From positions 1 through 36,604 of the forward strand of contig LCOA01000005.1 of the NCBI GenBank assembly GCA_001002405.1: a DNA stretch of 36,604 bases, written 5' to 3'. The notes beneath the pieces are model-generated. The model worked only from the letters and a program-made list of their open reading frames with translations. It was not told the DNA's origin and made no database searches. This document shows positions 1 through 36,604 of the stretch, piece after piece (position 1 is the first letter of the stretch; each line of letters starts with the position of its first letter). The translations under genes and the position numbers were made by a program. The stretch is from Candidatus Amesbacteria bacterium GW2011_GWA1_47_20. Its GTDB lineage: Bacteria; Patescibacteriota; Microgenomatia; CAZETR01; Amesbacteraceae.

Positions 1-1080
1 TTAGAATCGGCCGAAGGCGAAGATACCAAACGTTACATGTGCCATTACAATTTTCCGCCTTTTTCTACAGGTGAAACCGGGCGCATGGGTTCTCCTGGCC
101 GCCGGGAAATCGGCCATGGGGCTCTAGCCGAAAGGGCCCTAGCCCCCGTTATTCCTGCTGAAACCGATTTTCCTTACGCCATTAGAGTCGTCTCTGAAAT
201 TATGAGCTCCAATGGGTCCACCTCTATGGCCAGCACCTGCGGCTCCACTCTGTCTCTCATGGACGCCGGAGTTCCTATCATGGCTCCTGTGGCCGGCATT
301 TCTATCGGTCTAGTTGACGACCAGCTCCTGACGGATATTAACGGAGGTGAAGATCATTACGGCGATATGGATTTCAAAGTCGCTGGTACTGAAAAAGGCA
401 TCACCGCCATACAATTGGACGTTAAAATTCCGGGTTTAACCCTGGAAACCTGTGAGGAAGCTTTCAAGCGCGCCCGCATTGCTCGTATGCAGATTTTGTC
501 CACCATACTCAAAGCCATCCCTGAGCCTCGAAAGCAGTTATCTCAATATGCCCCTAAGATTCACGTAGTCACCATTCCCGTGGACAAAATCGGTGAGCTC
601 ATTGGTCCAGGTGGCAAAGTTATCAAAAAACTCATGGCGGATTTCAGTGTTACTATCGATGTCAACGACAATGGCTCGGTGTTTGTATCCGGCACCGATC
701 AAGACGGCGTAAATGGCGCCATCGGCTGGATTGGCTCTTTAGGCCAAGAAGCCAAACCCGGAGAAATCTACGAAGGTACCGTGGCCCGTATTCAGCCTTT
801 TGGCGCCTTCGTAAACATTCTTCCTGGAAAAGATGGTTTGGTCCACGTTTCCCAAATGGCCCAGGGCTTTGTGGCCGACCCCAACACCATCGTCCATGAA
901 GGAGACAAAGTTCGTGTCTGGGTCATCGAAATTGACGCCCAAAACCGTATCAGTCTCTCCATGCTTTTTGATGCGGCTGGCCAACCCTTAGTCAAAGCCC
1001 GCGAACCCCGTGAAGCCCGACCCATGAATCGCGGTCCCTTCCGTGCTCCCCAACGCCGTGACACCCGTCGCCGGTTTTAA
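1..1080 (+). CDS. pnp: Polyribonucleotide nucleotidyltransferase (PNPase), C-terminal part, truncated by window start
   Basis: Frame open from base 1 (LESAEGEDTKRYMCHYNFPPFSTGETGRMGSPGRREIGHGALAERAL); SNGSTSMASTCGSTLSLMDAGVP; KH motif IGELIGPGGKVIKKL; S1 domain GTVARIQPFGAFVNILPGKDGLVHVSQ. Confidence 0.97.
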   Translation, partial: LESAEGEDTKRYMCHYNFPPFSTGETGRMGSPGRREIGHGALAERALAPVIPAETDFPYAIRVVSEIMSSNGSTSMASTCGSTLSLMDAGVPIMAPVAGISIGLVDDQLLTDINGGEDHYGDMDFKVAGTEKGITAIQLDVKIPGLTLETCEEAFKRARIARMQILSTILKAIPEPRKQLSQYAPKIHVVTIPVDKIGELIGPGGKVIKKLMADFSVTIDVNDNGSVFVSGTDQDGVNGAIGWIGSLGQEAKPGEIYEGTVARIQPFGAFVNILPGKDGLVHVSQMAQGFVADPNTIVHEGDKVRVWVIEIDAQNRISLSMLFDAAGQPLVKAREPREARPMNRGPFRAPQRRDTRRRF

Positions 1081-1090
1081 TACGTACATC

Positions 1091-1119
1091 TTGACATACT
1101 CTAATACATAAGATATCAT
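1091..1119 (+). promoter_or_regulatory. Promoter: TTGACA - 17 bp - TATCAT, 6 nt before the ATG
   Basis: ttgaca 1091-1096, tatcat 1114-1119, ATG at 1126. Confidence 0.75.
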
Positions 1120-1125
1120 GTAAAC

Positions 1126-1404
1126 ATGAACATTCTTCCTACCTTAGTTTCAGCCTCCGATTTACAACGGGACTCCGCCCGGATTTTGAACTTGGCCAAG
1201 TCGGGAAATCAGCCCGTAGTTGTCATTCGTAATAACAAGCCGGAGGTAGCGATGCTGAATGTTAAAAAACTGCAAAAGATTCTAGACAGAATCCAGGAAC
1301 TAGAGGACGAAAGCCTATTAAGTGGAATTAGGAAAACCGAAGCAGATTTTAAGGCTGGTAAACTTAAATCCACCACAGATTTTTCCGAATTTTTAGATGA
1401 TTAA
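1126..1404 (+). CDS. Phd/YefM-type antitoxin
   Basis: MNILPTLVSASDLQRDSARILNLAKSGNQPVVVIRNNKPEVAMLNVKKL; overlaps downstream toxin gene. Confidence 0.8.
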   Translation: MNILPTLVSASDLQRDSARILNLAKSGNQPVVVIRNNKPEVAMLNVKKLQKILDRIQELEDESLLSGIRKTEADFKAGKLKSTTDFSEFLDD

Positions 1405-1669
1405 GAAGTTTTACTACTCTTCTCAATTTGAGAAAAATTTTAGTAAACTCGAAAAGAATCTCCGCACAGAGGCAATAGAAGAGCTAAATAGTTTTGCCGA
1501 AAATCCCGAGCAGACTCACTATCGAATTCATCCCTTGAGGAAAAAATTTAGTGGCTGGTTTTCCATGACCATTTCTCCAGATTTATTAATAATTTTTAAA
1601 TTTACTAAAGCTGATCACTCCGCAGTATTAGTCCACAATATTGGTACTCATGAGATATACTTAAATTAA
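1397..1669 (+). CDS. RelE/ParE-superfamily toxin (YafQ-like)
   Basis: 90 aa, FYYSSQFEKNFSKLEKNLR...HPLRKKFSGWFSMTISPDLLIIFKF...VLVHNIGTHEIY; overlaps the antitoxin gene. Confidence 0.8.
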   Translation: MIKKFYYSSQFEKNFSKLEKNLRTEAIEELNSFAENPEQTHYRIHPLRKKFSGWFSMTISPDLLIIFKFTKADHSAVLVHNIGTHEIYLN

Positions 1670-2649
1670 TGGATGACAAATTAAAATCTGCCACGCTGCC
1701 CGATGACTTGCGCGCCCGAGCCGAAGAAATCTTGACTCGCGGTACCAATCCCGAACAAGCTGCCCATTACATTGACTGGATTACCAATTTGCCGTGGGAC
1801 AAAACCACCAAGGATATTTTGGATCTAGGTCATGCCAAGCAAATTCTCGACCAGCACCACCACGGTTTAGAAGACCTAAAACAACGCATTTTAGAGTATC
1901 TCTCCGTTTTAATTTTAAATCAGCAAAAAAGCACTATCTATCACGCCCCCATTTTATTGTTAGTGGGTCTGGTAGGCACCGGCAAGACCACCTTAGCCAA
2001 ATCGATTGCCGAGGCCATGGGCAGGAAGTTTGTCCGCATTCCTTTTGGCGGCATGGGTTCGGCTCTTGACCTGCGCGGCCAATCCCGCACCTACCCTGAC
2101 GCCGAGCCAGGCCAGATTATCAAAAATATCCGTCGGGCCGGAGCTAAAAACCCGGTCATTCTTCTCGACGAGATTGATCGTGTGGCCGAGTCGGCTAGAT
2201 CAGAAATCATGGGCGTTCTCGTTGAGCTTTTGGATCCCGAGCAAAACGCCGGTTTTACCGACCATTATTTAGATTATCCTTTCGATCTGTCTCAAGTCCT
2301 ATTCATTGCTACCTGTAACAACACCACCAACATATCTACAGCTGTCATGGACCGTCTCGAGCCACTAACCATGCCGTCGTATAACGACGAAGAAAAAATC
2401 AAAATTGCCCGCGATTACGTTCTACCGACTGAAATTAAAAACGCCTCTCTGCCCGAAACTGCTCTCAAAATCGACGACGCCGTCTGGCCCCAAATTGTCC
2501 GCCCTCTGGGCTTCGACGCCGGCATCCGCACGCTCGAGCGCACTATCCAGGGCATCGTCAGAAAAACCGCCAAGTTGATAGTTGAAGGCAAAGGCAAAGA
2601 GTTTTATATCACGGCTGATAATTTGAAACAATTCCTGCCCACGTACTAG
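1669..2649 (+). CDS. Lon-type AAA+ ATPase module lacking the N-terminal LON domain and the C-terminal Ser/Lys protease domain
   Basis: WITNLPWDKTTKDILDLGHAKQILDQHHHGLEDLKQRILEYL; Walker A GLVGTGKTT; Walker B ILLDEID; LLDPEQNAGFTDHYLDYPFDLSQVLFIAT; ends ITADNLKQFLPTY where Lon AAA+ normally passes into the protease domain. Start overlaps toxin stop (taATG). Confidence 0.88.
   Translation: MDDKLKSATLPDDLRARAEEILTRGTNPEQAAHYIDWITNLPWDKTTKDILDLGHAKQILDQHHHGLEDLKQRILEYLSVLILNQQKSTIYHAPILLLVGLVGTGKTTLAKSIAEAMGRKFVRIPFGGMGSALDLRGQSRTYPDAEPGQIIKNIRRAGAKNPVILLDEIDRVAESARSEIMGVLVELLDPEQNAGFTDHYLDYPFDLSQVLFIATCNNTTNISTAVMDRLEPLTMPSYNDEEKIKIARDYVLPTEIKNASLPETALKIDDAVWPQIVRPLGFDAGIRTLERTIQGIVRKTAKLIVEGKGKEFYITADNLKQFLPTY
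2617..2649 (+). repeat. Direct repeat copy 1 (3' end of lon-like gene)
   Basis: gataatttgaaacaattcctgcccacgtactag; the inner 22 nt (2626-2647) match 3309-3330 with one mismatch. Confidence 0.85.
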
Positions 2650-2651
2650 CG

Positions 2652-2657
2652 TATAAT
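2652..2657 (+). promoter_or_regulatory. -10 box TATAAT, 6 nt before the MNT ATG
   Basis: tataat then tagctc then ATG 2664. Confidence 0.6.
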
Positions 2658-2663
2658 TAGCTC

Positions 2664-2945
2664 ATGAAATCAAATCAAGTAATTTCCACTATCAAGCCTA
2701 TTTTGCTCAAATATGGGGTAACTAAATCCGACTTATTCGGATCTTTTGCCCGTGGGGATTACAACGACCAGAGTGATGTAGATGTTCTAATTAATGCTCC
2801 AGACGGTATGTCTCTCTTTGATCTAATTCATCTAAAAAATGATTTAGAGAAGGATCTAAAACGTGAGGTTGATGTAGTTACGTATGATTCTGTTAACAAA
2901 TATGTCAAGAAATATGTATTTCAAGACACGCTCCCAGTTTTATGA
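2664..2945 (+). CDS. MNT-type nucleotidyltransferase antitoxin (MntA-like)
   Basis: GSFARGDYNDQSDVDVLI (GSx...DxD) minimal nucleotidyltransferase; overlaps HEPN gene. Confidence 0.9.
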   Translation: MKSNQVISTIKPILLKYGVTKSDLFGSFARGDYNDQSDVDVLINAPDGMSLFDLIHLKNDLEKDLKREVDVVTYDSVNKYVKKYVFQDTLPVL

Positions 2946-3292
2946 GTAGACCCAAAGACCCATTTGTATTTATTCACCATGTGTCTGATGCTATCGACGA
3001 TGTTTTAAAGTATAGTCAGGACGTTAAGAACCTGGACGAATTAAAGAACGACCCCAAAACCTTTGATGCTATAGTCAGAAAGTTGGAAATAATTGGCGAG
3101 GCTGTAAATAATCTACCGCAAGATTTTTTGCAAAAATATCCAGATGTAGATTGGACAGGGCCGGTTGGATTGAGAAATGTTCTGACGCATGAATACTTTG
3201 ATTTAAGTCTGAAAATTATTTGGGAGTTAATCGACAAAAATCTGCCAGTCCTCAAAACCCAGATTTTAAAGATTCTTGAAGATGAAAAATAA
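2942..3292 (+). CDS. HEPN (DUF86) family HepT-like toxin
   Basis: RKLEIIGEAVNNLP...RNVLTHEYF, the RX4HXY motif of HepT toxins. Confidence 0.9.
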   Translation: MSRPKDPFVFIHHVSDAIDDVLKYSQDVKNLDELKNDPKTFDAIVRKLEIIGEAVNNLPQDFLQKYPDVDWTGPVGLRNVLTHEYFDLSLKIIWELIDKNLPVLKTQILKILEDEK

Positions 3293-3299
3293 TACCAAA

Positions 3300-3332
3300 A
3301 ACAATCTCAAACAATTCCTGCCCACCTACTGA
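3300..3332 (+). repeat. Direct repeat copy 2 (lon 3'-end remnant NNLKQFLPTY*)
   Basis: aacaatctcaaacaattcctgcccacctactga; translates to N-N-L-K-Q-F-L-P-T-Y-stop, versus D-N-L-K-Q-F-L-P-T-Y-stop in lon. Confidence 0.85.
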
Positions 3333-3805
3333 TGATTTTTTTTGAAACTGAAAATTTTGTAGTCGAGACTCACGAGCAACCATTTGTAACCAGAATTGAA
3401 GGGGGACATCTGCGAATATCAATTAAGGACAAGTCGATAACAGATCGTACCAAGCTCTCTCCAAAGGCGGCTGTAGAATTAATTAGACTAACAATGATCG
3501 TCGGCCAAGCTCTGGAAGAGGGGATGAATAAACAAGGCATACCCGTAGTCAAGGTAAATTACCAAGACATGGGTAACTGGTCTTACAAGGACGGAAAATT
3601 GCCTTATCTGCATGTGCATATTCTGGGTAGGGCACAAAACGCCGCCAAACAACCCTTTCCGGAATCTGTTTATTTGCCCGATAGGACAACCGGATTTTAT
3701 GACGGATTCGAGCCGCTAAATTCTGATGACATAAAAGTGGTGAAAGCAATAATAGAAAGATTGTTTAAAGAAAAGAAATATCAAGACAAAGAATGGAGGT
3801 TGTAA
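3332..3805 (+). CDS. HIT-like family protein
   Basis: HxHxxG-type motif LPYLHVHILGRAQ; FFETENFVVETHEQPFV. Confidence 0.7.
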   Translation: MIFFETENFVVETHEQPFVTRIEGGHLRISIKDKSITDRTKLSPKAAVELIRLTMIVGQALEEGMNKQGIPVVKVNYQDMGNWSYKDGKLPYLHVHILGRAQNAAKQPFPESVYLPDRTTGFYDGFEPLNSDDIKVVKAIIERLFKEKKYQDKEWRL

Positions 3806-3809
3806 CAAA

Positions 3810-4383
3810 ATGACCACAGAAGAAAAGAAAATTGAGTTGGGGAAAATTGCCCAGGAGATTAAAGCCTTTAAAGGCTTGGATATTGCTAAAAACGCCACTT
3901 ATGCTGTCCCAGGTGAAGGCAATCCAGATGCCGAAATAATGCTAATAGGAGAAGCGCCGGGAATGGTGGAAAATTCTACTGGCCGGCCATTTGTCGGCCA
4001 ATCGGGCCAATTGATGAGAAAGACTTTGTTAGAAACGACAGGCATCAAGCCCGAAGAGGTGTTTATCACCAATATTGTTCGATTGGTTGGACCGTCAGAT
4101 AAAGATTATTTCCCCTAAAATTATTGTTACCCTGGGCCGTTTTAGTATGGCCAAATTTATTCCCGGCGTGACTATTTCCCAAATCCACGGCATCTCTCGT
4201 TACTATCAACTACCAACTATGAACTATCAACTAATTATCTTCCCGATGTATCATCCCGCCGCCGCTCTTCGGGGCACAACCATGATGAATGCCTTTAAAG
4301 AAGATTTTGTTAAATTAAAAAACCTGCTGGCACCTCAACCTAAAATAGAGGATAATGCTCCTAGTCAGACTAGTTTATTTTGA
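3810..4383 (+). pseudogene. Family 4/5-type uracil-DNA glycosylase, frame disrupted by an internal deletion
   Basis: ORF 3810-4118 carries AVPGEGNPDAEIMLIGEAPGMVENSTGRPFVGQSGQLMRK...VFITNIV; continuation WLDRQIKIISPKIIVTLGRF...MYHPAAALRGT lies in another frame (4075-4383); the segment normally between TNIV and (F/W)LxxQI is absent. Confidence 0.75.
4202..4233 (+). repeat. Heptanucleotide tandem repeat (ACTATCA-like, about 4.5 units)
   Basis: actatca actacca actatga actatca acta. Confidence 0.8.
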
Positions 4384-4386
4384 CAC

Positions 4387-6042
4387 ATGGATAATCTAAG
4401 AATAATTTCATTGGGAGGGTTTGGTAAGGTAACGTCCAATATGTTCGTTTACGAATATGGCGATGATATCCTATTGGTTGACTGCGGCATCGGTTTTCCT
4501 ACCGAAGACATGTTGGGAGTAGATTTGTTAATCCCCGACGTCTCATACCTTAAAAACAAACATAAATCTATTCGGGCGCTAGTGCTCACACACGGCCACG
4601 AGGATCATACTGGTGCTCTCCCCTACATTCTGCCCCAGCTCAAAAATGTCCCGGTTTATGCCAGCAAACTTACAGCTCATCTCGTAATGGAAAAACTAGC
4701 TGAATACGAAGGGATTCCTAAACTAGTAAACATTCTCGTTCCCGGACAACCCTTAACCTTAGGAAAATTTACAGTCGAATCCACCCGCATTTCCCATTCC
4801 ATTCCTGATGCCACCAATTTAATTATTAAAACTCCCGTTGGCACCGTTTATCACGGCAGCGATTTTAAATTTGATTTCTCCCCCGTCGATAGTGTACTTC
4901 CCGACGTGGGCGCGATCGCCGCTGCAGGAAACTCAGGTGTCCAACTTTTGCTTTCGGATTGTTTAGGTAGCGAACGCAAAGGCTACACCCCTTCCGAAAA
5001 AACCCTGGAGGAAATGTTCGAGCGCGAAATCAACACCTGCCCCGGCAAATTCATTGTTACTACCATGGGTAGTAATATTAGCCGTTTCCGCCAGGCTATC
5101 GACGCTGCTGTTCGGCATGGTCGCAGAGTTGCTGTCTTGGGCCGCTCTATTGGCCGCAACTTAAACGTGGCCCAGAACCTGGGGTATCTCAAAGTTCCCA
5201 AGGGAGTATTTATCGATCCCAAACAAGCTCGTCGCTTCCCTCCCCAAAACCTGTGTTTATTAGTAGCTGGCTCCCAGGGTCAGACCGGCTCGGCCATGGA
5301 CCGTCTAAGTATGGGAGAGCATCAGGATGCAGCCATCAAGTCCGGAGACAAAATTGTTTTCTCATCAGACTATATTCCGGGCACAGAGTCAGCAACTCAG
5401 TCTCTAATTGACTCACTTTCTAAGCTGGGGGCCACTGTCGTATATTCCAACATCACCGACAATTTACACGTCTCCGGCCATGGCAGCCAGCAAGATTTAT
5501 TACTCATGATGGCCCTCACCCGGCCCAAATATTTACTGCCCATCGGCGGCACATACCGCCACATGGTTCAATACTCCCGTCTGGCCCAATCCATGGGTTA
5601 TCAAGCATCCCAAATTCTTCTGCCGGAATTCAACCAAACTATTGACATGAGTCCTGAAGACGTCAAACTAGGTTCGGTAGTCGAAGTCAAAAACGTCATG
5701 GTGGACGGCCTCGGAGTTGGCGACGTAGGCCATGTAGTTTTACGCGATCGCCAGGTTTTAGCAGAAGAAGGAGTAGTAGTGGCCGTCGTTCAGACCAAAC
5801 AAAATCAGTTGTCCCAGATCGAAAATGTGGATCTGATCAGCCGGGGATTTGTTTTTAATAAGGAGAATACTAACCTCTTATCCGAAGCCAGCGCCCAAGT
5901 TAAACAAAACGTTTCCCGCAAAGCTGGTCACATTGACTCCGAGCGCCACCTGCGGGAACTGGTGGCGGACACCTTAGAACGTTTCTTCTTTGAAAAGACC
6001 GGCCGCCGCCCCATGATCCTACCGGTTGTAGTTGAGGTATAA
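4387..6042 (+). CDS. rnj: Ribonuclease J
   Basis: LTHGHEDHTGALPY metallo-beta-lactamase motif; VTTMGSNISR; LHVSGHGSQQDL beta-CASP features; 551 aa. Confidence 0.93.
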   Translation: MDNLRIISLGGFGKVTSNMFVYEYGDDILLVDCGIGFPTEDMLGVDLLIPDVSYLKNKHKSIRALVLTHGHEDHTGALPYILPQLKNVPVYASKLTAHLVMEKLAEYEGIPKLVNILVPGQPLTLGKFTVESTRISHSIPDATNLIIKTPVGTVYHGSDFKFDFSPVDSVLPDVGAIAAAGNSGVQLLLSDCLGSERKGYTPSEKTLEEMFEREINTCPGKFIVTTMGSNISRFRQAIDAAVRHGRRVAVLGRSIGRNLNVAQNLGYLKVPKGVFIDPKQARRFPPQNLCLLVAGSQGQTGSAMDRLSMGEHQDAAIKSGDKIVFSSDYIPGTESATQSLIDSLSKLGATVVYSNITDNLHVSGHGSQQDLLLMMALTRPKYLLPIGGTYRHMVQYSRLAQSMGYQASQILLPEFNQTIDMSPEDVKLGSVVEVKNVMVDGLGVGDVGHVVLRDRQVLAEEGVVVAVVQTKQNQLSQIENVDLISRGFVFNKENTNLLSEASAQVKQNVSRKAGHIDSERHLRELVADTLERFFFEKTGRRPMILPVVVEV

Positions 6043-6043
6043 T
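6038..6043 (+). promoter_or_regulatory. -10 box TATAAT overlapping the rnj stop codon, 6 nt before the ftsK ATG
   Basis: GTA-TAA-T at 6037-6043, aacttc, ATG 6050. Confidence 0.6.
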
Positions 6044-6049
6044 AACTTC

Positions 6050-8158
6050 ATGCCCAGATCACGCGCTTTCTTTGGCCGCAAGACATCGTTTAAGGTCAAA
6101 CTCAAAAAAACCACGATTTATTCTATTACCGCCGTCCTCCTTTTTGCCGCCGCCGGTCTTATCTGGCTGTCATTCACCAAACAAGGTTCTTTTCTCTCCA
6201 CTCTCCACTCTCTACTCTCTACTAAATTGGGTATCATCACCACTTTCTTCTTGCCCTTTCCTTTTATCGTTGGCGGGCTGATGCTGACCAAAATCCGCTC
6301 TTCCTTAGCCGAGCCCCACGTTTTTATCGGTAGTTTTGTAGTTTTGGCTGCTCTGGCCGGGTTGTCCCGCGGGGGTCAGTTAGGCGGTCAGCTCTGGCAG
6401 GGAAGCAGTGCCTTTTTATCTCCCCTGGGTGCCGGCCTCTTTTTAATCGCCGGTTTGTCCATCGGCATTATTATCATGTTCAACATTCCTTTTGAAGACG
6501 TCTTGGCTTTTTTTGTCAAAGCTCTCTCCAGAGCCAAAAGCCTTCTTTCCAAGTTCAAAAAAGTTCCGGAGGGCCCCACTCAAAGAGTTATTAAATTTTC
6601 TGGCATGACTCCCTCTCAACCCAAACTTCCCTTAACGCCCTCTCTCGCCCCGGCTTCTACTTTCCGCCCTCCCCCCCCACCTTCCGCCTCCGACTCTCCC
6701 TGGCATTTCCCTTCTCTCTCGCTGTTGTCCGAGAACATTTCCGGTAAAGCCGATCGGGGAGACACCAAAACCAACGCCGATACTATTGAAAAAACTCTGG
6801 ATGCTTTTGGCATTACCGCCAAAGTTACCGAAATCAATTATGGCCCGGCCGTTACCCAATATGCTTTGGAAGTAGCCATTGGCACCAAACTCTCCAAAAT
6901 CTCTGCGCTGTCCAACGATCTGGCCCTGGCTCTGGCCGCTCCCACCGGTCAAATTCGCATCGAGGCCCCCATCCCCGGCCGATCTCTAGTAGGCATTGAA
7001 CTCCCTAACCGCTCGCCCGAATTCGTGTCTTTGCGGAAAATGCTCGAGTCTGATCCTATGAAGCACCACAAAAGTAAACTGGCCGTCGCCTTGGGCCTGG
7101 ATGTTTCCGGTACTCCGCTCGTTGCTGATATTGCCAAGATGCCCCACGTCCTCATCGCCGGCGCCACCGGTTCCGGAAAATCCGTATGTATCAACGCTTT
7201 TATCGGCTCTCTGCTTTTTAGGGCCTCGCCTAGCGAGGTTAATCTCATCATGGTCGACCCCAAGCGCGTAGAGCTTACCAACTATAATGGTATTCCTCAT
7301 TTATTATCCCCCGTGATCGTTGAGCCCGCCAAAGTTCTCTCGGCTCTCAAATGGGCCACTGGTGAAATGGACCGCCGCTACAAACTTTTTGCCGAAGTTG
7401 GGGCTCGAAACATCGACGCCTACAACGAGCTTTCCGGCTTCCAAGCCTTGCCCTACATTATTATCATTATCGATGAATTGGCGGATATCATGCTCTACGC
7501 CCAAGTGGAAGTGGAAGACGCTATCACCAGAATTGCCCAAATGGCTCGGGCTACCGGCATTCATTTGGTTCTAGCTACCCAGCGCCCGTCGGTGGATATT
7601 ATTACTGGCCTTATCAAAGCCAATATTCCCACCCGCATCGCTTTTGCTGTGTCCTCCATGATTGATTCCAAAGTTATTATCGATCAACCCGGGGCCGAAA
7701 AACTTCTGGGCAGGGGAGACATGTTGTATATTCCTCCGGATCAAGCCAAACCTACTCGTATTCAGGGCGCATTCGTGTCTGATAAAGAGATCCACCAGCT
7801 CATTGAGTTTTTGAAGAAACAGGGAGTAGCCCCGCATTACACCGAGGAAGTCACTTCCATGCCGGTTGGCATTAAGGGTCGCGGAGGAAGCAGCTTTATT
7901 TCTCCCAATGGCGAAGACCGGGACCCGCTCTTTGAAGATGCCGTGCGATTAATTCTTTCTGCCAACAACGCCTCCGCTTCATTCCTGCAGCGTAAATTGA
8001 GTATTGGTTACGCCCGGGCCGCCCGCATCCTGGATGAACTCCAGCAAGCCGGTATCATTGGTCCGGCTGATGGGGCTAAGCCCCGGGAAATTCTCATTAG
8101 AAGCATAGATCAGCTAGGAAATGAAAACAGTCGGCCAAATTCTCCAAGCAACCCGTAA
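6050..8158 (+). CDS. ftsK: DNA translocase FtsK/SpoIIIE
   Basis: HVLIAGATGSGKSVCINAFI, MVDPKRVELTNYNGIPHLL, RATGIHLVLATQRPSVDIITGLIKANIPTRIAF, C-terminal gamma-like winged helix. ATG 6050 preferred over the TTG at 6032. Confidence 0.95.
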   Translation: MPRSRAFFGRKTSFKVKLKKTTIYSITAVLLFAAAGLIWLSFTKQGSFLSTLHSLLSTKLGIITTFFLPFPFIVGGLMLTKIRSSLAEPHVFIGSFVVLAALAGLSRGGQLGGQLWQGSSAFLSPLGAGLFLIAGLSIGIIIMFNIPFEDVLAFFVKALSRAKSLLSKFKKVPEGPTQRVIKFSGMTPSQPKLPLTPSLAPASTFRPPPPPSASDSPWHFPSLSLLSENISGKADRGDTKTNADTIEKTLDAFGITAKVTEINYGPAVTQYALEVAIGTKLSKISALSNDLALALAAPTGQIRIEAPIPGRSLVGIELPNRSPEFVSLRKMLESDPMKHHKSKLAVALGLDVSGTPLVADIAKMPHVLIAGATGSGKSVCINAFIGSLLFRASPSEVNLIMVDPKRVELTNYNGIPHLLSPVIVEPAKVLSALKWATGEMDRRYKLFAEVGARNIDAYNELSGFQALPYIIIIIDELADIMLYAQVEVEDAITRIAQMARATGIHLVLATQRPSVDIITGLIKANIPTRIAFAVSSMIDSKVIIDQPGAEKLLGRGDMLYIPPDQAKPTRIQGAFVSDKEIHQLIEFLKKQGVAPHYTEEVTSMPVGIKGRGGSSFISPNGEDRDPLFEDAVRLILSANNASASFLQRKLSIGYARAARILDELQQAGIIGPADGAKPREILIRSIDQLGNENSRPNSPSNP
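6194..6221 (+). repeat. Heptanucleotide tandem repeat (CTCTCCA/CTCTCTA, 4 units) within ftsK
   Basis: ctctcca ctctcca ctctcta ctctcta. Confidence 0.8.
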
Positions 8159-8753
8159 CGCCCAAAAGCTCGACCTCAAGGACGTTTCGCGTATCACTCG
8201 CATCCGGGACCGCTTCCTGGAAGCCGTCGAGGCAGACGATTACTCCCAATTGCCCTCTGGTGCCGTCGCCCGGGGCTTTATCAGAAACTACAGCGAGTTT
8301 TTGGGATTAAAGCCGGAAAGCATCTTGGCCGTCTTTCGCCGGGATTTCGTGGAAAATGAAGCCGGCCAAGTCGTTCCCCGGGGACTGGCTCAGCCCGTTT
8401 CCGAAGTTAGTCTGTGGACCCCCAGAACCACTATCATCGCCATCATTACTTTTATTTTCACTCTTTTTGGGGCCTATTTAATTTATCAATACCGGGTGCT
8501 CACCGGCCCGCCCCCTCTGCGCCTGGTGGCCCCGGCAGATAAATTAGAAACCACAGATACCACCATCGAAATTGTAGGCATCACCAGCCCGGAAGCCACC
8601 ATTTCGATTAACGGTGATCTGGTGGTTTTAGAAAAAGGCGGTCGGTTCTTTCTCCGTCTGCCCCTGACAGATGGCGAAAATACTATTTCTATTATTGCCA
8701 CTTCCAAATCTGGTAAAACAGCAAGTCAAATCCGTACTATTATTAAAAAATGA
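8121..8753 (+). CDS. RodZ-like protein: N-terminal HTH (HTH_25-like), TM helix, C-terminal beta domain
   Basis: TVGQILQATRNAQKLDLKDVSRITRIRDRFLEAVEADDYSQLPSGAVARGFIRNYSEFLGL; TM TTIIAIITFIFTLFGAYLIY. Confidence 0.8.
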   Translation: MKTVGQILQATRNAQKLDLKDVSRITRIRDRFLEAVEADDYSQLPSGAVARGFIRNYSEFLGLKPESILAVFRRDFVENEAGQVVPRGLAQPVSEVSLWTPRTTIIAIITFIFTLFGAYLIYQYRVLTGPPPLRLVAPADKLETTDTTIEIVGITSPEATISINGDLVVLEKGGRFFLRLPLTDGENTISIIATSKSGKTASQIRTIIKK

Positions 8754-8953
8754 CCAACCTCGCTCAATTCTTACTAGTCGTAGTCATTATCACCCTCACT
8801 TTACTTTTGGTATTTGTAGCCTTTGAAGCCGTTCTTCTTCTGCGCGATATCCGCGCCGCCGTCAAACAGTTCAATGGCAAATCCCCCAAAGAACTCTCCG
8901 CCCACCTCCGCCGCTTCTTTCACCAATCGGGCCGCCCTCTCAAACCATCTTGA
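8750..8953 (+). CDS. Small single-TM hypothetical protein
   Basis: 67 aa; hydrophobic FLLVVVIITLTLLLVFVAFEAVLLL; ATGA overlap with upstream gene. Confidence 0.5.
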   Translation: MTNLAQFLLVVVIITLTLLLVFVAFEAVLLLRDIRAAVKQFNGKSPKELSAHLRRFFHQSGRPLKPS

Positions 8954-8988
8954 CAAACCAAATCTTATGTACTAACATCGTTAGTACA
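8950..8988 (+). promoter_or_regulatory. Promoter (TTGACA - 17 bp - TAACAT) overlapped by a perfect 9-3-9 operator-like palindrome
   Basis: ttgaca 8950-8955, taacat 8973-8978; TGTACTAAC-ATC-GTTAGTACA at 8968-8988, abutting ATG 8989. Confidence 0.75.
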
Positions 8989-9234
8989 ATGCAAATTCAA
9001 ACAGTTTTTCAAGCCGGTAATAGTGACGTCGTGGCACTCGCACGTGAATTGGGTTTCAAAAGAGGAGACAAGGTTGTCGTGGAAAAAGTTTCTGATAATG
9101 AAAATCTTGTTACGATCAAAAAAGTATCCGCCAAAAAAACAAAAAATTCAGCCTCCGGCGCGGAATTTAAGAAATGGTTAGATAATGTGTTGGTAGAAGA
9201 TGCCGAAATCCTCGACGAATTGGCAAACCGTTAG
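8989..9234 (+). CDS. AbrB/MazE-fold antitoxin
   Basis: MQIQTVFQAGNSDVVALARELGFKRGDKVVVEKV; the ATG at 8989 follows the promoter, unlike the ORF-track start at 8950. Confidence 0.75.
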   Translation: MQIQTVFQAGNSDVVALARELGFKRGDKVVVEKVSDNENLVTIKKVSAKKTKNSASGAEFKKWLDNVLVEDAEILDELANR

Positions 9235-9610
9235 CATCGATCAGGTTTACGAAATACACAAAAGTATTGTAAAACGAGCCGGTACCATAGCTTCCGTACG
9301 TGATTTTGCCTTGCTGCATTCAGCCGTCGAACGGCCCAAAGCCACCTATATGGGCCAGGATTTATATCCGACACTTTTTCTTAAAGCCGCGGCTCTTCTT
9401 CAATCTTTATGTCTTAACCACCCGTTCACAGACGCTAACAAGAGAACAGCTTGGATTACCACCAAGCGGTTTCTTCACGTCAACGATCTTCACCTCAAAT
9501 CAAATCGTAAAGAAGCCGCAGACTTTATGGTTTATGTGGACAATTCCAAGCCGGAAATTAAGGAAATCTCCTCCTGGCTCAAACTCCACAGCAACATTCG
9601 TTCCACCTAA
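9200..9610 (+). CDS. Doc-like Fic-family toxin (death-on-curing)
   Basis: HPFTDANKRTAWITTKRFL (Fic/Doc HxFxDxNKRT motif); IDQVYEIHKSIVKRAG; overlaps antitoxin gene. Exact start uncertain. Confidence 0.88.
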   Translation: MPKSSTNWQTVSIDQVYEIHKSIVKRAGTIASVRDFALLHSAVERPKATYMGQDLYPTLFLKAAALLQSLCLNHPFTDANKRTAWITTKRFLHVNDLHLKSNRKEAADFMVYVDNSKPEIKEISSWLKLHSNIRST

Positions 9611-9620
9611 GAGGTGGAAC
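9600..9620. repeat. Perfect 9-3-9 palindrome over the Doc stop codon, between convergent genes (possible bidirectional terminator)
   Basis: GTTCCACCT-AAG-AGGTGGAAC. Confidence 0.7.
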
Positions 9621-9624
9621 AATA

Positions 9625-10350
9625 TCACTTCCTACACTCAGGTGGGAGTGGACAACCACATTTATCTTCTCCCGGACTAACAATTACTCCGCCTTTACAG
9701 AAATTCGGTGGAACGGTGGTATACATTGGACAAGGCCCACAATCTTCCGGGAGAAACTTAAACGTGGAGAGGATTTGATCCAAAAGTTCTGGATTCCGCT
9801 CTCTTTGTTGCATATGGATTATCAACTTTGGCTTTACAGCCTCCGAAGGAAAGCTGTTGATAAAAATTAGCCGACTTGTACATCCATATCCATTCGTTTT
9901 GTATGAAAAATCTGCCACTTGGCCATTAAAATTGGTGCTTGTCACAGACTGAAATGCTGAATAATTTTCTCGTGCATCGTATTTGGAGATGTTAAACCAC
10001 CTTGGGCAAATCCCCATAATTTCTCTGGGATCGGGTGGGTCTATAGCCAGTTGTATATTTGTCTCGGTTTCAGTAACCCTCAGATTGGGTGGATACTGAA
10101 AGCCAACACCTAGTTTGTAGTTAGTGTATGTTTTCCAGTTAGCGGTTGGATCGACGGATGGGGAAGGAGTGGGGGAGGCGGTTACATAAGCAGCCGGTTT
10201 TTGATAGCTCTTCAAAAATATTCCAATCCCAATTCCCACTCCCAGCATGAGCGCACATACGCCAACCCACAGCCAGATATTTGGTTTGGCAGGAGATTCC
10301 GGAGTCATGGAAATTAGGAGCGGGGAAGTCGGAATCGACCGCTCTTCCAT
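9625..10350 (-). CDS. Hypothetical membrane-anchored/exported protein with Cys-rich C-terminus
   Basis: TM IWLWVGVCALMLGVGIGIGIFL, Thr/Ser/Pro linker, C-terminal CGPCPMYTTVPPNFCKGGVIVSPGEDKCGCPLPPECRK; ATG at 10350 is 6 nt after a minus-strand TACAAT. Confidence 0.6.
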   Translation of the reverse strand: MEERSIPTSPLLISMTPESPAKPNIWLWVGVCALMLGVGIGIGIFLKSYQKPAAYVTASPTPSPSVDPTANWKTYTNYKLGVGFQYPPNLRVTETETNIQLAIDPPDPREIMGICPRWFNISKYDARENYSAFQSVTSTNFNGQVADFSYKTNGYGCTSRLIFINSFPSEAVKPKLIIHMQQRERNPELLDQILSTFKFLPEDCGPCPMYTTVPPNFCKGGVIVSPGEDKCGCPLPPECRK

Positions 10351-10352
10351 GT

Positions 10353-10362
10353 TAAAATTGTA
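10353..10362. promoter_or_regulatory. Overlapping divergent -10 boxes for the minus-strand gene and alaS
   Basis: + strand TAAAAT 10353-10358 then 6 nt then ATG 10365; - strand TACAAT 10362-10357 then 6 nt then ATG 10350. Confidence 0.55.
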
Positions 10363-10364
10363 CC

Positions 10365-12125
10365 ATGGTTTCTGCAAACGACGTTAGAGCCAAATATTTG
10401 CAGTTTTTCAAGGATAGGGGACATATCAAAATTCCTTCGGCCCTACTAGTTCCTGAAAACGACCCCACCACACTCTTCACGTCCTCTGGCATGCAACCCC
10501 TAGTTCAAAATTTATTGGGTCAGCCCCATCCGGCGGGCAAAAGATTAGTCAACTCTCAAAAATGTTTTCGGGCCCAAGATATTGATGAAGTTGGGGACAA
10601 TCGTCACACCACTTTTTTTGAAATGCTTGGTAACTGGTCACTAGGAGATTATTTCAAAGAAGAACAACTGGCTTGGTTTTATGAGTTTCTAACCAAAGAA
10701 CTCAAACTACCAGAAGAAAAATTAGCAGTTTCCGTATTTGAAGGGGACAACCAAATTCCTCGCGACGAAGAATCAGCAGCCATTTGGAAAAAGTTAGGAG
10801 TGCCTAAAAATCGGATTTTTTATTATGGTGTAAAGAAAAACTGGTGGAGCAGATCTGGAGTTCCCGAGAGTATGCCAGCTGGTGAACCGGGAGGTCCAGA
10901 CTCCGAAGTTTTTTATGAATTTACAGACATCAAACATAACCCTAAGTTTGGTGACCAGTGTCATCCCAACTGTGATTGTGGTCGCTTCTTAGAAATTGGC
11001 AACTCGGTTTTTATGCAGTATCAAAAACAAGCAGACAGCTCATTCAAAGAACTACCCCAAAAAAATGTCGACTTCGGTGGGGGACTCGAACGTCTCACCG
11101 CAGCAGCTAGTGACGAACCAGACATATTTCAGACCGATTCATTTAAACAAATTATCCAAACAATAGAGTACGTTACTCAAAAGAAATACGTCGATCACCC
11201 TCAATATATGAGAATTATCGCCGACCATATTAAAGCTGCCACCTTTTTGATTTCAGATGGGGCTACCCCTTCAAACAAAGCTCAAGGATACATGACCCGA
11301 CGCCTTATTCGTCAAGCAGCAGTCAAGCTTCGTCAACTTCAAGTAGATTCTCAGTGGCATATTGAGAAAATCTGCCGTAGTGTAATTGAGACCTACAAAA
11401 ATATTTATTTCAAAAATCTCAAGTACCCTGAAGATATTCCTGATTGGATATCTATGGAAACGCAAAAGTTTTCTCAAACTTTAGACAAAGGCTTAAAACT
11501 ATTGGGTCAAGTTTCTCCATTCGACCTTTATCAGTCGTATGGTTTTCCCCCAGAAGTAATTGAGGAGCTGTATCAAGAGAAAGGATTAAAGTTAAATAAA
11601 GAAGAATTTGCGAAATCCCGGACTAGACACCAGGAAGAATCCCGCACCGCTTCTCAAGGTATGTTCAAGGGAGGGCTGCAGGATCAGTCTGAAATTGTGA
11701 CCAAATACCACACCGCTACGCATTTGTTGCATGCGGCGTTGAGGAAAGTTTTAGGGAACCACGTTTCCCAAAAAGGCAGCAATATTACCGCCGACAGATT
11801 ACGTTTCGACTTTTCTCACCCCGAAAAGCTTACCGATGAACAAATCAAACAAGTCGAGGATTTAATTAATGCCAAAATTGCAGCAGATGTTAAAGTAGAG
11901 TGCGTAGAGATGCCAAAAAGTCAAGCTTTGGCCGAAGGCGCCCTCGCCTTTTTCCCAGAGAAATACCCAGATGTGACTTCAGTTTACACCATTGACGACT
12001 TTTCCAAAGAGTTATGCGGCGGTCCTCATGTGCAAAGCACGGGGGAAATTGGTAGGATAAAGATAACCCGCCAGGAAGCGGTATCTGCTGGCGTCCGCCG
12101 TATTTATGCAACTGCCATTTCTTAA
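10365..12125 (+). CDS. alaS: Alanyl-tRNA synthetase, short form without C-Ala domain
   Basis: FFKDRGHIKIPSALLVPENDPTTLFTSSGMQPLV; TTFFEMLGNWSLGDYFK; editing motifs HTATHLLHAALR and CGGPHVQSTGEIG; stops right after the editing domain at 586 aa. Confidence 0.95.
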   Translation: MVSANDVRAKYLQFFKDRGHIKIPSALLVPENDPTTLFTSSGMQPLVQNLLGQPHPAGKRLVNSQKCFRAQDIDEVGDNRHTTFFEMLGNWSLGDYFKEEQLAWFYEFLTKELKLPEEKLAVSVFEGDNQIPRDEESAAIWKKLGVPKNRIFYYGVKKNWWSRSGVPESMPAGEPGGPDSEVFYEFTDIKHNPKFGDQCHPNCDCGRFLEIGNSVFMQYQKQADSSFKELPQKNVDFGGGLERLTAAASDEPDIFQTDSFKQIIQTIEYVTQKKYVDHPQYMRIIADHIKAATFLISDGATPSNKAQGYMTRRLIRQAAVKLRQLQVDSQWHIEKICRSVIETYKNIYFKNLKYPEDIPDWISMETQKFSQTLDKGLKLLGQVSPFDLYQSYGFPPEVIEELYQEKGLKLNKEEFAKSRTRHQEESRTASQGMFKGGLQDQSEIVTKYHTATHLLHAALRKVLGNHVSQKGSNITADRLRFDFSHPEKLTDEQIKQVEDLINAKIAADVKVECVEMPKSQALAEGALAFFPEKYPDVTSVYTIDDFSKELCGGPHVQSTGEIGRIKITRQEAVSAGVRRIYATAIS

Positions 12126-14217
12126 AAAATCTCCTAACACTTCCACCCGGGAATACTTTTTTGCCCTGGAGATAGATCACGGTTTAATTAAAAGTGCCGT
12201 CTGGTCCGTTATCAACGACAAACCCCAAGTTCTGGCTGTGAGTAGCAACCAGTCCTGGGACGACAAATCCGAAGATTCCCTGATTACCGCCGCCGATGCG
12301 GCACTTTCCGACGCCACTTCTCATCTGGACCCCACTGGAAAAGTAAATATCCACAAAGTCATTTTTGGCCTCCCCGCAGATTGGGTTGGGGCAGACAAAA
12401 TTTCCTCCACCCAGCTTCACCACCTCAAGGCCCTATCCGAAAAACTCGACCTTCAACCGATGGGCTTTGTGGTTACTCCGGAAGCCGCTACCAAGTATTT
12501 ACAGTTCACCGAAGGCGTTCCTCCCACTACCATCCTTATAGGTTTCTGGCCACATATCCTAGAAATCACTCTGGTCCGTTTAGGCAAAATCGACGGCACC
12601 CAGCTTGTCCACAAAAGTGCCCATTTGGCAGATGATGTAGTCGAGGGTCTGTCCAGATTTTCCGATATCGATATGCTGCCCTCGCGTATGTTGCTCTACG
12701 ATTCCGGCATAGATTTAGAGGAGATCAAGCAACTGCTTCTTGCCCATCCCTGGCAGGCTCCTACCAAACACCTGCCTTTCCTGCATTTTCCCAAAGTCGA
12801 AATATTGCCGTCGGATTTCACTATCCGGGCCATCGCTCTCTCTGGTGGGTCCGAGGTGGCTCAGGCCACCGGCCTCATTAATTCTGCTAGTGAGACGGCC
12901 GTGGAACAAGAGACCGTTTCTGAACCAGCCCATTCTGCAGCTGACCTGGGTTTTGTTAAAGATGTGGATATCATTACCCAATCTCCACCCCCGCCTCCGC
13001 CGGCACCCTCACCCCCACCACCCCCACCCCCGCCTCCGACTCCCAAACCCAAACTCCGCCTTCCCCACATTCGGCTTCCGGAGTTTAAACTCCCCAGGAT
13101 TCAACTGCCCGCAATGGCTGCCATTTCCGTATTGGTGCTTGCAGTAATGATTGGCGGATTGACTGCAGCTTACTGGTATTTGCCCAAGGCCGAAGTGATT
13201 TTGTTCGTCACTCCCAAAAACCTCGAGCATCAATTTGAGCTAGTAGCCGGCGGCAAAGATTTGCCGGCCGAAAGTATGGAGGCCGCAGTATCAGCAGACA
13301 AATCCATTTCTACTACCGGATCCAAATTAGTGGGCGACAAAGCCACGGGGGCAGTCTCTATAGCCAACAACGCCAAGACTGCTCGTTCTTTTCCTGCCGG
13401 GACTATACTCACTTCACCGTCGGGTCTGAAATTTGTTCTAGACGAAACAGTTGCAGTGGCTTCAGGTAGCGGTGATGTTTTTAATCCACAACCTGCCAAG
13501 GCCGTGGCCAAAATCACTGCCTCGCAAATTGGAGGAGACTACAATTTATCAGCGGGCACAGTTTTCAGAGTTGGCACGTATGCCGAAACCGAAACCGCCG
13601 CCAAGAACGACGCCGCCATTTCCGGCGGGACCAGTCGGCAAGCCAAAGTGGTGTCTAAGGATGATGCGGCCAAACTTCGTGCTGACCTGTCCGAAAGCTT
13701 GAAAAGCATAGCCAAGGATGAATTATCTCAAAAAGTCAGCTCCGAAGACCAACTTATCACCGAATCCATAAGTCTCCTATCGCTCTCTGAAAGTTTTGAT
13801 CACAAAGTAGACGAAGAGGCAGATAATGTAACTCTTAAGCTTTCCGCTACCGCCCGTGGTCTGGTGGTTTCTAAATCCGAACTCCAGTCCATCATCGATG
13901 CCCAAGTTAATCCTCAAATTCCTGCTGGGTATGTTTTCGACACCGACGTTACCCAGAGCATGGCCGTCAAAAAAGCCGACAAAACCACCGCGACTTTCCA
14001 GGTACATGTTGCCGCCCAGTTATTACCCCAAATGGACGTGAGCCAAATTGCCAAAGATCTTACCGGCAAATACCCCGACCGGGCCAAAGAGTATCTCCAA
14101 TCCCTGCCAGCCGTGGGTCAAATCGACATTCTTATTTCTCCCAAAATGCCCGCATTCTTAGCCACTTTACCCCGCATCTCTAAAAATATTACTGTTTCTG
14201 TCCGTCCCTTGAAGTAA
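12106..14217 (+). CDS. Membrane protein with FtsA/PilM-like N-terminal region, polyproline linker, TM helix and baseplate-J-like extracytoplasmic domain
   Basis: EYFFALEIDHGLIKSAVWSV start; PPPPPPAPSPPPPPPPPPTPKPK; TM MAAISVLVLAVMIGGLTAAYW; KATGAVSIANNAKTARSFPAGTILTSPSGLKFVLDETVAV. Confidence 0.55.
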   Translation: MQLPFLKKSPNTSTREYFFALEIDHGLIKSAVWSVINDKPQVLAVSSNQSWDDKSEDSLITAADAALSDATSHLDPTGKVNIHKVIFGLPADWVGADKISSTQLHHLKALSEKLDLQPMGFVVTPEAATKYLQFTEGVPPTTILIGFWPHILEITLVRLGKIDGTQLVHKSAHLADDVVEGLSRFSDIDMLPSRMLLYDSGIDLEEIKQLLLAHPWQAPTKHLPFLHFPKVEILPSDFTIRAIALSGGSEVAQATGLINSASETAVEQETVSEPAHSAADLGFVKDVDIITQSPPPPPPAPSPPPPPPPPPTPKPKLRLPHIRLPEFKLPRIQLPAMAAISVLVLAVMIGGLTAAYWYLPKAEVILFVTPKNLEHQFELVAGGKDLPAESMEAAVSADKSISTTGSKLVGDKATGAVSIANNAKTARSFPAGTILTSPSGLKFVLDETVAVASGSGDVFNPQPAKAVAKITASQIGGDYNLSAGTVFRVGTYAETETAAKNDAAISGGTSRQAKVVSKDDAAKLRADLSESLKSIAKDELSQKVSSEDQLITESISLLSLSESFDHKVDEEADNVTLKLSATARGLVVSKSELQSIIDAQVNPQIPAGYVFDTDVTQSMAVKKADKTTATFQVHVAAQLLPQMDVSQIAKDLTGKYPDRAKEYLQSLPAVGQIDILISPKMPAFLATLPRISKNITVSVRPLK

Positions 14218-14828
14218 TGCGCCGTTTTTTTTCTTTGTCTTTTGTCATTGTGGGCCTATTTCTTCTCTTAAGTGTCTTTTTGCCCATCGGCCTGTCCCAG
14301 TTAAGTTTCAGTTTCCGGCCCAAGTTGCTGGATCCTACTGCCGTGGCTTTGGTCCCCGCTCCGTACGTGGCCAACATCTTGGGAGTTACCACTCCGGATT
14401 ACACCCAGCCCACTTCTTGGTTTCCTGCGGCCAATACTACTCCCACAGCCAGCCGCGTCCGCTTCTATACCTTATCTATTCCCAAACTTAATCTCCGCGA
14501 TGTCCCCGTCGAAATCAACGGCACCGATCTCAAAAAGAACGCCATCCAATTTCCTGGCACCGCCATTCCTGGAGATTATGGCAATACAGTTATTTTTGGT
14601 CATTCCACCCTGCCCCAGCTGTATAAACCCAACGACCCGCTATCAGTTTTTGTTCCTCTGCCCAAAATCAAAGTCGGTGACGCCATCGTCATTCAGTACG
14701 ACGGCGTGACTTACAAATATGTGGTCAGAAGTACTGCCGAAGTTGAACCTTCCCAAATTGAAATTCTCGCCCAGCGCTACGACAAACACGAGCTCACTCT
14801 GCTTCGTCGCCCGCGCAGAACTGGTTAA
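14217..14828 (+). pseudogene. Class D/E-like sortase missing the catalytic-Cys segment (frameshifted 3' end)
   Basis: IPKLNLRDVPVEING, GDYGNTVIFGHSTLP (catalytic His), then ELTL followed by LRRPRRTG* instead of a TC motif; the alternative frame reads FVARAELVN*, like a sortase C-terminal strand. Confidence 0.65.
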
Positions 14829-14860
14829 TTAGGTTATAAAAAAATAAAAAGACAAACAGT

Positions 14861-15202
14861 ATGAAAAAGGCAAAATTAGAACAAGCAAAAGAGTTTAAAA
14901 ACAGCAATTCATGCATGGCACTAGAATATTCATTAGGTGATAAAGATATAAATGCAGCCGTTATTAAGTTAAACGGACGCTATCCTGAAAATGGTAGAGC
15001 AGTTAATACTGAGTGCAAAGAAGTGGGTTACGTTGTCGAGGGGTCTGGAAAATTAGTTGTTGAAGATAAAACAGTCAGATTAAAGAAGGGCGATGTAGTT
15101 TTAATCGAGGTTGGTGAAAAATATTATTGGGAAGGAAACTTAGTAATGTTTATACCCTGCACACCAGCATGGACCCCAAAACAACACAAACTAGTCCCCT
15201 AA
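14861..15202 (+). CDS. Cupin-domain protein
   Basis: EVGYVVEGSGKLVVEDKTVRLKKGDVVLIEVGEKYYWEG. Confidence 0.75.
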   Translation: MKKAKLEQAKEFKNSNSCMALEYSLGDKDINAAVIKLNGRYPENGRAVNTECKEVGYVVEGSGKLVVEDKTVRLKKGDVVLIEVGEKYYWEGNLVMFIPCTPAWTPKQHKLVP

Positions 15203-15252
15203 AACCAATTCAACTGATCTGTCAAATCCCGCGCCGAACTCGTAAACTAGTT

Positions 15253-15258
15253 TATAAT
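15253..15258 (+). promoter_or_regulatory. -10 box TATAAT, 6 nt before ATG 15265
   Basis: tataat tgaccc ATG. Confidence 0.6.
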
Positions 15259-15264
15259 TGACCC

Positions 15265-15474
15265 ATGAATTGGACAGTCATAAAAACTTTTAACACCCGC
15301 CATGAAGCCGGAGTTTCCAAGGGATTACTCGAAGCAAATGGAATTAAATGCATTATTTCAGCTGATGATGAAGGTGGACTAGCCCAATTTCCATTCCAAC
15401 CTAGTTTTACAGGAGTACGATTGTTAGTTGAAAAATCAAATGAAACAAAGGCCCATGAATTATTTAGGGCTTGA
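15265..15474 (+). CDS. DUF2007-like protein
   Basis: WTVIKTFNTRHEAGVSKGLLEANGIKCIISADDEGG...GVRLLVEKSNETKAHELF. Confidence 0.7.
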   Translation: MNWTVIKTFNTRHEAGVSKGLLEANGIKCIISADDEGGLAQFPFQPSFTGVRLLVEKSNETKAHELFRA

Positions 15475-15799
15475 CTATGGAGAGGTCAAAATTGGGGTGG
15501 CGTTGGCTACCGGTCCGTTGGCCGAACCGCTGACAACTGTAAAAACCGCTAAGGCGGTTCAATTAATTAAACAACTGATTTTGGATCACCAAATTGACGC
15601 GGTGGTAGTGGGGGATTGTCCGGAAGTTTTTTTGGATAAATTATCGGATTTAGCCCCGGTACACCGGACTGATGAAACCCTTTCTTCTCACGACGCCAGA
15701 CTATTATTGTTGCACACCACCCAAAAAAAACGCCGGACGCACGAACACGCTGTTGCAGCTACCATCATGCTTCAATCTTGGCTTGATGCTTCGGCTTAG
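15455..15799 (+). CDS. ruvX: RuvX/YqgF-family Holliday junction resolvase-like protein
   Basis: MNYLGLDYGEVKIGVALATGPLAEPL...VVVGDCPE...DETLSSHDA. Confidence 0.85.
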   Translation: MNYLGLDYGEVKIGVALATGPLAEPLTTVKTAKAVQLIKQLILDHQIDAVVVGDCPEVFLDKLSDLAPVHRTDETLSSHDARLLLLHTTQKKRRTHEHAVAATIMLQSWLDASA

Positions 15800-15836
15800 G
15801 CTCAGCATCAATCCTGAGCGGAGTCGAAGGGATTGA
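15783..15836. repeat. Two overlapping inverted repeats, the second with a REP-like 'cctgagcggagtcgaagg' core
   Basis: TTGATGCT(15783-15790)/AGCATCAA(15804-15811) and TCAATCC(15808-15814)/GGATTGA(15830-15836). Confidence 0.65.
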
Positions 15837-15861
15837 CTCCCCAAACCAAAACCTGTAAAGT
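15833..15861 (+). promoter_or_regulatory. Promoter TTGACT - 17 bp - TAAAGT, 7 nt before ATG 15869
   Basis: ttgact 15833-15838, taaagt 15856-15861. Confidence 0.55.
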
Positions 15862-15868
15862 CAGCCTA

Positions 15869-16069
15869 ATGTTTAAGAATGTCATTGCTCCAGTCCAAGC
15901 TTGGTTGTTGTCCCAAGGCCGATGTGTAGGTTGCGGCACTGATTTGTCTCTGGGAAAATCTGTCAAACACCCCAAAGGCACTAAAGTCACCTGCAAAAAG
16001 TGTGGCCGTATTTTCATCAGAGAGTCCCAAGATTCCAAATACCGTCGGGCCTTGTTTGAGGAGGTCTAA
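15869..16069 (+). CDS. Small zinc-ribbon protein
   Basis: CVGCGTDLSLGKSVKHPKGTKVTCKKCGRIFIRE (two CxxC pairs). Confidence 0.65.
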   Translation: MFKNVIAPVQAWLLSQGRCVGCGTDLSLGKSVKHPKGTKVTCKKCGRIFIRESQDSKYRRALFEEV

Positions 16070-16073
16070 CACC

Positions 16074-16925
16074 GTGAAATTTCTGGCAGGTTTGTTTGTC
16101 GCTCTGGCTTTAGCTTCTTTAGTGGGTTTTGCCTGGTGGACGCGGGAGCTTTCTCCTCTAGATCTGTCTTCGGATCAGCACCGCCCGTTCATCATCGTCC
16201 CCAATCAATCCGCCTCGGCAGTTTCCCAAGCCCTTTTTGATCAAAAATTTATCAGATCACCCAGTGTGGCCAAGATATATTTTGTCCTTTCGGGGCTGGA
16301 CAAAAAAATCAAAGCCGGGACATATCTGCTCTCGCCCTCCACCGATCTAAAAAATCTTCTTACTTCGCTTACCGCAGGCCCCCGGGATATTTGGGTTACT
16401 ATTCCCGAGGGTTGGCGCCGGGAGCAAATCGCTACCCGCCTAGCATCCAATCTCGAGAATTTTGATACCGCCACCTTTTTGTCTCTGACAGCGACACTCG
16501 AAGGTCGGCTGTTTCCCGATACCTACCTTATTCCCACTTACGCCACGCCGGCGGATATTGTCGATACCCTGACTGCCACTTTTAATCGCAAGGTAGGTTT
16601 CATCGACCAGGATTCTTTAATTCTGGCGTCGTTGGTTGAACGGGAAACCAAAACCACAGCCGACCGTCCCATTGTAGCCGGGATTCTTCTTAAGCGTCTC
16701 AAAGCCAATTGGCCCCTTCAGGTCGATGTGGCCAAAGATACCTATCAGCATATCGGTCTGCCAGTCGCCCCCATTGCCAATCCTGGTCTGGCTGCCATCG
16801 AAGCCGTCCGGCGGCCTCAAACCACCCCATATTGGTTCTACTTGCACGCTCCGGACGGAACCAGTCATTATGCCGTCACCATCGAAGAACACAATTTGAA
16901 TATTGACAAATATCTTACCCGCTGA
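16074..16925 (+). CDS. mltG: Endolytic murein transglycosylase MltG (YceG-like)
   Basis: VTIPEGWRREQIATRLA, LEGRLFPDTYLIP, LILASLVERETK, YWFYLHAPDGTSHYAVTIEEHNLNIDKY; GTG start 16074 with upstream gaggaggt. Confidence 0.88.
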   Translation: MKFLAGLFVALALASLVGFAWWTRELSPLDLSSDQHRPFIIVPNQSASAVSQALFDQKFIRSPSVAKIYFVLSGLDKKIKAGTYLLSPSTDLKNLLTSLTAGPRDIWVTIPEGWRREQIATRLASNLENFDTATFLSLTATLEGRLFPDTYLIPTYATPADIVDTLTATFNRKVGFIDQDSLILASLVERETKTTADRPIVAGILLKRLKANWPLQVDVAKDTYQHIGLPVAPIANPGLAAIEAVRRPQTTPYWFYLHAPDGTSHYAVTIEEHNLNIDKYLTR

Positions 16926-16931
16926 TATAAC
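16903..16931 (+). promoter_or_regulatory. rpoBC promoter TTGACA - 17 bp - TATAAC
   Basis: ttgaca 16903-16908 (inside mltG 3' end), tataac 16926-16931; about 50-nt leader to ATG 16990. Confidence 0.7.
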
Positions 16932-16948
16932 CTTAACCAGCTTAGAAA

Positions 16949-16975
16949 CCCCAAGCGGTAGAGATACCGAAGGGG
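16949..16975 (+). promoter_or_regulatory. Hairpin in rpoB leader, GNRA (GAGA) loop
   Basis: CCCC-aag-CGGTA-GAGA-TACCG-aa-GGGG followed by ccttttg. Confidence 0.65.
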
Positions 16976-16989
16976 CCTTTTGCGCTTAG

Positions 16990-19900
16990 ATGCCTGTATC
17001 TCGCCGTCTCATCTGGGGACAGGAACCCACCCACCTTCCTCCCCTCAATCTGACTCAGATCCAACTTGACTCGTGGCTGTGGTTTATTAGTGACGGTATC
17101 AAAGAAGCCGTCGCTGAAATTTCCCCCATCGAAGATTTTACTGGCAAAAACTGGCTGTTGGAGTTTGGCCAGTACTCTATCGAGAAACCCGGCCTTTCTC
17201 CTCTTCAGGCCACCCGCAAGGGCCTTACTTATTCTTCAGCTTTACGTATTCACACCAAGCTCACGAATAAGCAAACCAAAAAAACCTCGTCCACCGAGGT
17301 TTTTTTGGGAGATATCCCCCAGATGACTCCCCAAGGGACATTCGTTATTAATGGCGTCGAGCGGGCTGTCGTTAACCAAATTGTCCGTTCCCCGGGAGTT
17401 TACTTTGGTTCCGAGCTGGACGCCGCCACCGGCAAACTGCTGTATAGTGCAGAACTGCGGCCCATCCGCGGCACCTGGCTGGAATTCGAAGTTTCCAAAT
17501 CCGACGTCATCTCAATAAGAGTTGACCGCCGCCGTAAATTTTTAGCCACCACCATCCTCCGGGCCATGGGTTTGTCAGAGTACCCTGATGGGTTAGAAGC
17601 CGCTGCGGCCAAAGATACCACCAAAACTACCGAGGACGCTCTCATTGAAGTTTACAAAAAAATGCGTCCCGGCGAGCCAGTGGTATTGGAAAATGCCCAG
17701 AAACTTCTTTATGATCTCTTTTTCAATCCCCGCCGCTATGACCTGGGGGTTGTCGGCCGCTACAAAATCAACAAGCGCCTCGGGACTACTTCCGATTCCC
17801 GAGTCCTCACTCGTGACGATCTGGTAGCCACCATTAAGTACTTAGTTGGTCTGGCCCAAGGGATTGGTCACATTGATGACATTGATCATTTAGCCAACCG
17901 CCGAGTCAGACGGGTGGGTGAATTAGTAGCCGCCACGGCTTTTCGCGAAGGATTGTTGCGTCTGGAGCGGGCCATCCGCGAAAAAATGAGCCTGGTTTCC
18001 ACCGAAGAGTTGGTCAGCCCCACCCAGCTGGTCAACGCCCGCCCGGTGATTTCCGCCGTCAATCAATTTTTCAGAAGTTCCCAATTGTCCCAAATTTTGG
18101 ACCAGACCAATCCCTTGTCCGAAATCGACCATCTCCGCCGTCTGTCTGTGTTTGGCCCCGGCGGACTGACCCGCGAACGGGCCTCGTTTTCCATCCGCGA
18201 CATCAACGCTTCCCAATACAGCCGCATCGACCCCGTCCGCTCTCCGGAAGGTCCAAACATAGGCCTTATCACCTACTTATCTCTCTATACCCGGGTCAAT
18301 GAATACGGTTTCTTGGAGGCTCCTTACCGCAAGATCGTCAAACGCCACGTGACCGACGAGATTGTTTACTTAACCGCCGACGACGAAGAGCAGTATCGCA
18401 TTTCCTACTGTGACATCAAAGTCGACGCCAAAGGTTATATCACCGATGATTGGGTACCCATCCGGCACGCCAACATCTTCACCGAAGGCCCTTCTTCTCA
18501 AGTTGATTTTGTCGATGTAGTTCCCCGCCAGGTAGTGGGCACCTCGGCTGCCTTGATTCCCTTCCTGGCCAACGACGCCGCCAACCGGGCCCTCATGGGC
18601 ACCAACATGCAGTCTCAAGCCGTACCCTTGCTTCATCCGTCAGCGCCGGTGGTGGGTACTGGCATGGAAAAAGATATTGCCGCTGCCATGGGCTGGGCAG
18701 TCTACGCTACTCTTCCCGGCACTGTGACTTTCGTCGACGCCCAAAAGATTGTGGTCAAGTTGGCCAAAAAATCACTTCTTCCTCCCAGCACTGAAAACAT
18801 TTCCTTCAAAGGGAATTTGCAGACCTATTATCTCACCAAATTCAAACGCACGTCCCACAGTACGTGTTACAACCAGCAACCGGTTGTTACTCCTGGCCAA
18901 AAAATCACCTCCGACACCCTGCTGGCCGATGGCCCGGCCACCGCCGGTGGAGAACTATCTTTGGGCCAAAATTTGATTATCGCTTATACCCCCTTTGACG
19001 GCTTGGGTTACGAAGACGCAGTTGTTATTTCCGATAGGTTAGTCACCCAGGATTTGCTGACCTCTATTCACATTGAAAGCTACGAAGCCGATGTGGTGGA
19101 CACCAAGTTGGGCCCAGAAGAACTTACCCGGGATATCCCCAACGTCGGAGAAAGCTACTTGGCCAATCTGGACGAAGGCGGTATCGTCACCGTTGGATCA
19201 GAAGTCCGCCCCAACGATATTTTGGTGGGCAAAATTGCTCCCAAAGGCGAAACTGAACTCTCTGCCGAGGAGAGATTACTCCGGGCCATCTTTGGTGAAA
19301 AAGCCCGAGATGTCCGCGATACGTCGCTGCGCATGCCTCATGGCGAACGGGGCATTGTGGTCGACGTTCAAATTCTAGACCGGGACACCGGGGACGAACT
19401 CCCTCCCGGTACGCACAAGCGCGTGGTAGTCAAAGTAGCCCAAATAAGGAAAATTACTGTCGGCGATAAACTGGCCGGCCGGCACGGCAACAAAGGCGTC
19501 ATTTCCAAAATCGTGCCCGTGGCAGACATGCCGCATTTGGCCGACGGCACGCCCATCGATATCATAATTTCCCCGCTTTCTGTTTTGGCCCGTATGAATC
19601 TCGGCCAGCTTTTGGAAGCTCGTTTGGGTTGGGCCATGACCGCCTTGAAACAAACCGTCGGGGTCCCTGTTTTTTCCAGAATTTCCGAAGACCAAATTGC
19701 CCAGAGTCTCCAAGAGGCTAATTTGCCGGTTTCTGGCAAAACCACTCTCATAGATGGCCGCACCGGGGTTCCTTATGAACAGACCACGGTGGTTGGCGTA
19801 GGCTACATTCTCAAGCTGTCTCACATGGTGGAGGACAAAACCCACGCTCGTTCCACCGGTCCTTATTCTTTAATCACCCAGCAGCCTCTGGGCGGCAAGG

Positions 19901-20175
19901 CCCAAATGGGTGGCCAGCGCTTGGGAGAAATGGAAGTATGGGGTTTGGAAGCGCACAAGGCCGCCGCTACTTTACAGGAAATGCTCACCATCAAATCCGA
20001 CGACGTGGTCGGCCGGGCCAAAGCTTTTGAAGCCATCGTCAAGGGCACCGAAATTCCCAGCTCCTCCGTACCTGAATCTTTCAATGTCCTAGTCAAGGAG
20101 CTGCAAAGCCTGGGCTTGCAAGTTATTCCCCAGGGAGTTCAGCTCAAAACGGTTGAACCCGTAATTGTAGAATGA
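16990..20175 (+). CDS. rpoB: DNA-directed RNA polymerase subunit beta
   Basis: GTFVINGVERAVVNQIVRSPGVYF; LDQTNPLSEIDHLRRLSVFGPGGLTRERASF; SPEGPNIGLI; DKLAGRHGNKGVISKI; GGKAQMGGQRLGEMEVWGLEAHKAA. Confidence 0.99.
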   Translation: MPVSRRLIWGQEPTHLPPLNLTQIQLDSWLWFISDGIKEAVAEISPIEDFTGKNWLLEFGQYSIEKPGLSPLQATRKGLTYSSALRIHTKLTNKQTKKTSSTEVFLGDIPQMTPQGTFVINGVERAVVNQIVRSPGVYFGSELDAATGKLLYSAELRPIRGTWLEFEVSKSDVISIRVDRRRKFLATTILRAMGLSEYPDGLEAAAAKDTTKTTEDALIEVYKKMRPGEPVVLENAQKLLYDLFFNPRRYDLGVVGRYKINKRLGTTSDSRVLTRDDLVATIKYLVGLAQGIGHIDDIDHLANRRVRRVGELVAATAFREGLLRLERAIREKMSLVSTEELVSPTQLVNARPVISAVNQFFRSSQLSQILDQTNPLSEIDHLRRLSVFGPGGLTRERASFSIRDINASQYSRIDPVRSPEGPNIGLITYLSLYTRVNEYGFLEAPYRKIVKRHVTDEIVYLTADDEEQYRISYCDIKVDAKGYITDDWVPIRHANIFTEGPSSQVDFVDVVPRQVVGTSAALIPFLANDAANRALMGTNMQSQAVPLLHPSAPVVGTGMEKDIAAAMGWAVYATLPGTVTFVDAQKIVVKLAKKSLLPPSTENISFKGNLQTYYLTKFKRTSHSTCYNQQPVVTPGQKITSDTLLADGPATAGGELSLGQNLIIAYTPFDGLGYEDAVVISDRLVTQDLLTSIHIESYEADVVDTKLGPEELTRDIPNVGESYLANLDEGGIVTVGSEVRPNDILVGKIAPKGETELSAEERLLRAIFGEKARDVRDTSLRMPHGERGIVVDVQILDRDTGDELPPGTHKRVVVKVAQIRKITVGDKLAGRHGNKGVISKIVPVADMPHLADGTPIDIIISPLSVLARMNLGQLLEARLGWAMTALKQTVGVPVFSRISEDQIAQSLQEANLPVSGKTTLIDGRTGVPYEQTTVVGVGYILKLSHMVEDKTHARSTGPYSLITQQPLGGKAQMGGQRLGEMEVWGLEAHKAAATLQEMLTIKSDDVVGRAKAFEAIVKGTEIPSSSVPESFNVLVKELQSLGLQVIPQGVQLKTVEPVIVE
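17278..17306. terminator. Terminator-like perfect inverted repeat inside early rpoB coding sequence
   Basis: AAAAAAACCTCG-tccac-CGAGGTTTTTTT: 12-bp arms, 5-nt loop, A7 and T7 tracts. Confidence 0.5.
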
Positions 20176-23100
20176 CTACCAAACCTGTAGACCATCAAGA
20201 TTCATTCAAAAATATTTTAGACTTTACCGGCCTGCAAATTAAGCTGGCCTCTTCCGATATCATCAAACAATGGTCTCATGGCGAGGTCACCAAGCCGGAA
20301 ACTATCAACTACCGCACTCTCCGCCCCGAAAAAGACGGCTTATTCGATGAACGTATTTTTGGTCCGGTTAAGGACTGGGAGTGTTATTGTGGCAAATACA
20401 AGCGTATCCGCTACAAGGGCATCATTTGCGACAAGTGTGGCGTGGAAGTTACTCAATCCCGGGTTCGCCGTGAGCGTATGGGGCACATCACCCTCGCCTG
20501 CCCCGTAGCCCACGTCTGGTATTTCAAAGGTGCCCCTTCCAAACTCTCTTTACTTTTGGACGTCGCCCCCAAGGCTTTGGAATCCGTCATCTACTTTGCC
20601 CAGTATATAGTCACCTCCGTCGACCCTAAAGAACAGTCCGTAATTTTGGAACGCTTACAAAAAGAGTCTCAAGAAGCCCGGGCCAAAATTAAGTCCGATA
20701 CAGCCGCCAAAGTTGCTGCCGCACAAACCGAGTCAGACAACGATTTGCAGGCTCTGCTCACTTCGGATCTCAACGAAGACGCCAAAGCTCTGGCCGAAAA
20801 CCAGCTCCAGCTCAAACTCAAACAAACCACCCAGAATTTGCACGACGCCGAAGCCGCTGAAGATCAAGCTACCCAGGTCCTGTTCCAGCGCCTGACAGAT
20901 ATCGTCAAAAACCTTAACGTAGCCAGCATTCTCACCGAAGATGAATATCTTAAGTTGGGAGAACACAAAGCCGCCGAATTTCTTGAGGTGGGCATGGGTG
21001 CCGAAGCCGTCTTAGCGGTTATTTCTCAAATTGATTTAGCTAAATTGGCAGCCGACCTGCGCCAGGAGGTCACTTCCACTACCGGCCAGCGCCACATCAA
21101 AGCCACCAAACGCTTGCGGGTGGTGGACGGTATGCGCCGAGCCGAAGTCAATCCCGCTTGGACGATTCTCAAAGTTCTCCCGGTTATCCCTCCGGATTTG
21201 CGTCCCATGGTTCAGCTCTCTGGCGGTCGTTTCGCCACCTCCGATCTGAACGATCTTTACCGCCGGGTCATTAACAGGAACCATCGCTTAAAACATCTTA
21301 TAGACCTCGGTGCTCCGGAAATTATTTTAAGAAACGAGAAGCGGATGCTTCAGGAAGCGGTTGATTCGCTCATCGATTCCGCCCAGCACACCCGGATTGT
21401 TTCCCGTAGGCCCGCTGCTGCCCGCTCCCGCTCTCTGTCGGATATGCTCCGGGGTAAGCAAGGTCGTTTCCGCCAAAATCTCTTGGGTAAGCGCGTAGAT
21501 TATTCCGGACGGTCAGTCATTGTCGTTGGTCCCGAGCTTAAGCTGTCCCAATGTGGACTACCTAAAGATATGGCTCTGGAAATGTTCAAGCCGTTTGTGT
21601 TGCGCCAGATGATCGTCCAAGGCCTAGCCCCCAACGTTAAAAGCGCCAAGAATATTTTGGAGACCCGCCCCCCCGAAGTTTTCGACATTCTCGAAGAAAT
21701 CACCAAAAACCACCCTGTGATTCTCAACCGGGCTCCCACTTTGCACAAACTGTCCATCCAAGCTTTTTACCCCATCCTTATCGAGGGCTCGGCCATTCGT
21801 ATTCACCCCTGCGTCTGCGCCGGTTTCAACGCCGATTTTGACGGCGATCAAATGGCCGTGCACGTCCCCATTGGCGCCGCCGCCATAGAAGAAGCCAAAA
21901 CCCTCATGATGCCCGAGCAAAACCTGCGCAAACCCGCCGACGGTACGCCCGTTTCTATCCCTTCCACCAAAGAAATGGCTCTGGGAAATTACTATCTCAC
22001 CTCCATCGATTCCGGCCTCTCGTCATACCCGTCTCCATTGACTTGGGACGAGGCCATTCGAGCTTACCACATGGGCTATCTCAAGCTCCGCCAGCCAGTC
22101 CGGGTTCAGATTGCCCCGGATTCCGTTATCGAAACCACTGCCGGCCGTTTGTTCTTCAACGCCATTTTGCCTTCGCAGCTCCGCTTCCTTAACGAAGCAG
22201 TTCGTCGTTCCACCGTCGTTTCTCTGTTTGCCAAAGCCTTCAAGCTGTATCCCACTGAAACCGTAGTGGCTTTGGTGGACGATATCAAAAATCTAGGTTT
22301 TTGGGCCGGCACCATTTCCGGTCTGTCGGTCAGTATTACCGACTGTGTAATTTCTCCGGACCGCGACCGAGTCATTGCCGAGGCCAACCAAGCAGTGGCC
22401 GAAATCGAACGCAACTTCACTTCCGGCCTCATTACCATCGAAGAAAAGAAGCGTCTATCCCAGGAAGTTTGGCTGGAAACCACAGATAAACTGGCAGATA
22501 TGACTTGGCAACTAATCGACGAATCTAATCCTATCCACCTCATGGTCGACGCCCAGGTGGGTCGTATTTCCCGCGAGCAGGTCAAGCAGTTATCCGCCAT
22601 GCGTGGACTGGTCGTCGATCCTTTGGGTAACATTGTCGACCTGCCCATCAAAGGCAACTACCGCCAGGGAATCTCCACTTTTGAGTATATTTCTGTTGCC
22701 CGTGGTGAGCGCAAAGGTCTGTCCGATACCGCCATTCGTACCGCCGACGCCGGTTACTTGACTCGCCGCTTAGTCGACGTCGCTCACGATGCCATCATCC
22801 GTCTGGAAGATTGTGGCACCACTTCCTATCTAACTATCAATCGCCATAATCGCCGGCCCAAATCCTTTGCTAATCGTCTTTTTGGCCGAATCCTGGCCAA
22901 AGAGGTCGCCGGTATCCCCGCCGGAACGCTTTTGGATGAATCTCATTTGAGTATTATTGAAACCAAGAATATTGATCAAGTGGTCATCCGTTCCACTCTC
23001 ACCTGCAACGCCCCCTATGGACTATGCGCTAAATGCTACGGGCTAAACCTGGCCTCTATGACCATGGCCCAAGTAGGCGATCCCGTAGGCGTTATCGCCG

Positions 23101-23885
23101 CCCAAAGCATCGGTGAGCCGGGCACCCAGATGACTCTCCACGGCAAACGCGGCTCCATTTCTGCCGGGGGCGTAGATGTTACTCAAGGATTGCCCCGGGT
23201 AGAAGAGCTGTTTGAAGCCAGAACTCCTAAATCTATCTCGCCTCTGGCCGAAATTTCCGGCAAAGTGGAGTTGGTAGAAACGGACTCCGGCTACAAGATC
23301 CGTATTAGAAATACCAGTGTCAAACCTATCGAAGAGCGGGAATATTTAATTCCTTTAACCGCCGAGCTCAAAGTTGCCGACGGAGATTTGGTCACTACCG
23401 GCACTCAATTGGCCGCGGGTTCCCTGGATATCAAGGAAGTTTTGGAAGTCCGGGGTCTACGCGGCGCCCAGGAATATCTGATTGAAGAAATCCAGCTCGT
23501 CTATGAATCCCAGGGCATTCCTATCCACGATAAACATTTCGAAACCATCGTCCGCAAGATGAGTGACCGGGTGCGCATCTTAACCTCCGGTGATACTACG
23601 CTTCTGCCGGGAGATATTGTGGACCGCTATACTTTCGAGACCGAAAATGCCCGCGTCTTAGCCGCCGGCGGCGAACCTTCTACTGCCCAGGTTGTCATTC
23701 TGGGCATCACCCGCTCCGCTCTCAAGACCGGCTCCTGGCTCTCTGCCGCTTCGTTTATCGAAACCACATCTCAATTGGCCGACGCCGCTGTCGAAGGCCG
23801 GGTCGATCCTCTCTTAGGGCTAAAAGAAAACGTTATTATCGGCCGTCTCATCCCCACCAGCCCTGAAAGAGCGGCCATAGTATAA
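20172..23885 (+). CDS. rpoC: DNA-directed RNA polymerase subunit beta'
   Basis: CYCGKYKRIRYKGIICDKCGVEV; NADFDGDQMAVHVP; CNAPYGLCAKCYGLNL; AAQSIGEPGTQMTLH; ATGA overlap with rpoB. Confidence 0.99.
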   Translation: MTTKPVDHQDSFKNILDFTGLQIKLASSDIIKQWSHGEVTKPETINYRTLRPEKDGLFDERIFGPVKDWECYCGKYKRIRYKGIICDKCGVEVTQSRVRRERMGHITLACPVAHVWYFKGAPSKLSLLLDVAPKALESVIYFAQYIVTSVDPKEQSVILERLQKESQEARAKIKSDTAAKVAAAQTESDNDLQALLTSDLNEDAKALAENQLQLKLKQTTQNLHDAEAAEDQATQVLFQRLTDIVKNLNVASILTEDEYLKLGEHKAAEFLEVGMGAEAVLAVISQIDLAKLAADLRQEVTSTTGQRHIKATKRLRVVDGMRRAEVNPAWTILKVLPVIPPDLRPMVQLSGGRFATSDLNDLYRRVINRNHRLKHLIDLGAPEIILRNEKRMLQEAVDSLIDSAQHTRIVSRRPAAARSRSLSDMLRGKQGRFRQNLLGKRVDYSGRSVIVVGPELKLSQCGLPKDMALEMFKPFVLRQMIVQGLAPNVKSAKNILETRPPEVFDILEEITKNHPVILNRAPTLHKLSIQAFYPILIEGSAIRIHPCVCAGFNADFDGDQMAVHVPIGAAAIEEAKTLMMPEQNLRKPADGTPVSIPSTKEMALGNYYLTSIDSGLSSYPSPLTWDEAIRAYHMGYLKLRQPVRVQIAPDSVIETTAGRLFFNAILPSQLRFLNEAVRRSTVVSLFAKAFKLYPTETVVALVDDIKNLGFWAGTISGLSVSITDCVISPDRDRVIAEANQAVAEIERNFTSGLITIEEKKRLSQEVWLETTDKLADMTWQLIDESNPIHLMVDAQVGRISREQVKQLSAMRGLVVDPLGNIVDLPIKGNYRQGISTFEYISVARGERKGLSDTAIRTADAGYLTRRLVDVAHDAIIRLEDCGTTSYLTINRHNRRPKSFANRLFGRILAKEVAGIPAGTLLDESHLSIIETKNIDQVVIRSTLTCNAPYGLCAKCYGLNLASMTMAQVGDPVGVIAAQSIGEPGTQMTLHGKRGSISAGGVDVTQGLPRVEELFEARTPKSISPLAEISGKVELVETDSGYKIRIRNTSVKPIEEREYLIPLTAELKVADGDLVTTGTQLAAGSLDIKEVLEVRGLRGAQEYLIEEIQLVYESQGIPIHDKHFETIVRKMSDRVRILTSGDTTLLPGDIVDRYTFETENARVLAAGGEPSTAQVVILGITRSALKTGSWLSAASFIETTSQLADAAVEGRVDPLLGLKENVIIGRLIPTSPERAAIV

Positions 23886-23886
23886 T
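23881..23886 (+). promoter_or_regulatory. -10 box TATAAT overlapping rpoC stop, 8 nt before rpsL ATG
   Basis: GTA-TAA-T at 23880-23886; ATG 23895. Confidence 0.5.
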
Positions 23887-23894
23887 TACAGGAT

Positions 23895-24329
23895 ATGCCG
23901 ACTATCAACCAACTTATTAGAAAAGGCCGGGCCAAAAAAACAAAAAAGATTACTGCTACTGCCTTGCGGCGTTCTTTCAATACCATAGACCGGAAATTTG
24001 TGCAAACAGTAAATCCTTTCAAAAGGGGAGTGGTTACTTTGGTTAAGACCATGACTCCCAGAAAACCCAATTCCGCTTTGCGCAAAGTGGCCCGGATCCG
24101 CCTGTCCAACAAAACCGAAGTCACGGCGTATATCGGCGGCATCGGTCATAACCTGGCCGAGCACGGCATCGTCTTGGTCCGGGGCGGCCGAGTCAAGGAC
24201 CTTCCTGGAGTTAAATACCACATCGTTCGCGGTAAGTTTGACGCTTCCGGTGTGGACAATCGCCGCCAGGGCCGGTCCCGTTATGGCACCAAGGCTACCT
24301 CCGGTCCGCAAACTGCAGCCGCCAGCTAA
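23895..24329 (+). CDS. rpsL: 30S ribosomal protein S12
   Basis: [49 protein letters not shown]. Confidence 0.97.
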
Positions 24330-24334
24330 CTCAT

Positions 24335-24811
24335 ATGAGATCACGCCCCGCAAGCTCAAGACCAAAGACCATCGACCCGATTTATCCCCATCCTCTGGTC
24401 ACCCAACTCATCAATAATTTAATGCACGACGGTAAAAAAACCGTGGCCGCCAAGCAGGTTTACGCCGCTTTTGCTCTCCTCAAAGCCCAAGGTCAAGCCG
24501 ATCCTTTAGCCGCCTTTTTGTCTGCTATGGAAAACTTGCGCCCCCAGATGGAAGTCCGCGCCCGGCGTATCGGCGGAGCCGCCTATCAAGTTCCATCGCC
24601 CGTTCGTGGTCCGCGTAAGGATTCACTGGCTCTCCGCTGGTTAGTAGCTGCTGCCCGGGATCGGGCCAGTAGCCAGTATCATACTTTTGCCGAAAAATTA
24701 GCTGCCGAAATTACCGATATCCTCGCCAGTGCGGGCGCCGCTTACAAGAAAAAGTTAGATATGCATAGAATGGCCGAAGCCAACAAAGCCTTCGCCCATT
24801 TTAGGTGGTAA
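24335..24811 (+). CDS. rpsG: 30S ribosomal protein S7
   Basis: PHPLVTQLINNLMHDGKKTVA; ENLRPQMEVRARRIGGAAYQVPSPV; ALRWLVAAAR. Confidence 0.95.
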   Translation: MRSRPASSRPKTIDPIYPHPLVTQLINNLMHDGKKTVAAKQVYAAFALLKAQGQADPLAAFLSAMENLRPQMEVRARRIGGAAYQVPSPVRGPRKDSLALRWLVAAARDRASSQYHTFAEKLAAEITDILASAGAAYKKKLDMHRMAEANKAFAHFRW

Positions 24812-24812
24812 C

Positions 24813-25394
24813 ATGGCCAGATATACTGGACCCAAAAACAGATTAAGCCGTAGAGAAGGCCTGGATTTGTTCGGCCGGGGTAATAAACTCCGCCGGGCCC
24901 AGGTTCCGCCCGGCCAGCACGGACCCAAAGGCATCCGTCGGGTTTCGGATTATGGGGCCCAGCTGCGGGAAAAACAAAAGGCCAAGCGTCTGTACGGCCT
25001 TTTGGAAAAGCAATTCCACCGCTACTACGAAACCGCATCTAGAAACCCCGGTAATACCGGAGCCACTCTCTTGTCTCTTCTGGAAAGTCGTCTGGACAAC
25101 ACGGTTTACCGTCTGGGATTTGTGCCCACCCGGGCCATGGCCCGCCAGCTAGTCGGCCATTATCACGTTTTAGTCAATTCCCGTCCTGTGAACATTCCTT
25201 CGTATCAAGTCCGGCCTGGAGACATTATCACTTTTGGCCCCAAAATTAAACTTCCCGCTCCCGAGGCGGAAGCTGTTCCGCCTTCCTGGCTCTCCCGTAA
25301 AGCCCTCGTCGGCAAAGTGGAGCGTCTGCCCGAACGGGCGGACATTGACACTAGCATAAATGACCAACTTATAGTAGAATATTATTCGCGCTAA
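24813..25394 (+). CDS. rpsD: 30S ribosomal protein S4
   Basis: MARYTGPKNRLSRREGLDLF; LESRLDNTVYRLGFVPTRAMARQLVGHYHVLVNSRPVNIPSYQVRPGD. Confidence 0.96.
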   Translation: MARYTGPKNRLSRREGLDLFGRGNKLRRAQVPPGQHGPKGIRRVSDYGAQLREKQKAKRLYGLLEKQFHRYYETASRNPGNTGATLLSLLESRLDNTVYRLGFVPTRAMARQLVGHYHVLVNSRPVNIPSYQVRPGDIITFGPKIKLPAPEAEAVPPSWLSRKALVGKVERLPERADIDTSINDQLIVEYYSR

Positions 25395-25412
25395 TTACGC
25401 CTTTTTTGTACC

Positions 25413-26312
25413 ATGCAAACTCCTCAATTTACCATTGCCCAATCCGGTCACAAGTTCACAATCGAGCCTTTACCCCAAGGCTACGGCCACACTCTGGGTA
25501 ACGCTCTCCGCCGTGTGCTCTATTCCTCTATTCCTGGCGCTGCTATCACTTCCGTTAAGTTTGGTGGCGTCCGCCATCAATTCACCACAATCGTTGGTGT
25601 GCGCGAGGATGTAGTTCAGCTCATTCTCAACCTCAAACAAGTCCGTCTGTCTTACGTTGGTGCCGAACCCGCGCAAATTACTCTGGAAGCCAAAGGTCCG
25701 AGCGAGGTCAAGGCCAAGGATTTTAAGCTTCCGGCCACCGTCACTCTCGCCAATCCGGATTTAGTTTTGGCCCATTTAGCGGATAAAAACACCAAATTGG
25801 ATATCACTGCCGTCGTCGAGGCGGGATTAGGTTACTCTCCCGCCGAAGAGCGCCAGACTACCACCATCGGCGTAATTCCTGTCGATGCCACCTTCTCTCC
25901 CGTAACCCTGGTCAATTACAGCGTGGAGGCCACCCGCGTTGGCCGGGTTACCAATTTCGACCGCCTGATTTTGGAAGTTACCACCGACGGCACTATTGCT
26001 CCTGAGTCCGCTCTAAAAACCGCCTCCCAAACCTTAGTTGATTTCTTCTCTGCAGTGGTTACTCCTCAATCCGCTCCATCCGTTTCTTCTCAATCTGTTC
26101 AATCCACAGTTCCCGGGTCAACGGTTTCTGTAGAAGAGCTAGATCTCCCTACTCGTATTGCCAACGCTTTGCAAAAAGCCGGGTTTGAAACCATTTCTTC
26201 CCTTATCTCCACCCCCAAATCAGAGCTCTCCAAAGTTAAAAATCTTGGGGCCAAATCAGTCAAAATTATCGAACTCGCTCTCCGTGATCGCGGCTTCGAG
26301 TTTTCTCTATAA
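25413..26312 (+). CDS. rpoA: DNA-directed RNA polymerase subunit alpha
   Basis: IEPLPQGYGHTLGNALRRVLYSSIPGAAIT; C-terminal alpha-CTD helix-hairpin-helix SKVKNLGAKSVKIIELAL. Confidence 0.97.
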   Translation: MQTPQFTIAQSGHKFTIEPLPQGYGHTLGNALRRVLYSSIPGAAITSVKFGGVRHQFTTIVGVREDVVQLILNLKQVRLSYVGAEPAQITLEAKGPSEVKAKDFKLPATVTLANPDLVLAHLADKNTKLDITAVVEAGLGYSPAEERQTTTIGVIPVDATFSPVTLVNYSVEATRVGRVTNFDRLILEVTTDGTIAPESALKTASQTLVDFFSAVVTPQSAPSVSSQSVQSTVPGSTVSVEELDLPTRIANALQKAGFETISSLISTPKSELSKVKNLGAKSVKIIELALRDRGFEFSL

Positions 26313-26315
26313 ACC

Positions 26316-26645
26316 ATGTTATCCCGGGACACTAATCAGCGCCAAGCCCTGCTCAAAGGTCTAGTGGGAGCACTCATCCGCTCCGAAGCTATCGAGACCA
26401 CCGAGGCCAAAGCCAAGGCCGTGCGGGGGCTGGTCGATAGCCTGGTCACGCACGCCCGCAAGGGAACACTGGCCAGCACTCGTCAGGTTGAAAAGACCGT
26501 GGCCGATAAAGACCTGGTGCACAAATTGGTGCACGACATTGCCCCGCGTTTTAAATCCCGCCCCGGCGGCTACACCCGGCTTATAAAAACCGGTCGCAGA
26601 TCAGGTGACAATGCCCCTCTGGTACGCATGGAGTTTGTCAAATGA
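26316..26645 (+). CDS. rplQ: 50S ribosomal protein L17
   Basis: RDTNQRQALLKGLVGALIRSEAIETTEAKAKAVR; RFKSRPGGYTRLIKTGRRSGDNAPLVRMEFV. Confidence 0.95.
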   Translation: MLSRDTNQRQALLKGLVGALIRSEAIETTEAKAKAVRGLVDSLVTHARKGTLASTRQVEKTVADKDLVHKLVHDIAPRFKSRPGGYTRLIKTGRRSGDNAPLVRMEFVK

Positions 26646-27046
26646 AAACCTACACCCCCACAGTTTCGGAGATTGATCGCAAGTGGCACCTGGTCGACGC
26701 TTCGGGCCAAGCTTTGGGCAGGCTGGCTACTCAAATTGCCATCTGGCTTTCCGGCAAACACAAGCCTGTCTTTGCAGCTCATTTGGACATGGGAGACAAC
26801 GTGGTCGTTATCAACGCCGCCAAGGTTGTGCTGTCCGGCAACAAAGCCCAATCCAAAGTTTACTACCGCCATTCCGGGTACCCCGGAGGGTTGAAAGTGA
26901 CCCCATATTCCAAGCTGGGTCCCCAGGAAGCCATCCGTCACGCAGTTTCCGGTATGCTGCCCAAGAACAAACTCCACGATCCTAGATTATTACGGTTACA
27001 TGTTTACTCCGACGCCACTCATCCCCATGGCCAGCACTTCACATAA
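26642..27046 (+). CDS. rplM: 50S ribosomal protein L13
   Basis: WHLVDASGQALGRLATQIA; GDNVVVINAAKVVLSGNK; YRHSGYPGGLK. Confidence 0.95.
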   Translation: MKTYTPTVSEIDRKWHLVDASGQALGRLATQIAIWLSGKHKPVFAAHLDMGDNVVVINAAKVVLSGNKAQSKVYYRHSGYPGGLKVTPYSKLGPQEAIRHAVSGMLPKNKLHDPRLLRLHVYSDATHPHGQHFT

Positions 27047-27431
27047 AATATTAGCCTCCGCTCTGGGCCGCCGCCGCACGTCGGCCGCTTCCGTGCGCCT
27101 GCTTTCCGGCAGCACCGAAATGACCGTTAACGGCAAACCGATTTCTCAATACTTTCCCGGTCTAGTCGCCAAAGCCCGATATTCTCAGCCCTTCGCCGCC
27201 GCCGGCGTTACCAAGTATACCGCTTCCATCAGAGTTTCCGGAGGCGGATCTTCCGGCCAATTAAACGCCGTAGTCCTAGGTCTGTCCCGGGCATTAGTTC
27301 TAGCTTCTGAAAAACTTAAAAGCCCCCTTCGGGCAGCCGGTCTTTTGACCCGTGATCCCCGAAAGCGCCAGCGCCGCATGATCGGCATGGGTGGCAAGGC
27401 TCGCCGTAAACGCCAATCCCCCAAGCGCTAA
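27030..27431 (+). CDS. rpsI: 30S ribosomal protein S9
   Basis: LGRRRTSAASVRLLSGSTEMTVNGKPISQYFP; GGGSSGQLNAVVLGLSRAL; RDPRKRQRRMIGMGGKARRKRQSPKR; start 27030 chosen over the ORF-track 27000. Confidence 0.92.
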   Translation, partial: ASTSHKILASALGRRRTSAASVRLLSGSTEMTVNGKPISQYFPGLVAKARYSQPFAAAGVTKYTASIRVSGGGSSGQLNAVVLGLSRALVLASEKLKSPLRAAGLLTRDPRKRQRRMIGMGGKARRKRQSPKR

Positions 27432-27438
27432 AATGGAT

Positions 27439-27444
27439 TATAAT
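27439..27444 (+). promoter_or_regulatory. -10 box TATAAT ahead of the glycolytic block
   Basis: tataat 27439-27444, ATG 27459. Confidence 0.5.
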
Positions 27445-27458
27445 GGTCTTTAACCGTT

Positions 27459-28421
27459 ATGGAGAATGTCGTCGGTTTAAGTCTTCTTCATGCGACTGAA
27501 GCGGGGGCGCTTGCGGCAGCCCGGGCTGCTGGATTTGGAGATAAACACAGAGCGGATCAAGAGGCGGTTTTGGCAATGCGAGAGCATTTAAATAGCATAG
27601 AATTTCGGGGTCTGGTGGTAATTGGCGAGGGGGAACGTGACAAGGCGCCCATGCTTTACATTGGTGAGAAGTTAGGAACCGGGAGCGGAGTTGAAATAGA
27701 CATCGCCGTTGATCCTTTGGAAAACACCAACGCGACGGCTTCTTTGGGGTCTCGAGCAATTTCGGTTTTGGCTGCGTCTGAGAAGGGTGGTTTATTTCAT
27801 GCGCCAGATATGTATATGGAAAAATTGATAGTTGGCCCGGAGTCGATGGGCAAAGTTAGTCTGGATGCCCCGGTGAAGGAAAACTTGAAGGCGGTTGCTC
27901 AAGCTTTAAACCGGGAAATAAGAGATTTGGTTGTAGTGGTGCTGGAACGGGAAAGAAACGAACGTCAGGTTTTGGAAATTAGAAAAGCCGGAGCCCGAGT
28001 AAAACTGGTGGCTGATGGCGACCTGCTTCCCGGAGTTGCGGTGGCGATACGGGGAACGGGGGTGCATGTGGTTATGGGAATAGGGGCGGCTCCGGAGGGA
28101 GTAATAACCGCGGCCGGGTTGCGGTGTATTGGCGGAGAAATTCAGGCTAGATTTTGGCCGAAAAGCGATAACGAAGTTGCCCGACTTAAAAAAATGGGGG
28201 GAAAGATTGACAAAATTTATAATCAAGACGAATTGGCCAGCGGGAGAAAAATATTGTTTTGCGCAACCGGAGTGACGGGCGGAGATTTACTTGAAGGAGT
28301 CAGGTTTTTTGGCGGAGGGGCCAGGACAAACAGCATGCTGCTGTCGACCGAGACGGAAAAAGTCAGATTTATTGACACTATCCATACATTTGACAAACGT
28401 GTTATAAAGTATACGCTGTAG
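27459..28421 (+). CDS. glpX: Class II fructose-1,6-bisphosphatase (GlpX family)
   Basis: ATEAGALAAARAAGFGDKHRADQEAVLAMREHLNSIEFRGLVVIGEGERDKAPMLYIGEKLGTGSGVEIDIAVDPLENTNATA. Confidence 0.93.
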   Translation: MENVVGLSLLHATEAGALAAARAAGFGDKHRADQEAVLAMREHLNSIEFRGLVVIGEGERDKAPMLYIGEKLGTGSGVEIDIAVDPLENTNATASLGSRAISVLAASEKGGLFHAPDMYMEKLIVGPESMGKVSLDAPVKENLKAVAQALNREIRDLVVVVLERERNERQVLEIRKAGARVKLVADGDLLPGVAVAIRGTGVHVVMGIGAAPEGVITAAGLRCIGGEIQARFWPKSDNEVARLKKMGGKIDKIYNQDELASGRKILFCATGVTGGDLLEGVRFFGGGARTNSMLLSTETEKVRFIDTIHTFDKRVIKYTL

Positions 28422-28422
28422 T

Positions 28423-29778
28423 ATGTCTACCGGTGTAATTGACATTAATAACGCTTCGGAAATGATAGATGAACTGGTTTGGGAGGCGGTATTTGGTCCA
28501 GAGGGAGACAAGAAGCGGGCTAGGTGGATCATATGGGAAGCGGCTCAAAACCTAAGTGTAAAACCGTCTTCAATCAATGATTTATATATGGCCAGAGGCC
28601 GGGGAGAGACCACTCTTGATTTTACTATACCGGCAATGAATTTAAGAGGTATGGCCTATGATATGGCGCGATCGATTTTTGCAACGGCAGGAAGACTAAA
28701 CGCTCGGGCCATAATTTGTGAACTTGCCAGAAGCGAAATAGGCTATACCGATCAGACACCCGAAGAGTTTTCCATAGTAGTTCTGGCGGCGGCAATAAAG
28801 GAAAAATGGAGTGGGCCCGTTTTTATTCAAGGTGACCATTACCAGGTAAAATCCGAAGTTCCAGGTATGCCAAAAGAAGGAGACATAGAAGAGGTTAAAA
28901 AACTTATAAAATCCTCTATTGAATCAGGTATCTACAATATTGACATCGATATGTCTACTTTGGTCGATTTAAGTAAAAGAACCGAAAGGGAACAACAACT
29001 AGCAAATATCAAGTATTCTGTTGAGCTAGCACAATTTATTAGAACTTGGGAACCAAAAGGCCATGCGGTGTCAATTGGCGGGGAAATTGGCCATATCGGT
29101 GGAAAGAATAGCACCTTGGCTGATTTTAAGGCCTTTATAGAAGGATTTAATAAGAGTGTGGGCAGTGATGTTTTAGGGGTCAGTAAAATTGCTGTCCAGA
29201 CCGGGACTAGCCACGGCGGGGTAGTGTTGCCGGATGGGACTTTGGCTAAGGTAAATATCGACTTTTCGGTTTTATCCGAAATTGGATTGTCGGCAAGGAA
29301 AGATTATAAGATCGGTGGTGTTGTCCAACACGGGGCTTCAACATTACCGGAAAGTTTATTTGGCCAATTTACCCAAAACGGCGTGTTGGAAATCCATTTG
29401 GCGACCGAGTTTCAAAATATGATATTGGACCACCCTAGATTTCCCAAAGATCTAAAAGCCGGCATGTATGCCTGGCTGGATAAGGAGCGGCAAAAAGAAC
29501 GGGGGGAGGGCCAAACTGATGAGCAGTTTCATTACAGCGTGAGAAAAAAAGCCTGGGGGAAATTTAAAAGAGAGTGTTGGGAAATTAATGAAGATGACAA
29601 AAAGGAAATTCGTGATTCTCTAAGTAGAAAGTTTGAATTCTTATTTAAGGCTTTAAATGTCGTCAACTCCGACAAATTGGTCGAAAAGCATATAAAACCA
29701 TTGCGCTTACATAAGAGGCCTTCAGACTTCGGACTCGGAGAATCTAAGATAGAAAATGTTTCTGACCTGTCAGATTAA
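28423..29778 (+). CDS. fba: Class II fructose-bisphosphate aldolase-like protein
   Basis: VFIQGDHYQ; SIGGEIGHIGGKNST; KIAVQTGTSHGGVVLPDG; VVQHGASTLPE. Confidence 0.82.
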   Translation: MSTGVIDINNASEMIDELVWEAVFGPEGDKKRARWIIWEAAQNLSVKPSSINDLYMARGRGETTLDFTIPAMNLRGMAYDMARSIFATAGRLNARAIICELARSEIGYTDQTPEEFSIVVLAAAIKEKWSGPVFIQGDHYQVKSEVPGMPKEGDIEEVKKLIKSSIESGIYNIDIDMSTLVDLSKRTEREQQLANIKYSVELAQFIRTWEPKGHAVSIGGEIGHIGGKNSTLADFKAFIEGFNKSVGSDVLGVSKIAVQTGTSHGGVVLPDGTLAKVNIDFSVLSEIGLSARKDYKIGGVVQHGASTLPESLFGQFTQNGVLEIHLATEFQNMILDHPRFPKDLKAGMYAWLDKERQKERGEGQTDEQFHYSVRKKAWGKFKRECWEINEDDKKEIRDSLSRKFEFLFKALNVVNSDKLVEKHIKPLRLHKRPSDFGLGESKIENVSDLSD

Positions 29779-29793
29779 TATCTCGGTTTAATT

Positions 29794-30804
29794 ATGAAGC
29801 GTGCTAATTTATTCATTAATGGCTACGGAAGGATAGGCAGAATTTTGCATAGGATACTGCTTGATGACCCCGAACTCGATTTGGTGGCGATTAACAGTCG
29901 TTCGTCAGCGGAAAACCTGGCGTATCTATTAAAGTATGATTCGACTTATGGAAAATTGCCCAGAGACATTTCCTTCGGAGAAGATTATTTAAAAGTTGAT
30001 ACCAAAAAGATAAAGGTTTTTGTTAATAAAAATCCCGGCGAAATTAACTTTAAGGAATTGGGAGTAGATATCGTGGCAGAATGTACGGGCAAGTTTAGAG
30101 ATAGAGCGGCATGTGAAAAACAACTGGGAAGCGGAGCCAGAAAGGTAGTCATATCCGCTCCCGGAAAAGGTGAGGACGCTTGTATTGTGATGGGGATTAA
30201 TCACGATAAGTACGCCGGAGACAAGCAGCACATAATTTCAAATGCCTCGTGCACCACCAACTGTTTAGCTGTGGTGGTTAAAGTTTTGCATGAAAAATTC
30301 GGTATTAAGTGTGCCCACATGACCACAATTCATGCGGTGACCCGCTCTCAAAACGTAGTTGATGGGTCGAGCGATAAAGATTTAAGGAAAGGCAGAAGTC
30401 TTCTAGACTCTTTCATTCCCACGTCAACAGGATCAGATAAGGCCATAGGTCTTATTTTTCCGGATTTGCAAGGGAAAATCAGTGCCACCGCGATTCGGGT
30501 CCCCTTTTCGACCGTGTCAATGATTGACCTGGTAGCCCAGCTTAAAGAGAAAGTTACACCAGAGCTAGTTAACCAGGCTTTTGAAAAAGCTTCCCAGGAT
30601 GAGCTTAAAGGAATTTTGGGAATATCTTTCGAACCTCTGGTTTCGATTGACTATAAAGGCGAGACGAGGTCGGCGGTAGTGGATAGCTTGTCAACGAATG
30701 TCTTAGATGACAATTTGGTCAAAGTTTTTGCCTGGTATGACAATGAGTGGGGGTATACGACCAGATTTTACGACCTAATTAGATTGGTGGCCCGAGCCTT
30801 GTAA
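29794..30804 (+). CDS. gap: Glyceraldehyde-3-phosphate dehydrogenase (type I fold)
   Basis: INGYGRIGRILHR; ISNASCTTNCLAVVVKVLHEKFGI; DSFIPTSTGSDKAIG; WYDNEWGYTTRF. Confidence 0.96.
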   Translation: MKRANLFINGYGRIGRILHRILLDDPELDLVAINSRSSAENLAYLLKYDSTYGKLPRDISFGEDYLKVDTKKIKVFVNKNPGEINFKELGVDIVAECTGKFRDRAACEKQLGSGARKVVISAPGKGEDACIVMGINHDKYAGDKQHIISNASCTTNCLAVVVKVLHEKFGIKCAHMTTIHAVTRSQNVVDGSSDKDLRKGRSLLDSFIPTSTGSDKAIGLIFPDLQGKISATAIRVPFSTVSMIDLVAQLKEKVTPELVNQAFEKASQDELKGILGISFEPLVSIDYKGETRSAVVDSLSTNVLDDNLVKVFAWYDNEWGYTTRFYDLIRLVARAL

Positions 30805-30807
30805 CTT

Positions 30808-32019
30808 ATGAAATTAAGAACTCTAGAAGAGACAGATATATATCAAAAAACAGTTCTATACCGGTCAGCTTACGATATTGGGGTTAAACAGATAGCCGGC
30901 GGCGATTATGTGGTCAAGGATGACTCGAGAATTAGAGCCAGTTTGAAAACGTTAGAGTATCTTATAAATAATGAGTGCAAAATTGTTGTTTTGACGTATG
31001 TAAAAAGGCCTGACGGAAAGATCGTTGAGTCGCTTCGAACCTCGCCTCATGCTAAATCGTTATCGGCTTTGTTGGGAAAACCCGTTAGAAAAATGGATGA
31101 TTGTATTGGTGACGAGGTAAGGAAAGCTATTTCTGACTTGAAAGCTGGCGAAGTGGTGATGCTGGAAAATGTCAGGTTTCACCCTGAAGAGATGATAGAT
31201 GATGATAAATTTGCTAAGGAATTGACTTACGGTTGTGACCTGGTGGTATTTGATGGTTTTCCCCAAGCCCATCGAGCGCATGCCTCCACCACAGGTATAC
31301 TTCGGCACTTACCTAACTGTGCCGGATTTTATTTGGAAAGCGAAGTTGCGGCTCTTTCCAGATTAACGAGTGCTCCTCAAAAACCATTTACGATAATTAT
31401 TGGCGGCGAAAAAATTTCTGACAAGATCGACGCTATCAATAATCTTTATGATGTAGCTGACGCCATTTTGGTGGGTGGAGGAGTGGCCAATGTATTCATG
31501 AAGGCCAAGGGAATAGACGTAGGCAGCTCATTTGTGGAAGACGTTTTTGTTGACTTGGTTAGAAAAGAAAAGAAAGATTGGGTTGAATACGCCTCTAAAA
31601 TTCTTGCGCGGGGGGATAAAGTGCGGGTGCCTGTCGATTTGGTAGTGGGTGACGATTTAGATAACCCCCACAGAGCCGAAATTTCTGTGACGGTTCCCGC
31701 TGGTTGGGCTGCGTTGGATATTGGACCGCTTACTTCAGACGCCTTTTCTAAGACTATTAAACAGTCTAAAACGGTATTTTGGAATGGGCCAATGGGGGTA
31801 TTTGAAGATGACAGATTTGCGGCCGGATCCGGAAGTATTGCCAGGGCCGTAGAGCAAGTTTCCGGCCTCACAGTCATTGCCGGGGGAGATACTATAGAGG
31901 CCGCTAAAAAGTATTGCGATATAGGAAAAATCACACATTTAAGTTTAGCGGGGGGAGCAACGCTTGAGTTTTTGGCGGGGAAAAAACTGCCCGCCCTCGA
32001 AATGCTTCGCAAAGAATAG
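30808..32019 (+). CDS. pgk: Phosphoglycerate kinase, divergent N-terminal substrate site
   Basis: MLENVRFHPEE; AHRAHASTTGI; IIGGEKISDKIDAINNL; VFWNGPMGVFEDDRFAAGS; VIAGGDTIEAAKK; HLSLAGGATLEFLAGKKLPALEML. Confidence 0.92.
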   Translation: MKLRTLEETDIYQKTVLYRSAYDIGVKQIAGGDYVVKDDSRIRASLKTLEYLINNECKIVVLTYVKRPDGKIVESLRTSPHAKSLSALLGKPVRKMDDCIGDEVRKAISDLKAGEVVMLENVRFHPEEMIDDDKFAKELTYGCDLVVFDGFPQAHRAHASTTGILRHLPNCAGFYLESEVAALSRLTSAPQKPFTIIIGGEKISDKIDAINNLYDVADAILVGGGVANVFMKAKGIDVGSSFVEDVFVDLVRKEKKDWVEYASKILARGDKVRVPVDLVVGDDLDNPHRAEISVTVPAGWAALDIGPLTSDAFSKTIKQSKTVFWNGPMGVFEDDRFAAGSGSIARAVEQVSGLTVIAGGDTIEAAKKYCDIGKITHLSLAGGATLEFLAGKKLPALEMLRKE

Positions 32020-32040
32020 TTCCAATCCTCAATCGCTAAA

Positions 32041-32061
32041 CATCACACACCCGGTGTGATG
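32041..32061. terminator. Hairpin downstream of pgk between convergent genes (possible terminator)
   Basis: CATCACAC-acccg-GTGTGATG, perfect 8-bp arms. Confidence 0.45.
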
Positions 32062-32134
32062 CCTTGCCACTTTTATGAACCCAAAATAGGTAAGTGGTTG
32101 AATTTTAATTCCGTCCCATTACCCAAAACGATTT

Positions 32135-32410
32135 TCAATCTGGGAAAATCTGGGCGATTGACATTGTTGATATCCCATGGGAGATCAGGATATTTTTGAC
32201 CAAGTCTTCAAAAGGGAAATCAATCGTAAATTCAGCGTGTTCATACCCCGACTTTCGCGACTCTCCGGTTTTTGGCTCTATCAATTCAACAGCGGAAATA
32301 AGATAGTCTTTATATTTTAATGGCTTAAAAATCTCGAATATCCCCATTCCCATCTTCTCAATCTCCAAAAACCACGAATCCAAAAAATTCCTATACTCAT
32401 CAATTTTCAT
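32135..32410 (-). CDS. Hypothetical protein, possibly VOC/YecM-like fragment
   Basis: MKIDEYRNFLDSWFLEIEKMGMGIFEIF...GYEHAEFTIDFPFEDLVKN; ATG chosen at 32410 because upstream codons lie in a tRNA gene. Confidence 0.45.
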   Translation of the reverse strand: MKIDEYRNFLDSWFLEIEKMGMGIFEIFKPLKYKDYLISAVELIEPKTGESRKSGYEHAEFTIDFPFEDLVKNILISHGISTMSIAQIFPD

Positions 32411-32413
32411 AAG

Positions 32414-32484
32414 TCGGGGATGACAGAATTGAACTGTCGCCTGACCGACCCCATCGGCCAATTCTACCGTTAAACTAATCCCCG
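32414..32484 (-). tRNA. tRNA-Pro (anticodon GGG), CCA not encoded
   Basis: Minus strand: CGGGGAT-TA-GTTT-AACGGTA-GAAT-T-GGCCG-ATGGGGT-CGGTC-AGGC-GACAG-TTCAATT-CTGTC-ATCCCCG-A; acceptor, anticodon and T stems pair; C1-G72, A73 and G37 fit bacterial tRNA-Pro. Confidence 0.9.
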
Positions 32485-32523
32485 TTGACCTCAATTTTAT
32501 CAGACAAATATAAATTTAGCATC

Positions 32524-32552
32524 TTGACTTCGGATTAAATTCGGATTACAAT
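32524..32552 (+). promoter_or_regulatory. Promoter TTGACT - 17 bp - TACAAT with direct repeat CGGATTA in the spacer
   Basis: ttgact 32524-32529, tacaat 32547-32552; cggatta at 32531-32537 and 32542-32548. Confidence 0.55.
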
Positions 32553-32585
32553 TAGGACAGATAAAGCTTATTGGATTAAGAGAAT

Positions 32586-33434
32586 ATGCATTGGGTCACC
32601 GTCAAATGTGGTTGGTGTAAAAAGGAATACAAAAAGAATATATACCATTACCTTCAGAATCAGATTCTGGGCCACAAGTCTTTTTGCTCCCAGAAATGTT
32701 TAGTCACAAGTAGGCTGCGAAGGAAAACTGTGGTTTGCGAAAATCCTAAATGCCAAAAAATGTTTGAGAGACCAATTGGCCAGATTTCTCATCACAACTA
32801 TTGTTCTCATCGTTGTGCAGCTTCCATGACCAATCTTTCAAGACCAAGAAAAGTTAGGATTTGTCCTAACTGCCAGAAAAAATTCTTTGAACACAGAAAG
32901 TATTGCTCACTCATATGTGTTCCTAAGACACAACCTAAATATTCGAGAGAAGATTTATTAAACAAAATTAAGAGGTTCCATAAACTACACAAAAGAATCC
33001 CCATTAAAAAAGAATTCTATTCCAATTGGCAAGCGTATCGTCGGATTTTTGGCAGCTGGAACAAGGCTATTCAAGAAGCTGGATTTATCCCCAACTTAGA
33101 GAGATTTACTCACAAATATCTTGCCCGAGATGGCCATATTTGCGATTCTTTATCAGAGAAAATAATCGACAATTGGTTAACAGTGCATCATCTTTCTCAT
33201 GAACATGGTGTATGTTATCCCGGCCAGACTAAATTCAAAACCGACTTTTTAGTCGAAGACAAGCATTGGATCGGATTTCCGGGACTGCGGGGTCAGCTTA
33301 AACGTTACGATGAACTATATGAAGAAAAAAAGGAGTTAACCAAAAGACTTAAAATAAAAATAGTTGAAATTCTTCCTACAGATATTTTCCCTAAAAACCA
33401 ACTGGATTCCAAGCTGGGCTTTCTGCTACAATGA
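32586..33434 (+). CDS. Multi-zinc-finger, homing-endonuclease-associated-repeat protein with C-terminal PD-(D/E)XK-like nuclease fold (possibly degenerate)
   Basis: Three Cys clusters (CGWC...FCSQKC; CENPKC...YCSHRC; CPNC...YCSLIC); YSREDLLNKIKRFHKLHKRIPIKKEF...FGSWNKAIQEAGF; C-terminal LSEKIIDNWL...FKTDFLVEDKHWIGFPGL...KRYDELYEEKKELTK. Confidence 0.6.
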   Translation: MHWVTVKCGWCKKEYKKNIYHYLQNQILGHKSFCSQKCLVTSRLRRKTVVCENPKCQKMFERPIGQISHHNYCSHRCAASMTNLSRPRKVRICPNCQKKFFEHRKYCSLICVPKTQPKYSREDLLNKIKRFHKLHKRIPIKKEFYSNWQAYRRIFGSWNKAIQEAGFIPNLERFTHKYLARDGHICDSLSEKIIDNWLTVHHLSHEHGVCYPGQTKFKTDFLVEDKHWIGFPGLRGQLKRYDELYEEKKELTKRLKIKIVEILPTDIFPKNQLDSKLGFLLQ

Positions 33435-34234
33435 AACCTGTGATTGCTACGTTCAAAGAAACCCTAGCCAGCTTGCAAGACCTCAAGTATGGCCAGATTA
33501 TTCTCCAGAAATCGGTCGGTCAGGCACTGTGGTATTGGACCAAATATTTACTTCTGATTATCGCCATCGGTGTTATTCTAGCTATTGCCGCTCTTACTTA
33601 TTACGCTCCCCAATTGCCCAAAATATTAGGTGACCAAATTCCCGACGTTGATCTCACTATCACTTCAGGCATAGCTTCAACCACTGTCAAGCAACCATTT
33701 ACCGCCGGCGATGACAAATTTATTTTCATTCTAGACACCACAGGCAAACTGGAAGATCTGGATAAATACCCCGCGGGCGTCCTGATTCTCGCGGACAAAG
33801 TCGTGGCCAAGAAAGATTCCGCTGACATCCGCATTTACCCTCTCAAAGATTTTCCCGACGGGACCTTCACAAAAGATATAGTTTTAAATTGGGTCAAAAA
33901 TAATCAACTTCTCATTCTTGGTCTCGGCGCTAGCGCCATCCTGCTGTTTGCTATTTTCATCACCGGTTTTACCTGGCTTTGGAAACTTGGAGGTATGACC
34001 ATTTTTGCTCTTCTGGTTTGGCTCGCCTCCCGAGTTATCAAACGCACTATCAGTCTGGCCGATTCCCTCAAGCTCGTTCTCTACGCTTCGGTTCTGCCGA
34101 CTCTCGTTGGTACAGTCTCTGTCCTTTCGCCCAACTCCCAAATTTCTAGCATCATCCAGCTCGCCCTGCTCCTTCTTTACTCCCTCGGCTGGCTCTGGTA
34201 CTTACCAGCAGGTAAACCTGCCAAGTCAAAATAA
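33431..34234 (+). CDS. DUF1189-like multi-TM membrane protein
   Basis: KETLASLQDLKYGQIILQKSVGQALWYWTKYLLLIIAIGVILAIAAL; several C-terminal TM helices; alternative GTG start at 33440. Confidence 0.65.
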   Translation: MKPVIATFKETLASLQDLKYGQIILQKSVGQALWYWTKYLLLIIAIGVILAIAALTYYAPQLPKILGDQIPDVDLTITSGIASTTVKQPFTAGDDKFIFILDTTGKLEDLDKYPAGVLILADKVVAKKDSADIRIYPLKDFPDGTFTKDIVLNWVKNNQLLILGLGASAILLFAIFITGFTWLWKLGGMTIFALLVWLASRVIKRTISLADSLKLVLYASVLPTLVGTVSVLSPNSQISSIIQLALLLLYSLGWLWYLPAGKPAKSK

Positions 34235-34252
34235 CGGTATCATCCTCTTCGA

Positions 34253-34279
34253 TTCTCCCTCTTAATCTAAGAGGGAGAA
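34253..34279. repeat. Left palindrome TTCTCCCTCTTA-ATC-TAAGAGGGAGAA
   Basis: Perfect 12-bp arms. Confidence 0.9.
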
Positions 34280-34624
34280 AGTAATTCGTTCAAGAATTTT
34301 ACCAATATTTTTAGTTATTCCCAAGTTGTGAAATCTTACAACTGTTATGTTAAAAGCTTCCAGATATCTTGTTCGATATTTATCATACTTTTGCTGCGAA
34401 GCGTTAAAGTGAACGTTGCCATCTAGCTCGATAGCCAGTCTTTTGGCAGGACAATAAAAATCCACAACGTAACCTTCAATACTATATTGGCGAATGAATT
34501 TAAACCCTAATTTTTTGTTTTGTAAATATTTCCACAACAACTTTTCTTCAAACGTTGCGCTGTTACGTAACTCCTTGCGCCTATTTTTCATTTCAGAGAT
34601 TTGTAGGTGAAATAAGGTTTTCAT
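34262..34624 (-). CDS. DUF559 (Vsr/PD-(D/E)XK-like) endonuclease-related protein
   Basis: RRKELRNSATFEEKLLWKYLQNKKLGFKFIRQYSIEGYVVDFYCPAKRLAIELDGNVHF...YLEAFNITVVRFHN. Confidence 0.9.
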   Translation of the reverse strand: MKTLFHLQISEMKNRRKELRNSATFEEKLLWKYLQNKKLGFKFIRQYSIEGYVVDFYCPAKRLAIELDGNVHFNASQQKYDKYRTRYLEAFNITVVRFHNLGITKNIGKILERITFSLLD

Positions 34625-34637
34625 AAGAATATTGTAA

Positions 34638-34660
34638 CCCCCTCTTAGATTAAGAGGGGG
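34638..34660. repeat. Right palindrome CCCCCTCTTA-GAT-TAAGAGGGGG
   Basis: Perfect 10-bp arms. Confidence 0.9.
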
Positions 34661-34683
34661 AAGGGGGTGATACAACTTAGCTC

Positions 34684-34711
34684 TTGCATTTTAATTTCTA
34701 CAGGGTATATT
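34684..34711 (+). promoter_or_regulatory. recA promoter TTGCAT - 16 bp - TATATT
   Basis: ttgcat 34684-34689, tatatt 34706-34711, ATG 34722. Confidence 0.5.
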
Positions 34712-34721
34712 TGGGGCTGGA

Positions 34722-35759
34722 ATGGCTACAGATCAAAGAATGCAGGCGATCAAAATCGCCATGGAACAAATTGAGAAACAGTTCGGTAAGGGATCGATTA
34801 TGAAACTGGGAGACAAGACCGACAAAATGACCGTGGACGTAGTTCCCACCGGTTCCATTGCTCTCGATCTGGCTCTGGGTGTGGGCGGGTTCCCCCGTAG
34901 CCGGGTCACCGAAATTTATGGTCCCGAGGCATCGGGAAAAACCACCATTGCCCTGCACTGCATTGCCGAAGCCCAAAAATTGGGCGGCCAGGCCGCCTTC
35001 ATCGACGCCGAGCACGCTCTCGATCCGGCCCGGGCTGAAGCCATTGGAGTCAAACTCAATGATCTATATATCTCTCAGCCGGACACCGGTGAACAAGCCC
35101 TGGAGATAGTAGAGACTCTAATCCGCTCCGGCGCTTTTGACGTCATCGTCATCGATTCCGTGGCCGCCCTGGTTCCCCGCGCCGAAATAGAAGGGGAAAT
35201 GGGTGACGCCATGATGGGCGTTCAAGCCCGGCTTATGTCTCAAGCTCTGCGCAAAATTACCGGCGCCATTTCCAAGTCCCACACCGTAGTCATCTTCATT
35301 AACCAGCTGCGTATGAAAATCGGCGTCATGTTCGGTAACCCCGAAACTACCACTGGCGGCATGGCCCTCAAATTTTACTCGTCGGTTCGCGTGGATACGC
35401 GAAAGATCGAGACTCTCAAAGATGGGGACAAAGTTATCGGTTCCCGTCACCGGGCCAGAATCGTCAAAAATAAAGTCGCTTCTCCTTTCTCTGTAGCTGA
35501 ATTCGATATTTTAAATGAAGGCGGCATTTCCAAATCCGGTGGTCTGATCGACGTGGGACTGGAACTGGGCATACTAGTTAAAAAAGGCGCCTTCATCTAT
35601 TATGGAGACACAATTCTAGGCCAAGGCCGTGAAGCCGTCAGAATTTATCTCAATGAAAACCCAAAAGTCGCTAAACAAATCGAAGACGCTATTTGGAAAG
35701 CCGCTAAGGAATCCAAAAAAGCTCTTCCCAAGCAAATGGGTGAAATCGAAGAAGAATAA
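34722..35759 (+). CDS. recA: Recombinase RecA
   Basis: [78 protein letters not shown]. Confidence 0.99.
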
Positions 35760-36168
35760 GTCTGCTCTCAACTCCGGGTTGCGGCTCCTGTCCCGTCGCC
35801 CCTACTCCCAAAAAGAAGTTTTCGAGCATCTTTCCCGTCATTGGCCGGAAGCAGACGTCAACGCGGCCATAGCCAAACTTAAAGACCTTAAATTTATTGA
35901 TGACGAGGCCTTTGTGGACTGGTATACCACCTCACGACTTCGGGCTCGCCCCATGTCCAAGAAACTTCTAGAATTCGAGCTCAAACGTAAAGGCGTAAAA
36001 ACTGTAGTGGAGTCAGACGATCTCGCTTCAGCGAAATTGGCGCTGTCAAAGAAGTCAGGCCTAACTTACAAACAAGCCATGCGTTTCTTGGCGTCACGAG
36101 GGTTCAATTGGGACACCATTGAGACCGTTCTCAAAAAGAGGTATAATGACCTCAATGTTAACTATTAA
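35740..36168 (+). CDS. recX: Regulatory protein RecX
   Basis: [21 protein letters not shown]...[44 protein letters not shown]; probable GTG start 35740 overlapping recA. Confidence 0.85.
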
Positions 36169-36179
36169 ACTTTCATTTT

Positions 36180-36604
36180 ATGGACGTAACACAGGATTTG
36201 GCCAAGCGTTTGGAGCAGGCCGAACAGGAATTTAAGCTCAAAGCTTCGGAGTTAGCGCAGGATATTGTTATCGACGCTATGCTGCATGGTGCCACCGATT
36301 ACGTAGCCGAGTACACGGTTTCCACCATCACCTTGTCTTCGGATTCGGTCAAAGGCAGCATCATTGGCCAAGGCGGCCGCAACATTGCCGCTTTCGAAAA
36401 AGCCACTGGTGTGGAGATTGAATTAGAAGAAGGCAACTCTTTACGTTTGTCATCGTTTGACTCTTTGCGCCGGGAGATTGCTCGCCGCTCGTTAGAAATC
36501 CTTATCAAAGATGGTCGCATTACCCCCACCCGTATCGAAGAAGTAGTCGCCCATACCAAGCTTCAATTGGATATGGTTCTGGTCGACGAGGGTAAAAAGA
36601 TTTG
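36180..36604 (+). CDS. rny: Ribonuclease Y, N-terminal part, truncated by window end; no N-terminal TM segment
   Basis: DYVAEYTVSTITLSSDSVKGSIIGQGGRNIAAFEKATGVEIELEEGNSLRLSSFDSLRREIARRSLEILIKDGRITPTRIEEVV (KH domain); in-frame stop TAA at 36159. Confidence 0.88.
   Translation, partial: MDVTQDLAKRLEQAEQEFKLKASELAQDIVIDAMLHGATDYVAEYTVSTITLSSDSVKGSIIGQGGRNIAAFEKATGVEIELEEGNSLRLSSFDSLRREIARRSLEILIKDGRITPTRIEEVVAHTKLQLDMVLVDEGKKI

Follow-up and report, generated by a model that had tools for sequence, protein, structure and literature searches.

What kind of element occupies the short interval between a DUF1189 gene and recA in Candidatus Amesbacteria bacterium GW2011_GWA1_47_20, where a single nuclease gene of the DUF559 family lies between two palindromes? 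The window analysed here is the whole stretch of 36,604 nucleotides, taken from a draft host genome of 692 kb in 37 contigs. A first-pass annotation, made from the sequence alone, had proposed an undescribed mobile element analogous to REP/RAYT or homing systems, with the DUF559 protein as the probable mobility enzyme. The segment is likely an autonomous single-gene mobile element composed of a repeat unit, the DUF559 nuclease gene and the inverted unit, although the role of DUF559 as the mover is inferred and rests on no biochemistry. The features of the locus are as follows.

34237..34249, plus strand: left outer inverted repeat GTATCATCCTCTT, the third, C/G-rich arm of the left unit; 11/13 to the reverse complement of 34661-34673; its terminal inverted repeat (TIR) type, TATCACCC, also occurs in gene-less units elsewhere in the genome.
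34253..34279, no strand: left inner palindrome TTCTCCCTCTTA-ATC-TAAGAGGGAGAA; DNA hairpin of -11.1 kcal/mol, z -4.7.
34262..34624, minus strand: DUF559 (Vsr-like PD-(D/E)XK/EDxHD-type) nuclease gene, 120 aa from its ATG; PF04480 E 1.6e-29; AlphaFold pLDDT 90.9; best PDB folds 3HRL and I-Bth0305I.
34638..34660, no strand: right inner palindrome CCCCCTCTTA-GAT-TAAGAGGGGG; DNA hairpin z -4.0.
34661..34673, plus strand: right outer inverted repeat AAGGGGGTGATAC, the third, G-rich arm of the right unit; read from the sequence.
34237..34673, no strand: the whole cassette, 437 bp; no copy upstream of recA in 13/13 other genomes of the family.

The DUF1189 gene stops at 34234 on one side of this segment and recA starts at 34722 on the other, and the order between them is outer inverted repeat, palindrome, DUF559 gene, palindrome, outer inverted repeat. 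A sequence search of the window places the exact 19-mers CCCTCTTAATCTAAGAGGG at 34257-34275 and CCCTCTTAGATTAAGAGGG at 34640-34658. Each is a self-complementary hairpin and the two are mutually reverse-complementary, within hairpins of 27 nt (34253-34279) and 23 nt (34638-34660); the two palindromes also form direct repeats of each other. Shuffles yield 0.25 matches to the 19-mers per window at three or fewer mismatches, against 2 in the window itself, both with 0 mismatches. The outer arms, GTATCATCCTCTT and the reverse complement of 34661-34673, GTATCACCCCCTT, are identical at 11/13 positions and at 8/9 of their first 9 bases. The last codons of the DUF559 gene (FSLLD*; ATG at 34624, stop at 34262) overlap the left palindrome, and an alternative TTG start at 34675 would carry the reading frame through the right one. 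The structural claims of the first-pass annotation therefore held: the palindromes are mutual reverse complements to the base, the outward homology is 11/13, the left palindrome encodes FSLLD*, and a single DUF559 gene lies between DUF1189 and recA. In family terms, each cassette end is a composite unit, a palindrome together with a G-rich outer arm. Folding as single-stranded DNA gave z values of -4.0 to -6.3 versus shuffles for both window ends and for one gene-less unit from elsewhere in the genome. As a separate observation, the region at 32586-33434, just upstream of the DUF1189 gene, encodes a zinc-ribbon protein that contains an HNH_repeat (PF18780, E 7e-13) associated with homing endonucleases; because it adjoins that gene, two nuclease-associated genes lie near recA.

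The window protein matches PF04480 at 102.4 bits against a curated cut-off of 20.6. The closest PDB folds to its AlphaFold model, as ranked by Foldseek, are 3HRL, a Neisseria DUF559 protein, and the catalytic domain of I-Bth0305I (Foldseek E 6.7e-5, TM-score 0.75 to the target; profile match E 0.0016), with Vsr (1CW0, 1VSR) and TnsA ranking lower. A profile search also placed 3HRL and I-Bth0305I as its top two hits, and at the profile level several phage homing nucleases are related too. Residues E26, D54, E65, D67 and H71 (numbered without the Met), the active-site acids and His, are invariant in 32 sequences. Selection on the protein is evident from a dN/dS of 0.03-0.13 between separated same-genome copies, so the protein has been kept working; truncated DUF559 copies exist too. 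Only 9 viral relatives were found in IMG/VR and 2 in phage records, and the notion that DUF559 is chiefly a phage gene was rejected on this basis.

These relatives bear on what such a protein might do. I-Bth0305I, a homing endonuclease of the EDxHD (Vsr-fold) type, has its catalytic fold in common with DUF559, but is intron-encoded and multi-domain with a target of about 60 bp, whereas the DUF559 protein is a catalytic domain alone, with palindromic ends, no intron and no additional domain for DNA binding. The very-short-patch repair endonuclease Vsr (PF03852) is likewise related in fold, and a YcjD profile detects Vsr, near which YcjD has been placed (PMC1189080). Vsr, however, is tied to cytosine methylases and its genes in the same phylum lack such palindromes, whereas most DUF559 loci are bracketed by them. 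The Caulobacter DUF559 protein VsrA brings about an SOS response when a methylase is missing, which has been read as repair gone wrong (PMC12907096); this response may point to DNA damage inside the cell by a member of the DUF559 family. To our knowledge, no PD-(D/E)XK protein moves an element alone, and TnsA requires partners.

DUF559 genes are carried by 8/14 genomes of the host family and 101/381 of the phylum, in up to 8 copies. After loci at contig ends were left out, 111 loci of the phylum were searched for a palindrome within 170 bp on each side, and palindromes were found on both sides at 88/111, on one side at 19/111 and on neither at 4/111. Control windows 400 bp further out held one in 11/217 cases (5%), and Markov shuffles in 15/666. 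Among 78 loci of named genomes from Patescibacteria, Proteobacteria, Chloroflexi, Nitrospirota, Omnitrophota and others, 57 bore palindromes on both sides and 18 on one, against 9/151 controls. Bracketed loci also occur in Cyanobacteria, Deinococcus, Sinorhizobium, Sphingomonas and Azospirillum (plasmid and mislabelled chromosome records), and units of such type lie beside the DUF559 genes of E. coli and Neisseria. The second DUF559 gene in the genome of the window is bracketed as well, with its own end type, GTAACTCACCC...CCCTCTCTTA. One or both palindromes are missing at about a fifth of DUF559 loci. True Vsr genes (PF03852) of the same phylum bore palindromes of this type on neither side (0/17), and a simple Vsr or repair gene was rejected as an explanation accordingly. 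The cassette is thus a member of a widespread and, as it seems, undescribed family of tiny one-gene elements.

Some members were noted for their surroundings. A cassette with matched palindromes lies between sufB and sufC of the suf operon on a Sphingomonas parapaucimobilis plasmid (L153 1390-1875), and another within the 4-hydroxyphenylacetate (hpa) gene cluster of Deinococcus sp. NW-56 (L150 1390-1902). In one genome, two DUF559 matches of equal score lie on one strand about 240 bp apart (G265:C13:33253-33573 and 33818-34138), possibly a tandem duplication of the cassette.

The two ends of a cassette are matched to one another. Across 54 cassettes in 20 genomes, the left-right palindrome match was 0.558 within a cassette versus 0.267 for sister cassettes of the same genome (p=2e-4). 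Palindrome similarity also follows protein identity across families (rho 0.24, p=0.001; permutation maximum 0.125). More than half of the ends have a third, G-rich arm next to the palindrome, where shuffling leads to an expectation of 7% per flank, and the side of the palindrome on which it lies agrees between the two ends of a cassette (44 concordant, 7 discordant). A rule that this arm always points outward was rejected; it is outward in the family of the window and mostly inward elsewhere.

The cassette moves to unrelated sites as one block. The recA site is unoccupied in 13/13 further members of the family, among them a congener whose RecA is 97% identical, and for a second-locus cassette (G221, at G221:C41) the empty site is seen in three sister species, where the flanks are about 75-84% identical. 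On plasmids of Synechocystis sp. B12, cassettes split a DUF1156 gene and a pglX gene, which codes for a BREX-type methyltransferase (L147 1819-4343; L148 1674-5081); the homologues of these genes in other cyanobacteria are uninterrupted. Same-genome copies (G218, G282, G148) are 78-83% identical over about 465-535 bp, bounded by the units and with unrelated flanks. The most alike cassettes in different metagenome-assembled genomes (L200 and L208) are 94% identical over 350 bp, again between unrelated flanks, although the taxonomic distance between their hosts is not established. A target-site duplication was sought at recA, at G221:C41 within its genus, in the cyanobacterial plasmid genes, and in Azospirillum, S. 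meliloti and E. coli, but none was definable, because no near-identical pair of filled and empty sites was found (CPR flanks are at best about 73-84% identical). The collection held no empty relatives for S. meliloti. Less than 80% of the ycjD region is present in about 2000 E. coli genomes; the ones examined have an efflux operon beside sapF, not a clean empty site.

Palindromes on both sides could also be explained if a horizontally acquired gene were flanked by ordinary bidirectional terminators or by hairpins that stabilise mRNA. In favour of this explanation, the hairpins lie between genes, and those of Azospirillum are found in terminator-like AAAGCCCC...GGGGCTTT contexts. Against it, a terminator T-tail is absent at both window palindromes, true Vsr genes are without such palindromes, and units are found inside the coding genes pglX and DUF1156. 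Neither the outer repeats nor the left-right co-variation of the palindromes would be expected, and the movement of matched ends and gene as a block speaks against it as well. The terminator explanation is thus very unlikely. The first-pass annotation had named three outcomes that would refute the mobile reading, namely DUF559 genes generally lacking the palindromes, the palindromes being generic terminators, and vertical synteny of the cassette conserved in relatives. None was borne out: palindromes flank most DUF559 loci on both sides within and beyond the phylum, controls and Vsr genes largely or wholly lack them, and all 13 relatives lack the cassette upstream of recA.

Units without a gene also exist in the genome of the window, with the same end type as the cassette. 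Four loci other than the cassette, on contigs 7, 20, 24 and 29, have gene-less TATCACCC...CTCTTA units, whereas ACTCACCC...CTCTCTT is confined to the second cassette; reversed control patterns gave 0 matches in this genome for either type. The palindrome CCCTCTCC-N5-GGAGAGGG is present in 29/381 genomes of the phylum, and DUF559 in 24/29 of these versus 77/352 of the others (Fisher p=6e-11). This association is uncorrected for phylogeny and its counts take in cassette ends. Copies reach 50, 35 and 33 in genomes with 4, 4 and 2 DUF559 genes, respectively, and DUF559 is missing from 5/29 of the palindrome-rich genomes.

Hairpin repeats of the BoxC/PIT/triplex type have been known since the 1990s. 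First named BoxC, later PIT and later TM, for intrastrand-triplex motif, they have the consensus CCCTCNCCC-N3-6-GGGNGAGGG-N3-GGGNGAGGG (PMC4666352). They are found in more than 260 genomes, and the source of their mobility is not known; no remnants of a transposase or integrase, and no mobility gene, had ever been found near them (Holder 2015; PMC4666352). The window units match this form at both ends, with a CTCTTA stem and a third arm, GAGGATGATAC / GGGGGTGATAC. As the stem contains AT, they have the same architecture and not the literal E. coli consensus. That literal consensus is fitted by cassette ends of another genome (G148; L097, L111), and an exact copy lies downstream of ycjD, the DUF559 gene of E. 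coli, in K-12 MG1655. The window units are thus of BoxC/PIT/TM architecture, consisting of a C-rich arm, a short loop, a G-rich arm and a third G-rich arm, although triplex formation is inferred and only hairpin folding was computed. The BoxC/PIT/TM repeats share with the cassette ends a pyrimidine-purine hairpin and a third G-rich arm, but have been described as gene-less and dispersed, whereas in the cassette two units bracket a nuclease gene. The repeat class is one already described (PMC4666352), and what is apparently new is its link to DUF559.

Other known systems resemble the cassette in part. REP/REPIN sequences with RAYT (TnpA-REP) have the same layout of a gene between inverted hairpin repeats along with dispersed gene-less copies, but the RAYT enzyme is a Y1 HUH tyrosine nuclease, whereas that of the cassette is a DUF559 Vsr-fold nuclease. 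Since an HUH enzyme is absent and DUF559 is the sole gene, the cassette is not a REP/RAYT member, although with this layout it works much like one. IS elements and MITEs likewise have terminal inverted repeats, derivatives without a gene and empty sites, and move as blocks to unrelated places; the cassette differs from IS elements in having no known transposase, and with the available flank identities no target duplication was found. In the open-access literature searched, no paper on a mobile element built around DUF559 was found. As the defining features of no known family are all met, the element is rated new, with the mover role of DUF559 still inferred. The proposal of an undescribed mobile element is therefore upheld: mobility is well supported and the DUF559 link is apparently new, though the repeat class is not. 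The designation of DUF559 as the mobility enzyme remains the best inference and has not been shown, there being neither a target duplication nor biochemistry.

In the mechanism favoured here, the DUF559 protein would recognise its own units, probably in the form of extruded or single-stranded hairpins or triplexes, much as Vsr-type enzymes act on distorted DNA, and would nick or cut at them. Host repair or replication may then copy the unit to a new location, either alone or together with the gene, and gene-less units would be moved in trans. Additionally, recombination between the two palindromes, as direct repeats, could drop the gene and leave a solo unit.

The main rival, less likely but possible, is a homing variant. 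It holds that the units spread by another route and that a free-standing DUF559 gene cuts a resident unit and is copied in by gene conversion, so that a cassette is a unit split by a gene. In its favour, the window cassette can be read as a solo unit (as on contigs 29 and 24) opened within the palindrome; a Pseudanabaena pglX homologue has two in-frame palindromic units without DUF559, and a gene-less unit lies there at about the place of the Synechocystis cassette; and a homing endonuclease, I-Bth0305I, is among the nearest solved folds, with several phage homing nucleases among the profile relatives. Against it, units match within a cassette and differ from those of the genome's other cassettes, whereas homing into varied resident units would be expected to produce mixtures, except where conversion replaces the two together, and units are rare in genomes without DUF559. 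Most of the evidence is common to this variant and to the main reading, which differ in whether the empty allele has a unit.

Alternatively, the gene could be cargo, such that a MITE-like pair of units is moved by an unrelated transposase and carries a Vsr-like repair or defence gene. A catalytic link of DUF559 to the units has not been demonstrated, and members of the DUF559 family have been interpreted as repair enzymes of the Vsr type, as with VsrA of Caulobacter (PMC12907096). However, the nuclease gene is the only one in the cassette, which has no linked transposase, bracketing of this one gene recurs across many phyla where cargo would be expected to vary, and palindrome type tracks protein sequence. 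Cargo is thus an unlikely explanation.

Under the preferred reading, of an autonomous element, the DUF559 nuclease is by inference the best candidate so far for the enzyme that spreads BoxC/PIT/triplex repeats, in the absence of cleavage or transposition data. A bolder reading, towards which the balance tips only slightly, posits a new class of bacterial transposable elements mobilised by DUF559 proteins. Its members would be autonomous cassettes in which two triplex-forming hairpin units enclose a single Vsr-fold nuclease gene, and they would generate in trans the BoxC/PIT/TM and look-alike palindromic repeats of many bacterial phyla. Repeats without a known source of mobility would thereby gain a concrete, testable enzyme, and one candidate, the ycjD product, sits in E. 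coli K-12. If true, the Vsr fold would join the short list of DNA-moving enzymes, and an abundant "domain of unknown function" family, usually annotated as a repair nuclease, would acquire a function. Against a mobile reading stands ycjD itself, which is at a fixed locus in E. coli and looks resident there.

Rearrangements were also observed around some of these loci. In the sapF-fabI interval of E. coli (L236-L239), an efflux operon adjoins sapF in many genomes where K-12 has ycjD, and in strain EC21Z-063 about 106 bp have been lost between two short-repeat copies at the ycjD end, leaving ycjD truncated. On Azospirillum plasmids (L155, L284-L286), nirK is found next to a DUF559 cassette in some cases and missing in others, with the change located at the palindromes, which fits the reported link between triplex motifs and rearrangement.
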